DNA of 59,338 nt, from NCBI GenBank assembly GCA_005800655.1, contig SYEV01000090.1:1-59338 (forward strand), read 5' to 3'. Under the pieces are notes generated by a model, which worked only from the letters and a program-made list of their open reading frames with translations, searched no databases and was not told the origin of the DNA. A program made the position numbers and the translations under genes. Shown piece after piece: positions 1 to 59,338 of this stretch; position 1 is the stretch's first letter; the number at the start of each line of letters is the position of its first letter. Source of the stretch: Bacteroidota bacterium (GTDB lineage Bacteria > Bacteroidota > Bacteroidia > Chitinophagales > Chitinophagaceae).

Positions 1-41
1 TAAAATAAGCCTCCCTCGATTTCCGAGGGAGGCTTATTTTA
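1..41. terminator. Strong bidirectional hairpin terminator
   Basis: Bases 1-18 and 24-41 are perfect reverse complements, giving an 18-bp stem with a 5-base loop (ATTTC). The core is GC-rich (GCCTCCCTCG) with A/T-rich outer arms, so it can act as a terminator on either strand. It lies downstream of rng (minus strand) and presumably of a gene just left of the window. Confidence 0.85.
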
Positions 42-109
42 TATTACAAGGGGTGGTTGGATATTTTTACTTAATATTACTTTTAAAGTAAATCTAGGGA
101 GGAAAATAA

Positions 110-130
110 TTTTTCAACTAGGTTGAAAAA
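110..130 (-). terminator. Small A/T-rich hairpin after rng
   Basis: TTTTTCAAC and GTTGAAAAA form a 9-bp inverted repeat around a 3-base loop, 12 bases past the rng stop codon. On the minus strand it is followed by a T-rich stretch. The stem is weak, and the stronger hairpin at 1-41 may be the real terminator. Confidence 0.35.
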
Positions 131-142
131 CCCTTGCTATTC

Positions 143-1693
143 TTAAAATATTTTAATTTCTTCCAAATTTTCATCTAAAAATTTATATTCTACTAAATGG
201 CTTATATTCGATTCCTGGGATTTCAATTTAATTTTATATTTTTTTCTCCAGCCCTTTATAATGTTCTTAAATAAACCCTTGGTTAAATGCGAATGAATGA
301 TTGGATGAACTAACAGAATCAATGTTTTGTGCCCATGGGTGGTCAAATAAGCCATTTTCTTTTCAATCTCATCCTCCAATAACAAAGTAGAAGTTATTTT
401 ACCTGTGCCATTACAAGCAGGGCAATCCTCCGAGGTATTAATGTTTACTTCAGGGCGAATACGTTGTCGCGTTGCTTGCAATAGTCCAAATTTTGAAATA
501 GGTAATACAGAATGTCTGGCACGATCGGTTTTCATGAAATCTTCTAATGACTCTTGCACCTTGCGTCTGTTTTCAGGTAACTTCATGTCAATAAAGTCAA
601 TCACAATAATGCCACCAATATCTCTTAATCTTAATTGTCGCGCTATTTCTTCCGCCGCTTCCATATTGGTTTGCAAAGCATTTTCTTCCTGGTTATTGGA
701 AACACTTTTAAAACCACTGTTCACATCAATGACATGCAATGCCTCGGTGTGTTCAATAATTAAGTAAGCGCCACTAGGCAGGTTCACCGTTTTTCCAAAT
801 GAGGATTTCACTTGTTTGGTAATACCATATTGATCAAATATGGGCTGATCACCATCGTATAAGCTTAATATATTACTTTTGGCAGGGGCTATTCTTTGCA
901 AATAGCTTAAAGTGATATCAAATATTTTTTTATCGTTGACCACAATTTTATTAAAGTCTTCATTTAATAAATCTCTTAATATACTCGTGGTTTTGCTTTC
1001 CTCGTTCATGATGCGTGCAGGAGGTAATGCACCCTTTAAATTTGATTGAATATTATTCCAATTGGCTTCAAGGGTCAATAAATCTTCATGTAGTTCGGCC
1101 GTTGTTTTACCTTCAGCTGCAGTTCGCACAATCACACCGAAATTTTTAGGACGCACCGCTTCGATTATTTTTTGTAATCTTTTGCGTTCCTCATTTGAAT
1201 GTATTTTTTTAGATACGGCAACTATTTCATTAAAGGGGGTAAGTACCACGAATCTGCCTGCTAATGAAATTTCGCAGGTTAATCTAGGACCTTTGGCTGC
1301 AATAGGTTCTTTTAAAATTTGAACCAATACATTGGGTTTCCCATTAAGGACTTCACTTATTTTCCCTGTTTTAAAAATTTCAGGTGCTGCTTGAAAACCG
1401 GCAAAATCAAAGCTTTTATCATGGTCGTTCATCGCCAATTGCGTGAACTTAATGATCGACTTTGCGTAAGGGCTTAAATCTGTGTAGTGTAAAAAGGCAT
1501 CCTTTTCAAACCCAACATCAACGAATGCTGCATTAAGTCCAGGTATGATTTTTTTTACTTTACCTAAATACAAATCTCCAACAGACCAGCGGGCATCTAT
1601 TTTTTCGTTATGTATTTCAACCAACTTTTTTTCCTCCAGCAAGGCGATTTCAACACCCTCTGGGGAGCTATTAATTATTAAATCTTTATTCAC
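143..1693 (-). CDS. rng: Ribonuclease G (Rne/Rng family)
   Basis: Endoribonuclease of the RNase E/G family, which cuts single-stranded A/U-rich RNA in rRNA maturation and mRNA decay in the cytoplasm. The 516-residue length fits the Bacteroidota family. An S1-type RNA-binding segment starts near residue 37 (VGDLYLGKV) and includes AAFVDVGF at 55-62. The catalytic core shows VIDVNSG (D323) and GIIVIDFIDM (361-370) with its paired acidic residues. The zinc-link motif CPACNGTG follows at 424-431. The C-terminal scaffold arm of RNase E is absent, so this is the G type. It ends in TAA and is followed by hairpins. The closest upstream gene on this strand is the tiny basic protein at 1875-1970. Confidence 0.96.
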   Translation of the reverse strand: MNKDLIINSSPEGVEIALLEEKKLVEIHNEKIDARWSVGDLYLGKVKKIIPGLNAAFVDVGFEKDAFLHYTDLSPYAKSIIKFTQLAMNDHDKSFDFAGFQAAPEIFKTGKISEVLNGKPNVLVQILKEPIAAKGPRLTCEISLAGRFVVLTPFNEIVAVSKKIHSNEERKRLQKIIEAVRPKNFGVIVRTAAEGKTTAELHEDLLTLEANWNNIQSNLKGALPPARIMNEESKTTSILRDLLNEDFNKIVVNDKKIFDITLSYLQRIAPAKSNILSLYDGDQPIFDQYGITKQVKSSFGKTVNLPSGAYLIIEHTEALHVIDVNSGFKSVSNNQEENALQTNMEAAEEIARQLRLRDIGGIIVIDFIDMKLPENRRKVQESLEDFMKTDRARHSVLPISKFGLLQATRQRIRPEVNINTSEDCPACNGTGKITSTLLLEDEIEKKMAYLTTHGHKTLILLVHPIIHSHLTKGLFKNIIKGWRKKYKIKLKSQESNISHLVEYKFLDENLEEIKIF

Positions 1694-1874
1694 TTATAGC
1701 AACTTTTTTAAAGCATGCATAGCGCAGTTAAACGCAAATACTGCTTTTTAATTTTTTGAAACACATCCACTTTACAAAGGAAGGTAAAGGTAAAGTTGCT
1801 GAGTAGATAAGTGGTGTGCAATTTGGAAATATACAAGCGTATTTCATAGGAAATACGCTTGTATAGAAGAAGAA

Positions 1875-1970
1875 CTATTTGTTCTTTTTCTTATGTCTAT
1901 TTTTTCTTAAACGTTTTTTTCTTTTGTGTGTCGCAATTTTATGACGCTTTCTTTTTTTACCACAAGGCAT
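1875..1970 (-). CDS. Tiny basic AURKAIP1/COX24-domain protein
   Basis: A 31-residue protein, too short for most gene callers. It is built almost wholly from Lys, Arg and His, beginning MPCGKKRKRHK and ending in RKNRHKKKNK, with stop TAG. This sequence is highly conserved in Bacteroidota, where it is named AURKAIP1/COX24 domain-containing after the mitochondrial small-subunit ribosomal protein mS38. The composition fits RNA binding and a ribosome-associated role is plausible, but that is inference. It lies between rng and the TPR gene on the same strand. Confidence 0.85.
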   Translation of the reverse strand: MPCGKKRKRHKIATHKRKKRLRKNRHKKKNK

Positions 1971-1996
1971 GTCCGATATTTTTTTGTTATATAATA

Positions 1997-2845
1997 TTAT
2001 TTCTTTAATTGTTGTATTCTCTTGTCAATTGCATCGTTAAAAGCCTTTGACTTTATTTTATTGGATAGCTTTACTTTTTGATAGCTTTCCAATGCCAAAG
2101 GTTTTTGGTTGGTTAATTCATAACATTCAGCCAAATGTACCAAAGCTTCAATATTTGAAGGTTCGTCCTGAAGTATCAATAAAAATCGTTCAATTGCTTT
2201 TTCGTTTTGACCTGATTTTTTACCACCCAAGGCCAAAATCATTTGCCCATAAATGTTATGTGGATTTTTGTCCACTACTTCTTTGATCTTTAAAATGCCC
2301 TGCATCGGGTTGTCTGAAATATTGCCAAACAAGTAACAGGCACCTAAATTAATTTTCGCAGAATCATTATTTGGATTAATAACCAATGCTTTATCTAAAA
2401 GAACTTTTGCATTACCTGCCATCCATTTCAAGAAGGCGGGTGGTGCTTCAGGGTCGGTCAAGTTATCAACCAGCTGCTGGGCTGCAAAAGTGAGGCTTTT
2501 TTCAGAACTTTCCAACAAAGCAGCACTGTAAGTATAATATAAATAAGGCCCTAATTTTTGCGCTGAATCGGCCCAAAAACGGGATAGTGCCTTGTAAATA
2601 GCAATACTATCATTCGTCGATTTACTTGTATTTAATTGATTTTCAATACTTAAGAGGGTCAATTTTTGTTCAGCAGCCAAATTCATCTTAGCGCCTTCTA
2701 ATACTGATTTTGATGTAACGTCTTGATTTTCAGTATTTTGGCTAGCTGTAGCCAAAATGGCTTGTTTATATCTTGGGGCAAAAAAATACAGGGTGCTCAA
2801 TAAAGCAATGGCTAGGAGAACAACAATAAATTGTGGCTTTTTCAA
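1997..2845 (-). CDS. Membrane-anchored TPR protein
   Basis: A 282-residue protein with a short N-terminal hydrophobic segment (about residues 6-23, IVVLLAIALLSTLYFF) that looks like an uncleaved signal anchor. A helical, repeat-like region follows from about residue 70, with TPR-type spacing such as KALVINPNNDSAKINLGACY and later repeats around 195-270. The TPR part would face the periplasm and act as a protein-binding scaffold; no enzyme motif is visible. It is preceded by HU with a 27-base gap, so the two may be co-transcribed. The exact function is unknown. Confidence 0.8.
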   Translation of the reverse strand: MKKPQFIVVLLAIALLSTLYFFAPRYKQAILATASQNTENQDVTSKSVLEGAKMNLAAEQKLTLLSIENQLNTSKSTNDSIAIYKALSRFWADSAQKLGPYLYYTYSAALLESSEKSLTFAAQQLVDNLTDPEAPPAFLKWMAGNAKVLLDKALVINPNNDSAKINLGACYLFGNISDNPMQGILKIKEVVDKNPHNIYGQMILALGGKKSGQNEKAIERFLLILQDEPSNIEALVHLAECYELTNQKPLALESYQKVKLSNKIKSKAFNDAIDKRIQQLKK

Positions 2846-2872
2846 TGTAAAACAATTTCAGGCAAAGGTAGC

Positions 2873-3157
2873 TTACTTCCGTTTGCTTTTCACATCGTTT
2901 ACAAATTCTTTTGCAGGCTTAAAAGCGGGAATAAAATGTTCAGGTATTTCAACCGCAATATTCTTTTTGATATTACGACCAATTTTTGCTGCTCTTTTTT
3001 TAGTAATAAAGCTGCCAAATCCACGTATGTAGATGTTTTCACCGTTGGACAAGCTTTGTTTTACTTCCTTAAACATCGTTTCTAATGTAACAAGTACATC
3101 CACTTTTGGAATGCCAGTTTTTTCAGAAATTTGATTAATGAGATCAGATTTTCTCAT
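2873..3157 (-). CDS. HU family DNA-binding protein
   Basis: A 94-residue histone-like protein, the usual length for HU/IHF. The N-terminal dimerisation helices run from MRKSDLINQISEKTG. The signature region is GFGSFITKKRAAKIGRN (about 46-62), and the DNA-wrapping arm carries the KNIAVEIPEHFIPAFKP segment (about 64-80). It bends and compacts the chromosome as a dimer. It is divergent from mutY across a 206-base A/T-rich gap holding an 11-bp inverted repeat. Confidence 0.95.
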   Translation of the reverse strand: MRKSDLINQISEKTGIPKVDVLVTLETMFKEVKQSLSNGENIYIRGFGSFITKKRAAKIGRNIKKNIAVEIPEHFIPAFKPAKEFVNDVKSKRK

Positions 3158-3363
3158 GATGTTGATTTTAGGTTCAGTATTAAAAATAAATCAATTTTTT
3201 CCTAATTACAACTATATCCTAATATATTTTATACATTTTTAGACAAATTTAGAGCCTTGTACGCATATGTATTATTTATATATAATAAAATAATAATACA
3301 TAATATAACTAGAGATTTAAAAAACTAACTTTTATTAGGTTAATTTTTATCACTTTTGCTTTA
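3158..3363. promoter_or_regulatory. Divergent A/T-rich promoter region with inverted repeat
   Basis: This gap separates HU (minus) from mutY (plus). It is extremely A/T-rich and contains an 11-bp inverted repeat, TATGTATTATT at 3266-3276 and AATAATACATA at 3292-3302, with a 15-base spacer. I see no ORF or RNA gene in it. It must hold the promoters of both genes, but I could not place a clear TAnnTTTG element for either. Confidence 0.5.
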
Positions 3364-4470
3364 ATGACGCAAGCCTTTACCCAACTTTTATTAAAATGGA
3401 ATAATAGTTCCAATCATCGACCCATGCCTTGGAAAGGGGAAAAGGATCCCTATAAAATTTGGTTGAGTGAAATCATTTTGCAACAAACCAGGGTGGAACA
3501 AGGTTGGGCCTATTATGAAAAATTTGTAGCTACTTATCCTACGGTGCATGATTTAGCCAATGCCAAGGACGAAAAGGTTTTAAAATTATGGGAGGGTTTG
3601 GGCTACTATAATCGCTGTAAAAATTTAATTTTAACAGCCCGTTATATCAGTAAAAAATTAAATGGGGTGTTTCCTAATAATTACGAATCACTTTTAAGTT
3701 TAAAAGGAGTAGGTCCTTATACTGCTTCCGCCATTGCATCCTTTGCCTATAATTTACCCTACGCGGTGGTGGACGGAAATGTATTTCGGGTATTTGCGCG
3801 ATTTTATGGCATACATATACCAACGGATACGAAAGAAGGTTTTCATTTGTTTAATAAAATAGCGGATGAGAATTTGTCAAAAAAACAAGCAGGCGTTTAT
3901 AATCAAGCATTGATGGATTTTGGAGCGACTGTATGCAAACCAAGTACGCCTAATTGTGCAAGTTGCGTCATGAAAAAAACATGTGTAGCATTTTTAAACA
4001 ATCAAGTAAATCAATTACCCATTAAGGTAAAAAGCATTGAACGAAAAAAAAGGCATTTTGATTTTTTCTGTTTTTATAGTAAGGGCAAATGGTTAGTACA
4101 AAAACGATTGGAAGGTGATATTTGGGGTGGCTTATATCAATTTTATTTAAATGAAAATAAAAGTGTCCCACCTGTTAACTTAGGGTACTTACATGAAGTG
4201 TTAGTGAATCAATTGGGAATTAGTTCCAAGGAGATAAGTATTCCACTTAAACAGTTGAAGCAGAACTATGAACCCGTTTCTCCCAGTTACAACCAAGCAT
4301 TAACCCATCAGCTTTTACAGGCGCGTTTCATACTTGTGAAATTTGATACGATCCCCGCAGTTTTTTCTAAGGCATTGTGGGTCAATCAAAAGCAACTTAA
4401 TCAGTTGCCTTTCCCCAAAATAATTAACCAATTTTTAGGGCAGGACTTTATAAATTGGTGTAAAACTTAA
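3364..4470 (+). CDS. mutY: A/G-specific adenine DNA glycosylase MutY
   Basis: Removes adenine mispaired with 8-oxoguanine in base-excision repair. Visible features in order are the catalytic Glu37 in SEIILQQT, the helix-hairpin-helix LKGVGPYTA (113-121), Asp137 in VVDGNV, and a 4Fe-4S loop with Cys191, Cys198, Cys201 and Cys207 in the family spacing C-x6-C-x2-C-x5-C. The C-terminal part (about 230-365) is the NUDIX-like 8-oxoG recognition domain. The length of 368 is normal. gldE follows 38 bases later, so the genes may be co-transcribed. Confidence 0.97.
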   Translation: MTQAFTQLLLKWNNSSNHRPMPWKGEKDPYKIWLSEIILQQTRVEQGWAYYEKFVATYPTVHDLANAKDEKVLKLWEGLGYYNRCKNLILTARYISKKLNGVFPNNYESLLSLKGVGPYTASAIASFAYNLPYAVVDGNVFRVFARFYGIHIPTDTKEGFHLFNKIADENLSKKQAGVYNQALMDFGATVCKPSTPNCASCVMKKTCVAFLNNQVNQLPIKVKSIERKKRHFDFFCFYSKGKWLVQKRLEGDIWGGLYQFYLNENKSVPPVNLGYLHEVLVNQLGISSKEISIPLKQLKQNYEPVSPSYNQALTHQLLQARFILVKFDTIPAVFSKALWVNQKQLNQLPFPKIINQFLGQDFINWCKT

Positions 4471-4508
4471 AAAATTGGTAACTTTCCAAAAATTAAAACA
4501 CTCAAAAC

Positions 4509-5864
4509 TTGGAAGCGCATTCGGGTAACCCCCTTTATTTGTCTGTTTCATTTATAGCTTCACTCCAACAGGATACGGGATTCATCTTTTTAATCAGTTT
4601 TTTACTTTTTCTTTCATTTGTAATTGCTGGATCTGAAGTCGCCTTTTTTTCTTTATCCTACAAGGACATACAAGTATTAAAAACAAAAAGACATATTCCT
4701 TTACAGCGAATTGTAAAGCTTTTAGAAGATCCTAAAAAACTATTGACTTCCATGTTGATCGCCAATAGTTTTATAAATATTTGTATCATTTTAATTGCTA
4801 ATATTTTAATTGATGACTTATTCGTATTTGAACAAATAACTATTCCTGGCTTTGAGTTTATTGTTAAAATAGTTGCAGTGACTTTATTGTTATTATTTTT
4901 TGGCGAGATTTTACCAAAGGTGATGGCTACCCAAAATAATGTTCGGTTTGCACAGGATTTTGGATTTATCATACAAGCAGTGTATTTTATTTTTTCTGGA
5001 CTCAGCGGACTCATGGTCAAGTATACCAACTTGATGGAAAAAAAATTAGCCCAAAAAGGAACTGGTGCCTCATATAGTATGGAGGAATTAGATCATGCCA
5101 TTGAATTAACCAGCTCAGCGCATCACAAAGAAAATGAAAAAAATATTTTAAAAGGAATTGTGAAATTTGGCAACATTACCGTGAAGCAAATCATGAAAAC
5201 GAGGTTAGACGTACATGGTATAGAAGAGGAAGTTGATTTTGCCACTTTATTAAAAAATATTAATGAATTTAGTTATAGCCGTTTCCCCATATTTAAGGAC
5301 GACTTAGATACTATTGTGGGTATGATTCACACCAAAGATATTATTCCGCATTTAAAAGAGTCTGATGAATTTAAATGGCAAACCTTGATAAGACCTGCAT
5401 ATTTCGTACATGAACAAAAAATGATTGAGGACTTATTGCAAGAATTTCAATTAAAACGCATCCATTTTGGAATTGTAGTGGACGAATTTGGCGGTACCAG
5501 CGGTATTATTACATTGGAAGATATTTTAGAAGAAATTGTGGGTGAAATTAAGGATGAATTTGATGAGGAGGAATCCACCATTAAGAAAATTGATGAGTAT
5601 CATTATGTTATTGAAGGCAAAACAGCGATTACTGATTTGTGTAATTTCATTGACATTCCATCAACTTCTTTTGATTCCGTCAAAGGGGAAAGTGATACTA
5701 TGGCGGGCTTATTTTTAGAACTGGCGGGTGAATTTCCGGTGTTACAACAAGTTATTAAATTTCAACAGTATAGTTTTACAGTTTTGGAAATACAAAAAAA
5801 TAGAATTCATAAAATACAAATGATCATCACACCAGTTATTCCTACTAATTTAGATCATGCGTAA
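4509..5864 (+). CDS. gldE: Gliding motility-associated protein GldE (CNNM/CorC type)
   Basis: A 451-residue membrane protein. It has an N-terminal DUF21/CNNM region with about four hydrophobic segments within residues 20-200, a CBS-domain pair (about 205-330, including YSRFPIFKDDLDTIVGMIHTKD), and a C-terminal CorC/HlyC transporter-associated domain after EEIVGEIKDEFDEE. GldE is known as a partner and suppressor of GldD in flavobacterial gliding. The annotated start is TTG at 4509; no ATG precedes the first membrane segment in this frame. The gene overlaps gldD by 8 bases, which supports translational coupling. The ssb gene often found between mutY and gldE in relatives is missing. Confidence 0.9.
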   Translation: MEAHSGNPLYLSVSFIASLQQDTGFIFLISFLLFLSFVIAGSEVAFFSLSYKDIQVLKTKRHIPLQRIVKLLEDPKKLLTSMLIANSFINICIILIANILIDDLFVFEQITIPGFEFIVKIVAVTLLLLFFGEILPKVMATQNNVRFAQDFGFIIQAVYFIFSGLSGLMVKYTNLMEKKLAQKGTGASYSMEELDHAIELTSSAHHKENEKNILKGIVKFGNITVKQIMKTRLDVHGIEEEVDFATLLKNINEFSYSRFPIFKDDLDTIVGMIHTKDIIPHLKESDEFKWQTLIRPAYFVHEQKMIEDLLQEFQLKRIHFGIVVDEFGGTSGIITLEDILEEIVGEIKDEFDEEESTIKKIDEYHYVIEGKTAITDLCNFIDIPSTSFDSVKGESDTMAGLFLELAGEFPVLQQVIKFQQYSFTVLEIQKNRIHKIQMIITPVIPTNLDHA

Positions 5865-6444
5865 TTTTTTTATTTTTATAACTTCCGTTTTCGTTCTGCT
5901 ATTAACAGCTTGCAATAGCCCATTCCTTCCTAAGGAAAAAGGGTATGCTAATTTTAAATTTCCAGAAAAAACATATCAATCTTTTAACGCACCTAATATT
6001 CCGTATACCTTTGAATATCCTACCTATGCTTTTGTGGATAATCAAATAAATTATTTTGGCGAAAATAAATCTAAAGATGCTTGGATCAATATTCAGTTTC
6101 CTAGCTTAAATGGCACCATATACATAAGTTATAAAAAAATTAAGCCACAGCAACTAGATACTTTAATTAATGATGCTTATAAATTTGCAAGTAATCATTC
6201 CAATAAAGCGACCTATATCGCAGATTCTGTTTTTACAACCAATAAAGGAGTACATGGTGTTTTTTTTAATATCGGGGGAGATGTCGCAACAGCGTATCAG
6301 TTTTTTTTGACCGATTCTAGTACCCATTTTTTTAGAGGGGCTTTGTATTTTAATACGACACCCAATGCCGATTCTTTATCTATTTATAACGATTTTTTAT
6401 ATAAGGACGTGCAGCATTTGGTCAATACATTTAATTGGAAATAA
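5857..6444 (+). CDS. gldD: Gliding motility lipoprotein GldD
   Basis: A 195-residue lipoprotein with a hydrophobic signal peptide ending in the lipobox LLTAC, so Cys19 would be lipidated. In flavobacteria GldD is required for gliding and for function of the type IX secretion/gliding machinery. The segment around residues 27-50 (GYANFKFPEKTY) is typical of the family. The start overlaps the end of gldE by 8 bases. No other gld or por genes are in the window, so whether the cell glides cannot be judged from here. Confidence 0.9.
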   Translation: MRNFFIFITSVFVLLLTACNSPFLPKEKGYANFKFPEKTYQSFNAPNIPYTFEYPTYAFVDNQINYFGENKSKDAWINIQFPSLNGTIYISYKKIKPQQLDTLINDAYKFASNHSNKATYIADSVFTTNKGVHGVFFNIGGDVATAYQFFLTDSSTHFFRGALYFNTTPNADSLSIYNDFLYKDVQHLVNTFNWK

Positions 6445-6471
6445 TGATATCTTTACCCTACAAATAATATT

Positions 6472-6972
6472 ATGATAGCGATTGATTCTGTTTTAGTGAG
6501 TGACCAAGTAATTGAAGAACAATTTGTTTGTGATTTGACAAAGTGTAAAGGCGGTTGTTGCGAGGATGGGGATGCGCGCGCGCCTTTAGAAAACAAAGAA
6601 AAAGATTTCATCAAGAAATATTATGATATTGTAGAACCCTACATGACCAAAGAAGGAATTAAGGAGGTGAAACAAGTAGGCCAGTTTTTATATGATCGTG
6701 AGTTTGGATGGGTAACACCCACTTTAAATGGTCAGATATGCGCCTATGGGTACAAAGAAAAAGGCATCATCAAATGTACCTTTGAACAAGCTTATAATGA
6801 TGGTAAGATACCTTGGAAAAAGCCCATTAGTTGCCATTTGTTTCCCATTAAAGTTCAAAAAAGTAAGCAGGATCCCGATATTGAATACATGAATTATGAG
6901 CCTCGTGAAGATCTTTGTCAGGCGGCCTGTTCCTTAGGCGTTAAATTAAAGGTACCTGCCTACGTGTTTTAA
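6472..6972 (+). CDS. DUF3109 family cysteine-rich protein, C-terminus frameshifted
   Basis: A conserved Bacteroidota protein of unknown function. It has a probable metal-binding N-terminal cysteine cluster (C20, C25, C29, C30 in VCDLTKCKGGCC) and further cysteines at about C84, C93, C123, C146 and C150. The frame stops at 6970-6972 after VPAYVF. One extra base in the TTTT run at 6967-6970 would continue it as LKESIIRKYGEKFYEALDAS and on to TAA at 7050-7052. That gives about 193 residues, which is the length I recall for the family. A TATCTTTA element (about 6450) lies roughly 20 bases before the start. The break is either a sequencing error or a genuine late frameshift, and the core is intact. 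Confidence 0.85.
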   Translation: MIAIDSVLVSDQVIEEQFVCDLTKCKGGCCEDGDARAPLENKEKDFIKKYYDIVEPYMTKEGIKEVKQVGQFLYDREFGWVTPTLNGQICAYGYKEKGIIKCTFEQAYNDGKIPWKKPISCHLFPIKVQKSKQDPDIEYMNYEPREDLCQAACSLGVKLKVPAYVF

Positions 6973-7052
6973 AGGAATCAATTATTCGCAAATATGGGGA
7001 AAAATTTTATGAAGCCTTGGATGCTTCTGCGCAACATCTAAAGGATAAATAA
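6973..7052 (+). pseudogene. Out-of-frame C-terminal tail of the DUF3109 gene
   Basis: These 80 bases encode, in a frame one base away from the preceding gene, ESIIRKYGEKFYEALDAS followed by AQHLKDK and TAA. This matches the expected C-terminal end of DUF3109 proteins. It has no start codon of its own and is best read as the separated tail of the upstream gene. Confidence 0.75.
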
Positions 7053-7053
7053 C

Positions 7054-7061
7054 TATTTTTG
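7054..7061 (+). promoter_or_regulatory. Putative -7 element of lutB
   Basis: TATTTTTG matches the Bacteroidota -7 consensus TAnnTTTG and ends 11 bases before the lutB ATG at 7073. I see no convincing -33 TTTG at the usual distance. Confidence 0.4.
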
Positions 7062-7072
7062 TAATAATCATT

Positions 7073-8452
7073 ATGCAAAGTATTTACGCCTCCTCATTTG
7101 ACACCAAAAGCAGCGAAAAAGCAGTTGATCTGGAACACAGACGCAAACTGAATTTTAATATTTCTAAATACAATGCAGTAGTTCCAAAAGGTAAAGCCCA
7201 ATTCCCAGATTTAACTAGAGTTCGCGAATTAGCAAAAAATAAAAAATGGGAAGCGATTGAGCATTTGGATTTGTACCTAACGCAATTTGAAGATCAAATA
7301 ACCAAAAGAGGTGCCAAAGTTTTTTGGGCAGAGGATAGCGAACAAGCACTGAATTTTATTGGAGCGTTATGCAAGGAAAAAGAATGTAAATCCGTTGTTA
7401 AAAGTAAGAGCATGGTGACGGAGGAAATTCATTTGAATGATTATTTAACCTCAATCGGTGTTGAAAGTGTGGAAACAGATTTGGGTGAATACATACAACA
7501 AATGGATGGCGAAGCGCCGTATCATATTGTAACGCCAGCCATGCATAAGAGCAAGGAAGATGTTGCTAAATTATTTAATGAACATTTAGGTACCGATATT
7601 TCATTGACACCAGAACAATTAACATTGGTTGCGCGTAAAAATTTACGTGAAAAATATGTGCAAGCTGAAATTGGAATTACGGGAGCTAATTTTATATTAT
7701 CTGATATTGGTGGTATTGCTTTAACAGAAAACGAAGGTAATGCGCGTTTGTCTGTGGCTTGGCCAAAAACACATGTGGTTATAGTTGGTATTGAAAAAAC
7801 GATTCCTTCCATGAATGATTTGGGATTGTTTTGGCCTTTGTTAGCTACCTATGGTACTGGACAACAAATCACTGTTTATAATAGTATCATAACTGGTCCT
7901 CGTCAACCCGGTGAAGTGGATGGTCCTGAGGAGATGTATGTAATTTTACTTGATAATGGGCGTACGGATTTATTATCGAATGCAAAAGCAAGGGAGGCCT
8001 TGTATTGTATCCGTTGTGGCGCTTGTTTGAATGCATGTCCCGTGTATAAAAACATTGGAGGTCATGCCTATGATACCACTTACAGTGGCCCTATTGGAAG
8101 CGTGATTACACCCCATTTAAGAGGGATGCATGATTATAAGCATCTAAGTTATGCTTCAAGTTTGTGTGGTAATTGCACGGAGGTTTGTCCAGTAAAAATT
8201 AATATTCATGAATTGTTATTGGAAAATAGAAGAGAGTCAGTCGTCGCTGGCGAAAGTGATTTTGCTGAAAAGTTTGCTTGGAAAATGTGGAAGAATGCAT
8301 CCTTGAGTCGTATGTTGATGAATCAAGGAAACGCGACTATAAAAAACTGGGTCATCAATAAAATGTTTAAAGGTTGGTCCAATCAAAGGGCACCGTTAGA
8401 GTTTCCTAAAAAAACATTTAATCAACTTTGGAACGAATCTAAAAAAAGGTAG
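7073..8452 (+). CDS. lutB: LutB/LldF-type iron-sulfur L-lactate oxidation protein
   Basis: A 459-residue protein with an N-terminal LUD domain (about 75-300; GITGANFILSDIGGIALTEN at 201-220) and a ferredoxin-like C-terminal part. Cluster cysteines are C312, C315, C318 and C322, then C365, C368 and C372 with a following proline. In Bacillus, LutABC oxidises L-lactate to pyruvate and LutB carries the Fe-S clusters. Here lutA and lutC are not adjacent: the left neighbour is the DUF3109 gene and the right neighbour is a convergent EamA transporter. The partner subunits must be elsewhere, or the role differs. Confidence 0.88.
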   Translation: MQSIYASSFDTKSSEKAVDLEHRRKLNFNISKYNAVVPKGKAQFPDLTRVRELAKNKKWEAIEHLDLYLTQFEDQITKRGAKVFWAEDSEQALNFIGALCKEKECKSVVKSKSMVTEEIHLNDYLTSIGVESVETDLGEYIQQMDGEAPYHIVTPAMHKSKEDVAKLFNEHLGTDISLTPEQLTLVARKNLREKYVQAEIGITGANFILSDIGGIALTENEGNARLSVAWPKTHVVIVGIEKTIPSMNDLGLFWPLLATYGTGQQITVYNSIITGPRQPGEVDGPEEMYVILLDNGRTDLLSNAKAREALYCIRCGACLNACPVYKNIGGHAYDTTYSGPIGSVITPHLRGMHDYKHLSYASSLCGNCTEVCPVKINIHELLLENRRESVVAGESDFAEKFAWKMWKNASLSRMLMNQGNATIKNWVINKMFKGWSNQRAPLEFPKKTFNQLWNESKKR

Positions 8453-8496
8453 TTCAAAAATTACAATCCCCAAAAAGATAATTGGGTTACATCTTT

Positions 8497-9423
8497 CTAC
8501 ATGCCATCTGCGTCGGCAACTGCTTCCACAGGATCTTTTTGTTTCTTTAAACTATGGTTGACTACATACACACCAACCAAAGTACAGAGGGTTCCTATAA
8601 TACTGGTTACCGACATTTTTTCATCTAGTAGTAAGGATCCCACCCAAATAGCCACTATCGGATTTATATAAGCATATAAAGAGGCAATCGCAGGTTGCAA
8701 ATGCTTCATGCTATATATAAAAGAAATAAATGCAAAAACGGAGCCGCCCAAAACCATATATACGAGTACGCCCCAGGTGCGCCCAGGAATACTTTGTAAT
8801 GGAATATAATTATTGGAATACAAAGCAACCATTGCCATGACAGCAGAAGAAATCAACATTTGCCATCCAATGGAATAATAAGCGTTGATATCAATTTTAT
8901 TTCTTGCAATGATGACTGATCCAACACTCCATGTTACCGTAGCAAATAAGGACAACGCTACACCTAATGGATAATTGGTGCCATGCATTTGTAAACTATC
9001 CTTGTAAAAAATAAAAACAATACCCAACAAGCCTAACATTAAACCTATAAAAGTACCAAGGGTTATTTTAATAGCTTTAAAATAAAATCGTTCAATCAAC
9101 ACAACTGATAAAGGATAAAGTGCGGCAATTAATGCAGCAAGGCCACTAGTGATAAATTGAAGTCCGTAAGTCGCAATCCCATTGGAGGAAACAAACATTA
9201 ATAAGGACATGGGGATCAGCCACAAAAACTGTTTTTTTGTTGGCAATCCTGCCCCCTTCATTAAAAAGAAACAAACATAGATACTGCCGCCTAAAAATTG
9301 GCGCATACTTGCAAATTGAAAAGCTGGAACTTGTGAAATACCCATTTTGCTTGCCACCCAAGTGGTGCCCCAAACGATACTTGTAACCGCAACGGCAAAG
9401 TATGCTTTTTTATTATTGGACAT
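8497..9423 (-). CDS. EamA/DMT-superfamily transporter
   Basis: A 308-residue inner-membrane protein with about ten hydrophobic segments arranged as two EamA repeats of five helices each. The first covers roughly residues 7-140 (SIVWGTTWVASKMGI at the start) and the second 155-290 (TWSVGSVIIARN and ending VGVYVVNHSLKK). Members export or import small metabolites such as amino acids, and the substrate cannot be read from sequence. It ends in TAG, convergent with lutB across 44 bases. purH lies 49 bases upstream on the same strand. Confidence 0.9.
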   Translation of the reverse strand: MSNNKKAYFAVAVTSIVWGTTWVASKMGISQVPAFQFASMRQFLGGSIYVCFFLMKGAGLPTKKQFLWLIPMSLLMFVSSNGIATYGLQFITSGLAALIAALYPLSVVLIERFYFKAIKITLGTFIGLMLGLLGIVFIFYKDSLQMHGTNYPLGVALSLFATVTWSVGSVIIARNKIDINAYYSIGWQMLISSAVMAMVALYSNNYIPLQSIPGRTWGVLVYMVLGGSVFAFISFIYSMKHLQPAIASLYAYINPIVAIWVGSLLLDEKMSVTSIIGTLCTLVGVYVVNHSLKKQKDPVEAVADADGM

Positions 9424-9472
9424 AGGTGTGACTTATAAATGGACTAGCACAATTATAATATTCGCCAGTTGA

Positions 9473-10957
9473 TTAATGTTTAAAATGCCTTAATTGGGTC
9501 ATCACCATGGCTAAGCCATGCTCCTTACAATAGGCAATACTGTCTTTATCTCTTACAGATCCACCTGGTTGAATATAAGCTTCAATCCCTTCCGCATGAG
9601 CAATACGAACACAATCATCAAAAGGGAAAAAAGCATCTGATGCTAGTGTCGCTCCGTTCAAGTCAAATTTAAATTGCTTTGCTTTTTCAATGGCGTGTCT
9701 TAAAGCATCAACGCGGCTTGTTTGACCACAACCTTTGCCTACAAGTTGCTTGTCCTTGATTAAGGCAATCGCATTACTCTTTAAATGCTTGCAAATGATA
9801 TTCCCAAAAGTTAAATCTTCCTTTTCTTTATCACTACAAGGTCTTGCACCTGCTTCCTCCCATTGGGTATAGTTGCCAGTATCCAATCCTTGCTCCAAGT
9901 TGCCGTTAAGAATTGATTTTTTTTGAACTGCATTAAAAGTAACACCTGGTTTAGCTTGTAATAAAACCCTATTTTTCTTTGCAGATAATATGGTTAATGC
10001 GTCTGTATCAAATGCGGGCGCAATGAGTACTTCAAAAAATATTTCTTGAATTGCTTCCGCAGTGGCAGTATCAATTTTACCATTGGTGACCAAAACACCA
10101 CCAAAGGCGCTTTCTGGATCGCCCGCTAAAGCTGCTTGCCAACTTTCAAATACGGTAGTGCGATTCGCCACGCCACAAACATTGGTATGCTTGATGATGG
10201 CAAAGCTTATTGAAGGTAATTCCGCGATTAATGCAATGGCTGCATCTACATCCACTAAATTATTGTAAGACAATTCCTTGCCATGTAATTGTGTAAACCA
10301 TTGATCAAGATCCCCATAAAAAGTAGCCACTTGGTGCGGGTTTTCGCCATAGCGTAATACTTTGCCTAGCGGCGGGTTGAAATAATTACTGATGGCAATA
10401 TCATAATTCATCACCACTTCAAAAGCTTTCGCAGCAAAAGCCTTTCGTTGTTCTAAATTAGTTTGTCCTTCTTGACGAATTAAAATTTTATTTAGTTTTT
10501 CATAATCATCCTTTGCTGATAAAACTACCAAGTCTCTGAAGTTTTTTGCTGCCGCACGTATCATCGAAGGTCCTCCAATATCAATTTTTTCAATGATTGC
10601 TTTTTCTTCATTGGTATTTTTTAGGGTTTCCTCAAAAGGGTATAAGTCAACAATGACAAGATCAAGCTCGGGTATTTTGTATTGGGCCATTTCGATTAAG
10701 TCCTGTTCCTCGTATCTACGACCTAAGATACCCCCAAATACGGATGGGTGTAATGTTTTTACACGCCCGCCTAAAATGGAAGGGTAGCCAGTAACAGATT
10801 CAACGGAAACACAAGGGATGCCTAAATCTTCTAAAAATTTTTGCGTGCCACTTGTAGAATAAATGGTAATATTTAATTTTTGTAGGGTTTTTGCTAATGG
10901 CTCTAAACCATCTTTGTAAAAAACTGAAATGAGGGCTGATTTTATTTTCTTTTCCAT
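9473..10957 (-). CDS. purH: Bifunctional AICAR transformylase/IMP cyclohydrolase PurH
   Basis: Carries out the last two steps of purine synthesis, AICAR to FAICAR to IMP. The N-terminal MGS-like cyclohydrolase domain begins KIKSALISVFYKDGL. The transformylase part shows the RYGENPHQ motif and the C-terminal SNAIALIKD, VGKGCGQTSRVDAL and ASDAFFPFDD motifs. An in-frame ATG 48 bases upstream (11005) exists. I prefer ATG 10957 because the protein then begins MEKKIKSALIS as in the family. In addition, a TACCTTTG -7 element sits just 3 bases upstream and would lie inside the longer version. This gives 494 residues and a probably leaderless message. Confidence 0.95.
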   Translation of the reverse strand: MEKKIKSALISVFYKDGLEPLAKTLQKLNITIYSTSGTQKFLEDLGIPCVSVESVTGYPSILGGRVKTLHPSVFGGILGRRYEEQDLIEMAQYKIPELDLVIVDLYPFEETLKNTNEEKAIIEKIDIGGPSMIRAAAKNFRDLVVLSAKDDYEKLNKILIRQEGQTNLEQRKAFAAKAFEVVMNYDIAISNYFNPPLGKVLRYGENPHQVATFYGDLDQWFTQLHGKELSYNNLVDVDAAIALIAELPSISFAIIKHTNVCGVANRTTVFESWQAALAGDPESAFGGVLVTNGKIDTATAEAIQEIFFEVLIAPAFDTDALTILSAKKNRVLLQAKPGVTFNAVQKKSILNGNLEQGLDTGNYTQWEEAGARPCSDKEKEDLTFGNIICKHLKSNAIALIKDKQLVGKGCGQTSRVDALRHAIEKAKQFKFDLNGATLASDAFFPFDDCVRIAHAEGIEAYIQPGGSVRDKDSIAYCKEHGLAMVMTQLRHFKH

Positions 10958-10960
10958 ACC

Positions 10961-10968
10961 CAAAGGTA
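10961..10968 (-). promoter_or_regulatory. Putative -7 element of purH, 3 bases from ATG
   Basis: On the minus strand this reads TACCTTTG, matching TAnnTTTG, followed by GGT and then the ATG at 10957. Transcription would start at or next to the ATG. It also argues against the longer start at 11005. Confidence 0.5.
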
Positions 10969-11019
10969 CGCGGTTTCCATTTTTTATTTTTTGCTGATTT
11001 TCCACAAATGCTAGTGCAT

Positions 11020-12282
11020 TTAGGGGAATAACTTTATTAAGGAAATTAGGGTGATGATGACCAAGCTATAAAAAAGGTATTTGGCTTTTCGTTTATACAG
11101 CCAAATATAAACAAACAATAGCCAAAAGTAATAGCCTACGACCATTCGACCTGACATTTGAATAAACAAAGGAGTCCCAATGGGATTTTGGTGAAAGTTT
11201 AAAACTATTCGATTTAAGATATTTATGTACGATTGAATTAGGCTCCCAAGATGCATACTAAAGCTGACTTGATTTGGCATTATCATTAATGCAATTAAAG
11301 CATATAACATCAGGGTGCTCAATGGCACCATAATAAAATTACTTATGATGACCAAGGTGGAAGATTGATGAAAGTGATATAATAAAATGGGTAAGGTGGT
11401 TAATTGCGCTGACAAAGTGATACATAAGTTGCGCCACATCCAATTTAAAATGGGGTTGTCCATGGGTAACATTTTATAAAATACTGGATAAAACAAATGA
11501 ATTCCAAGGACGGCTGCATAGGAAAGTTGTAAGCCAATGTGATAAATGGAGTGTATGTCAAAAAATAAAATCACAAGGATGCCTCCAGCAATACAATTAA
11601 GGGTGTATTTAGGTAGGTTTAAAAATGTTCCCACAAAAAATAAGCTAAAAAAAATACTTGCTCTTATCACCGAAGGACTAGCGAATGCAATAAATGTATA
11701 TATCCAAACAGTGATTAGTACAATGGCAAGTTCAATAATACGCCAAAATAGGTTACGTGGTAAATGACCTGTAACAAAAACTAGATTTTTAAATATAATA
11801 TCTAAGTGCATTCCACTGATGGCAATGATATGTATAATGCCTAATTGGGTGTATGCTTTAATTATATTTTTATCTATATCTGATTTTACGCCTATTAGTA
11901 ACGCTTTTGCAAAACCACCCGCTTTAGGTTCTATGATGTGCTTGTCAATTTTTTGCATCATCCATATACGTGTATGACTAATCATCCCATTGGGATAGGG
12001 TAACCACATTAAGTTTTGCTGCTGGGTAGTTACATAGATAACACATCCCCAGCTTACTAATATGAGTAGTATGATTATGCCTTGTTGCCATTTTTTTAAT
12101 GAAAATAGGGGTAAGCATAATAAAGTGCCCATGCTTATTCCAATAATGAAAAAGGCAATGTTGTTATTTAAACTTGCATAATGATCGCTAAAGTAGTGCG
12201 CTATTAAATAACCAATACATATTGAAATGGAGATAAATAAAAGGGGATGTTCTGCTTTCCAATGCGATAGGGATTTTTCCAT
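11020..12282 (-). CDS. Compact ComEC/Rec2 family membrane protein
   Basis: A polytopic protein of 420 residues. Hydrophobic segments fill residues 14-110, then comes the Competence-domain signature AKALLIGVKSDIDK and TQLGIIHIIAISGMHLDIIF (about 124-165), followed by further helices to the end. ComEC forms the DNA channel in natural transformation. Family members in Bacteroidota that I recall are about 650-750 residues, with an OB-fold DUF4131 insertion and often a metallo-beta-lactamase end. Here there is only a short linker after the first helices and no hydrolase domain. No upstream fragment of a longer gene is visible, because the RsmI-like gene ends 48 bases away. Confidence 0.82.
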   Translation of the reverse strand: MEKSLSHWKAEHPLLFISISICIGYLIAHYFSDHYASLNNNIAFFIIGISMGTLLCLPLFSLKKWQQGIIILLILVSWGCVIYVTTQQQNLMWLPYPNGMISHTRIWMMQKIDKHIIEPKAGGFAKALLIGVKSDIDKNIIKAYTQLGIIHIIAISGMHLDIIFKNLVFVTGHLPRNLFWRIIELAIVLITVWIYTFIAFASPSVIRASIFFSLFFVGTFLNLPKYTLNCIAGGILVILFFDIHSIYHIGLQLSYAAVLGIHLFYPVFYKMLPMDNPILNWMWRNLCITLSAQLTTLPILLYHFHQSSTLVIISNFIMVPLSTLMLYALIALMIMPNQVSFSMHLGSLIQSYINILNRIVLNFHQNPIGTPLFIQMSGRMVVGYYFWLLFVYIWLYKRKAKYLFYSLVIITLISLIKLFP

Positions 12283-12330
12283 CCCGGATTGTAGCGAAAT
12301 AAAAAAAACAATGAATTGCGGGAAATACGC

Positions 12331-13032
12331 TTAAGCGCCTAATAAAAAAACAACTAATTTTTTATGAAGCTCTGGTTTGCTATTTTTCCAGTTGGCGACC
12401 GACTGCGTTTTGATCCATTCATTAGGACCTGTTAATTCCATGGCTACACAAAGTTTGGTGCCGGGATGACAATTTTGAATGATTGCTTCAAATAACTGAT
12501 TATTTCGATAGGGAGTTTCAATAAAAAGTTGGGTGACCCCCGTTTGTTTAATTTCAGTTTCAAGTGCTTGAATTTTTTTCTTTCTATCAAGCGCATCAAT
12601 AGGTAAATAGCCATGAAAATGAAAATTTTGGCCATTCATACCACTGCCCATTAAAGCCAATAATAAGGAAGAAGGTCCAGTGTAGGGTTTTACTATTGCA
12701 CCTAATTCCTGAGCAGCTGCAACTAATAGTTGACCTGGATCCGCAATACCTGCGCATCCTGCCTCAGATAAAATACCAATATTTTTTCCTTGCTTTAAAA
12801 GTTGTGTAAATGCATGTATTTGTTCATTTTCAACTTTGTGTATCGCATGCCAGGTATAATCGTCAATGACCATCTCCTTCCATAATTTTTTAAAATACCT
12901 TCTGGCTGTTTTTTCATTTTCAACAAAAAATGCGTCACACTGTTGTATCCAAGTTAATACATCAGTGGGCATACTATCAAATCCTTCCTCATGAAGTAAC
13001 ATTGGTAATAAATATACTTTTCCTAAGGTCAT
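12331..13032 (-). CDS. SAM-dependent methyltransferase, RsmI/tetrapyrrole-methylase fold
   Basis: A 233-residue class III methyltransferase related to RsmI, which 2'-O-methylates C1402 of 16S rRNA. Visible features are the N-terminal TLGKVYLLPMLL, the SAM-binding EAGCAGIADPGQ (about 90-101), the GPSSLLLALMGSG loop (about 119-131) and a late FIETPYRNN motif. It is shorter than canonical RsmI (about 280) and belongs to the short Bacteroidota branch, whose exact target I do not know. Its ATG overlaps the stop of the upstream EI24 gene by one base (TAATG), so the two are translationally coupled. Confidence 0.85.
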   Translation of the reverse strand: MTLGKVYLLPMLLHEEGFDSMPTDVLTWIQQCDAFFVENEKTARRYFKKLWKEMVIDDYTWHAIHKVENEQIHAFTQLLKQGKNIGILSEAGCAGIADPGQLLVAAAQELGAIVKPYTGPSSLLLALMGSGMNGQNFHFHGYLPIDALDRKKKIQALETEIKQTGVTQLFIETPYRNNQLFEAIIQNCHPGTKLCVAMELTGPNEWIKTQSVANWKNSKPELHKKLVVFLLGA

Positions 13033-13793
13033 TATTGATTGTCTTTAACTTGTTGTGTGTTAAGGTGTGCCGCTATTAAAGCATAAAAGGGCGCAACCAT
13101 CCAACCAATAATAGGAAGTAAGTGAAGCATGTAAAATAAAATACCATTTCCTATAGGAAGCCCTTTGTGATTAGATATATAGTCGGCGGAAGCAATTTTA
13201 TTTTTTTTCTCCGTAGCTAAGCCATAGTCAAGCATGCTATAACCTAAAAAATAACATTCCATCAAAATGGTAAAAATGGGGGTAAACCAACCAATCAATG
13301 GAACGGAACATACAATTACAATGGGAATTAAATAAACTGTTTGCCATAATAAGTTGGTAAGATTAAGTAGTACTGCACGCGTAATTAATTTTTTATAAAC
13401 GGTTTTATCTAAAACAAAAGGAATTTCTTTTTGTGCCGCGTCTATTCTTAAATGCAAATAGGACAACATCGGAGAAAAAAGCATTAAAAAAAGATATTTA
13501 AATAAAGCAAAGTAAAAAAGTAATAAAGTAAACCACAGCCAGAAACTTCCCATGGTTATAAAAAATCCTAACCAATCACTACTAATGCTATCTAACCAAT
13601 TTTTTAATCCAGTTCTTAAAATAATCCACTCAATAAAAGTGCTTGAGGTATCACCAAAGTAGGTCATACCAATGATAAACATGACAGTGTATAGTATACC
13701 CGGCAATATCATCCATTTCCACAATTTATGTTGTAGTATGAATTGATGTGCTAAAAAATAGGCACGAACCGATAAAATGAGTTCTTTAAGCAA
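13032..13793 (-). CDS. EI24/CysZ-like membrane protein
   Basis: A 253-residue protein with about four hydrophobic helices near residues 28-45, 75-115, 145-175 and 220-243. It carries EI24-family features such as LMLFSPMLSYLHLRID and the C-terminal FYMLHLLPIIGWMVAPFYAL. CysZ in proteobacteria is a sulfate channel, and whether this homologue moves sulfate is unknown. The start is TTG at 13793; the next Met (residue 28) would delete the N-terminal helix. A TATCTTTA element at 13810-13817 (minus strand) lies 16 bases upstream and supports this start. Confidence 0.82.
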   Translation of the reverse strand: MLKELILSVRAYFLAHQFILQHKLWKWMILPGILYTVMFIIGMTYFGDTSSTFIEWIILRTGLKNWLDSISSDWLGFFITMGSFWLWFTLLLFYFALFKYLFLMLFSPMLSYLHLRIDAAQKEIPFVLDKTVYKKLITRAVLLNLTNLLWQTVYLIPIVIVCSVPLIGWFTPIFTILMECYFLGYSMLDYGLATEKKNKIASADYISNHKGLPIGNGILFYMLHLLPIIGWMVAPFYALIAAHLNTQQVKDNQ

Positions 13794-13840
13794 GTAGCTG
13801 AATTTACACTAAAGATACGAACTAGTACTTTAGAATGATG

Positions 13841-14494
13841 CTATGATTGCATTTTGGTTCCGTAAGCTAGGTCACCTGCGTCACCTAATCCTGGTACGAT
13901 ATAGCTTTTATCATTTAAAACATCGTCAATATCACCACACCAAATTGAGGTATCCATCCCAAGTGCCGCTTGAACAGTTTCAATTCCTTTTTTGCTTGCA
14001 ATGGCTACAGCAATATGAATTTCCTTTGGCTTTTGTGTTTTTGTAATTGCATGTATGGTTTCAACCAAGGAAGCGCCGGTGGCTAACATGGGGTCGGCTA
14101 CAATTAAAATTCGATTGTTTAAATCAGGACAACTCAAGTATTCAACACTTATCTCAAAACTACCATCTGGATGATGTTTTCGATAGGCCGAGATAAATGC
14201 ATTGTCTGCTTTATCAAAATAGTTTAACATGCCTTGATGCATGGGTAACCCTGCTCTTAATACAGTCGCTATTACAGGCTGTTCCATTAAAACTTTGGAA
14301 GCATGAATGCCTAATGGTGTTGTTGTATTCGCTACTTTGTGCGCCATTTGCTTGCTCATTTCATAGGCAATAACTTCGCCAATGCGTTCAATATTACGTC
14401 TAAAGCGCATCCGATCTTTTTGTATTTGCACATCTCTTAACTCCGCAATCCAATTACTTAATAAACTATGTTTTTCACTTAAATGGTGCACCAT
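13841..14494 (-). CDS. upp: Uracil phosphoribosyltransferase
   Basis: Pyrimidine salvage enzyme: uracil + PRPP gives UMP + pyrophosphate. The PRPP-binding motif ILIVADPMLATGAS spans residues 129-142, and the uracil-binding C-terminal GLGDAGDLAYGT is present near 202-213. At 217 residues it has a normal length. A TAGATTTG -7 element lies 16 bases upstream. It sits downstream of adeC, another base-salvage gene on the same strand, with a 42-base gap. Confidence 0.95.
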   Translation of the reverse strand: MVHHLSEKHSLLSNWIAELRDVQIQKDRMRFRRNIERIGEVIAYEMSKQMAHKVANTTTPLGIHASKVLMEQPVIATVLRAGLPMHQGMLNYFDKADNAFISAYRKHHPDGSFEISVEYLSCPDLNNRILIVADPMLATGASLVETIHAITKTQKPKEIHIAVAIASKKGIETVQAALGMDTSIWCGDIDDVLNDKSYIVPGLGDAGDLAYGTKMQS

Positions 14495-14510
14495 GGCTAG
14501 TTATTTTTTT

Positions 14511-14518
14511 CAAATCTA
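14511..14518 (-). promoter_or_regulatory. Putative -7 element of upp
   Basis: On the minus strand this reads TAGATTTG, a full match to TAnnTTTG, 16 bases before the upp ATG. It suggests upp has its own promoter in addition to any read-through from adeC. Confidence 0.45.
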
Positions 14519-14536
14519 GGTTTCTTAAGGACAATT

Positions 14537-16171
14537 TTAAAATAATTTAAATTGATCCCCATCAAATAAGCCTTGATCGCTTAATTTAAGGTGTGGAATT
14601 ACTAGCAAAGCCATAAAGCTAAGTGTCATGAATGGGGAGCCTAGTTGACTGCCTAAGGCCTTTGACATGGCATCAATGATCGTGTATTGTTCTGCTACTT
14701 CATAAGGATCAGCAATGCTCATGAGGCCAGCAACAGGGAGGGCTAGTATTTTAGTTTCCGTTTTATTTACACAACTTACACCGCCTTTTTCTTGAATAAC
14801 ACTATTGATAGCAGTGGTAATACTTTCATCGTCAACGCCAATAGCAATAATATTATGACTATCATGTGCCACAGTGGATGCAATGGCGCCATGCGTAAAT
14901 CTGAAATTTTTTATAAATGCAATGCTAGGTGGGGCTGATTTATAACGATTATACACAACCATTTTTAAAACATCGCTTTCGGGATTTGTTACTAAACAAT
15001 GCTCTTTTACAGTGGGAGACATCCATATACAGTTAGTAATAAGCTGTCCATCAATAGCTTCAATAACAGGAATGCGTCCTTGTTGATTTGGGTAATCCTT
15101 GGCATAAATTTTCAATTGTGTAGCTGAAATGAATGCGGCTTCAAATTGGTTGATGGCTGTTTCTTGTATGGGTGCGATATAGGAGTTTCCTTGATCAGCC
15201 ACCAATAATCCGTTAATATAGGTTGATATTACTTCAAATGAAATCAGATCCTGAACAACAATAAAATTAGCAGGATCGCCCACTTTCATTTTACCAGTGG
15301 GTAATTTATAATGCTCAACTGGATTGATACATGCTGCTTGCAGTACATTGAATTTATCTATACCTTTTGCAACCGCTCTTGCACATAATTGATTGATATG
15401 TCCTTCGAGTAAACTATCAGGATGCTTATCATCGCTACATAGCATTATATTATTTGTATGCGTATCAATTAGTGGATATAATGCTTCAAAATTTTTAGCT
15501 GCACTTCCCTCTCTAATTAAAATTTTCATGCCTAACCCTAATTTGTCTAGGGCCTCATCTATCGTAAAGCATTCGTGATCGGTGCTGATACCTGCTGCAA
15601 TATATTTTTTTGCTTCTTCCCCTCTTAATCCTGGTGCATGTCCATCTACTGGCTTTCCTGCTTTATGCGCTGCATTAATTTTTTTAATTACATCTGGATC
15701 ATTGTACAAAACACCCGGGAAGTTCATCATCTCACTCAAATAGTAAATATCGTCTGATGCTAACAATTCGGTTATTTGATTACTATCAATCATCGCACCT
15801 GCTGTTTCAAAAGTGGTGGCAGGCACACAGCTTGGTGCACCAAAGAAAAAATGAAATGGAACTTTTTTTCCATTGTCAATCATATAATGTACGCCATCCA
15901 CTCCGCAAACATTGGCTATTTCATGCGGGTCACTGATGGTGCCAATGGTTCCATGCAAAACAGCCAACCTAGCAAAGGAGCTTGGGATAAGCATACTGCT
16001 TTCAATATGCACGTGGCTGTCAATAAAGCCGGGTAATAAATATTGTAAGGGGGCATTTTCGCAAGGATTGATAGAAACAATGATGCCGTTTTCCACCTGA
16101 ATACTTGCAGGATAAATTTGCTTACCTACAATGTCAACATATTGGCCAGTAACGGAAAAGGTAGCATTCAT
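14537..16171 (-). CDS. adeC: Adenine deaminase
   Basis: Converts adenine to hypoxanthine and ammonia in purine salvage. The 544-residue amidohydrolase shows the metal motif [13 protein letters not shown] (H53, H55), the [17 protein letters not shown] segment (about 74-90), VDGHAPG (about 175), and the family's C-terminal domain from about residue 380. It is preceded by the DUF5916 gene with a 12-base gap and followed by upp. Together adeC, upp and the nearby purH form a nucleobase metabolism neighbourhood. Confidence 0.95.
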
Positions 16172-16183
16172 TTTATAATTAGT

Positions 16184-18409
16184 TTACATATTAAACCAAT
16201 AACTAAATTTAAATATAAGAGCCCTACTTTTATTTTTAAATAATGGATCTGTAAAATAATTGTCGGTGTATACTAAAAAAAAGTCGCTCATTGGTTGGTA
16301 CCTATATTGCAAACGACTATTAATATTAAAGTTATTGCTTTGGGTATTGTACTGTATAAAAGTAGTCCAAAATAATTGGGTATTAAAATTGTATTCAACC
16401 CGAGGTGCAATTAATAATAATTTGGTGCTGCCATATTTTCCAGGCAAATTAATATTGTTTAGTTCTGCTCTCAATCGAATATTCAAATTAGGCTGATTAC
16501 GCCATTGAATTCCGGCACTTATTCCTCTAATCGTTCCATTATAAAAATGACCAATTCTAGCATCGCCAAACCAACCTAATTCCTTACGTGTGTCTGACAT
16601 AAAGCTGATTAAAAAATTGCTATATTGATATCTTTGCGCAGGTAAAGGGGTGCCGCCTGTGAATGACGTGGGAAATATTAAATCCACTAGATTGTTTGCT
16701 AATTTCGCTTTTAAATTGGAAGAGTTTTTAAAGTCGGTCTGTATGCCAAATTCGGTCGTACTTTCATTTAAGGTATTATCGGGATTCAGTACCGTATAGT
16801 TTTCTAATTGCACTTCAAATTTTCCAATTTTTCCATTGGGCGGTTGTGTTAAATATGTTAATTGCGCATAACTATTTTTATAACCCATTCTTATCACTGT
16901 ATCTCTTAGAGCATCGTAATTATTTATACGTTCAACAAAACCCATATCGGTGTAATAATTCTTACCTAAGTTTCCAATTTCAAGCACTGTATTCCAATGC
17001 TTGCGATTGGTAGCTATTCCTACATCAACATAGGAATTGAGGTCTGTTATAGTAGCTTTCATGGATTGATGGTAGGTAGCCCATGAACTAAAACTTCCTG
17101 GAGCATTGGAATATTCAAATGTAATACCTGCATTACGACCATATCTGTCCAAAGGATTTTTTATTGCTTCTTCTTTTGAAATGTAATTTTCACGATTTAA
17201 AAAGTAGCCTTTAATTTCAGACCTTTTTAATATTCTTTTATGTAAGGTGAAGGCAGAAAAATTTTCAGGACTATAATCTCCTTGTCTTCCAGTTTGCATA
17301 TTCATGACACCAATTCTTGTTCCAGGTGCTAAATTACCAGACAATCTGGCGCCAAATAAAATAGGAATTCTATTTCCTTGCTTATCTAATCCAATCGTCC
17401 TTGAATAAAAAGGGCGTACAGGTGGAATGCCAAAATTGGCGAAGAGATCAGAGTTTTCAATGAAAAAATTTCTTCTTTCAGGAAGAAAAATATTAAAGCG
17501 GGTTAAGTTAGTTACTTGCTGATCCACTTCCACTTGTGAAAAGTCGGGATTGACAGTGACGTCTAAGTTTAGTGAAGTATTTAATGCTACTTTTGCATCA
17601 AAACCTGCGTTGCCATTGGCATTTAAGCTTTTATTATTTAGCTTATCTTCATTAGCAGTTCCAGTGATATAGGGTTGAATAATTAAATTATTTGAATTGA
17701 TGGGGGGTGCAGTAGGCCAATGTATCACGCCTGTATACCCCAAATCATAGGACCTAAATGTAGGTGGCACTTTGGCCCAGGTATTGTATTGCACATTTTT
17801 CGCATCAATACGAATAAAATTGATACCCCAATATTTTTGATTCGGATCATACCTTAATGATTTTAAAGGAATCATTATTTCTGCCACCCAAAAATTACCA
17901 TAGTCCTTGGTTGCCGAAAACCATTTAGTATCCCAACTCCAATCGCTCATCCGTTCTGTGGAACTACTTAACTGATCTTCGGATTGCACATTTAAAGCGC
18001 TTAAAACAAAAAAGAAGCCATTTGTTTTTTGATTCAATGGGTCAAGCACAATACCAATGCCGTCATTACCATCGTGTCCCACATCTCTTTTTAAACTTTT
18101 GATAATAGCAGTACCGCTGTCGTATACCTTAAAGGCAAAGTAAATATTTTTATCATCAAAGGTGAATCGTACTTCTGTTTTTCTTTTTGCTTCGCCTATA
18201 TTATTGGGAAATTTTTTATTATCAGCATGGGTAAAATTTGCACTAGCCCAAATCGCCTCATCCAAAATACCATCAATTTTAATGACATCAGTTGCTTTAA
18301 TTAAATCAAGTTGATAGTCTTTTTGAAATTCAGTGATTTTTTGTGCTTGACATTTTGTTGCAAAAGCAATGGAAAGACAATAAAAAACAAGGTTTCTGAT
18401 CAAGCGCAT
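16184..18409 (-). CDS. DUF5916 outer-membrane protein with N-terminal CBM9-like domain
   Basis: A 741-residue secreted protein with a signal peptide (FYCLSIAFATKCQA). An N-terminal CBM9-like sandwich follows (about 40-220; IDGILDEAIWASANF is the typical opening). The DUF5916 region (about 240-741) is rich in alternating aromatic residues and ends in ALIFKFSYWFNM, as expected of an outer-membrane barrel. VTVNPDFSQVEVDQQVTNLTRF and FLPERRNFFIEN are family signatures. The function is not established; a carbohydrate or surface role is guesswork. It is followed closely by adeC. Confidence 0.85.
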   Translation of the reverse strand: MRLIRNLVFYCLSIAFATKCQAQKITEFQKDYQLDLIKATDVIKIDGILDEAIWASANFTHADNKKFPNNIGEAKRKTEVRFTFDDKNIYFAFKVYDSGTAIIKSLKRDVGHDGNDGIGIVLDPLNQKTNGFFFVLSALNVQSEDQLSSSTERMSDWSWDTKWFSATKDYGNFWVAEIMIPLKSLRYDPNQKYWGINFIRIDAKNVQYNTWAKVPPTFRSYDLGYTGVIHWPTAPPINSNNLIIQPYITGTANEDKLNNKSLNANGNAGFDAKVALNTSLNLDVTVNPDFSQVEVDQQVTNLTRFNIFLPERRNFFIENSDLFANFGIPPVRPFYSRTIGLDKQGNRIPILFGARLSGNLAPGTRIGVMNMQTGRQGDYSPENFSAFTLHKRILKRSEIKGYFLNRENYISKEEAIKNPLDRYGRNAGITFEYSNAPGSFSSWATYHQSMKATITDLNSYVDVGIATNRKHWNTVLEIGNLGKNYYTDMGFVERINNYDALRDTVIRMGYKNSYAQLTYLTQPPNGKIGKFEVQLENYTVLNPDNTLNESTTEFGIQTDFKNSSNLKAKLANNLVDLIFPTSFTGGTPLPAQRYQYSNFLISFMSDTRKELGWFGDARIGHFYNGTIRGISAGIQWRNQPNLNIRLRAELNNINLPGKYGSTKLLLIAPRVEYNFNTQLFWTTFIQYNTQSNNFNINSRLQYRYQPMSDFFLVYTDNYFTDPLFKNKSRALIFKFSYWFNM

Positions 18410-18502
18410 TCGTCTAAATAATTTATAGCAAATATCAGATATGTATATTAATTATCCTTATTAGATGCGCGCTTATATGAAAATAAAAGTATGAGCGGTC
18501 TA

Positions 18503-19180
18503 TTATTGGTCCAGAATGTCAGGACGGCGTTGTTGGGTTCGTTCAAGTGCTTGTGCTTGTCTCCAAGCTTCAATTTTTTTAGGATCACCCGACAATAAAA
18601 TAGGAGGCACTTGTAATCCTCTAAATTCAACTGGTCTTGAAAATACAGGCGGAGCCAGTAAGTTATCTTGAAAGGAGTCGGTCAATGCAGAAGTTTCATC
18701 ATTTAATACCCCAGGTATAATACGACCTATCGCATCTACCAAAACGGCGGCGGCTAATTCACCACCACTTAATACATAATCTCCAATGGAAATTTCGCGC
18801 GTCACATACAAATCTCGAATGCGTTGGTCAATGCCTTTATAGTGACCACAGATAATTAATATTCTATTTTTAAGTGAAAGTGTATTGGCATCTTTTTGCT
18901 CCAATGTTTTACCATCAGGGGTCATAAAAATGATCTCGTCAAATTTGCTTTCTGCTTGTAATTCGTCAATTGCGTTTGCTAAGGGTTCGCACATCATCAC
19001 CATGCCAGCGCCTCCGCCATATTGGTAATCATCCACCTGTCCATGTTTATTGATGGCCCACTTCCTGAGTGTATGTAATTTAATGGTAAGTAGTCCTTTC
19101 TCCTGCGCACGCTTCATCATGCTATGCTCAAAAGGGCTTGTTAATAATTCTGGTAAAACGGTTAAAATTTCAATGGTCAT
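18503..19180 (-). CDS. trmD: tRNA (guanine37-N1)-methyltransferase TrmD
   Basis: Methylates G37 of tRNAs that read CNN codons and prevents +1 frameshifting. The SPOUT-fold protein of 225 residues shows DDYQYGGGAGMVM (about 51-63), the trefoil-knot SAM site IGDYVLSGGELAAAVLVDAI (about 131-150), and a normal C-terminal domain. In many bacteria trmD follows rpsP-rimM. Here it is separate, on the other strand, downstream of the Hsp15 gene. A TATCTTTA element lies 4 bases before the ATG. Confidence 0.96.
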   Translation of the reverse strand: MTIEILTVLPELLTSPFEHSMMKRAQEKGLLTIKLHTLRKWAINKHGQVDDYQYGGGAGMVMMCEPLANAIDELQAESKFDEIIFMTPDGKTLEQKDANTLSLKNRILIICGHYKGIDQRIRDLYVTREISIGDYVLSGGELAAAVLVDAIGRIIPGVLNDETSALTDSFQDNLLAPPVFSRPVEFRGLQVPPILLSGDPKKIEAWRQAQALERTQQRRPDILDQ

Positions 19181-19247
19181 AGTGTAAAGATAAAAGAAAC
19201 AAAATAGACACCTATTTTTTTCTATTAATGCTTCCTGTGTATTGCTA

Positions 19248-19655
19248 TTAGCCTAAAAGATCGTCTAAATCGCGTCGGTCTTTTTTGGTAGGACGGCCTA
19301 TTTTACTTAATCGCTTTCCAGTATGAAAGCTAGATGCCACTTGATGAACACGTTCCAATTCTTCAATGGGCGTGAGGTCGTCGTAATATTTAATGGCTTC
19401 CATGTATGCCATTCTTGTTTCAAGTAACTGGGTTACTTTAATGACCCAGTTTTTATGCTCCGTTCTGGCTTCATATTCGTCCCCTATAACTACTGCACGT
19501 GATGCTTTGACGGGTTCTCCTTTAATTTTAACGCGCCCTTTATCAATGGCTTCTGTTGCTTGACTTCTGGTTTTAAAAATTCGGATACACCACAAGTATT
19601 TGTCTAATCTAACTTTTTGTTTCTCTGCTTTTTTTATAGTTTCTTGCCCCCGCAT
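19248..19655 (-). CDS. S4-domain RNA-binding protein, Hsp15 family
   Basis: A 135-residue protein with an S4 RNA-binding domain at about residues 16-75 (VRLDKYLWCIRIFKTRS, then AIDKGRVKIKG) and a basic C-terminal tail (GRPTKKDRRDLDDLLG). In E. coli, Hsp15 binds stalled 50S subunits carrying nascent chain and tRNA and recycles them. The start codon is 3 bases after the stop of the M20 dipeptidase, so the genes are in one operon. Confidence 0.9.
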   Translation of the reverse strand: MRGQETIKKAEKQKVRLDKYLWCIRIFKTRSQATEAIDKGRVKIKGEPVKASRAVVIGDEYEARTEHKNWVIKVTQLLETRMAYMEAIKYYDDLTPIEELERVHQVASSFHTGKRLSKIGRPTKKDRRDLDDLLG

Positions 19656-19658
19656 GTG

Positions 19659-21029
19659 TTAGGATTTATTTTCTGCAAAAAACTGATGAAAGTAAGGAAT
19701 GGTTTCAATGCCTTTGTAAAAATTGACAATATCATATTTTTCATTTGGGCTATGCAAGTTATCACTATCTAAACCAAAACCCATAAATACAATTTTTACA
19801 TTTAATTCCTTTTCAAATAATGCACAAATAGGAATACTACCACCACCACGCACTGGAATTGGATCCTTTCCAAAAGTAGCAGCAATGGCTTTGGCTGCAC
19901 TTTGATATTCGTGGGAATCAATGGGTGTAATATAGGGTTCTCCTCCATGATGTTCAAATGCATTCACGGTAACAAATGCAGGCGCTATTTTTTTAAAATG
20001 CGCCAATATCATACTGGTTATTTTTTCAGAAGATTGGTTGGGTACTAGTCTGCATGAAATTTTAGCAAATGCTTTTGATGGTAAAACTGTTTTTGCACCT
20101 TCTCCGGTATAGCCACCCCATATTCCATTTACTTCAAGTGTAGGCCTAATACCTGTTCTTTCATTAGTGCTGTATCCTTTTTCACCCCAAAGATGTTGAA
20201 TGCCTAAATCTGTTTTGAATTCAGTTTCATCAAATGGCGCTTCGGCCATTTTTTTTCTTTCCGCGTCGGTGGATGATAATACATCATCATAAAAACCTGG
20301 AATAGTGATATGGTTATTTTCATCGTGACAGGATGCAATCATTTTTGATAAAATAGTGATAGGGTTGGCAACCGCACCCCCATAAACACCACTATGTAAA
20401 TCACGATTGGGTCCGGTAACTTCAATTTCAATATAGCTTAATCCACGTACCCCAATATCGATAGAGGGTGTATCCATACTTATCATTGCCGTATCACTGA
20501 TTAAAATAACATCCGCTTTTAATAAGTCCTTATGTGCTTTTACAAACTGCGCTAAATTTGGACTACCAATTTCCTCTTCCCCTTCGATAATGAATTTTAT
20601 ATTCGTACAAAGTGATTTTGTTTGCGTCATTATTTCTAATGCCTTCACATGCATGTAAAATTGCCCTTTATCATCGCAAGCACCACGCGCATATATTTTC
20701 CCATCTTTAATGGCAGGATCAAAGGGACTGCTATGCCATAGTTCCAATGGATCAGCAGGTTGTACATCATAATGACCATAAACAAGAACTGTTGGGAAAC
20801 CGGGGTCTGTTATAATTTCACCATAGACAATGGGATGTCCTACAGTTTCATAAATTTTAGTTACTGGTGCGCCTGCTTGTTTTAATGCCTGTTCCACTGC
20901 TTTTGCGCAAATAAGCATATCCCCATTGTGTTCCGACTTTGCACTAATACTGGGTATGCGTAATAAGGCTAAAAGCTCTTCTAAGAATCTTTCTTTGTTT
21001 TGGTCTTGATATTGTTTCCAGGTATTCAT
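19659..21029 (-). CDS. M20 family dipeptidase/metallopeptidase
   Basis: A 456-residue zinc peptidase of the M20 family. The metal-site motifs are VYGHYDVQPADP with SSPFDPAIKDGKIYARGACDD, then EGEEEIGSPN, and a late HSPNEKYDI. A lid/dimerisation domain covers about residues 190-370. It probably hydrolyses dipeptides in the cytoplasm, as no signal peptide is visible. The substrate is not predictable. It is first in an operon with the Hsp15 gene. Confidence 0.9.
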   Translation of the reverse strand: MNTWKQYQDQNKERFLEELLALLRIPSISAKSEHNGDMLICAKAVEQALKQAGAPVTKIYETVGHPIVYGEIITDPGFPTVLVYGHYDVQPADPLELWHSSPFDPAIKDGKIYARGACDDKGQFYMHVKALEIMTQTKSLCTNIKFIIEGEEEIGSPNLAQFVKAHKDLLKADVILISDTAMISMDTPSIDIGVRGLSYIEIEVTGPNRDLHSGVYGGAVANPITILSKMIASCHDENNHITIPGFYDDVLSSTDAERKKMAEAPFDETEFKTDLGIQHLWGEKGYSTNERTGIRPTLEVNGIWGGYTGEGAKTVLPSKAFAKISCRLVPNQSSEKITSMILAHFKKIAPAFVTVNAFEHHGGEPYITPIDSHEYQSAAKAIAATFGKDPIPVRGGGSIPICALFEKELNVKIVFMGFGLDSDNLHSPNEKYDIVNFYKGIETIPYFHQFFAENKS

Positions 21030-21129
21030 TTTGAATTAATTTTAATTAAGTATTTTATTTATTTCAATTCATATTTTTAAGCATCATTATTTGATAAACA
21101 TGGGTGACAGATAAAACATTTTTCAATAA

Positions 21130-22116
21130 TTATGCTAATTGGTGTTTCAAATCTGATAATACATTCTCTCTATTCCATGCGAGTTTTTCTTTAAAAGGTG
21201 CATTTCGTTTTCCGCAATTTTCAATCGTACAAATTGCACAACTAAAAGGCATACAACCATCGGTATGCACAAAAAATTCAACACTATCCCCAAATTTATT
21301 TTTTATCAATTTAGTAAATTCATCAACTGCAGCATGTGCTTCATTTACATTAAAATACCAAGGCACTGTTAAATGACAATCAATGTGCATTAATGCGCCA
21401 TATTTAATCACCCTAAAATTATGTAAATCAATCCAGTGTGTATGTCGAGATAAATTTAATTCTTGTATAACTGCATCCAATAAAGCCATATCCGCTTCAT
21501 CCATAATACCTGCAAGCGATTCTCTTATAATTTTATAGCCATTGTAGATGATCCATATACCCATACCAACGGCTATGCTAGTATCTATACCATTATACCT
21601 CGTAAACAAAACAAGCCCAATACCAATAACCACTGCATAAGTGGTATAACTATCTATCAACAAATGTTGTCCGCTAGATGTTAGTGCCAATGAATTATTT
21701 TTTTTACCTATTGCTTTTGCAATTAATCCAGCAGCCATGTTTAAAACCGCAGTGGAAAGCAACACCCAAATACCATTATCTAGATTATGTAAACTACTTG
21801 GTTCAAAAAAAGTAATGATGGACTCGTATAAAATTATTCCTCCTGCGGTTATAATTAAACTGCCTTCAAAGGTGGCCGATATGAACTCTGCTTTACCATG
21901 ACCGTAGGGATGGTCTTTGTCTTTGGGTTTGGAAGCTACATATAAACTGTATAAACCAATCAAACCTGCTATTACATTTACAATACTTTCCAAGGCATCC
22001 GACAATACGGATAAGGAATGGGTCATATAGTACGCAACAAATTTAAGTACGAATAATACGATACTTAAACTAGTAACAAAAAATTGAATTTTTAAATTTT
22101 GTTTTGATTTTTGCAC
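21130..22116 (-). CDS. Cation diffusion facilitator (CDF) metal transporter
   Basis: A 328-residue inner-membrane antiporter that exports divalent metals such as Zn2+ or Fe2+ against protons. It shows six hydrophobic segments, the family segment LSVLSDALESIVNV near residue 35, the HPYGHGKAEF loop, and the second metal motif HLLIDSY (H-x3-D) in helix 5. The cytoplasmic C-terminal domain has late cysteines (CMPFSCAICTIENCG) that could bind metal. The start is GTG at 22116. A TACATTTG -7 element 29 bases upstream supports this. Confidence 0.9.
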   Translation of the reverse strand: MQKSKQNLKIQFFVTSLSIVLFVLKFVAYYMTHSLSVLSDALESIVNVIAGLIGLYSLYVASKPKDKDHPYGHGKAEFISATFEGSLIITAGGIILYESIITFFEPSSLHNLDNGIWVLLSTAVLNMAAGLIAKAIGKKNNSLALTSSGQHLLIDSYTTYAVVIGIGLVLFTRYNGIDTSIAVGMGIWIIYNGYKIIRESLAGIMDEADMALLDAVIQELNLSRHTHWIDLHNFRVIKYGALMHIDCHLTVPWYFNVNEAHAAVDEFTKLIKNKFGDSVEFFVHTDGCMPFSCAICTIENCGKRNAPFKEKLAWNRENVLSDLKHQLA

Positions 22117-22145
22117 TTATGGGAAATTGATAAACATGTAAGTAT

Positions 22146-22153
22146 ACAAATGT
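22146..22153 (-). promoter_or_regulatory. Putative -7 element of the CDF transporter gene
   Basis: On the minus strand this reads TACATTTG, matching TAnnTTTG, 29 bases before the GTG start. It lies in the 58-base gap after the superoxide dismutase gene, so the transporter can be transcribed separately. Confidence 0.4.
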
Positions 22154-22174
22154 AAGGTTGCGCTTTCAAACTAA

Positions 22175-22906
22175 TTAATGATTTGACTCGTCGTATCTTT
22201 TTTGCACAAATTCCCAATTCACCAAATTCCACCAATTATTGATATAGTCAGGACGCTTGTTTTGATATTTTAAATAATAAGCGTGTTCCCAAACATCCAA
22301 ACCTAGTATTGGAAAGCCTTTTACTTCCGCAATATCCATCAATGGGTTATCTTGATTAGGCGTAGAACTTATGGCTAAGCCCCCTTCTTTTTTAACAATC
22401 AACCAAGCCCAACCACTTCCAAATCTTGTTTTTGCTGCATCACTAAAAGTAGTTTTAAATGCATCAAAGGAGCCAAATGTTTTTGTAATTGCGTCGGCTA
22501 ATGTTCCAGACGGTGCAGTTGCTGGGGCCGGCTTCATTGATTGCCAGAATAGTTCATGGTTATAATGACCACCTGCATTATTGCGCATCTTAGGACTGTA
22601 GTGTGAAATATTTTTTATCAAATCGGTGAATGCCAATGATGTAGTGTCTACTTTCTCAGCCACACATGCGTCTTTTAAATTAGTTGCATATGTTGCAGCA
22701 TGTTTTGTGTAATGAATTTCCATGGTCATCGCATCAATAAAGGGCGCTAATGCATCATAAGCATAAGGCAACGGGTGTTGCTGATAGTCCGTTATATCAA
22801 AATTATTTGTTGCTATGGTTGAAAACATTGGCATAGCCGCAATAGCCATACCCGCTTTACCAGATGTTTTAATAAACTGGCGACGATTTTGGGTTGAATT
22901 TGACAT
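22175..22906 (-). CDS. Fe/Mn superoxide dismutase with Tat-type signal
   Basis: Converts superoxide to peroxide and oxygen. The 243-residue protein carries an N-terminal twin-arginine signal (R8-R9 in [10 protein letters not shown], then a hydrophobic stretch [12 protein letters not shown]), which is unusual for this normally cytoplasmic enzyme and predicts export. The SOD fold follows: [32 protein letters not shown] and the metal signature [13 protein letters not shown]. Fe versus Mn cannot be decided by eye. The gene begins 4 bases after the LptF/G gene, so it is in that operon. Confidence 0.93.
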
Positions 22907-22910
22907 GATT

Positions 22911-24338
22911 TTATTTTTTAAAGTACTTCTGTAAAGTTACCTTAATTGGCTGTAAAATTCGGTAGTAAAATTCCTGGTTAAATAACTGGGAATCACGCAT
23001 GGCCTTATAAATTAAAAACAAACCAATGGGGACTAAAATCATGGAGGACAACCACATCCCATTGAATACAGACCACTGTCCCGATTTGGCCAATTTTTCG
23101 CCAAAATTGTTGAATAAGAAAAAGAATACAAAAAATATAATCGCTGAAATCATGGGGGTACCCAATCCTCCTTTTCGAATGATGGATCCAAGCGGCGCAC
23201 CAATTAAAAACAAAACCAAACAAGCAATCGACAGGGTGAATTTTCGATGCCATTCAATACTATGTATGGCTACTGCATTTTTATTATCAGTGTAAATTTG
23301 TCCCAGCATTTTAAAATTATTATCAATGGAGGACAACTGATAGCCCGCAGCTTCACTCACACCCAACGCAACTGAATCAGGGATCAGTTGTGTCAATTTT
23401 TTTATGGGCGCTTGCAATTGTTTTTTTCCAAACAGTTGAGTGCTGTCTTTGTACAACAAAAAACGTAAGTAGGGGGTCAACTCTTGTTCTGTTCTTTTTA
23501 CAAAAAAACTATCCATATTGGAAATAGAATCAATCGCTTTGCCTAATTGTCGCACACTCAACATTTTAGGATCGTATAAAATATCGTTTGTTTTGTTGAG
23601 TTGAAAGCTTTTCAAATCAAAAACTTTTTTATACTCTTTAAAATAGAGCCTAGTAAATTCAGTATTGGTCGTGGATCTAAGCCCTCTTTCTTGGTATCGC
23701 CATCCATTGTACATGATAAATTCTAAAAACTTTTTATTGGAGGACACGCGCATCACGCCTGATTCTGCAATTAAGTAGTTGTCTTGCAATCCATATCTTT
23801 TCTCAAAAATTACAATGTTATGTATAATACTATCGTTCGCTTCTTTTTTTCCTAATTTAATAACATAGCCATCTATCTTATCATAAAAAACGCCTTCTTT
23901 TAAATCAATAGCAGGCTTGGCGACAATAATTTCATATTTTAAATTGGTGAGTTTCATTTGTGTAACTGGAATGATATTGTTCGCAAACAAAAACGCTAGT
24001 CCAGCTAATAAAACGGAAAATAAAAATAAGGGGCGCATAAATCGCGTCAATGGAATACCTGCAGCTTTAATGGCAACTAGTTCAAAGCTTTCGCCTAAAT
24101 TACCAAAAGTCATAATGGACGAAAATAACAATGCCAAAGGAAGTGCAGTGGTGAAAGTACTTACAGACACTAGTCCAATTAATTCAAAAATGGTAATAAA
24201 GTCAAGTCCTTTCCCTACTAAATCATCAATGTATAACCAAAAGAACTGCATCGTTAACACAAATATACAAATGGCCAATGCAGCCAAAAACGGCGCAATG
24301 AATGCGCGCAGAATTAGTATGTCTAATTTTTTGAACAA
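22911..24338 (-). CDS. LptF/LptG family permease
   Basis: A 475-residue inner-membrane permease of the lipopolysaccharide export system. It has three N-terminal membrane helices (about 8-120), a large periplasmic beta-jellyroll region (about 130-370), and three C-terminal helices (about 375-455, including [24 protein letters not shown]). The start [20 protein letters not shown] is typical. With LptB and a partner permease it would extract LPS from the membrane, but no lptB or second permease is nearby. It lies between the START-like gene and the superoxide dismutase gene, with gaps of 14 and 4 bases. Confidence 0.92.
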
Positions 24339-24352
24339 TGTTAAAGTACTAG

Positions 24353-24739
24353 CTAGCTACCACCAACGCGATGAAATAGCTCTTTAATTTGATATTCCCA
24401 AAGTCGGCTTTGGTCTTTAATTTCATTTTTTTCAGCAAAATCTTTAATGATCAAAATAGTTTGATTTGAGATTTCTGTTTTCTCAATGCTGAATTCAAAA
24501 TATTCATTTTTTTCACTGTGCAGCCATTTGAATCTGATGAATTTATCTGCTTCTTGGTCCAATAATTCTGCCTTATCTGGTACACCACCGTTCCAGGAGA
24601 AACTGAAAACGTTTTCCCATTCGTCCACTTTATCCGCAAACCATTCTTGTAATCCAGATGCAGTGGATAAAAACTCAAATAATATATTTGGAGAGCATCT
24701 CACAGGAAATTCAAGTGTAAATAATTGTTTCTTACTCAT
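24353..24739 (-). CDS. START-like domain protein (SRPBCC superfamily)
   Basis: A 128-residue cytoplasmic protein with the helix-grip fold pattern: TLEFPVRCSPNILFEFLSTASGLQEWFADKV at the start, and an alternating beta region FSFSWNGG, DKFIRFKWL, EYFEFSI. The fold binds hydrophobic ligands, and this Bacteroidota subgroup has no established function. It heads an operon with the LptF/G permease and superoxide dismutase, so a link to envelope lipid is possible but unproven. Confidence 0.8.
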   Translation of the reverse strand: MSKKQLFTLEFPVRCSPNILFEFLSTASGLQEWFADKVDEWENVFSFSWNGGVPDKAELLDQEADKFIRFKWLHSEKNEYFEFSIEKTEISNQTILIIKDFAEKNEIKDQSRLWEYQIKELFHRVGGS

Positions 24740-24843
24740 ATAAAATCGAATGCCGCTTTAATTTGGGCTCGTTCGTTGCAATGATATTAAATAATTGGTA
24801 GGTTCCAAGTATTTTTTTTGTTAATTCATTCACAGCTTTTTAA

Positions 24844-24891
24844 GGTGCCTATGAACATTTCTTAAATAGTGCCTATGAATATTTACTAAAT
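24844..24891. repeat. Two-copy 24-base tandem repeat
   Basis: GGTGCCTATGAACATTTCTT plus AAAT is followed directly by AGTGCCTATGAATATTTACT plus AAAT; 20 of 24 positions match. The shared core is GTGCCTATGAA. Confidence 0.8.
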
Positions 24892-24955
24892 ATAGTATAA
24901 CTAATTGTAAATCAATATTTTAAGAAAACTTAAAATATACTTAAAATTCATAAAA

Positions 24956-24977
24956 TAATCGGCACTTGTACCGATTA
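24956..24977. repeat. 7-bp inverted repeat upstream of the ffh promoter
   Basis: TAATCGG and CCGATTA flank an 8-base spacer (CACTTGTA). It lies about 28 bases upstream of the ffh -7 element, a position that would suit a regulator site or a hairpin. Confidence 0.6.
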
Positions 24978-25004
24978 ACTTAAATAAGACTCAAAGTGAT
25001 GGCC

Positions 25005-25012
25005 TATATTTG
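25005..25012 (+). promoter_or_regulatory. Putative -7 element of ffh
   Basis: TATATTTG matches TAnnTTTG and lies 20 bases before the preferred ATG at 25033. Confidence 0.5.
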
Positions 25013-25032
25013 CACCCCATAATGATTTGAGT

Positions 25033-26352
25033 ATGTTTAATAGTTTGAGTGAAAAATTAGAATCGGCGTTTAAGCACCTAAAAGGGCAGGCGCGAATTAA
25101 TGATTTAAATGTGGCGAATACCTTAAAGGATATTCGTAAGGCATTGTTAGATGCGGATGTCAATTTTAAAATTGCAAAGGAATTTACAGATAAGATTAAA
25201 GAGAAGGCCATTGGCGAAAAGGTGATTAATGCGATTAGCCCTGGTCAATTAATGGTTAAGATTGTACAGGATGAATTAACCACATTGATGGGATCATCTG
25301 CTTCTTTATTGGATTTATCTAAAAGCCCCACCATTATATTAGTGGCTGGTTTACAAGGAAGTGGAAAAACTACTTTTTCAGGAAAATTAGCGACTTATTT
25401 AAAAGCGCAAAAAAAATCGTCCTTATTAGTTGCAGCAGATATTTATCGTCCAGCTGCAATGGATCAATTAACCGTATTAGCAGAACAAGTTGGCGTAGAT
25501 ATATTTGTTGAAAGAGAAAATAAAAATGCAGTAACTATTGTTCAGAATGCATTGGTATATGCAAAAGCAAATAATAAAAATGTAATCATTGTTGATACTG
25601 CGGGTCGCTTGGCAGTGGATGAAGTCATGATGAATGAAGTGGCTGATATTAAAGCGGCTATTCATCCACAGGAAATTTTATTTGTTGTAGATGCAATGAC
25701 AGGGCAGGATGCAGTCAATACTGCCAAAGTGTTTAATGAGCGATTAGATTTCACAGGTGTGGTATTAACGAAGTTAGATGGAGATACAAGAGGGGGTGCG
25801 GCATTATCTATCAAGTATACTGTTGATAAGCCAATCAAGTTTATGAGCAGCGGTGAAAAAATGGAAACCTTAGATATTTTTTATCCCGATAGGATGGCGC
25901 AAAGAATTCTGGGGATGGGAGATATTAGTTCATTGGTTGAAAAAGCACAGGCACAATTTGATGAAGCAGAAGCAAAAAAATTAGAGAAAAAAATTAGAAA
26001 AAATCAGTTTGATTTTGAAGATTTTTTAACCCAGATACAGCAGATAAAAAAGATGGGTAATATCAAAGATTTAATGGGAATGATTCCAGGAATGGGAAAA
26101 AGTTTGAAAGATGTAGACATTAATGATAATTCTTTTAAGGGTGTTGAAGCCATCATTCAATCAATGACGGTATTGGAACGTCGGAATCCAGATTTACTTT
26201 CACCTAGTAGAAAGCAAAGAATTGCCAAAGGTTCGGGTAAGGATATTGGAGAAATCAATGCTTTCATAAAGCAGTTTGACCAAATGAAACAGATGATGAA
26301 GCAAATGTCTGGCGGAATGGTGCCAGGTAAAATGCCTGGTTTAAGGAGATAA
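25033..26352 (+). CDS. ffh: Signal recognition particle protein Ffh
   Basis: GTPase of the signal recognition particle that delivers nascent membrane proteins to FtsY. The N domain is followed by the G domain with P-loop GLQGSGKTT (about 104-112), DTAGRLAVDE and TKLDGDTRGG. The Met-rich M domain then binds 4.5S RNA and signal sequences (MGMIPGMGK and the terminal QMKQMMKQMSGGM). I take ATG 25033 rather than TTG 25027, giving MFNSLSEKL as in homologues. The length is 439. It is followed by rpsP and rimM on the same strand. Confidence 0.97.
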   Translation: MFNSLSEKLESAFKHLKGQARINDLNVANTLKDIRKALLDADVNFKIAKEFTDKIKEKAIGEKVINAISPGQLMVKIVQDELTTLMGSSASLLDLSKSPTIILVAGLQGSGKTTFSGKLATYLKAQKKSSLLVAADIYRPAAMDQLTVLAEQVGVDIFVERENKNAVTIVQNALVYAKANNKNVIIVDTAGRLAVDEVMMNEVADIKAAIHPQEILFVVDAMTGQDAVNTAKVFNERLDFTGVVLTKLDGDTRGGAALSIKYTVDKPIKFMSSGEKMETLDIFYPDRMAQRILGMGDISSLVEKAQAQFDEAEAKKLEKKIRKNQFDFEDFLTQIQQIKKMGNIKDLMGMIPGMGKSLKDVDINDNSFKGVEAIIQSMTVLERRNPDLLSPSRKQRIAKGSGKDIGEINAFIKQFDQMKQMMKQMSGGMVPGKMPGLRR

Positions 26353-26473
26353 CTACTTGATTGTCAGTATAATTAATGATTTATTTTAGGAATAAGCACC
26401 ATTTTCCATCATTTTATATTATCTTCGCGTCCTATTAACCCTATTTGTTAACGCCAATAAATATCTATTTAAC

Positions 26474-26995
26474 ATGGCAGTAAAAATGAGACTACAGCGT
26501 CATGGTAGTAAAAAAAGGCCTTTCTACTTTATAGTAGTAGCCGACGGACGCGCACCAAGAGATGGTAAATTCATCCAAAAAATTGGTACTTACAATCCTT
26601 TAACAGTTCCTGCGACTATCCAATTGGATCGTCAAAAAGCGTTAGAGTGGTTAAACAAAGGTGCACAACCTACAGACACGGTTCACCGTATTTTATCTTT
26701 CAAAGGAGTTCTTTATTTAAAACACTTATTACGTGGTGTTAAATTAAACTTATTTGATGAGGCAACTGCGATGGCTAAGTTTCAAACTTGGTTCGCTGAG
26801 CGTGAAGCTAATATAGCGAGCAAGAATGATGATCACAAAAAAGCACAAGCTGCTAAAAAAGTGTATGTTCCTGTTGTGAAGAAAGTAGCTGAACCAATTG
26901 CGGAAGCGCCTGTTGCAGATGCACCAGTTGCGGAAGCTGAACCAGTAGTTGCTGATGAAGCACCTGCTGCAGAAGAAACACCAGCTGCAGAATAA
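26474..26995 (+). CDS. rpsP: 30S ribosomal protein S16 with long acidic tail
   Basis: Small-subunit assembly protein. The conserved core is residues 1-80 ([20 protein letters not shown], then [20 protein letters not shown]). The length of 173 is about twice that of E. coli S16 (82). The extra part is an ordinary-looking extension to about 115 and then a low-complexity tail rich in Ala, Pro, Val and Glu with repeats like [13 protein letters not shown]. Long S16 tails occur in Bacteroidota. It is followed by a terminator-like hairpin and then rimM. Confidence 0.97.
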
Positions 26996-27018
26996 TTTTA
27001 AATTAATCTAGCTTTAAT

Positions 27019-27057
27019 AAAGCCCCTGGTTCCGTTTATCGGTATCGGGGGTTTTTT
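27019..27057 (+). terminator. Terminator after rpsP
   Basis: AAAGCCCC and GGGGGTTT pair with one G-G mismatch around an inner CCG-TTTAT-CGG hairpin, followed by a run of T. It ends the ffh-rpsP transcript before the separate rimM promoter. Confidence 0.65.
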
Positions 27058-27114
27058 GTAATGAATACTTATTAAAAAAATCAGACATAATCCAATTGTT
27101 CTGTTTCGAATAAT

Positions 27115-27122
27115 TAGTTTTG
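27115..27122 (+). promoter_or_regulatory. Putative -7 element of rimM
   Basis: TAGTTTTG matches TAnnTTTG, with a TTG at 27096-27098 sixteen bases upstream as a possible -33 element. The leader to the rimM ATG would be about 26 bases. Confidence 0.45.
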
Positions 27123-27148
27123 TGTATGCAATATTTTAAAACAATACC

Positions 27149-27670
27149 ATGAGCGAATACATACATATCGGAAAAATTGTGGCTGCGCATGGTATTGGTG
27201 GGCAAATAATCATTGAACATGCATTAGGTAAACCCATTAATTTTAAAGGTATTGACGCCATCTTTGTTGAAAAAAATACAGCCAGCTTTATTCCTTATTT
27301 TATTATATCCGCTGTTGCAAAAACGGATACGTTAACCCATTTACAGATTGAGGGTATTCAAAATAGGGAAGCCACTCAAATTTTAATCAGCAAAAAAGTG
27401 TGGTTGCCACAAGCAGAGTTCCTTCAGCTGGTGGATAAAAGTTCCCCTTTGGCATTACTAGGTTATATGGTACAGGAAAATGGGATTGATTTAGGTCTGG
27501 TACTTGAAGTCATTGAGCAACCGCACCAGTTAATGTTAACCATATTATACCAAGGACAGGAAGCCTATATCCCATTACATGAAGAAAGTTTAAAAGGGGT
27601 GGATCACGCAAAAAAAACGGTCACTGTTTTACTTCCGGATGGATTATTGGATTTATACACCTCGGTTTAG
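27149..27670 (+). CDS. rimM: Ribosome maturation factor RimM
   Basis: A 173-residue protein that helps mature the 16S rRNA 3' domain by binding ribosomal protein S19. The N-terminal barrel begins YIHIGKIVAAHGIGGQIIIE, and the C-terminal PRC-barrel includes LLGYMVQEN and YIPLHEESLKGVDHAKKTV. The usual partner trmD is not next to it but at 18503-19180 on the other strand. Confidence 0.93.
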   Translation: MSEYIHIGKIVAAHGIGGQIIIEHALGKPINFKGIDAIFVEKNTASFIPYFIISAVAKTDTLTHLQIEGIQNREATQILISKKVWLPQAEFLQLVDKSSPLALLGYMVQENGIDLGLVLEVIEQPHQLMLTILYQGQEAYIPLHEESLKGVDHAKKTVTVLLPDGLLDLYTSV

Positions 27671-27710
27671 TAGGCGCTTCATTTACTAAAAAATTTTTTT
27701 CTTTAAAAGT

Positions 27711-27725
27711 CTACTAATTTAGTAG
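27711..27725. promoter_or_regulatory. Palindromic candidate operator of the peroxiredoxin gene
   Basis: CTACTAA-T-TTAGTAG is a perfect 7-bp inverted repeat around one base. It ends 8 bases before the -7 element of the peroxiredoxin gene and so covers the -33 zone, where a regulator could block or recruit polymerase. Related TTTAGTAGG and TTTACTAAA words occur at 27665-27673 and 27682-27690. Confidence 0.4.
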
Positions 27726-27733
27726 GAAATACA

Positions 27734-27741
27734 TATCTTTG
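27734..27741 (+). promoter_or_regulatory. Putative -7 element of the peroxiredoxin gene
   Basis: TATCTTTG matches TAnnTTTG and lies 25 bases before the ATG at 27767. Confidence 0.5.
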
Positions 27742-27766
27742 TATTCTCAAAATAAAAAACAGCATT

Positions 27767-28402
27767 ATGAGTTTAAGATTAGGGGATATTGCGCCCGATT
27801 TCAAAGCAAAAACAAGTATTGGAGACATTAGCTTTCATGAATACCTTGGAGATAGTTGGGGAATTTTATTTTCACACCCAGCTGACTTTACACCTGTATG
27901 TACCACTGAATTAGGCCGTACTGCAGCATTGCAAGAAGAATTTGCTAAACGCAATGTAAAAGTTTTAGCGCTTAGTGTGGATGGCGTTGAAAGCCATCAT
28001 AAATGGATCAATGATATTAATGAAACACAATATGTGCATGTGGATTTTCCAATTATCGCAGATGAGGATAAAGCAGTGGCTAACGCTTATGATATGATTC
28101 ATCCAAATGCTTCAGAAACTTTCACAGTACGTTCCTTATTCATTATTGGACCAGATAAAAAAGTAAAATTATTTATTACCTATCCCGCTTCCACTGGTCG
28201 AAATTTTGTGGAAGTGTTAAGGGTGGTTGATTCTTTGCAGTTGACAGCCAATTATAGTGTGGCTACTCCTGCGAATTGGAAAGATGGAGAAGATGTGATT
28301 GTGGTACCAGCCATAAAAACAGAAGATGCTTTAGTTAAATTCCCCAAAGGCTTGAATATAGTAAAACCTTATTTGCGTTATACCCCACAACCGAATAAAT
28401 AA
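27767..28402 (+). CDS. 1-Cys peroxiredoxin (Prx6 family)
   Basis: Reduces hydrogen peroxide and organic peroxides. The 211-residue protein has the peroxidatic motif HPADFTPVCTTE (Cys at about residue 45). That is its only cysteine, so no resolving cysteine exists and an external thiol must complete the cycle. The C-terminal dimerisation extension (VVPAIKTEDALVKFPKG) is typical of Prx6. A palindrome overlaps the promoter. The transcript meets the convergent rluA-type gene at a shared hairpin. Confidence 0.94.
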   Translation: MSLRLGDIAPDFKAKTSIGDISFHEYLGDSWGILFSHPADFTPVCTTELGRTAALQEEFAKRNVKVLALSVDGVESHHKWINDINETQYVHVDFPIIADEDKAVANAYDMIHPNASETFTVRSLFIIGPDKKVKLFITYPASTGRNFVEVLRVVDSLQLTANYSVATPANWKDGEDVIVVPAIKTEDALVKFPKGLNIVKPYLRYTPQPNK

Positions 28403-28432
28403 GATATAATTACTAAATGTATGTAAGGTAAT

Positions 28433-28498
28433 GAACGCCTCAGTAAAGCGTTGTAATTTTTTTCATCAAAATGAATAACGCTCACAGTGTGTCACTGT
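28433..28498. repeat. Intergenic hairpins after the peroxiredoxin gene
   Basis: AACGC (28434-28438) can pair with GCGTT (28448-28452) and is followed by a T-run. GCGTT could instead pair with a second AACGC at 28477-28481. ACAGTG-TGT-CACTGT (28484-28498) is a separate 6-bp hairpin. The first may be a weak terminator. Confidence 0.35.
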
Positions 28499-28527
28499 TG
28501 TTGCGAGTCAGCTACCTTTCTTTTAAG

Positions 28528-28569
28528 ATCCCTTTCTCTGAATATTCAGCGAAGGGGATTTTTATTTTT
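28528..28569. terminator. Shared terminator between convergent prx and rluA-type genes
   Basis: A long stem pairs ATCCCTTTC with GAAGGGGAT and continues through a CTGAATATTCAG palindrome with one mismatched pair. A T-rich run follows on the plus strand. It overlaps the stop codon of the minus-strand gene. Confidence 0.7.
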
Positions 28570-29275
28570 CACTATTCCATTTATCTAACTGCTTTAATGT
28601 GGCAGTAAGATCCTTTGGGAGTGGCGCTTCAAATTGGTAGTTAGTTCCATTTAAATCAAAGCGCAAAGTATGTGCATGTAAAGCTTGTCTCGCTAATAAA
28701 GGGCGTTCTTCTTCCTCCGCCTTGCTTAGTTTAAAATTTTTCTTTTTTATGGAAGACAATAATAATTTTTCTCCGTCTCCATAAATATCATCTGCAACAA
28801 TGGGGTTACCTAAATGTTGTGCATGAATCCTAATTTGATGTGTGCGACCTGTATGAATTTGAAAACAAACCCAAGTATATCTTTTATAATATTTTAATAC
28901 CTCAAAACTTGTTTGTGCAGCTTTGCCTTTCACATGGGTGACCATTTGTCCTTTTTTACCAGGATGTTCCATGATGGCTTGATCAATGGTGCCATTTTGT
29001 GGCGGACGACCCATTACCAAACCCAGGTATTTTTTTTCAATAGTGCGTCCTTCAAACAAAGTGCTTAATTCTTGGTGTGCCTCTGCACTTTTTGCTAATA
29101 AAATTAAACCACTGGTATGTTGGTCTAATCGATGCACCGTAAAAATAGCGGGATACTTTTCCTGTAATAATGATTTAAGAGAAGCCTCTTTGCCAAAACG
29201 ATCAGGGATACTAAATAAACCTGCGGGCTTATTGAGTACAATCATGTCATCATTTTCAAATAATATATCTATCAT
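28562..29275 (-). CDS. RluA family pseudouridine synthase
   Basis: Isomerises uridine to pseudouridine in rRNA or tRNA. The 237-residue protein lacks an S4 domain. It opens with the family segment VLNKPAGLFSIPDR and has the catalytic Asp51 in HRLDQHTSGL. GRTHQIRIHAQHLGNPIVADDIYGD is the C-terminal RluA signature. The target position cannot be read from sequence. It is third in a same-strand run with rlmN and the RluB-like gene, 34 bases after the latter. Confidence 0.92.
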   Translation of the reverse strand: MIDILFENDDMIVLNKPAGLFSIPDRFGKEASLKSLLQEKYPAIFTVHRLDQHTSGLILLAKSAEAHQELSTLFEGRTIEKKYLGLVMGRPPQNGTIDQAIMEHPGKKGQMVTHVKGKAAQTSFEVLKYYKRYTWVCFQIHTGRTHQIRIHAQHLGNPIVADDIYGDGEKLLLSSIKKKNFKLSKAEEEERPLLARQALHAHTLRFDLNGTNYQFEAPLPKDLTATLKQLDKWNSEK

Positions 29276-29309
29276 TAAAGTGCGTTCAATTAAATAGGAG
29301 GGAGTAAGA

Positions 29310-30479
29310 TTAATTATCCTTTGCAGATTTCCTTGTAAAGGATTTATTCATGAATTTCAAAAGGCGAACTTCTTTTTCTGCTAAAAAACGCCATTTACCT
29401 CTGTCCACATTTTTCTTGGTAAGGTTGGCGAACATAACTCGGTCCAAATGTCTCACATCATATCCTAAGTGTTCAAAAATGCGTCTTACAATTCTGTTAC
29501 GACCACTATGAATTTCAATACCAATGACATCTTTTGAAGTATTAGATAAATAACTTACTGCATCAGCTGCAATAAATCCATCTTCCAAATCAACCCCTTT
29601 TGCAATGGCTTCCATATCTGCTTTAGTAACTGGCTTATCCAAGGTTACTTCATAAATCTTTTTAATTTCATAAGAAGGATGGGTTAGCTTCTGCGCCAAG
29701 TCACCATCATTCGTTAATATCAAAACTCCAGTCGTATTTCTATCAAGTCGACCTACTGGAAACATGCGTTGTGTAGTTGCGTTTTTAATAATATCCAACA
29801 CCGTTTTTCTGCCTTCAGGATCACTCGCTGTACAAATATAATCCTTGGGTTTATTTAATAATATATAAACAGGGGTTACTTGTAATTGTAATACTTTACC
29901 TTTTAAGCGAACAACATCTTTGTATTGTACTTTATAACCGGGCTCTAAAATAGTATCACCATTGATGGTAACATGTCCCGATTTTACCATGGCAGCTGCT
30001 TCACGTCGACCAGAAATACCCGCATGTGCAATGTACTTATTCAATGGCATTTGCTCATAAGGGGTATCAGCCGCCGCATTTACTTTACCAATGGAAGCGG
30101 TTCTTTTTTCATCCGCTTTATCCATGGATGCAGGTGTTCTTTTGCTAGCCGATGTTGGACGCGTTGTTGTAGGACGCGATGCATGAGAAGGGGTTAGTTC
30201 ACCATATTTTGGTTGGGCATCTTGAAAGCTTTTGCGCGTGCTTGGTTTTTTTTCATAGCCAGTTGTTTTTTTGGCATAGGGTCCCTTTGCATACTTTTCT
30301 CTAGGAGGATCGGTAACAATGCCTCTTGCTTTATCTATTTTTCTTTGTCGTGCAGCTTCGCCCATGGCCCTTGATTCGGCTTTGGCTTTTTTCTTATCCT
30401 GTCTTATATTTTCTTTGACAGCGCTTCCCTTTTTTTTAAGAGAAAATTTATCAAAATTATCAGTTCTATTTTTTTTCAT
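29310..30479 (-). CDS. RluB/RsuA-type pseudouridine synthase with basic N-terminal extension
   Basis: A 389-residue enzyme in three parts. Residues 1-140 are a low-complexity Lys/Arg/Thr/Ser-rich extension with no fold visible. About 144-190 is an S4 RNA-binding domain (LNKYIAHAGISGRREAAAMV). From about 203 comes the RsuA-type catalytic domain with Asp246 in GRLDRNTTGVLIL and the late GRNRIVRRIFEHLGYDV motif. E. coli RluB modifies U2605 of 23S rRNA, and this is the likely target. The start is 12 bases after the end of the full rlmN frame, so it is probably co-transcribed with rlmN. Confidence 0.9.
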   Translation of the reverse strand: MKKNRTDNFDKFSLKKKGSAVKENIRQDKKKAKAESRAMGEAARQRKIDKARGIVTDPPREKYAKGPYAKKTTGYEKKPSTRKSFQDAQPKYGELTPSHASRPTTTRPTSASKRTPASMDKADEKRTASIGKVNAAADTPYEQMPLNKYIAHAGISGRREAAAMVKSGHVTINGDTILEPGYKVQYKDVVRLKGKVLQLQVTPVYILLNKPKDYICTASDPEGRKTVLDIIKNATTQRMFPVGRLDRNTTGVLILTNDGDLAQKLTHPSYEIKKIYEVTLDKPVTKADMEAIAKGVDLEDGFIAADAVSYLSNTSKDVIGIEIHSGRNRIVRRIFEHLGYDVRHLDRVMFANLTKKNVDRGKWRFLAEKEVRLLKFMNKSFTRKSAKDN

Positions 30480-30491
30480 TGTGCCGTGCTA

Positions 30492-30719
30492 TTAAAAATT
30501 ATCCTTGTTGGCAAGCTGTCCACAAGCGGCATCAATATCCTTGCCACGGCTTCTTCTTACCCTAACATTTACCCTGTTTTTTTGTAATGCAGTTACAAAA
30601 TTTTCAAATCCATCTTCATTGGGTTTGTCAAATGGAAATTTATCAATCGGGTTGTATTCAATGACATTGATTAAGTCCGCAGGAACTTGACGATATATTT
30701 TTGTTAATTCAACAACGTC
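30492..30719 (-). pseudogene. rlmN: Separated C-terminal part of rlmN, in frame after a TGA
   Basis: This segment continues the rlmN frame directly after the TGA at 30720-30722 and runs 75 codons to a TAA at 30492-30494. It encodes the conserved RlmN C-terminus, including INVIEYNPID and RRSRGKDIDAACGQLA. The cysteine in the latter (residue 340 of the full frame) corresponds to E. coli Cys355, the residue that carries the methyl group. It has no start codon of its own at the break. Confidence 0.9.
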
Positions 30720-31541
30720 TCACTCGCTATCGTTAAAATCTTTAAACAAAATATATTCAAATGTAATTTCGCTACCCGTTTTTTTATAAAAATAATTAAG
30801 GGCTTGAATTAATGCTTCAATATTATTGCTTTCATTGATCGGCATAATTTCATTCCGTTTTTTATCATTTGCGGCATGTAAGGACAAGGCTAATTTAAAG
30901 CGTACTTGATCATCGCCTAATTGTCTAATTCCTTTGGCAACACCAGCTGTTGAAACGGTGATTCTTCTTTGGCTCATGCCCAAACCATCCTTTGCTGAAA
31001 TTCTTTCTACCGCTTTTAAAACATTCTTATAATTCAATAAGGGCTCACCCATGCCCATAAATACAATATTCGATAATGATTTTTCGTGGTGCTTTTCACT
31101 TTGTTGATTAATCATGACCACCTGATCATAAATTTCATCATAGCTTAAATTTCTTTTGCGTTCCATATATCCTGTCGCGCAAAACTTACAACTTAAACTA
31201 CAACCAATTTGTGATGAAACGCATGCGGTTTTACGCTCACTGGTTGGAATTAATACACCTTCAATCATATGATGATCAAAAGTTTCAAATCTGGTTTTTA
31301 AAGTACCATCCTCACTTAATTGCGTCGTATTTAAGGTAAGGGCAGGAAGCGTAAAATTGGCTTCCAACTGCTGACGAAGGTCCTTACTTAGGTTGGTCAT
31401 TTCATCAAAGCTATGCGCATGCTTTTGCCACAGCCATTCGTGTATTTGTTTTACGCGAAATGATTTTTCTCCTATTTGCCCTATAAATCGTTCAATGTCA
31501 GCGATTTCGAGTTGTCTGATATTAACTTTAGTATGCTCCAT
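30720..31541 (-). CDS. rlmN: RlmN 23S rRNA/tRNA adenine-C2 methyltransferase, interrupted by in-frame TGA
   Basis: Radical-SAM enzyme that makes 2-methyladenosine at A2503 of 23S rRNA and A37 of some tRNAs. The N-terminal accessory domain covers about residues 1-95. The Fe-S motif is C114-x3-C118-x2-C121 in GCSLSCKFC, and Cys107 corresponds to E. coli Cys118. The frame meets TGA at codon 274 after FKDFNDSE. The same frame then encodes the rest of a normal RlmN, giving 349 residues in total. Without that tail the protein lacks the essential methyl-carrier cysteine and should be inactive. A TATCTTTG -7 element lies 4 bases before the ATG. Confidence 0.93.
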   Translation of the reverse strand: MEHTKVNIRQLEIADIERFIGQIGEKSFRVKQIHEWLWQKHAHSFDEMTNLSKDLRQQLEANFTLPALTLNTTQLSEDGTLKTRFETFDHHMIEGVLIPTSERKTACVSSQIGCSLSCKFCATGYMERKRNLSYDEIYDQVVMINQQSEKHHEKSLSNIVFMGMGEPLLNYKNVLKAVERISAKDGLGMSQRRITVSTAGVAKGIRQLGDDQVRFKLALSLHAANDKKRNEIMPINESNNIEALIQALNYFYKKTGSEITFEYILFKDFNDSE

Positions 31542-31545
31542 AATG

Positions 31546-31553
31546 CAAAGATA
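31546..31553 (-). promoter_or_regulatory. Putative -7 element of rlmN, 4 bases from ATG
   Basis: On the minus strand this reads TATCTTTG, then CATT, then the rlmN ATG at 31541. It suggests a leaderless or nearly leaderless message. Confidence 0.5.
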
Positions 31554-31694
31554 CTTGATCGTTTTTGTATCCTTTTATTTCTTTTTTTGAAGCTTTTTTG
31601 ACGGAAAACACCCAAATTCAGTAGGGCCGATTTTGGACCGTTAAATTATTGATGACTTAACATCAATTTTTTCAAAATTGCATCCTAATTATCC

Positions 31695-31702
31695 TAAATT
31701 TG
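31695..31702 (+). promoter_or_regulatory. Putative -7 element of the small secreted protein gene
   Basis: TAAATTTG matches TAnnTTTG, 39 bases before the ATG at 31742. Confidence 0.35.
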
Positions 31703-31741
31703 GTATTCAATTTATTGATTTAATAAAAAAAATGACCAACT

Positions 31742-32134
31742 ATGAAAAAGATGTTATTGATGGGTTTTGTGTTTTTAGGAATATTTGCAACTGTGCAAGC
31801 ACAGGATAGTCCACTTAAAGAGTACCTAGGTAAATATACTTTTGCTGAAGGAAGTCCCGTGACTGAAGTGGTGTTGACTATTCAGGATTCAGTTTTGGTT
31901 TCCTCCTCTTCAGTGGGTTCATTTCCATTAGAGAAAAAAGGAGTCGATACTTTTTATTTAGCTGCGTATGATGCGTTAGTGATTTTTAAAAGAGATGCTA
32001 ATAGTGTCGTGGAAGGTGTTGGCATCAATGTGCAAGGCATGGAGTTGATTGGCAAAAAAGCTGCTGCTTCAAGTGCAATCAAACAAGACTTTTATTTTGA
32101 AGACCAAATTTGGGCAGATAAATTATATAACTAA
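31742..32134 (+). CDS. Small secreted protein, DUF3471-like
   Basis: A 130-residue protein with a clear signal peptide (KKMLLMGFVFLGIFATVQAQ). After cleavage it is one compact beta-rich domain: LKEYLGKYTFAEGSP, then VLTIQDSVLVSSSS, then an ALVIFKRD strand. The pattern resembles DUF3471, a domain often attached to serine beta-lactamase-like proteins, but here it stands alone. I do not know its function. Its last 4 bases overlap the end of convergent hisS. Confidence 0.7.
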   Translation: MKKMLLMGFVFLGIFATVQAQDSPLKEYLGKYTFAEGSPVTEVVLTIQDSVLVSSSSVGSFPLEKKGVDTFYLAAYDALVIFKRDANSVVEGVGINVQGMELIGKKAAASSAIKQDFYFEDQIWADKLYN

Positions 32135-33498
32135 AATTGGTAATCCATTAGTGCTTCAAATGTAATTGTATCTTGTTGACCTGAATTTAAATTTTTAACA
32201 GTACATTTTTTAGTCGCCAATTCATCACTACCAATAATCACAATGGTAGGTATATTTTTTTTCTCAGCATATTTAAATTGCTTGTCAAACTTACTTTTCT
32301 CAGGGTAAATTTCGCAAGCAATTTTTTTATTTCGTAAAGCCAACATCAATTGGTAGGATTGCATCGCCTCATTTTCACCCAAATTAAAAAACAATATCTG
32401 TGTCCCTTGTTCAACGGATGCGGGGAATAAATTTTTCTCCTCCATCACATCATAAATACGATCAACACCAAAGCTAATACCAACACCAGGTATGTTAGGA
32501 ACACCAAACAAACTTGTTAAATCATTGTAGCGCCCACCACCGCCAATACTGCCCATTTGCGCATCTTTGGCTTTAACTTCAAAAATAAGACCCGTATAAT
32601 AATTTAAGCCGCGCGCCAAAGTAAAGTCGGCGACCATATGCTTGGACATACCCGTGTTATTATGGTAATTTAATACATAATTCAATTCTGCAATACCACT
32701 TTGTCCAGCTGCATTGTCACCCAATAAGGCTGCTAATTTTTTTAATTTTTCTTCATTGCTTCCTTCAATATTCAAATAGGTTTGAATGGTATCTTGTTGT
32801 GTCGTTGTAAATCCTTTGGTACTTAATTCTACTTGTACTTTTTCCCAACCTATCTTATCTAATTTATCAATGACAATAGTTAGGTCAATCAATTTTTCGC
32901 TACCGCCACAAATTTCAGCAAGTGCTAATAAAATTTGTCGATTATTTATTTTTATTTCAACTGGCAAATTTAATTTTTCAAATGCGGTAACATACAATGC
33001 CACCAAATCAACTTCATTTAATAAACTCTCACTTCCTACAATATCAGCGTCGCATTGATAAAATTCACGGTACCTTCCTTTTTGTGGACGATCTGCGCGC
33101 CACACTGGCTGAATTTGATAACGTTTAAATGGTAAAGTTAAAGCACCCTGATTCATAGCCACATATCTTGCAAATGGAATTGTTAAATCATAGCGCAAAG
33201 CGCGTTCCGTAATGTTAGGGGTGCTTTTGCCTGCTAAAATTTTATCAAAGCCTTCCAGAGTTTGTTCTTTTTTCTGCAGGTTGTCTAAGCCATTATTTAA
33301 AATCTTAAAAATCAGCTTGTCGCCTTCTTCACCATATTTTCCCATTAAGGTGTCTAAATTTTCCATGGCGGGTGTTTCCAACGGTGCAAACCCAAATGAC
33401 TCAAATACGCTACGTATTGTTTGAAAAATATATTGGCGTTTTTGTACCGTTATGGCATTAAAATCGCGGGTTCCTTGTGGCAAAGATGGCTTGCTCAT
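32131..33498 (-). CDS. hisS: Histidyl-tRNA synthetase
   Basis: Charges tRNA-His with histidine. This class II synthetase of 455 residues has the N-terminal PQGTRDFN, motif 2 around FKRYQIQPVWRADRPQKGRYREF, histidine-site motifs including ARGLNYYTG, and GGGRYNDL. The C-terminal anticodon-binding domain starts at about residue 355 (QILFFNLGENEAM). A TAAATTTG element is 5 bases before the ATG. It ends convergently with the small secreted protein gene, overlapping it by 4 bases. Confidence 0.96.
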   Translation of the reverse strand: MSKPSLPQGTRDFNAITVQKRQYIFQTIRSVFESFGFAPLETPAMENLDTLMGKYGEEGDKLIFKILNNGLDNLQKKEQTLEGFDKILAGKSTPNITERALRYDLTIPFARYVAMNQGALTLPFKRYQIQPVWRADRPQKGRYREFYQCDADIVGSESLLNEVDLVALYVTAFEKLNLPVEIKINNRQILLALAEICGGSEKLIDLTIVIDKLDKIGWEKVQVELSTKGFTTTQQDTIQTYLNIEGSNEEKLKKLAALLGDNAAGQSGIAELNYVLNYHNNTGMSKHMVADFTLARGLNYYTGLIFEVKAKDAQMGSIGGGGRYNDLTSLFGVPNIPGVGISFGVDRIYDVMEEKNLFPASVEQGTQILFFNLGENEAMQSYQLMLALRNKKIACEIYPEKSKFDKQFKYAEKKNIPTIVIIGSDELATKKCTVKNLNSGQQDTITFEALMDYQF

Positions 33499-33503
33499 GC
33501 TGT

Positions 33504-33511
33504 CAAATTTA
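33504..33511 (-). promoter_or_regulatory. Putative -7 element of hisS, 5 bases from ATG
   Basis: On the minus strand this reads TAAATTTG, followed by ACAGC and the hisS ATG at 33498. Confidence 0.45.
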
Positions 33512-33578
33512 TAGGTAAAGATAAATTTTTAAATTCATCCTATATTAATTGTTTAAATTGCCTTTTTAAATTAAAAAT

Positions 33579-33842
33579 ATGGAAGACTTTAACCATTCTA
33601 GTAATAATCACAGGAATAATTCAAGAGATAAATCAGAAAGATCCTACCGACTTTTTAAAAGTATCTATGATTTTAGCATGGCGGCGCTCATTTTAGGCTG
33701 CGCGGTTTTGATGTTGGGTGCTAAATGGTTCAAGTTAGACCAGGTGTTGAATGTAGATTCCGAGTTTCGGACCATTTTCGGTGGTATGTGTTTATTGTAT
33801 GGTGGATTTAGGTTGTATCGGGGCTTTCAAAAGGATTACTAA
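33579..33842 (+). CDS. Small two-helix membrane protein
   Basis: An 87-residue protein with a polar, Asn/Arg/Ser-rich N-terminus (about 1-30) and two hydrophobic helices: MAALILGCAVLMLGAKWF (about 35-52) and IFGGMCLLYGGFRLYRGF (about 66-83). I do not recognise a named family. It is 33 bases upstream of the PstS-like lipoprotein gene on the same strand, so a shared operon is likely. Confidence 0.75.
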   Translation: MEDFNHSSNNHRNNSRDKSERSYRLFKSIYDFSMAALILGCAVLMLGAKWFKLDQVLNVDSEFRTIFGGMCLLYGGFRLYRGFQKDY

Positions 33843-33875
33843 CCTGTCCGTTTTTTAAATTTATGAATTTCAATT

Positions 33876-34778
33876 ATGCGTAAAATATTTATACTTTTTG
33901 GGGGCATCATTTTGCTCGCCGCATGTAACAGTGCTACATCTAATGCACCCATTGAAACTACCAGTGAAGGGGAAATTAATATTTCAGTGGAAGAAAGCTT
34001 TAAACCCATTATCGAAGAACAATTAAAAGTGTTTAATTCAAGTTATCCAAAGGCAAAAATTCATGTGTACTATAAGTCGGAAATTGAGTGTTTAAAGGAC
34101 TTTACAAATGATAGTACGCGAATGATTATTATCACAAGGGGCTTGGAAAAATCAGAACAAACAGGATTTAAAAACCAATTAGGCTATGCGCCTACTTTTG
34201 GTATTTTGGCTTATAATGCGATCGCAGTATTGGTGCATAAATCAGCCAAGGATACCCTGTTTACATTAAAGCAATTAGGGGATAAATTAAAGGGGGTGGA
34301 TCCACAAGAAGTGGTCATGGATGGCAATAATTTAACCGGTATAAATCGTTTTTTAAAAGACAGTTTATTAAAGCAATCTGCGTTTGGCAAAAATGTGCAT
34401 GGAGCCAATGGATCTGCTGATGTAATCACCTATATTAAAAATCATCCGTATGCCATTGGATTTTTGGGATTGAATTGGGTAGGGGATAAATACGATCCAA
34501 AGCAGGTTGAAAATCAAAAGCAAGTAAAAACCGCAATGGTTGAATGTAGTTTGTGCGAGGAAAAGGGGACTTATGCCCAACCCTCTCAAGCAACCATTGG
34601 TCGCGGGCAATATTCATTATCATTACCAATTTATTATATTTTAAAGGAAAATGCACCTGGTTTAGGGTCGGGTTTTTTAAATTTTTTAAGCCTAGAACGT
34701 GGGCAGCTCATATTTAAAAGGGCCTTTTTGGTGCCGGCGAAAATGGGTTTTAAAAAACGTAATGGGCTATTGAATTAG
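33876..34778 (+). CDS. PstS-like substrate-binding lipoprotein
   Basis: A 300-residue lipoprotein with lipobox LLAAC (Cys17) and a phosphate-binding-protein-like fold (ISVEESFKPIIEEQLKVFNS, later VMDGNNLTGINRFLKD and HPYAIGFLGLNWVGD). No pstC, pstA or pstB gene is nearby, so it may not feed a phosphate ABC transporter. In Bacteroidota, genes of this type that I recall sit beside TonB-ExbBD and TPR genes. Here only the TPR gene is adjacent. The ligand is unknown. Confidence 0.85.
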   Translation: MRKIFILFGGIILLAACNSATSNAPIETTSEGEINISVEESFKPIIEEQLKVFNSSYPKAKIHVYYKSEIECLKDFTNDSTRMIIITRGLEKSEQTGFKNQLGYAPTFGILAYNAIAVLVHKSAKDTLFTLKQLGDKLKGVDPQEVVMDGNNLTGINRFLKDSLLKQSAFGKNVHGANGSADVITYIKNHPYAIGFLGLNWVGDKYDPKQVENQKQVKTAMVECSLCEEKGTYAQPSQATIGRGQYSLSLPIYYILKENAPGLGSGFLNFLSLERGQLIFKRAFLVPAKMGFKKRNGLLN

Positions 34779-34916
34779 TACCGCTTATAAAAACTAACAT
34801 TTTGTAGTACAATTATCCATTAATTTAGGTTGAATTTCAGGTAAAATTTGATATTTTCACCTTCCGAATTTATAATTTGAATTAAATTTAAGGATCCAGA
34901 ATTTTTAAAAAATAAA

Positions 34917-36149
34917 GTGATGAAAAAATTGGTTTTATTATCCGTTAGTGTGGTTTTAGCATTGTCAAGTGTAATTGCGCAAGTAGTTCCGGTTTCTCCG
35001 TTAGCGGAGGGGGTGAAGTTGTTGAATTATGAAAAAAATAAATCCGCCTTGGCGTTCTTTAAAGAAGCCTTAGATAAAAATCCTACCAATACGGAAAATA
35101 TTTTTTGGTACGGGGAAGCTGTTTTAGCGGAGCAAGGTTCTGGTATGCCAAGTGATACGACTATTAAAAAAGCGAAAGCAATTTTTCAACAAGCGTTGCA
35201 AGTTGCGGGAAATGATCCTTGGTTATTAGTGGGTATGTCACACGTGCAATTATTAGAAGGAGCTGATGTAAATGCAGTAAAGCAAAATTTAGAAGTTGCA
35301 TTGACGTCCACTTTGCTTACTAAGGGCAAATTTAAGGGAAAACCTAATCAAGATATTGTTAATGCCATTGGTTATATACACGCTGAAATCCCTAGCAATA
35401 TTGGCGATCACAGATATGCGATTGATAAATTAAAAGAAACAATTTCTGCATATGAATCAGTTGTAAATCCTAATCTATTTATTAATTTAGGTATTAACTA
35501 CTTGAAATCGGGCGGTGAAAATGGCGGAGAAGCGGTGACTGCATTTCAAGAGGCAATATCACGCGATCCAAAAAATGCTTTTCCTTATTACAGAACTGGA
35601 AGAGTGTATCAAACGCAAAGTAACAAGGAGTCATTTGATGAATATTATAGCAAAGCGATTGCTGCAGATCCAACTTTTCCTCCGGTTTATTTCGCTTTAT
35701 ATTCCTATTATGCAGATCTAAATACACAGTCAGCAACAGAGACTGCAAAAGTGAATTTGGATTTGTTTTTAAAATATGCGGATAAGGATCCCTCCTTAGA
35801 CATTTTTAATGCGGATTATCTTTTCCGTGCCGGACAATATGATGCATCATTAGAAAAAGCAAAAGCTTTAGAAGCCTCTATTGGAATTGCTGCTTTACCT
35901 AGATTAGGGGTGTTATTAGCGTATAACTATGATCGTAAAGGTGACTCAGTGCAAGCAAAAACATATATTGAAAATTTCATGAGTAAAAGTACTGCTGATA
36001 AGATAGTTACTAGTGATTACGAATTAGCAGTTAGGATTATATCTCGTTTTAGTGGCAACCAAGTAGCATTAGCTGCTTTATTAGAAAAGGCAATTGCAGC
36101 TGATACGGCTAGGGTAAATAAGCTTAAATATTATAAGTTAGGGTATTAA
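34917..36149 (+). CDS. Secreted TPR protein, N-terminal part (in-frame TAA)
   Basis: A 410-residue product with a signal peptide (KKLVLLSVSVVLALSSVIAQ) and TPR repeats along its length, for example NYEKNKSALAFFKEALDKNP, then AVTAFQEAISRDPKNAFPYY, then SFDEYYSKAIAADPTFPPVY. The frame stops at TAA 36147-36149 after KYYKLGY. The very next codon in the same frame is ATG, and TPR-type sequence continues to 36683. The undisturbed protein would be about 588 residues. No enzyme motif is visible. A periplasmic scaffold role with the PstS-like lipoprotein is plausible. Confidence 0.85.
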   Translation: MMKKLVLLSVSVVLALSSVIAQVVPVSPLAEGVKLLNYEKNKSALAFFKEALDKNPTNTENIFWYGEAVLAEQGSGMPSDTTIKKAKAIFQQALQVAGNDPWLLVGMSHVQLLEGADVNAVKQNLEVALTSTLLTKGKFKGKPNQDIVNAIGYIHAEIPSNIGDHRYAIDKLKETISAYESVVNPNLFINLGINYLKSGGENGGEAVTAFQEAISRDPKNAFPYYRTGRVYQTQSNKESFDEYYSKAIAADPTFPPVYFALYSYYADLNTQSATETAKVNLDLFLKYADKDPSLDIFNADYLFRAGQYDASLEKAKALEASIGIAALPRLGVLLAYNYDRKGDSVQAKTYIENFMSKSTADKIVTSDYELAVRIISRFSGNQVALAALLEKAIAADTARVNKLKYYKLGY

Positions 36150-36683
36150 ATGTTAGAAAAAGCTAATATGTATTCCGATGAATTAAAATGGTATGCGAAT
36201 TATTCAACCCTTAGAGGTATTAAGGATGAAGTATATTATTATAAAACAGCAAGTATTGCGGCAAATGCAAAAGAGGGCGCTATTGCAAAAGCAATATCAA
36301 TGGAATATATCACGGCCTTCCCTGATAAACCAAATGGGTATTCATTTAATGTGAAAGCAGCTAGATTATTGGATACAGCAAACAATTTAGGGGTACTTTT
36401 TGAAACAGTTACCCTACAAAATCAGTTTTTGTCTAAGGATATGACTAAAAACAAGCAAGCCATGGTCAACAACTATTATACCATGATGGGCTATTATAAT
36501 GAGACCAAAGCATATGAGCAAGCAATTGCGATGTGTGATAAGGTTTTAGAGCTTATTCCTGCGGAGCCACAAACTCTGAAAATCAAGGAAAGTTTGACTA
36601 AAAACTGGGAAATCATTAAAAAAATGCAATCTGGTGGTAACCAAAAAGCGGCCACCGATACGACGCAAATTAAAAAAGGATAA
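36150..36683 (+). CDS. C-terminal part of the split TPR protein
   Basis: 177 residues beginning MLEKANMYSDELKWYANY immediately after the in-frame TAA of the preceding gene. It has TPR features (YNETKAYEQAIAMCDKVLEL, then IPAEPQTLKIKE) and ends in a polar tail. It lacks a signal peptide, so it would not be exported if made alone. The TAA-ATG junction could allow reinitiation, but a single substitution (GAA, CAA or AAA to TAA) splitting one gene is the simpler reading. Confidence 0.8.
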   Translation: MLEKANMYSDELKWYANYSTLRGIKDEVYYYKTASIAANAKEGAIAKAISMEYITAFPDKPNGYSFNVKAARLLDTANNLGVLFETVTLQNQFLSKDMTKNKQAMVNNYYTMMGYYNETKAYEQAIAMCDKVLELIPAEPQTLKIKESLTKNWEIIKKMQSGGNQKAATDTTQIKKG

Positions 36684-36729
36684 TTCCTGGATTTAGCACA
36701 CCAGCTCTGTTAAAAAATAATTGAAAATT

Positions 36730-36754
36730 ACTCCCCATTTATGGGGAGTTTTTC
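36730..36754 (+). terminator. Terminator before the nuo operon
   Basis: ACTCCCCAT and ATGGGGAGT form a 9-bp perfect stem with a TT centre, followed by TTTTT. It separates the TPR transcript from nuoA. Confidence 0.8.
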
Positions 36755-36776
36755 GTTATATGAGCTATCCTTTGTG

Positions 36777-36784
36777 TATTTTTG
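36777..36784 (+). promoter_or_regulatory. Putative -7 element of the nuo operon
   Basis: TATTTTTG matches TAnnTTTG, 19 bases before the nuoA ATG and just after a terminator, so it is the likely promoter for the whole complex I operon. Confidence 0.5.
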
Positions 36785-36803
36785 CAAATCCAAAACATAG
36801 TGT

Positions 36804-37205
36804 ATGAATTTGCCACTGTATTTGATGTCGGCTAATGAAATAAACAGCGCTACTACTTACTTACCTATTGCCTTACAATTATTGTTCGCGGCCAGCTTTG
36901 TCGGCTTCATGATTTTAGTTTCAAGTTGGGTGGGTCCTTCTCGAAAAACAACGGATAAATTAGCAAATTTTGCTAGTGGCATTGAATCGCATGGTGATGC
37001 AAGATCGCCCATGGCGGTGAAGTATTTTTTAATTGCGATACTATTTGTTTTGTTTGATGTGGAGGTAATCTTTTTTTACCCCTATGCTGTCAATTTTAAA
37101 GAGTTGGGTTGGAACGGTTTTTTTGAAATTGTATTATTTGTTGCTTTCTTTTTAGTTGGTTTTATATACATCATCAAAAAAGGAGCATTAAAGTGGGAAG
37201 ACTAA
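36804..37205 (+). CDS. nuoA: NADH-quinone oxidoreductase subunit A
   Basis: A small membrane subunit of complex I at the hinge between the peripheral and membrane arms. The 133 residues form three helices (about 22-42, 74-95, 105-125). The conserved segments FASGIESHGDAR (loop, about 51-62) and FDVEVIFFYPYA (about 86-97) are both present. It is the first gene of the 14-gene nuo operon, 26 bases before nuoB. Confidence 0.95.
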   Translation: MNLPLYLMSANEINSATTYLPIALQLLFAASFVGFMILVSSWVGPSRKTTDKLANFASGIESHGDARSPMAVKYFLIAILFVLFDVEVIFFYPYAVNFKELGWNGFFEIVLFVAFFLVGFIYIIKKGALKWED

Positions 37206-37230
37206 TCATTATTAATATTTAATCAACAAT

Positions 37231-37818
37231 ATGCGTCCAGTTCGATTTAATTTAAATCCAAAAGAAGCTGAAATTGCAGATGCTATTTCAATGGGAAAGG
37301 CACCAGATGGTGTTCCTGGTGATGGGTTTTTCGCAACACAATTAAGTTCGGTCGTAGGATTGGCTCGAAAAAATTCTTTGTGGCCATTGCCATTTGCCAC
37401 TTCTTGTTGTGGTATTGAATTTATGGCAACCATGGCATCTCATTATGATTTATCTCGTTTTGGTTCAGAGCGTGTTGGCTTTTCACCACGCCAGTGTGAT
37501 TTACTTATGGTGATGGGAACCATTGCAAAAAAAATGGCACCAGTATTACGTCAAGTATATTTACAAATGGCTGAGCCAAGATGGGTTATTGCAGTGGGCG
37601 CTTGTGCTTCCAGTGGTGGTATTTTTGACACCTACAGTGTGTTGCAAGGAATTGATCAAGTAATTCCAGTGGATGTGTATGTGCCTGGTTGTCCTCCTCG
37701 TCCCGAAGCGATTATTGATGGCTTTATGAAAATACAAGATTTAGTAGGACAAGAAAGTATACGCCGTCGTAATAGTGAAAAGTACAGGGATTTATTAAAT
37801 AGCTATGGCATACAATAA
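37231..37818 (+). CDS. nuoB: NADH-quinone oxidoreductase subunit B
   Basis: Carries the terminal Fe-S cluster N2 that passes electrons to quinone. Its 195 residues include the tandem cysteines C59-C60 in TSCCGIEF, C125 in GACASSGG and C154 in VPGCPPRPEA, which together ligate N2. It lies in the connecting part of complex I between nuoA and nuoC. Confidence 0.97.
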   Translation: MRPVRFNLNPKEAEIADAISMGKAPDGVPGDGFFATQLSSVVGLARKNSLWPLPFATSCCGIEFMATMASHYDLSRFGSERVGFSPRQCDLLMVMGTIAKKMAPVLRQVYLQMAEPRWVIAVGACASSGGIFDTYSVLQGIDQVIPVDVYVPGCPPRPEAIIDGFMKIQDLVGQESIRRRNSEKYRDLLNSYGIQ

Positions 37819-37846
37819 AATAAATTAAAACAGTACCGCATATATA

Positions 37847-38353
37847 ATGGCTTTAACCAATACCTATATACAAGAAAAATTAGTCGAAAAATTCAACGAC
37901 CAAGTATTTCATTTTTCTACTGATTCTGGAATACTGTCTTTTGAGTCGGCTGCGGAAAATAATTTAAAAGTATTACAATTCTTATACGAGGAGCCAAGCT
38001 TAGGGTTTACTTTTTTAACGGATTTGTGTGGCGTAAATTATCCTGATCACCAAGGCGCTGAATTAGTGGTGGTGTATCATTTGCATAATTTTATTGAGAA
38101 TATCCGTATTCGATTCTCCATTGCAGTGCCGGTAGCCAAGCCTGATGTGTTTACTGCAACCAAATTGTTTGAAAGTGCCAATTGGATGGAGCGAGAAACC
38201 TATGATTTTTTTGGAGTTAATTTTATTGGGCATCCTAACTTAAAACGTATTTTAAATGTGGATGAAATGGATTACTTCCCATTAAGAAAGGAATTTCCTT
38301 TGGAAGATCAAACACGTATTGATAAGGATGATGAGATGTTTGGAAGAGGATAG
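37847..38353 (+). CDS. nuoC: NADH-quinone oxidoreductase subunit C
   Basis: The 30-kDa peripheral-arm subunit, 168 residues. The signature is RETYDFFGVNFIGHPNLKRI (about 124-143), followed by the YFPLRKEFPL stretch. It is a separate gene here, not fused to nuoD as in E. coli. nuoD follows after 37 bases. Confidence 0.95.
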   Translation: MALTNTYIQEKLVEKFNDQVFHFSTDSGILSFESAAENNLKVLQFLYEEPSLGFTFLTDLCGVNYPDHQGAELVVVYHLHNFIENIRIRFSIAVPVAKPDVFTATKLFESANWMERETYDFFGVNFIGHPNLKRILNVDEMDYFPLRKEFPLEDQTRIDKDDEMFGRG

Positions 38354-38390
38354 ATAAAAAATAAATTAAGAACAGAGAATAAATATATTA

Positions 38391-39617
38391 ATGGAACAAC
38401 ATAGTCATATCACCTTACCAAAAGGGTCAATTGAAAAAACAACGACCACGTTAAATATTGGGCCAACCCATCCGGCTACGCATGGTGTGTTTCAAAATAT
38501 TATGGAAGTGGATGGTGAACGTGTGGTTTCGACGGAACAAACGGTGGGTTATATACATCGTGCTTTTGAAAAATTAGCAGAACGCAGACCTTTGTATCAA
38601 ATTACGCCAATTACAGATCGTTTAAATTATTGTAGTAGCCCGATTAATAATATGGGTTGGCATATCACTTGCGAGCGTTTTTTAAAAATTGATTTACCTA
38701 AGCGTGTTGATTACTTACGTGTAATCATCATGGAATTGTCGCGTATATCAGATCATTTAATTTGTAATTCGATTGTTGGAGTTGATACAGGAGCGTATAC
38801 TGGATTTTTGTACGTGATGCAATACCGCGAATTGATTTATGAAATTTATGAAGAAGTTTGCGGCTCTCGACTTACGACTAATATTGGACGCATTGGTGGT
38901 TTTGAAAGAAATTTCACCAATACGGCATTTACAAAATTGGAGAAATTTTTAAATGAATACCCTGGGGTGTTACGTGAGTTTGAAAAACTATTTACACGCA
39001 ACCGTATTTTTATGGAGCGTACCCAAGGTACTGGAGGAATAAGTGCAGCGCGTGCAATGAATTATGGATTTACAGGTCCTAATTTACGTGCAGCTGGGGT
39101 TGATTATGATGTGCGTGTGCAACAACCTTACAGCAGTTATCAAGATTTTGATTTTAAAGTTCCAGTAGGAACCACGGGTGATAATTACGATCGCTTTTTA
39201 GTCCGTAATGCAGAAATGTGGGAAAGCATTTCAATTATCAAACAAGCTTACCAAAAAATTCAAGAATTCAAAGGCGCCGATGCTGAAATATATCATGCCG
39301 ACGTACCTGAATATTATTTGCCGAAAAAGGAAGATGTTTATACAAAGATGGAAGCCTTGATTTGGCATTTTAAAATTATCATGGGGGAAATAGATTTACC
39401 GAAAGGACAAATTTATAGTGCAGTTGAAGGCGGCAATGGGGAGTTAGGTTTTTATTTAATCAGCGATGGTGGACGAACTCCTTTTAGATTGCATTTTAGA
39501 AGACCATGTTTTATTTATTACCAAGCATTTGAGGAATTGATTAAAGGGGGCATGTTGAGTGATGCGGTAGTAACCTTGAGTAGTTTGAATTTGATTGCGG
39601 GTGAGTTGGATGCATAG
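38391..39617 (+). CDS. nuoD: NADH-quinone oxidoreductase subunit D
   Basis: The 49-kDa subunit that lines the quinone pocket together with NuoB. The 408-residue protein has the conserved N-terminal NIGPTHPATHGVF (about 22-34), in which the histidine next to the quinone head group lies. It also has YIHRAFEKLAE and the C-terminal EGGNGELGFYLISDGG followed by FRLHFRRP. It shows no truncation. Confidence 0.97.
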   Translation: MEQHSHITLPKGSIEKTTTTLNIGPTHPATHGVFQNIMEVDGERVVSTEQTVGYIHRAFEKLAERRPLYQITPITDRLNYCSSPINNMGWHITCERFLKIDLPKRVDYLRVIIMELSRISDHLICNSIVGVDTGAYTGFLYVMQYRELIYEIYEEVCGSRLTTNIGRIGGFERNFTNTAFTKLEKFLNEYPGVLREFEKLFTRNRIFMERTQGTGGISAARAMNYGFTGPNLRAAGVDYDVRVQQPYSSYQDFDFKVPVGTTGDNYDRFLVRNAEMWESISIIKQAYQKIQEFKGADAEIYHADVPEYYLPKKEDVYTKMEALIWHFKIIMGEIDLPKGQIYSAVEGGNGELGFYLISDGGRTPFRLHFRRPCFIYYQAFEELIKGGMLSDAVVTLSSLNLIAGELDA

Positions 39618-39649
39618 TATTATAAATAGTTAGAAAAAGAAATTTTTAT

Positions 39650-40153
39650 ATGAGTCTTCAATTTAATAACGAACAAATGACTGAGTTTAAACGCTTGGTG
39701 GCTCGTTATCCAGAAGGGAAACAAAAAAGTGCACTATTACCAGTATTGCATTTAGCGCAGGATAGTTTTGGCGGATGGTTGCCAACAGAAGCGATGGATT
39801 ATGTAGCTATTTTATTAAACATTGAACCCATTGAAGTATACGAAGTGGCTACATTTTACAGTATGTATAATTTAAAGCCGGTAGGGAAATTTGTTTTTGA
39901 GGTTTGCCAAACAGGTCCTTGCATGATTAGTGGTTCTGAAAATATTATTACCTATATCCAAACGCAATTAGGCATTCAACCAGGGGAAACAACAAAGGAT
40001 GGCATTTTTACTTTAAAGTTGGTAGAATGTTTGGGCGCATGTGGTTATGCACCGATGATGCAGGTAGGTAAAATTTACAGAGAGCATTTAACAAAGGAAA
40101 AAGTGGACGCAATTATTGCAGAATATAGAATGCAGGTAGCTGCACAAAATTAG
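39650..40153 (+). CDS. nuoE: NADH-quinone oxidoreductase subunit E
   Basis: The 24-kDa thioredoxin-like 2Fe-2S subunit of the NADH-oxidising module, 167 residues. The cluster ligands are C86 and C91 (CQTGPC) and C127 and C131 (CLGAC). It forms the NADH dehydrogenase tip together with NuoF and NuoG. nuoF follows after 19 bases. Confidence 0.96.
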   Translation: MSLQFNNEQMTEFKRLVARYPEGKQKSALLPVLHLAQDSFGGWLPTEAMDYVAILLNIEPIEVYEVATFYSMYNLKPVGKFVFEVCQTGPCMISGSENIITYIQTQLGIQPGETTKDGIFTLKLVECLGACGYAPMMQVGKIYREHLTKEKVDAIIAEYRMQVAAQN

Positions 40154-40172
40154 AAAAGATAAAGAAGCAACA

Positions 40173-41525
40173 ATGGGTGTAAAATTATTATTAGAAAAAG
40201 CCAACGTGCCTGGAATTCGGACTTATGATGTTTATCGTCGTGAGGGAGGTTATGCTACAGCAGAGAAAGCGTTGAAGGAAATGACCATTGAATCCATTGT
40301 TGAGGAAGTAAAGAAGAGCGGATTGAGAGGTAGGGGCGGTGCAGGTTTCCCCGCTGGAATGAAATGGAGTTTTATTGCAAAGCCCGAGGGTGTGCCACGT
40401 CACTTGGTTTGTAATGCAGATGAAAGTGAGCCTGGTACTTTTAAGGATCGTTATTTAATGGAATTTTTACCACACTTATTATTAGAAGGATTACTTATAT
40501 CCTCCTTTGCCTTAGGGTCTAATGACACTTATATTTATATTCGAGGAGAGTATGCTTGGGTAGCAGATATTTTAGAGGAAGCGATAGTGGAAGCAACCAA
40601 AAATGGCTGGCTAGGAAAAAATATTTTAGGAACTGGATTTGATTGTATGATTCATGTGCATCGCGGCGCAGGTGCGTATATCTGTGGTGAGGAAACGGCA
40701 TTGATTGAATCCTTAGAAGGTAAAAGAGGAAACCCACGTATCAAACCACCCTTCCCAGCAATTCAAGGATTATGGATGCGCCCAACCGTGGTGAATAATG
40801 TAGAAACATTAGCAGCAGTAGTGCCAATTATTAAAATGGGGGGAGATGAATACGCAAAAATTGGAGTGGGACGTTCAACAGGTACAAAATTAATTTCAGC
40901 TTGTGGCAATATTAATAAACCAGGAGTATATGAAATTGACATGACCATTTCGGTAGAAGATTTTATTTACAGTGATGAATATTGTGGTGGTATTGCGAAT
41001 GGTAAAAGATTGAAGGCTTGTATTCCGGGCGGATCAAGTGTGCCTATTTTACCTGCCAATTTATTATTAAAAACAGCAAAGGGTGAAACACGCTACATGA
41101 ATTATGAAAGTTTAAGTGATGGTGGTTTTGCAACAGGTTCCATGATGGGTTCCGGTGGATTTATCATTTTAGATGAAGATCAATGTATCGTTAAAAATAC
41201 TTTAACCTTAGCACGCTTTTACAGACATGAAAGTTGCGGACAATGTTCCCCTTGTAGAGAGGGTACTGGTTGGATGGAAAAAATATTACAAAAAATAGAA
41301 TCAGGAAAAGGAGAAGTGAGCGATATAGATTTATTATGGGACATTCAAAGAAAAATTGAAGGCAATACTATTTGCCCATTAGGAGATGCAGCAGCATGGC
41401 CGGTAGCAGCAGCCATCCGACATTTCCGCGATGAATTTGAATGGCATATCCATAATAGAGCATTATCCCAAACAAGTAATTTTGGTTTACAACACTATGC
41501 AGATCCAATTCATGTACCTGCATAA
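40173..41525 (+). CDS. nuoF: NADH-quinone oxidoreductase subunit F
   Basis: The NADH- and FMN-binding subunit, 450 residues. The FMN/NADH glycine-rich loop GRGGAGFPAG is at 53-62, and HRGAGAYICGEETALIESLE is at about 167-186. The N3 4Fe-4S cluster is in ESCGQCSPCREG near residue 353, with a fourth Cys in NTICPLGD near 398. Its presence means the complex can use NADH directly. Confidence 0.97.
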   Translation: MGVKLLLEKANVPGIRTYDVYRREGGYATAEKALKEMTIESIVEEVKKSGLRGRGGAGFPAGMKWSFIAKPEGVPRHLVCNADESEPGTFKDRYLMEFLPHLLLEGLLISSFALGSNDTYIYIRGEYAWVADILEEAIVEATKNGWLGKNILGTGFDCMIHVHRGAGAYICGEETALIESLEGKRGNPRIKPPFPAIQGLWMRPTVVNNVETLAAVVPIIKMGGDEYAKIGVGRSTGTKLISACGNINKPGVYEIDMTISVEDFIYSDEYCGGIANGKRLKACIPGGSSVPILPANLLLKTAKGETRYMNYESLSDGGFATGSMMGSGGFIILDEDQCIVKNTLTLARFYRHESCGQCSPCREGTGWMEKILQKIESGKGEVSDIDLLWDIQRKIEGNTICPLGDAAAWPVAAAIRHFRDEFEWHIHNRALSQTSNFGLQHYADPIHVPA

Positions 41526-41539
41526 CATTGCGTAAAACT

Positions 41540-42664
41540 ATGAGTGAACAAACATTATTTAAAGTAACAGTCGACAACATTACCATTGAAGTACCAGCGG
41601 GCACTACCATCTTGCAAGCAGCGCGACAAATTGGGGGTGCGGTTGCACCACCAGCGATGTGTTATTATAGTAAATTACAAGGTAGTGGTGGAAAGTGTCG
41701 TACTTGTTTAGTGGAAGTTTTCAAGGGTTCTGAAAAAGATCCGCGCCCAATGCCAAAATTAGTTGCATCCTGTCGTACGACAGTCATGGATGGCATGGAA
41801 GTAAAAAATATTACGAGCGAAAAAGTAGTGGATGCCAGAGCGGGTATCGTTGAATTTTTATTATTGAATCATCCATTAGATTGTCCAATATGTGATCAGG
41901 CGGGAGAATGTCATTTACAAGATTTAAGTTTTGAACATGGCAAGTCAAGTACGCGCTATGAATTTCAAAGACGCACCTTTAAAAAACACGATTTAGGGAA
42001 ACATATTCAATTACATATGACACGTTGCATTTTATGCTACCGTTGTGTTTTCACTGCTGATCAATTAACCAATAAAAGAGCGCATGGAATTTTAGATAGA
42101 GGGGATCATGCTGAAATTGCTACACATATTGAAAAAAGTTTGGACAATGAATTTATTGGTAATGTGATTGATGTATGTCCAGTAGGTGCTTTAACTGATA
42201 AAACTTTCCGATTTAAAAATAGGGTATGGTTTTTAAAACCAATGGATGCGCATCGCGATTGTCCAACATGTTCTGGTCGTGTAACTTTATGGAATAGAGG
42301 GGATGAAGTGTATAGAGTCACTGCAAGGAAGGATGAGTGGGGTGAAATTGAAGATACGCCCGAAGGAAAACCAGGATGGATTTGTAACACTTGTCGTTTT
42401 GATAAAAAGCAAACAACGGATTGGGTCGTTGAAGGTCCGCGTGAAATAAGCAGACACTCCGTGATTGCACAAGGACATTATGCCGGTAATATAGGAACGA
42501 CAAAACCAACAGAAACTTTTGCAGCAATCAATGATGGGAGGTCGCCACACTTGTTAATGGACATTCATAGTGAGAGCGAAGTGAATCAACCTAATGTACA
42601 CTTAGGTGAAAACGAAGGGCCATCCAATGGAGCTACTTTTAATAATAATATTAATAACGCCTAA
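41540..42664 (+). CDS. nuoG: NADH-quinone oxidoreductase subunit G, short form
   Basis: Fe-S subunit of the peripheral arm. I take ATG 41540 (374 residues) rather than TTG 41528. An N-terminal 2Fe-2S ferredoxin domain (C41, C53, C56) is followed by the HPLDCPICDQAGEC and HMTRCILCYRC cluster motifs. The CPTC and CNTC pairs of the next domain come after. The protein then ends in a polar Asn-rich tail, so the large molybdopterin-like domain of E. coli NuoG (about 900 residues) is missing. Short NuoG is usual in Bacteroidota, so I do not regard this as damage. Confidence 0.93.
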   Translation: MSEQTLFKVTVDNITIEVPAGTTILQAARQIGGAVAPPAMCYYSKLQGSGGKCRTCLVEVFKGSEKDPRPMPKLVASCRTTVMDGMEVKNITSEKVVDARAGIVEFLLLNHPLDCPICDQAGECHLQDLSFEHGKSSTRYEFQRRTFKKHDLGKHIQLHMTRCILCYRCVFTADQLTNKRAHGILDRGDHAEIATHIEKSLDNEFIGNVIDVCPVGALTDKTFRFKNRVWFLKPMDAHRDCPTCSGRVTLWNRGDEVYRVTARKDEWGEIEDTPEGKPGWICNTCRFDKKQTTDWVVEGPREISRHSVIAQGHYAGNIGTTKPTETFAAINDGRSPHLLMDIHSESEVNQPNVHLGENEGPSNGATFNNNINNA

Positions 42665-42674
42665 TTAAAATAGT

Positions 42675-43718
42675 ATGACACTTCTTTCATTCGATTGGGC
42701 TTTGGTCATTGAAAAATTAATATTAATTGTAATTATTGTATTAACTACTTTGTTAATTACTTTATACACCACTTTTGGTGAGCGTAAAGTTGCGGCCATA
42801 TTACAAGATAGACCAGGTCCCAATCGTGCGGGTCCTTTTGGATTATTACAACCATTAGCAGATGGATTGAAATTAATCATGAAGGAGGAAATTATTCCAA
42901 CAAGCGCAAGTAAGTGGTTATTTATTTTAGGTCCAGGTTTGGCGATGACGGCGAGTTTGATGACATCAGCAGTAATTCCTTGGGGAACGGATGTGCATTT
43001 ATTTGGACGTACAATTGCATTACAAGTAGCCGATATAAATATTGGCATCTTATACATTTTCGCTGTCGTAAGTATGGGCGTTTATGGAATTATGATTGGT
43101 GGATGGGCGTCGAATAATAAATTTTCTTTGATGTCTGCTTTACGTGCGGCATCGCAAGCCATCAGTTATGAAATTGCGATGGGATTAGCCCTGATTGCTT
43201 TATTAATGACTACTGGCAGTTTAAGTTTAAAAACAATTGTGGCGGATCAAGCAGCAGGAAATTGGTGGAATGTCGTATACCAACCTTTGGGCTTTATTAT
43301 ATTTTTTATTTGTGCGATGGCCGAGTGTAATCGTACCCCATTTGATTTGCCTGAAGCTGAAAATGAATTAAATTTTGGATACCATCAGGAATATTCATCT
43401 ATGAAATTAGGCTTTTACTTATTCGCTGAATATGTAAACATGATTATGAGTAGTGCAATTATGGCATCCATGTATTTTGGCGGTTATGATTTGCCATTTT
43501 TTGATGAGACAACAGTAGCGCCAAATATTGCAGCAATGATTGGTGTGGGCACCTTGCTAATTAAAATAGTACTCTTTGTATTTTTATTCATGTGGATTCG
43601 CTGGACCATTCCAAGATTCAGGTATGACCAATTAATGAATTTAGGCTGGAAGACGATGATCCCATTGGCCTTATTTAATATGTTATTAACGGGGGCTTTA
43701 ATATTAGCGAAACTTTAA
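42675..43718 (+). CDS. nuoH: NADH-quinone oxidoreductase subunit H
   Basis: The membrane subunit that forms the quinone channel entrance, 347 residues with about eight helices. Conserved segments are RPGPNRAGPFGLLQPLADG (about 53-71) and the loop AECNRTPFDLPEAENELNFG (about 217-236), whose acidic residues link quinone chemistry to proton pumping. It is positioned between nuoG and nuoI as in most operons. Confidence 0.97.
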   Translation: MTLLSFDWALVIEKLILIVIIVLTTLLITLYTTFGERKVAAILQDRPGPNRAGPFGLLQPLADGLKLIMKEEIIPTSASKWLFILGPGLAMTASLMTSAVIPWGTDVHLFGRTIALQVADINIGILYIFAVVSMGVYGIMIGGWASNNKFSLMSALRAASQAISYEIAMGLALIALLMTTGSLSLKTIVADQAAGNWWNVVYQPLGFIIFFICAMAECNRTPFDLPEAENELNFGYHQEYSSMKLGFYLFAEYVNMIMSSAIMASMYFGGYDLPFFDETTVAPNIAAMIGVGTLLIKIVLFVFLFMWIRWTIPRFRYDQLMNLGWKTMIPLALFNMLLTGALILAKL

Positions 43719-43743
43719 TTTAAAAACTGTACGAATATTTAAC

Positions 43744-44280
43744 ATGCAAACATTAACAAACAAAGCACTAGCCGTTCAAAGACAACCCATGACTTTTTGG
43801 GAGCGCTTGTACTTGATTAATATCATAAAGGGCATGATGATTACATTTAGTCATATGTTCAAAAAGCAACCGACTATCAGGTATCCTGAACAAAAAAGGG
43901 AATTTAGTCCGGTGTTTAGAGGCTTACATGTTTTAAATAGAGACGAGGAAGGTCGTGAAAGATGTACTGCTTGTGGTTTATGTGCAGTAGCTTGTCCAGC
44001 AGAGGCAATTACGATGGAAGCGGCAGAAAGAATGGAAGGAGAAGAAAATATATATAGGGAAGAAAAATATGCTGCTAAATATGAGATTAATATGTTGCGT
44101 TGTATTTTTTGCGGATTGTGTGAAGAAGCCTGCCCAAAAGACGCAATTTATTTAAGTGAAACTTTTGCACCCGCGAATTACACGCGCAAAGGTTTTATCT
44201 ATGACAAAAATGATTTATTAATTCCAAATCCATTGACCAACGCAGCCGATTATGCGAAGGCGAAAGGAGTACAAGCATAA
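43744..44280 (+). CDS. nuoI: NADH-quinone oxidoreductase subunit I
   Basis: Ferredoxin-like subunit with two 4Fe-4S clusters that carry electrons to N2. The 178 residues contain C74, C77, C80, C84 and C120, C123, C126, C130, both in C-x2-C-x2-C-x3-C-P form. It bridges NuoG and NuoB in the peripheral arm. Confidence 0.97.
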   Translation: MQTLTNKALAVQRQPMTFWERLYLINIIKGMMITFSHMFKKQPTIRYPEQKREFSPVFRGLHVLNRDEEGRERCTACGLCAVACPAEAITMEAAERMEGEENIYREEKYAAKYEINMLRCIFCGLCEEACPKDAIYLSETFAPANYTRKGFIYDKNDLLIPNPLTNAADYAKAKGVQA

Positions 44281-44286
44281 ATAATT

Positions 44287-44787
44287 ATGAGTATCATTCA
44301 AGTTTTATTTTTTGCATTATCCGCTTTTGCTATAGGGAGCGCTATTATGGTGCTGGTTAGTAAAAACCCAATTCACAGTGTGCTTTGGTTAATATTGGTA
44401 TTTTTTGCGATCTCGGGTCATTACATTTTATTAAATGCGCAATTTTTAGCCATCGTTAATATTATTGTATATGCGGGGGCGATCATGGTTTTGTTTTTGT
44501 TTGTGATTATGTTGATCAATATAAAAAAAGACAGCGAACCGCAAAAGCAATTTTTAGTAAAATTATTAGGCGTGGTGGCAGGGGGTAGCTTTTTAACTTT
44601 GTTGGTGGCTTTAGTAAAACAAACTGCACAAATACAAGGAAGAACTTTACTTATGAAGGATGGGGTGATTGGGCTTATTCATCCCTTAGGAAAAGCATTA
44701 TTCAATGACTATGTTGTTCCATTTGAAATAAGCAGTGTTTTGTTTTTAAGTGCCATGGTGGGCGCAGTAATTATTGGAAAAAAATAA
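44287..44787 (+). CDS. nuoJ: NADH-quinone oxidoreductase subunit J
   Basis: Membrane-arm subunit of 166 residues with five helices. The conserved third helix segment [20 protein letters not shown] (about 59-78) contains the pi-bulge region involved in coupling. The start is 6 bases after the nuoI stop, so translation is likely coupled. Confidence 0.95.
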
Positions 44788-44798
44788 ATTTATTCGGT

Positions 44799-45134
44799 AT
44801 GCCTATACAATATTATATCTATTTGTGTTTAGCGCTTTTTAGCATCGGCGTTATCGGGGTATTAACACGTCGCAATGCTATTGTGGTTTTTATGTGTATT
44901 GAGCTTATGTTGAATGCAGTAAACTTATTATTGGTTGCTTTCTCAAAAATGTTTCATAGTTATGCGTTGGCTCAAAATGCAACTTCAACAACTGGTATTG
45001 ACGCACAAATATTTGTATTTTTTATTATGGTAGTGGCAGCTGCGGAAGTAAGTGTAGGATTGGCAATTATTGTAATGATGTATCGCAATACACATTCAGT
45101 AGATATCAATTTTTTAAATAGATTAAAAAATTAA
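44799..45134 (+). CDS. nuoK: NADH-quinone oxidoreductase subunit K
   Basis: Small membrane subunit, 111 residues with three helices. The conserved helix glutamates in [18 protein letters not shown] (about 32-49) and [13 protein letters not shown] (about 82-94) belong to the central hydrophilic axis for proton movement. It is 4 bases before nuoL. Confidence 0.95.
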
Positions 45135-45138
45135 TGCA

Positions 45139-47061
45139 ATGGGAATAATGAAAGTGTTGGTAGGGTTAATCATATTATGGCCACTTGCTGGATTTTTATT
45201 CAATGGATTGGGACGCAACTATTGGAGTAAAAAGGTAATTGCATATAAGGCAACAGGATATATCCTTGCCTCATTCATCGCAAGCATCTTTGCTTTTTTA
45301 CATATACAAGAACACGGTGCTACAAGTGTTCATTATTTTAATTTCATCAATACGGCAACCCTTAAAATACCCTTTGATTTTAAAGTAGACGCCTTATCTA
45401 GTCTTTTCCTATTGGTCATCACCGGTGTGGGCTCCTTGATACATTTATATTCTACTGCGTATATGAAGGAGGAATCCTCAGCGCACTATGCAAGGTATTT
45501 TGCTTATCTGAATTTGTTTATTTTCTCCATGTTGCTTTTAGTATTAGGAGATAATTATATTATTATGTTTATAGGATGGGAAGGCGTTGGTTTATGTTCC
45601 TATTTATTAATTGGCTATTGGTTTACGAATGGAGATTTTAATTATGCTGCTAAGAAGGCTTTTATTATGAATCGCATTGGTGATTTGGGTTTTTTATTAG
45701 CCATATTTTGGATCATTTTCAAGTTGGGTTCTGTAAGCTATAGTGAAGTACTCACTGCCAAAAGTTTTGCAAAATTGTCCAGTGCAGATATCACTGGTAT
45801 TACTTTATTATTATTTGTGGGCGCTATGGGAAAGAGTGCACAAATTCCTTTGTTTACATGGCTACCTGATGCTATGGCGGGTCCTACACCTGTTTCAGCT
45901 TTGATACATGCTGCTACTATGGTTACTGCAGGTATCTATATGATTACCCGTAGTAATATTTTATTTAGTCATAGTGAAATAACACAAACTGTCATTGCAG
46001 TCATAGGTATTAGTACTGCGTTGTTAGCAGCGACTATTGCGATCAAACAAAATGATATCAAAAAAGTATTGGCTTACTCAACAGTAAGTCAATTGGGCTA
46101 TATGTTTTTAGGATTAGGCGTGGGTGCTTATTCAGGTGCAGTGTTTCATGTAATAACACATGCATTCTTCAAAGCATTATTATTCTTAGGTGCAGGTTCG
46201 GTGATACATGCAATGCATCACGAGCAAGACATTCGTAAAATGGGGGGATTAAAATCAAAATTGCCTATTACACATATTACTTTCTTAATAGGTTGTATCG
46301 CCATTGCTGGGGTGCCTCCATTTAGTGGCTTCTTTTCAAAAGATGAAATACTTGCCGCTGCCTTTGCAAAAAGTCCGGTGTATTGGGTGTTAGGTGTGAT
46401 TGGTGCTGCGATGACTGCTTTTTATATGTTCCGATTATATGCCACTACTTTTTTAGGTAAATATAGAGGCACGCCCAATCAAGAAGGGCATTTACATGAA
46501 TCACCGATGGTGATGACTGTGCCATTAATCTTATTAGCAGTGGCTAGTGCAATTGCGGGTGCAATTGGTATTCCTGAATTAATGGGCGGACATCATTGGT
46601 TATCACATCAGCTAAGCACCATTGTTGGGGAACCTACTGAAATTGCTTTATCACATGCAACGGAGTGGCTATTAATGGCTGTATCAGTGACGATTGCTGT
46701 GATTGCATTATTGTTGGCTGTGATTATATACAAAAAGAAAACAGACGAAGTGCCTACTAGTTTCATTGGAAAATTTTTCTATAATAAATGGCATATTGAT
46801 GAATTATACAATACAGCAATTGTAAATCCCTTAAATCGTATAGCTGGATTTTTGAAAAATAGTATTGAAAAACAAGTGATTGATGGTGCAGTCAATGGTA
46901 CGGGAAAATTAGTACAGTATAGTGCAAGACAATTAAGATTGATACAAAATGGACAAGTAGGGTATTATATTTTATTTATGGTTTTAGCAATTGTATTATT
47001 GTTTTTACTTTGGTTTAATGACACTTTACTATTGCGTTTATTTCACAATTCGATTAAATAA
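45139..47061 (+). CDS. nuoL: NADH-quinone oxidoreductase subunit L
   Basis: The distal antiporter-like proton-pumping subunit, 640 residues with about 16 helices. The Mrp-type core shows GWEGVGLCSYLLIGYWF (about 147-163, with the key Glu), AMGKSAQIPLFTWLPDAMAG (Lys and catalytic loop) and AYSTVSQLGYM. The long lateral helix typical of NuoL is at the C-terminal end. The length is normal. Confidence 0.97.
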   Translation: MGIMKVLVGLIILWPLAGFLFNGLGRNYWSKKVIAYKATGYILASFIASIFAFLHIQEHGATSVHYFNFINTATLKIPFDFKVDALSSLFLLVITGVGSLIHLYSTAYMKEESSAHYARYFAYLNLFIFSMLLLVLGDNYIIMFIGWEGVGLCSYLLIGYWFTNGDFNYAAKKAFIMNRIGDLGFLLAIFWIIFKLGSVSYSEVLTAKSFAKLSSADITGITLLLFVGAMGKSAQIPLFTWLPDAMAGPTPVSALIHAATMVTAGIYMITRSNILFSHSEITQTVIAVIGISTALLAATIAIKQNDIKKVLAYSTVSQLGYMFLGLGVGAYSGAVFHVITHAFFKALLFLGAGSVIHAMHHEQDIRKMGGLKSKLPITHITFLIGCIAIAGVPPFSGFFSKDEILAAAFAKSPVYWVLGVIGAAMTAFYMFRLYATTFLGKYRGTPNQEGHLHESPMVMTVPLILLAVASAIAGAIGIPELMGGHHWLSHQLSTIVGEPTEIALSHATEWLLMAVSVTIAVIALLLAVIIYKKKTDEVPTSFIGKFFYNKWHIDELYNTAIVNPLNRIAGFLKNSIEKQVIDGAVNGTGKLVQYSARQLRLIQNGQVGYYILFMVLAIVLLFLLWFNDTLLLRLFHNSIK

Positions 47062-47078
47062 TTATTTTAATAAGCTAT

Positions 47079-48497
47079 ATGTTACTATCATTTATATTAA
47101 TTCCTTTTGTTACCGCCTTATTATTACTTTTTATTAAAAATGATAAATCGGCAAATACGATAGCGATTGTTTCTACATTGGGAACTTTGGTAGCCGCAAT
47201 AGTAGTAGCAGGTAACGGGGCCGTTGATTTTAATGCACCATGGATTCCAGTGTTACATGCGCAGTTTTTATTACATGCAGATGGCTTAGCAACAATTTTA
47301 GTATTATTAACTGCAATTAGTTTTCCGGCAATTATTATTGCGACTTCACAAAATCAGCCCAAGCAAAAAAATATTTTTCTTTCCTTATTGCTTTTTACAC
47401 AATGCGGGTTGATGGGTGTGTTTTTATCAGGGGATGCCTTATTATTTTACTTTTTTTGGGAATTAGCGTTGATCCCGGTTTATTTTTTAAGTTCTATCTG
47501 GGGTGGTGAAAGAAGAATCGCTGTTACCTTTAAATTTTTCATTTATACATTTTTGGGTTCCTTGATGATGCTTATCGGGATTATATATGTTTATATGCAT
47601 ACCAGTGATCAAAGCTTTTTGATAACATCCTTTGCAAAGGCTAATTTAATTGGGGGACAACAAGTCACAGCTTTTGCCTTATTTTTTATTGCATTTGCTA
47701 TCAAAATGCCCATCTTTCCTTTACATACTTGGCAGCCTGATGCCTACGAGCAATCACCAACTGCAGTAACTATGGTCATGAGCGCGGTGATGGTTAAAAT
47801 GGGTTTGTATGGAATTCTTAGATGGTTGTTGCCTTTGTTTCCAACAGCATTTGTGGCGCATATTCATGTCGTGGTTATTTTATCGGTGATCGGTATTTTA
47901 TATGCTTCTTTTATTGCGATTCGTCAAGATGACATTAAACGTTTGATAGCTTATTCCTCTATTGCACATATTGGTTTAATGAATGCGGCTATATTTTCGC
48001 ATCTTCAAATTGGTATACAAGGGGCAATGATTCAATTATTTTCACATGGCATTAATGTTCTGGGATTATGGATTGTCGCAGATATTATTGAACAACAAAC
48101 AGGTACTAGATCTATGCAACAAATGGGGGGGCTAGCAAAAAAACAACCCACATTGGCAATTTTATTGGTTGGTTTTGCTTTAGCCAATATCGCACTACCA
48201 TTAACCAATGCTTTTGTGGGTGAATTTTTAATGTTTAATAGTTTGTTCCAGTATAATGTTTGGGTAGGGGCTGCCGCTGGTGTAAGTATTATATTGGCAG
48301 CCATCTATACCTTAAATATGGTCCAAAAGGTGGCCTACGGTGAAGTGAGTACACAGATCAATCAAATGCAAACGATCAATAAACCTGCACAAATCGTGTT
48401 AATCTTTTTATTGATTATTGTTTTTGTTACAGGGGTATTTCCACAGCCTTTATTCGATTTAACAGCTGATAGTTTACAACAAATATTCGTTAAATAA
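47079..48497 (+). CDS. nuoM: NADH-quinone oxidoreductase subunit M
   Basis: Second antiporter-like subunit, 472 residues with about 14 helices. The conserved FFWELALIPVYFLSSIWGG (about 126-144) contains the key Glu. FAIKMPIFPLHTWQPDAYEQ and AYSSIAHIGLMN mark the second proton path. The start is 17 bases after nuoL. Confidence 0.97.
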   Translation: MLLSFILIPFVTALLLLFIKNDKSANTIAIVSTLGTLVAAIVVAGNGAVDFNAPWIPVLHAQFLLHADGLATILVLLTAISFPAIIIATSQNQPKQKNIFLSLLLFTQCGLMGVFLSGDALLFYFFWELALIPVYFLSSIWGGERRIAVTFKFFIYTFLGSLMMLIGIIYVYMHTSDQSFLITSFAKANLIGGQQVTAFALFFIAFAIKMPIFPLHTWQPDAYEQSPTAVTMVMSAVMVKMGLYGILRWLLPLFPTAFVAHIHVVVILSVIGILYASFIAIRQDDIKRLIAYSSIAHIGLMNAAIFSHLQIGIQGAMIQLFSHGINVLGLWIVADIIEQQTGTRSMQQMGGLAKKQPTLAILLVGFALANIALPLTNAFVGEFLMFNSLFQYNVWVGAAAGVSIILAAIYTLNMVQKVAYGEVSTQINQMQTINKPAQIVLIFLLIIVFVTGVFPQPLFDLTADSLQQIFVK

Positions 48498-48513
48498 ATT
48501 AAACATATTAATA

Positions 48514-49887
48514 ATGAATGCAATTATAGTTTCTGCTTTTTTAGGCGTTGTAATGATGTTTGCTTCCTGGAGTATTAAGGGAGAAAATAAGCAAAAAAAT
48601 ATTGCTTTGTTTGGTTTGATTTTTTTGATTTTAGCTAATCTGGCGCAAATGAATGGTTGGTTTGTAGCGGAAGTGGAAACCAATAATATGTTGTCGTTTA
48701 CAAGATTTGGGTTATATACCAATACCTTATTTTATTGCCTCACCTTTATTTATATTTGGATCAATGGGGAAGAGATTTCAAAAATTGGAAATCATGCGGC
48801 TGATTTTTATGCCTTATTCTTTTTTATTCTTTGTGGCGCAAGTATTTTAACTTCTTTTAATAATTTACTCATGTTGTTCATTGGGATTGAAATTTTATCC
48901 ATCCCATTGTATATTTTAACTGGTTCAGATAAAAAAAGTTTGTTCAGCAATGAGGCAGCGATTAAATACTTTTTAATGGGCTCTTTTTCAACTGGCATCT
49001 TATTACTAGGCATCACTTTTATCTATGGCGCCACTGGTAGTTTTAATTTAATCCCTCCAGATCCTAGTATACTTAATGAGCAGTTTATGTATTCGGCGGG
49101 ACTCATTTTGATTTTTGCTGCAATGAATTTTAAGGTTTCTGCAGCGCCATTCCATTTTTGGACGCCAGATGTATATGATGGTGCGCCAACCGTATTTACT
49201 TCCTTCATGGCAACCATTGCTAAGTCGGCTGGTTTTATCGCTTTCATCAATATTTACTTAGTTCAATATAAACCGTTTGAAAAAACCTGGGGCATTATAT
49301 TACCATTAGTTATTGTAAGTACTTTGATGGTGGGAAATGTGACTGCTGTTTTTCAAAGAAGTGTAAAAAGAATGTTGACGTATTCTAGTATTGCACAAGC
49401 AGGTTTCATGTTATTTGCATTGTATGGCACATCTAGTTTTGCCAATGAAGGCATCCTATTATATATGGTTGTTTATTCATTAGCGAGCATCGGTATTTTT
49501 GCTGTGTTGGTTAAAATGAAAGAAAATAGTTTTGAAGCTTTTCACGGTTTGGCTAAGACCCATCCATTAATAGCGTTTTTAACGACTGTGTTTTTATGTT
49601 CTTTAGCAGGTATCCCAATCACGGGCGGATTTTTTGCGAAATATTATATGATCAATGCAGTTTTAATAGCGGGTGCAGGAATATGGTTGGTTGTGGTGGC
49701 GATGATTTTTGCTAGTATCAGTGTGTATTATTATTTCAAATTGATTCAAGCCATGTATTTTGTGCCAGGAACCCCTGCGATCGGCGAATTAGACAAAACC
49801 TATACTTACAAGTTGGCAGTCATTGCCATTTTGATTCTGGTGCTAGGCGTTTTTCCTAATTTACTGTTCAATTATCTCTACTTTTAA
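48514..49887 (+). CDS. nuoN: NADH-quinone oxidoreductase subunit N
   Basis: Third antiporter-like subunit, 457 residues, about 14 helices. The markers are FIGIEILSIPLYILTGSDK (about 124-142), FKVSAAPFHFWTPDVYDGAP and TYSSIAQAGFMLFAL. It is the last gene of the operon. I see no clear hairpin terminator between it and the ABC permease gene 72 bases on, so read-through is possible. Confidence 0.97.
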   Translation: MNAIIVSAFLGVVMMFASWSIKGENKQKNIALFGLIFLILANLAQMNGWFVAEVETNNMLSFTRFGLYTNTLFYCLTFIYIWINGEEISKIGNHAADFYALFFFILCGASILTSFNNLLMLFIGIEILSIPLYILTGSDKKSLFSNEAAIKYFLMGSFSTGILLLGITFIYGATGSFNLIPPDPSILNEQFMYSAGLILIFAAMNFKVSAAPFHFWTPDVYDGAPTVFTSFMATIAKSAGFIAFINIYLVQYKPFEKTWGIILPLVIVSTLMVGNVTAVFQRSVKRMLTYSSIAQAGFMLFALYGTSSFANEGILLYMVVYSLASIGIFAVLVKMKENSFEAFHGLAKTHPLIAFLTTVFLCSLAGIPITGGFFAKYYMINAVLIAGAGIWLVVVAMIFASISVYYYFKLIQAMYFVPGTPAIGELDKTYTYKLAVIAILILVLGVFPNLLFNYLYF

Positions 49888-49959
49888 CCGCTCTTCAAAT
49901 AGTAGGGGGATCATTGCCAAATTCTGTCCTACCTTTATTGTTCAATAATTAAAATTAGC

Positions 49960-51246
49960 ATGACGCTTCAGGATTCCTTTATTTTAGCTTGGCGCACGGT
50001 AAAAAGTAATAAACTACGCACGGGCATTACGGTGGCCATTATTGCTTTTGGTATTATGGCGTTGATTGGTATTATTACTGCAATATCAGCCATGAATCAA
50101 AGTCTAAAGGAAAACTTTTCTTTTATGGGCGCAAATGCATTCAGTATTCGGTACAAGGAAATGAATGCAAGAATCATGGGTGGCGGCGGAAGAAATCAGC
50201 AAGAATTTTCAAAAGAGAAGAAAGGACAAAAGGAAAAAAAATCAAATTTAGACAAGCCTATCCGATTAGAGGAATCTGTTTATTTCAAGGATAATTATAG
50301 TTTTAACAGGGCGCAAGTAAGTGTATATCGTCGAGGAAATGGCAACAATGAACTTCATTATAAAAATTATAAAACCAATCCGCAGGTCTCGATGTGGGGA
50401 GGCGATGAAAATTATTTGGGGGTGAATGGGTATCAATTAAACCTCGGACGCAACTTAAACAATGTGGATTTGCAAAGTGGTCGTAACGTTTGTTTGATTG
50501 GCAGTAATGTAGCCACTAAATTATTTCCAAATAATCCCGAAAAAAGTGTTGACAAAGTAATTTTAGTGGGAGGCAAACCGTATCGTGTTATTGGTTTATT
50601 AAAATCAAAGGGCTCGAGTGCAATGATGCGTCAGGATGATGTTATTGTAACCTCACTTAAAAATATTAGACAATATCAAAATATCAGTTCCTCCTATCAA
50701 ATAGGAGTGATGGTCAATAATGTAACTGAGTTAGAACCTGCCATTGGAGAATCCATGGAGCAAATGAGAAAGGCGCGTAGACTAATACCAAGTGAGTCAG
50801 ATAATTTTATAATTGATAAGAGTGATAAGTTCGCTGATATTTTTATTGGCTTGTTGGTTGGAATTAGTGGTGCGGCAGGTGCGATTGGGTTAATAACTTT
50901 GATTGGTGCAGCCATTGGATTAATGAATATTATGTTAGTGGCCGTAAATGAGCGTACCAGAGAAGTAGGGTTAATTAAAGCCATTGGCGGAAAAAGGAAG
51001 GATGTACGTCGTCAATTTTTATTTGAAAGTATTTTGATTAGTATTTTAGGCGCCATCTTTGGCATTATTTTAGGGGTACTGGTAGGAAATATATTTAGTA
51101 TTGTTTTGAAAACCGGTTTCATTGTTCCTTGGTTATGGGTGGGTATTGGAATTGCTATTTGTTCCTTGGTTGGACTGGTTGCCGGCATTTATCCAGCGAT
51201 GAAAGCAGCAGCACTAAATCCGATTGATGCACTTCGATATGAGTAG
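49960..51246 (+). CDS. MacB-type ABC transporter permease
   Basis: A 428-residue protein with one N-terminal helix (about 22-44), a periplasmic MacB-PCD domain (about 45-285) and an FtsX-type bundle of three C-terminal helices (about 290-415). NERTREVGLIKAIGGKRKDV (about 328-347) is the coupling segment that contacts the ATPase. Such permeases use ATP to drive mechanical export across the envelope rather than transport through the membrane. No ATPase or membrane-fusion gene is adjacent. An unusual charged stretch (about 72-100, KEKKGQKEKKSNLDK) lies in the periplasmic part. Confidence 0.88.
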   Translation: MTLQDSFILAWRTVKSNKLRTGITVAIIAFGIMALIGIITAISAMNQSLKENFSFMGANAFSIRYKEMNARIMGGGGRNQQEFSKEKKGQKEKKSNLDKPIRLEESVYFKDNYSFNRAQVSVYRRGNGNNELHYKNYKTNPQVSMWGGDENYLGVNGYQLNLGRNLNNVDLQSGRNVCLIGSNVATKLFPNNPEKSVDKVILVGGKPYRVIGLLKSKGSSAMMRQDDVIVTSLKNIRQYQNISSSYQIGVMVNNVTELEPAIGESMEQMRKARRLIPSESDNFIIDKSDKFADIFIGLLVGISGAAGAIGLITLIGAAIGLMNIMLVAVNERTREVGLIKAIGGKRKDVRRQFLFESILISILGAIFGIILGVLVGNIFSIVLKTGFIVPWLWVGIGIAICSLVGLVAGIYPAMKAAALNPIDALRYE

Positions 51247-51386
51247 CATTGTTTAATTAGCTTTCCATTTATTTATTGCTACAAAATAGACTTGTCCTGA
51301 AATGCTACAAACGCATTTCTTAGCCAAGCTATTTTTTTCGCTTTGTATAATTAGCAAATTACAATTCGCAAATTAGCCCTTGCATA

Positions 51387-51423
51387 AAAAAGCCCCGCAC
51401 CGATCAATCGGGCGGGGCTTTTG
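51387..51423. terminator. Strong bidirectional terminator between convergent genes
   Basis: AAAAGCCCCGC and GCGGGGCTTTT pair, with an inner CCGAT-CA-ATCGG hairpin and one bulged A. T-runs lie on both sides. It separates the MacB-type permease gene from the convergent metalloprotease gene. Confidence 0.85.
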
Positions 51424-51445
51424 AGTTATTTGAAAAGCAGTTCCT

Positions 51446-53989
51446 TTATTTAGGATCTAATGCTTTTTTAATTCTGTCTTGTAAATCAGCATAGTGGTTT
51501 GAAGTAGCTGCATCACTTGAACTAGCTGCTCTTAAGGAAGCGGCTAATTTTTTTAATTGTGATTTAGCTTCAGAATATACATCTGAATTTTCAACATCCA
51601 CTGGTGCGCCTATTCTAAATCCTCCAGCTGCTGCGGCAGGGCTAGCACTTGGATTGATTAAGTCATTTAATTGACTCACATAAGTCTTTTGTAAGTTACG
51701 ACGGAATACATCCGTTGCTTTTTGAGTAGCCAATTCGCTAAACAATCCTTTTCTTACATCATCCATCATTTCGGTTAATGCATAGCTTGCATTACTGAAA
51801 CGAGTACTACTCGTTGTTAATCTTAATAAGCGGCCTTTATCAAGCAAGCTTCTTAACACACTTGTTTGAATTCCTTGTACACGCTCATTAGCAACAGGGT
51901 TAGAAATTTTATTCAAAATTGTATTATCCAATAACCATTTCGGCGTACTGAATAATTGATTTTGTAAAAATGCCATCGCACTTTTTTGTATCGCTACTGG
52001 GGTAGGTGTATAAACATCACCTGGTTCTTCGACACTCTTAATGTTCTCATAAACACCACCAATATTTTTAGCAACATGGTTCATGTATCTGTTGAATTGG
52101 CCAGCCAATTGCATATAAATATCATTTAAGTTTTCATATTTATCTGCTTCTTCTTTTGTCCATTCTGGTAATTTAACTAGGATGCGTTTTAAGTTTTTAA
52201 TACCATATTCACTTGCTAAAACTGAATTATCCCCTAAGTCTTCCGTTTGTGCACGTGGATCAGAACCATATCCTTCGCCACCAAACCAAACTCTTGGATT
52301 ATTTTTTAAATTAGCAATAATCCATTTGTTATTTTCTTTTTTATCTTCATTGACATCTGATTGTCCTGTGTAAGTATAACCCCATTGAATAGCCCACTTA
52401 TCATAATCTCCAATACGTGGGAATAAACCAGATTCATTAATATTATCTTCCGGTTGTGCAACATAGTTAAAACGTGCATAATCCATAATAGATGCGGTAT
52501 GTCCGTTTGCTTCCACCCATTTTTTGTCTCTTAATTTTTCAACAGGTGTTTTACTACTGCTTCCCATATTATGTCTCAAACCTAAAGTGTGCCCAACTTC
52601 GTGAGAGGATACAAAGCGAATCAATTGTCCCATTAACGCATCATCAAATTTCATTTTACGCGCATTGCTGTCTACTGCAGCAGTTTGTATCATAAACCAA
52701 TCATGCACTAAATTCATCACATTGTGGTACCAGCCAATATGGCTTTCTAAAATTTCACCACTTCTTGGATCATGCACTTGCGGGCCATATGCATTTTCAA
52801 TGTCAGATGCGAAATAACGAATAACAGAGTAACGCGCATCTTCTAAACTCATGGTACTATCATTCGGCCATTCTTTTCCACTGATGGCATTTTTCCATCC
52901 TGCTTTTTCAAATGCTACATTCCAGTCATTCACCCCTGCGATTAAATACGGCACCCATTTTTTTGGAGTCGCTGGATCGATATAGTAAACAATTGGTTTT
53001 GCCGGCTCCACCAACATGCCTTTCTTATAATTCTCCATATCTGCAGGCTTTGGTTCTAATCTGTAACGCACAGCGAAGGTTTGGCTTTCTACCTTGTGTT
53101 GGTCATCTGAATATTCTACAAAATTATCTGCGAAATAACCCACCCTTGGATCAAATAAACGGCGATTCATGGGTACCTCAGGTAATAATAATACCGATGT
53201 ATTTAATTCAAAAGTAACTGCCCCAGCATTACTTACAGCTGGAATAGCGCTACCACCACCCAATGGACTACCTAAACCCCCACCAGCAGATGCGGAGTAG
53301 GTTTTAACAGTCCTAATTTCAATATTTTTAGGGTAGGACTTGATGCTTTGTATAAATGAGCGGTCTGGTGCTAGAGCACTTAGATTAAAAGAACGTTTCT
53401 CATTGGTACTCAAACTGACAGCTTGGTTGTCGCCTTTAAAAAAGTCAGTTACATCAATAATGGAGCTATTTGAGTCCTTACCAATGGCTTTAATGTCAAA
53501 AGAAGCCACAATTGGGTCTAAATAGGAATTTTTCACAGCTTTTGCGATGGTTTGTGTAGAGTCTGCTCTACTAATAAGAGTTACCACGCGCATAAATATG
53601 CGGTGATTTGGGCCTTTTTCAAATGTAATGGTTTGTTCATTTACTTCTTCACCACCATATTTACGCGCACCCCCTGGAACCTTAACAAAACGAGTAACTG
53701 CTAAAAGTTCCCTTCCAATTAATTGGTCTGAAATATCAAAATAAAATTTATCATCTAAAAAATGTACAGTAAAAACACCTTTCTGGCTTATCGCTTTTTT
53801 GGTGATCACTTCCCCATAGGCTTTGGGGCCTGCTTTTACAGGTGGGATATCCTTTTTTACGCCACTGGTATCAGGGCGTTGTCCAGGCATTTGATCGGGT
53901 CTAGGACCGCTAGGACGTTGACTTTGAACCTGGTTTTGCATGAGTACAAAAAGGCTACAAACGAGCATGATTTTTTTCATATTAAACAT
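51446..53989 (-). CDS. Secreted zinc metalloprotease, DUF5117/DUF4953 type
   Basis: An 847-residue exported protein with a signal peptide (KKIMLVCSLFVLMQNQVQSQ) and a Pro-rich linker (about 27-55). A DUF5117-like beta region follows, then a metzincin-type catalytic domain with HEVGHTLGLRHN, the HExxHxxGxxH zinc motif, starting near residue 463. SIMDYARFNY about 30 residues later would supply the Met-turn. The C-terminal helical part is rich in Ala and Ser. The natural substrate of this large Bacteroidota family is unknown. Confidence 0.9.
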   Translation of the reverse strand: MFNMKKIMLVCSLFVLMQNQVQSQRPSGPRPDQMPGQRPDTSGVKKDIPPVKAGPKAYGEVITKKAISQKGVFTVHFLDDKFYFDISDQLIGRELLAVTRFVKVPGGARKYGGEEVNEQTITFEKGPNHRIFMRVVTLISRADSTQTIAKAVKNSYLDPIVASFDIKAIGKDSNSSIIDVTDFFKGDNQAVSLSTNEKRSFNLSALAPDRSFIQSIKSYPKNIEIRTVKTYSASAGGGLGSPLGGGSAIPAVSNAGAVTFELNTSVLLLPEVPMNRRLFDPRVGYFADNFVEYSDDQHKVESQTFAVRYRLEPKPADMENYKKGMLVEPAKPIVYYIDPATPKKWVPYLIAGVNDWNVAFEKAGWKNAISGKEWPNDSTMSLEDARYSVIRYFASDIENAYGPQVHDPRSGEILESHIGWYHNVMNLVHDWFMIQTAAVDSNARKMKFDDALMGQLIRFVSSHEVGHTLGLRHNMGSSSKTPVEKLRDKKWVEANGHTASIMDYARFNYVAQPEDNINESGLFPRIGDYDKWAIQWGYTYTGQSDVNEDKKENNKWIIANLKNNPRVWFGGEGYGSDPRAQTEDLGDNSVLASEYGIKNLKRILVKLPEWTKEEADKYENLNDIYMQLAGQFNRYMNHVAKNIGGVYENIKSVEEPGDVYTPTPVAIQKSAMAFLQNQLFSTPKWLLDNTILNKISNPVANERVQGIQTSVLRSLLDKGRLLRLTTSSTRFSNASYALTEMMDDVRKGLFSELATQKATDVFRRNLQKTYVSQLNDLINPSASPAAAAGGFRIGAPVDVENSDVYSEAKSQLKKLAASLRAASSSDAATSNHYADLQDRIKKALDPK

Positions 53990-54211
53990 TATTATTTTAT
54001 AAAATAGAGGAGTAAATATACAAGATTCATGACACCGAAGCTTTTTTGTAAAACTTTATAATAAAAAAATACTTGGAAATTTGTTTGGACCAATAAATTA
54101 CCTATTTTGTAAGCCCTTAATAACTATTAATTTACATTTTTGAGAGAAAATGGGGTTCGAAGTTATCAAGGGTAATTAAAAAAATAATTTTAAACTAAAA
54201 TCAATTGAATC
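53990..54211. promoter_or_regulatory. Divergent gap before exbB
   Basis: This 222-base A/T-rich gap separates the metalloprotease gene (minus) from exbB (plus) and must hold both promoters. I could not place a full TAnnTTTG match. The GGTTCGAAG at about 54155 resembles a tRNA T-loop, but no acceptor or anticodon arm surrounds it. Confidence 0.4.
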
Positions 54212-55066
54212 ATGGCTGATCTTTCAAAATCAACTGCAACTGCTAAGAGCGCTGCACAGCCTCAAGAAGGCGGAAACTTGATTGCTACATTAGCACCTAT
54301 CGCGTGTATCGTAGCAGGTTATGTTATTTGGCGTTTTGTGCTAGGTAACGCTAGTAATTTCACAACTCCAGATCCAAGTGGTGGATTTTGGCCTTCGCAC
54401 AAAGGACCAAAAGGAACATTTACTAAAATGTATGAGGGTGGTATTGTGGTTCCAATTTTAATTGGTAGTTTATTAATCGTTTTAACTTTTGTTATTGAAA
54501 GATTAATGACAATCAAAAAAGCAGCTGGAAAAGGAAACATTGCACAATTTGTTCGTAAAGTACAATTTCATTTAGCGAATAAAGAAGTGGATAAAGCTTT
54601 AGCTGAGTGTGATAAGCAACAAGGATCTGTAGGTAATGTAATGAAATCAGGTTTGAAAAAGTATAAAGAAATGATTTCAAATACTGAATTAGATACAGAC
54701 CAAAAAGTATTAAATATTCAAAAAGAAATTGAAGAAGCTACTGCATTGGAATTACCAATGTTGGAGAAGAATTTAGTTTTCTTATCTACTATTGCTTCAG
54801 TTGCAACCTTATTAGGTTTGTTCGGAACGGTATTAGGTATGATTCGTTCTTTCTCTAAATTAGGTGAAGAAGGTGGTGGTGAAGCAGCACGTGAATTATC
54901 GCAAGGTATTTCTGAGGCATTGTATAATACTGCATTAGGTATTGGTACATCTGCTGTTGCAATCATCATGTATAATGTGTTCACTACAAGAATTGACGGT
55001 ATCACTTATGGTATCGATGAGTCTGGTTTCACATTAACACAAAGCTTCGCAGCAAACTACAAATAG
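54212..55066 (+). CDS. exbB: MotA/TolQ/ExbB proton channel protein
   Basis: Proton-channel subunit that powers TonB. The 284-residue protein has a hydrophobic N-terminal segment (about 25-45), a second helix (about 75-92, VPILIGSLLIVLTFVIERL), a cytoplasmic domain, and two long C-terminal helices. These carry the conserved STIASVATLLGLFGTVLGMI (about 191-210) and a final LYNTALGIGTSAVAIIMYN. It is followed by two exbD genes and tonB, all on the same strand. Confidence 0.92.
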   Translation: MADLSKSTATAKSAAQPQEGGNLIATLAPIACIVAGYVIWRFVLGNASNFTTPDPSGGFWPSHKGPKGTFTKMYEGGIVVPILIGSLLIVLTFVIERLMTIKKAAGKGNIAQFVRKVQFHLANKEVDKALAECDKQQGSVGNVMKSGLKKYKEMISNTELDTDQKVLNIQKEIEEATALELPMLEKNLVFLSTIASVATLLGLFGTVLGMIRSFSKLGEEGGGEAARELSQGISEALYNTALGIGTSAVAIIMYNVFTTRIDGITYGIDESGFTLTQSFAANYK

Positions 55067-55126
55067 TAGAAAACAACGTAATTTAATTTAGGTGTTAGCA
55101 CCTAATAATTTTTAAAAGACTATACA

Positions 55127-55774
55127 ATGGGTAGAGCCAAATTACCTCGTAAGAGTACCAATATCGACATGACAGCCATGTGCGATGTGGCTTTCCTTTT
55201 ATTGTCTTTCTTCATCTTAACGACAAAGTTTAAGCCAGCCGAAGCAATTGCAGTGACCACACCAAGTTCTGTTGCTTCAAAAATTGCACCAAGCAAGGAC
55301 TTTGTTTTGATTACGATTGATAAAGATGGTAAAGTATTTCTGACGATAGATGATGAGCAAAAAAGAGAAGTGGTAGCAAATACATTAAATACAACACGCA
55401 ATTTAGGAATCAATGTTCCTGCATTTAAAAAAGCAGGCTTCATCGGAGCTCCATTTAGCGGCTTAAATTCTTTTTTAGCCATTCCCGAAGAAAACAGAAA
55501 AGGAGACCAATTACCTGGTATACCATGTAAGGACAGTACCAATAATGAGTTAATCATTTGGATGCAAGTAGTGAAGGAAGCCTATGCGGGCACTAAAATG
55601 GACCTTTTATTAAAAGGGGACAATGTGTCTAAATATCCTTCATTCAAAAATGTAATTGTTGCATTTAAGAAAAACGATTTATTGAAATTCCAAATGGTAA
55701 CCAATCCTGAAAATGCCCCTGTTGGATCTGAACTTTACAAAAAGTCAATCAGCGGTGAGGAACAGGATAATTAA
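55127..55774 (+). CDS. exbD: ExbD/TolR biopolymer transport protein (first copy)
   Basis: A 215-residue single-helix protein. The family's key Asp is in the N-terminal helix region NIDMTAMCDVAFLLLSFFIL (about 13-32), where D21 would carry the proton. The rest is periplasmic. It also contains an unusual middle insert (about 90-125) with a Cys. It forms the stator with ExbB. The second copy follows after 28 bases. Confidence 0.9.
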   Translation: MGRAKLPRKSTNIDMTAMCDVAFLLLSFFILTTKFKPAEAIAVTTPSSVASKIAPSKDFVLITIDKDGKVFLTIDDEQKREVVANTLNTTRNLGINVPAFKKAGFIGAPFSGLNSFLAIPEENRKGDQLPGIPCKDSTNNELIIWMQVVKEAYAGTKMDLLLKGDNVSKYPSFKNVIVAFKKNDLLKFQMVTNPENAPVGSELYKKSISGEEQDN

Positions 55775-55802
55775 ATTTTATAACTAATAAAAAGTTACTG
55801 AT

Positions 55803-56387
55803 ATGGCAGAATTAGATACCTCGGGCGGTGGCCATAAAAAAGGACCAGGAGTCAAAAAAGGAAAAAAACTATCAACGCGTGTGGATTTAACACCGATGGT
55901 GGATTTAGGATTTTTGTTGATTACTTTTTTTATATTCACTACTACAATGAGTCAGCCAACAGCATTTAAACTGTTTTTGCCTGATGATAAAGTAATCCCA
56001 GAGGACCAAAACAAAGCGAAGGAATCAGGCGTACTTACTATTATGATGGGCGCGGATAATCATATTTATTATTATGAAGGGCAATTAAAAGCAGATGGTT
56101 CAAATTTTTTGTCTGCTTCATATAATGGAGAAAATTCAATTCGTGAAATTATATTAAAAAAGAAGGCGGATGTAAGAAGCCGTTCTAGAGACGCTGAAAA
56201 TCCAGAAAAAGATTTCGTAGTAGTTATCAAACCTAGTGCCGACTGCAATTATCAAAATGTAGTGGATATTTTGGATGAGATGGCTATTAATGTAGTTAAA
56301 AAATATGCATTAGTAGATATTTCAGAAGGTGAGGCGCAACTAGTTTCTATTTCTGATAAGAGTTCACAATCTCCTACAAGCAATTAA
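55803..56387 (+). CDS. exbD: ExbD/TolR biopolymer transport protein (second copy)
   Basis: A 194-residue paralogue of the preceding gene. It has a short Gly/Lys-rich N-terminus, then the proton helix VDLTPMVDLGFLLITFFIFT (about 28-47, key Asp35) and a periplasmic domain ending in a Ser-rich tail. Two exbD copies in tandem before tonB are the normal arrangement in Bacteroidota, where the two proteins may form a mixed dimer. tonB begins 11 bases later. Confidence 0.9.
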   Translation: MAELDTSGGGHKKGPGVKKGKKLSTRVDLTPMVDLGFLLITFFIFTTTMSQPTAFKLFLPDDKVIPEDQNKAKESGVLTIMMGADNHIYYYEGQLKADGSNFLSASYNGENSIREIILKKKADVRSRSRDAENPEKDFVVVIKPSADCNYQNVVDILDEMAINVVKKYALVDISEGEAQLVSISDKSSQSPTSN

Positions 56388-56398
56388 AAGCATTAAAA

Positions 56399-57214
56399 AT
56401 GGATATAAATAAAATATTAACCGCCGATTTTCTAGACCTGGTTTTTGAAGGCAGAAATAAGGATTATGGTGCTTACGAACTTCGCAAAACGTACAATCAA
56501 CGTATCAAGTCTGGAATGATTGGTATGTTGGCGCTTACTTTGCTACTTTCTGTAGGTGCGATACTTTCTAACTCTGTCAAGAAAAAACAAGCAGAAGTTG
56601 TTGCAGTGGATCTTTCATTAGAAAATGTTCAGGATGAGAAAAAACCTGAACCGCCACCGCCGCCTCCGCCTAAGCAAGAACCTCCTAAAGTGGAAGTCAC
56701 TAAATTCACGCCCCCTAAGATTGTAAAAGACGAGGAAGTGAAGGAAGAAGATGAAATTAAGGAAGTAGAGAAACTTGAGGATACTAAAATTGGTACATTT
56801 AACCAAGAGGGAACGAAGGATGAAGGTGTGGTTGCTCCAGTTGAAAGCACTGCTATCGTGGAAGCACCAAAGGAAGACGATGAAAATAAAATTTTCACCG
56901 TAGTACAAATACCTGCTGAATTCCCAGGTGGACAACAAGGTTGGATTCGTTATTTGGAAAGAACCTTAAACAGGGATTTGCCAGTTGAAAATGGCGCCCC
57001 TACTGGAAAATATAGTGTGGTGGTATCTTTTATCGTATCAAAAGACGGTTCAATTTCTGAAGTAAAAGCAGAGAATGATCCAGGATATGGTACAAAAGAT
57101 GAAGCCGTTCGTGTTATCCAAAGAGGTCCAAAATGGAAGCCAGCTGTTCAAAATGGTCGTAATGTAATTTACCGCCATCGTCAAGCCATTGTTTTCATGG
57201 TTTCAGAAGACTAA
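56399..57214 (+). CDS. tonB: TonB energy transducer
   Basis: A 271-residue protein with an N-terminal FLDLVFEGRNKDYGAYELRK motif typical of Bacteroidota TonB and one membrane helix (about 40-60). It then has a proline-rich spacer (EPPPPPPPKQEPPK, about 83-96), an acidic linker, and the C-terminal TonB domain (about 170-268; AEFPGGQQGWIRYLERTLNR, then YSVVVSFIVSKDGSISEVK). It transmits the proton-motive force to outer-membrane receptors. A strong terminator follows. Confidence 0.95.
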   Translation: MDINKILTADFLDLVFEGRNKDYGAYELRKTYNQRIKSGMIGMLALTLLLSVGAILSNSVKKKQAEVVAVDLSLENVQDEKKPEPPPPPPPKQEPPKVEVTKFTPPKIVKDEEVKEEDEIKEVEKLEDTKIGTFNQEGTKDEGVVAPVESTAIVEAPKEDDENKIFTVVQIPAEFPGGQQGWIRYLERTLNRDLPVENGAPTGKYSVVVSFIVSKDGSISEVKAENDPGYGTKDEAVRVIQRGPKWKPAVQNGRNVIYRHRQAIVFMVSED

Positions 57215-57233
57215 TTCAAACGAAAAAAAATAT

Positions 57234-57270
57234 AAAATCCTTCTCGTGATAATCGAGAAGGATTTTTTTT
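57234..57270 (+). terminator. Terminator of the exbB-exbD-exbD-tonB operon
   Basis: AATCCTTCTCG and CGAGAAGGATT form an 11-bp stem with a 7-base loop, followed by TTTTTTTT. Confidence 0.88.
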
Positions 57271-57326
57271 GCCTTGTAATTAAGCTAAACTGCCATTATT
57301 TGAAGGCGAAATAAACGCCAAAAAGT

Positions 57327-57334
57327 TACCTTTG
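57327..57334 (+). promoter_or_regulatory. Putative -7 element of mnmE, 3 bases from ATG
   Basis: TACCTTTG matches TAnnTTTG and is followed by CAT and the ATG at 57338. A TTTG at 57299-57302 lies 24 bases upstream, slightly far for a -33 element. The message would be leaderless. Confidence 0.5.
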
Positions 57335-57337
57335 CAT

Positions 57338-58714
57338 ATGCGCGAAAATATAAGTAATTGGAATGATACGATTGTAGCCTTGGCTACTGCGCCCGGCATT
57401 GGCGCTATTGCAGTAATTAGATTAAGTGGCGCGCGCGCAATTGACATTGTTAATGGTGTTTTTCCAAAGAAAAATTTACTATTACAAAAAACACATACCG
57501 TTCATTTTGGTAAAATTCAATTTGATAATATCGTGATTGATGAAGTAGTGGTCACATTATATCTCGCACCAAAATCGTATACTGGCGAAGAGGTGGTTGA
57601 AATTTCCTGTCATGGTTCTCCTTTCATTCAGGATAGTTTATTGCAATTAATGATACAGGAGGGAGCACGACTTGCAAAACCTGGGGAATTTACACAGCGT
57701 GCTTTTTTAAATGCAAAATTGGATTTAACACAAGCAGAAGCGGTGGCTGATTTAATTGCAAGTAATACAGAAGCATCCCGCCAAGCAGCTTTATATAATT
57801 TGAAAGGCGGATTCTCAGATGATCTAAAGCTAATGCGTGAAAAACTAATTAAATTTTCTGCTTTGATTGAATTAGAACTTGATTTTTCACAGGAAGATGT
57901 TGCATTTGCAAATAAAAAAGAGTTGGAAGTTTTAGTGCAACAATTGCAATTGAAAACAAGTATTCTATTGGAATCTTTTAAATTAGGTAACGTAATAAAG
58001 AACGGGGTGCAAGTAGCCATTGTGGGAAAACCCAATGCAGGAAAGTCTACTTTGTTAAACACCTTATTGAATGAGCAAAGAGCCTTAGTAAGTGAAATTC
58101 CAGGAACTACAAGAGATACCGTGGAAGAGCTATTAAATATTGATGGTGTATTATATAAGTTAATTGATACTGCTGGTATCAGGCAGCAAACTGGGGATGT
58201 GATTGAACAGATGGGTATAGATAAGAGTAAGGAAAAAATTATTCAAGCAGATATTGTGATTGCATTGTTTGATGTGAATACAACCAGTTCCGAACAAATT
58301 CATAAATGGAAAAAGGAGATTGGCTTAGATAAAATTATTTTGGTGGGGAATAAGATGGATTTGACTACAGGGGATGTGCTTACCAAATTTAATAATTTTG
58401 AAAGTATTGTTTTTATTTCTGCAAAAGATAAAAACAATATAGTAGCATTAAAACATGCCATCACGCAAAAAGTGGTAGGAGATCAATTAAAAAAAGAAGG
58501 CACCATTGTTACTAATGCGCGACACGTTAGTTCATTAAAAAAATTATTGCTTGCATTGAATGATATTGAAACGGGTTTATTACAAAATGTTACTGGCGAT
58601 TTACTCGCATTAGATATTCGACAAGCACTACATTATCTAGGCACTATTACAGGTGAAATCACTAGCGAAGATCAATTGGATTTTATTTTTTCCAAATTCT
58701 GTATCGGCAAATAG
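57338..58714 (+). CDS. mnmE: tRNA modification GTPase MnmE
   Basis: With MnmG it modifies the wobble uridine of several tRNAs (cmnm5U). The N-terminal folate-binding domain opens NDTIVALATAPGIGAIAVIR. A helical region follows, then the inserted G domain with P-loop VGKPNAGKSTLLN (about 226-238), the EIPGTTRDTV switch, DTAG and GNKMD, and finally the C-terminal FCIGK with the catalytic Cys. I take ATG 57338 (458 residues); the TTG at 57332 lies inside the -7 element and cannot be the start of this transcript. Confidence 0.96.
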   Translation: MRENISNWNDTIVALATAPGIGAIAVIRLSGARAIDIVNGVFPKKNLLLQKTHTVHFGKIQFDNIVIDEVVVTLYLAPKSYTGEEVVEISCHGSPFIQDSLLQLMIQEGARLAKPGEFTQRAFLNAKLDLTQAEAVADLIASNTEASRQAALYNLKGGFSDDLKLMREKLIKFSALIELELDFSQEDVAFANKKELEVLVQQLQLKTSILLESFKLGNVIKNGVQVAIVGKPNAGKSTLLNTLLNEQRALVSEIPGTTRDTVEELLNIDGVLYKLIDTAGIRQQTGDVIEQMGIDKSKEKIIQADIVIALFDVNTTSSEQIHKWKKEIGLDKIILVGNKMDLTTGDVLTKFNNFESIVFISAKDKNNIVALKHAITQKVVGDQLKKEGTIVTNARHVSSLKKLLLALNDIETGLLQNVTGDLLALDIRQALHYLGTITGEITSEDQLDFIFSKFCIGK

Positions 58715-58886
58715 TAAGTTGTCGAATCCCCAATTGTTATAATTTATAGACGAACAAAATTTATTGTAGGAATGACTTATGTCATCTAAATGGTTGATGT
58801 AACTCATATTTTACTTTCATTTTAGCAAATAGTTTTGTGTTCAAATTAAGGCCAGTCATGGTCATTATTTAATCAAAATATTAGCT
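58715..58886 (+). promoter_or_regulatory. Upstream region of the YceI-family gene
   Basis: A 172-base gap with no ORF. TAGTTTTG at 58830-58837 matches TAnnTTTG and is the likely -7 element, giving a leader of about 45 bases to the ATG at 58887. Confidence 0.4.
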
Positions 58887-59338
58887 ATGAAATTACATAA
58901 ATCACTTTTTCTTGTATTGCTGTCTATACTCACACTAATCCCATTTATTAGCCATAGTCAATTAAAAGTTGCTTCATCCAACGGTTCAATAAAGATTGAC
59001 GGCACCTCAACCATGCATGATTGGACCATGAATTCAGAGCAAGGTAAAGCGGAAGCCATTATGACCCTAACAAATGAAAAATTAGTTGGAGTAGCTTCTT
59101 TATCGTTTTCAGCTGGTGCTGAAACATTGAAAAGTACCAAAGGGGTATTGATGGATAAAATAGCATATAAATCATTAAAAGTTACCAGTTTTCCAACAAT
59201 AAGTTTTGTACTCACTTCGGCTACGGTAACGCCAGTGGATGCCACTACCTATCAGTTTAAAGGAATGGGGCAAATGATGGTTTCGGGTAAAAAAAGAACA
59301 ACAGATCTATTAGCTACAATTAAATATAACCCTTCAGA
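58887..59338 (+). CDS. YceI-like secreted protein (partial, runs off the window)
   Basis: The first 150 codons are present and the 3' end is outside the window. A signal peptide (KSLFLVLLSILTLIPFISHS) is followed by a YceI-type lipocalin-like beta barrel: GSIKIDGTSTMHDWTMNSEQ, then DKIAYKSLKVTSFPTISFVL, then a YQFKGMGQMMVSGKKRTTDL strand pair. YceI proteins bind isoprenoid or quinone-like lipids in the periplasm, but the ligand here is unknown. Confidence 0.88.
   Translation, partial: MKLHKSLFLVLLSILTLIPFISHSQLKVASSNGSIKIDGTSTMHDWTMNSEQGKAEAIMTLTNEKLVGVASLSFSAGAETLKSTKGVLMDKIAYKSLKVTSFPTISFVLTSATVTPVDATTYQFKGMGQMMVSGKKRTTDLLATIKYNPS

Follow-up and report, generated by a model that had tools for sequence, protein, structure and literature searches.

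A single in-frame TGA ahead of the methyl-carrier cysteine of rlmN in a Chitinophagaceae genome, likely a nonsense mutation of recent origin or a wrong base in the consensus

The rlmN gene described here lies on the minus strand, at positions 30492-31541, of a 59,338-nucleotide stretch of DNA from an environmental Chitinophagaceae genome (contig SYEV01000090.1), which was analysed as a whole and is referred to as the window. Its reading frame runs for 273 codons, encoding the N-terminal and radical-SAM domains, meets an in-frame TGA at 30720..30722, and continues in the same frame for a further 75 codons up to a TAA, the first part with its stop occupying 30720..31541 and the remainder 30492..30719. 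This frame, with its coordinates and lengths, had been proposed in an initial annotation and was confirmed. The gene next downstream, on the same strand at 29310..30479, is an open frame with S4 and PseudoU_synth_2 domains.

The NCBIfam RlmN model (TIGR00048, profile length 355) matches the first piece over positions 4-272 and the second over 278-346, with the cut-off passed by the first piece but not by the second. The tail contains the motif DAACGQLA, whose cysteine is residue 340 and aligns with residue 355 of the E. coli RlmN chain 3rf9_A, in agreement with the earlier proposal that it corresponds to E. coli Cys355; with the relative L031 as query, both the CSLSCKFC stretch (the radical-SAM CxxxCxxC motif) and Cys340 align with this chain. 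Cys355 has been described as the methyl carrier of RlmN (PMC4689488; PMC11194073). Since the Cys340 codon lies 3′ of the TGA in the rlmN frame, a protein ending at this TGA lacks the methyl-carrier cysteine. The window gene resembles known RlmN (TIGR00048; E. coli 3RF9) in that its two pieces jointly span nearly the whole profile, with the catalytic cysteine in place, and differs from it in being broken by a TGA ahead of that cysteine. No second RlmN was found in the genome assembly, which comprises 1.9 Mb in 116 contigs and is 88% complete.

Comparison of rlmN with its counterparts in relatives, a check proposed in the initial annotation, drew mostly on metagenome-assembled genomes, many of them labelled Sediminibacterium, Chitinophagaceae or Bacteroidetes. 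The 110 fetched loci that cover the TGA site represent 93 distinct rlmN sequences, some genomes having been reached twice; one is the genome's own copy, with TGA, and the 109 others all carry a sense codon and never a stop. AAA was found in 75 of these, AAG in 13, AGA in 10, CAG in three, CGT and GAA in two each, and CGA, CGC, CAA and CCT in one each. The residues encoded (Lys, Arg, Gln, Glu and Pro) bear out the claim that the position is a variable one. In the nearest locus, L031, the site reads CGA (Arg) between flanking bases identical to those of the window; the two genes differ at 44 of 1047 bases, mostly in third positions (40 sites), and their proteins at one residue besides the TGA. 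The two nearest entries of the protein collection, P0001 (four differences including the TGA site) and P0002, are likewise full length with Arg at this site. Truncated 273-residue alleles elsewhere were considered and rejected, the sole protein of that length among the best 120 of 7999 scored proteins, P0070, being derived from the window's own contig. Recurrent interruption of the gene was also rejected, as the 14 stop-flagged relatives among the matches listed carry a terminal stop only. The rlmN search gave no match in one of 60 genomes (G031) and in 18 of 394, many of these being incomplete.

Changes private to the window copy were counted at sites where L031, L032 and L033 agree, and the TGA codon is thus not among them. 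Seven synonymous and no non-synonymous changes were obtained, five before and two after the TGA, so the nonsense event looks young. Together with the CGA codon of the nearest relative, this pattern supports the original suggestion that one base change, be it a mistake in the assembly or a recently arisen null allele, accounts for the stop. With a probability of roughly 86%, we regard the rlmN TGA, which occurs in no relative examined, as either a nonsense mutation that arose recently by a change of one base or an erroneous base in the consensus, with the protein stopping at residue 273. UGA would terminate translation at this codon as in other bacteria with RF2, and because of this most of the product would be a truncated, inactive RlmN of 273 residues that lacks the methyl-carrier cysteine. 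E. coli without rlmN survives with very small growth defects, as reported in PMC11194073, which makes a null allele credible. The natural loss-of-function rlmN alleles described in PMC13158455 are similar in that a small change affects a non-essential rRNA methylase gene; they differ in that the reported case concerns another organism and a frameshift, for which an association has been reported, whereas the window case comes from one assembly and is either a true allele or a base error. Counting against the preferred reading, the tail remains in frame and shows no amino-acid change of its own, though only two private changes fall there.

At least four genes besides rlmN are broken in this genome. 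In 873,666 bases (46% of the genome), two TGA, one TAG and one TAA nonsense codons and one frameshift were found, rlmN included. Within the window, a TPR-repeat gene on the plus strand (34917..36683) is cut by a TAA at 36147-36149; it forms a single frame of 588 residues in the sister G555, and the TAA site reads GAA in two relatives and GAT in a third, with ATG as the following codon. The second TGA lies at codon 117 of a LuxR-type regulator (L157:15604-16323, corresponding to G000:C34:35607-36323, minus strand), where TGG (Trp) is found in 10 of 10 relatives, and the adjoining penicillin-amidase gene carries a one-base frameshift. An in-frame TAG splits an SRAP gene (L166:17480-18214, minus strand) into halves that match positions 42-108 and 113-210 of a profile of 214. 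This last break was detected by coding potential and Pfam rather than by locus comparison, in a search confined to the genome itself; of the many same-frame neighbours, two pairs beyond the known cases were checked with Pfam, of which the SRAP pair proved to be a split gene and the other two separate genes. In 687,174 bases of the sisters, two TAA codons and one frameshift were found. The sister G555 has a TAA and a frameshift of its own (L236:16123 and L237:5157) in homologues of window positions 16184-18409 and 8497-9423.

The locus comparison covered 60,492 codons between all loci of other genomes and this genome and 77,395 between the ORFs of this genome and the sisters. Stops close to either end of a gene, and small or unsupported ORFs, were not counted. 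Several further candidates were discarded: the TGA that ends L157:13426-15081 lies beyond a one-base frameshift and is not in frame; the two TGA and one TAA matched to L165:19108-19473 rest on an ORF antisense to a longer ORF, and no TGA break was retained in the sisters; and seven of eight other stops in loci of other genomes (four TGA, two TAG and one TAA) each rest on one spurious-looking query ORF, a judgement not proved for each. From codon usage, random nonsense changes are expected to give about 50% TAA, 25% TGA and 25% TAG, and two TGA, one TAG and one TAA are unremarkable against this expectation (P 0.26 for at least two TGA among four). C:G to T:A transitions, which arise frequently by mutation as well as through DNA damage in libraries, fit three of the four nonsense codons if the SRAP site is taken to have been a Trp codon, Trp being the usual residue of the family there. 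That single genes are broken in several different ways, both here and in the sister assemblies, counts in favour of a recent nonsense mutation or base error. What weighs on the other side is that two of the four nonsense codons are TGA, one of them in place of a Trp codon that all 10 relatives compared retain, as would suit UGA read as Trp, and that the tRNA-Trp of the genus bears features associated with readthrough of UGA.

UGA is still a terminator, though a rare one, in this genome and its sisters. ORF ends were counted for ORFs of at least 100 amino acids over the same 873,666 bases of the genome and 687,174 bases of the sisters G554-G556, some of the stretches overlapping. The genome's own 657 ORFs end with TAA in 504 cases, TAG in 128 and TGA in 25, two of these TGA being the in-frame cases, and the 517 sister ORFs end with TAA in 388, TAG in 116 and TGA in 13. 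The 55 ORFs chosen in the window end with 42 TAA, 13 TAG and no TGA, rlmN being counted at its TAA. When the RF2 model was run over the assembly, RF2 was not found; the only match, below the cut-off, is a gene that we take to be RF1 from its motifs. RF2 was found above the cut-off in five of six near sisters and, across the genus, in 126 of 147 genomes. The sister block that holds RF2 is matched here only beyond RF2, by a contig that starts there at its own base 1, and the missing RF2 is therefore what an assembly gap would be expected to produce. Loss of RF2, which the window's lack of TGA terminators and the search of the assembly had suggested, was accordingly dropped as a candidate, the RF2 block being missing at a contig end and TGA terminators being present outside the window.

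The alternative that survives best is that UGA is leaky, the tRNA-Trp(CCA) of the genus inserting Trp at the rlmN codon often enough for some full-length RlmN with Trp274 to be made and the nonsense allele to be tolerated. The tRNA-Trp of the sister G555 has anticodon CCA and a 27-43 mismatch. A pattern search recovered tRNA-Trp in 42 of 60 genomes, and within the genus in 22 of 37. The 27-43 pair is mismatched (C with U) in 20 of the 22 genus genomes, with a closed stem in the other two; among eight genomes examined outside the genus, the 27-43 mismatch occurs in two and an inner mismatch in one. Across the genus tRNA-Trp loci (L243:5660-5731 and L261-L290) the 27-43 pair is mostly open, and position 24, in our own numbering, is A in the common form. 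According to PMC13092985, E. coli reads through UGA when a tRNA-Trp(CCA) whose top pair is unpinned is overexpressed, G24A has a like effect, and low UGA usage accompanies such tRNAs. As the tRNA-Trp of the genus shares these features, some insertion of Trp at the rlmN UGA is possible, and both the rarity of UGA as a terminator in this genome and the TGA in place of a conserved TGG in the LuxR-type gene fit with it. The resemblance to the UGA-reading tRNA-Trp(CCA) with a 4-bp anticodon stem lies in the open top pair; the difference is that no recoding signal is seen here, UGA still terminating and near sisters having RF2. The same source reports that most bacteria with unpinned tRNA-Trp keep the standard code, that its E. 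coli test relied on overexpression and that, in a test it cites, C27A alone gave no readthrough in vitro. The genome's own tRNA-Trp was not assembled, no other rlmN locus among the 109 has TGA, an open-stem tRNA-Trp does not explain the TAG, TAA and frameshift breaks, and two TGA among four nonsense codons do not exceed chance. We therefore consider leaky decoding of the rlmN UGA unlikely. In the whole assembly (G000), no more than 10 tRNA genes were recovered with the tRNA model, and each of them lies on the minus strand of its contig.

Programmed readthrough gated by a hairpin, making RlmN self-regulating, was also raised in the initial annotation, and we judge it highly improbable. A small hairpin can indeed be drawn directly 3′ of the TGA (30681..30719, minus strand), but it is unremarkable: the 39 nucleotides after the TGA fold with -4.7 kcal/mol, no better than shuffled sequences (z -1.08; 31 of 200 shuffles fold as well), and the 63 nucleotides from the TGA on give z -0.18, with a minimum-energy fold that differs from the proposed hairpin. 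The hairpin bases 3′ of the site are identical in L031, which has CGA, so the stem did not arise together with the stop. Programmed stop-codon readthrough in which the stop is conserved in relatives does not fit either, as none of the 109 other loci shares it, and breaks by TAG, TAA and frameshift elsewhere in the assembly likewise oppose the gated reading. Increased misreading of UAG has been reported for an E. coli rlmN deletion strain (PMC11194073); a feedback loop through an effect of rlmN on stop misreading is speculation.

Reading UGA as selenocysteine was rejected, as the tRNA-Sec model gave only matches below its cut-off, at tRNA-Leu and tRNA-Glu genes, in the 88% complete assembly. 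UGA as Trp had first been suggested by the LuxR-type gene and was dropped as the main reading once breaks of other kinds (TAG, TAA and frameshift) had come to light. No tRNA-Trp(UCA) is among the 10 tRNAs recovered, the genome's own tRNA-Trp being unassembled and that of a sister having CCA. Reassignment of UGA to Trp in this genome after RF2 loss is scarcely credible: the two in-frame TGAs and the RF2 missing from the assembly speak for it, but the RF2 block is absent at a contig end, five of six near sisters have RF2, 25 of 657 ORFs still end in TGA where a reassigned codon would be absent as a terminator, and two in-frame TGAs are all that were found in 46% of the genome.

Taken alone, the rlmN TGA amounts to a commonplace gene defect or an assembly mistake at one base, and it calls for caution: before a lone in-frame stop in a metagenome-assembled genome is put down to recoding, the site should be compared with relatives and the other breaks should be counted. 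A broader picture, which we think quite improbable, would be a Sediminibacterium-like genus with leaky UGA, in which the tRNA-Trp(CCA), with its unpinned anticodon stem and A24, would insert Trp at UGA, new UGA nonsense alleles such as those of rlmN and the LuxR-type gene would be partly suppressed, and which would represent an early stage of UGA capture with RF2 still present. The tRNA-Trp lead nevertheless yields a question that can be tested, namely whether, in bacteria whose tRNA-Trp has an open anticodon stem, nonsense alleles with UGA are better tolerated than those with UAG or UAA.
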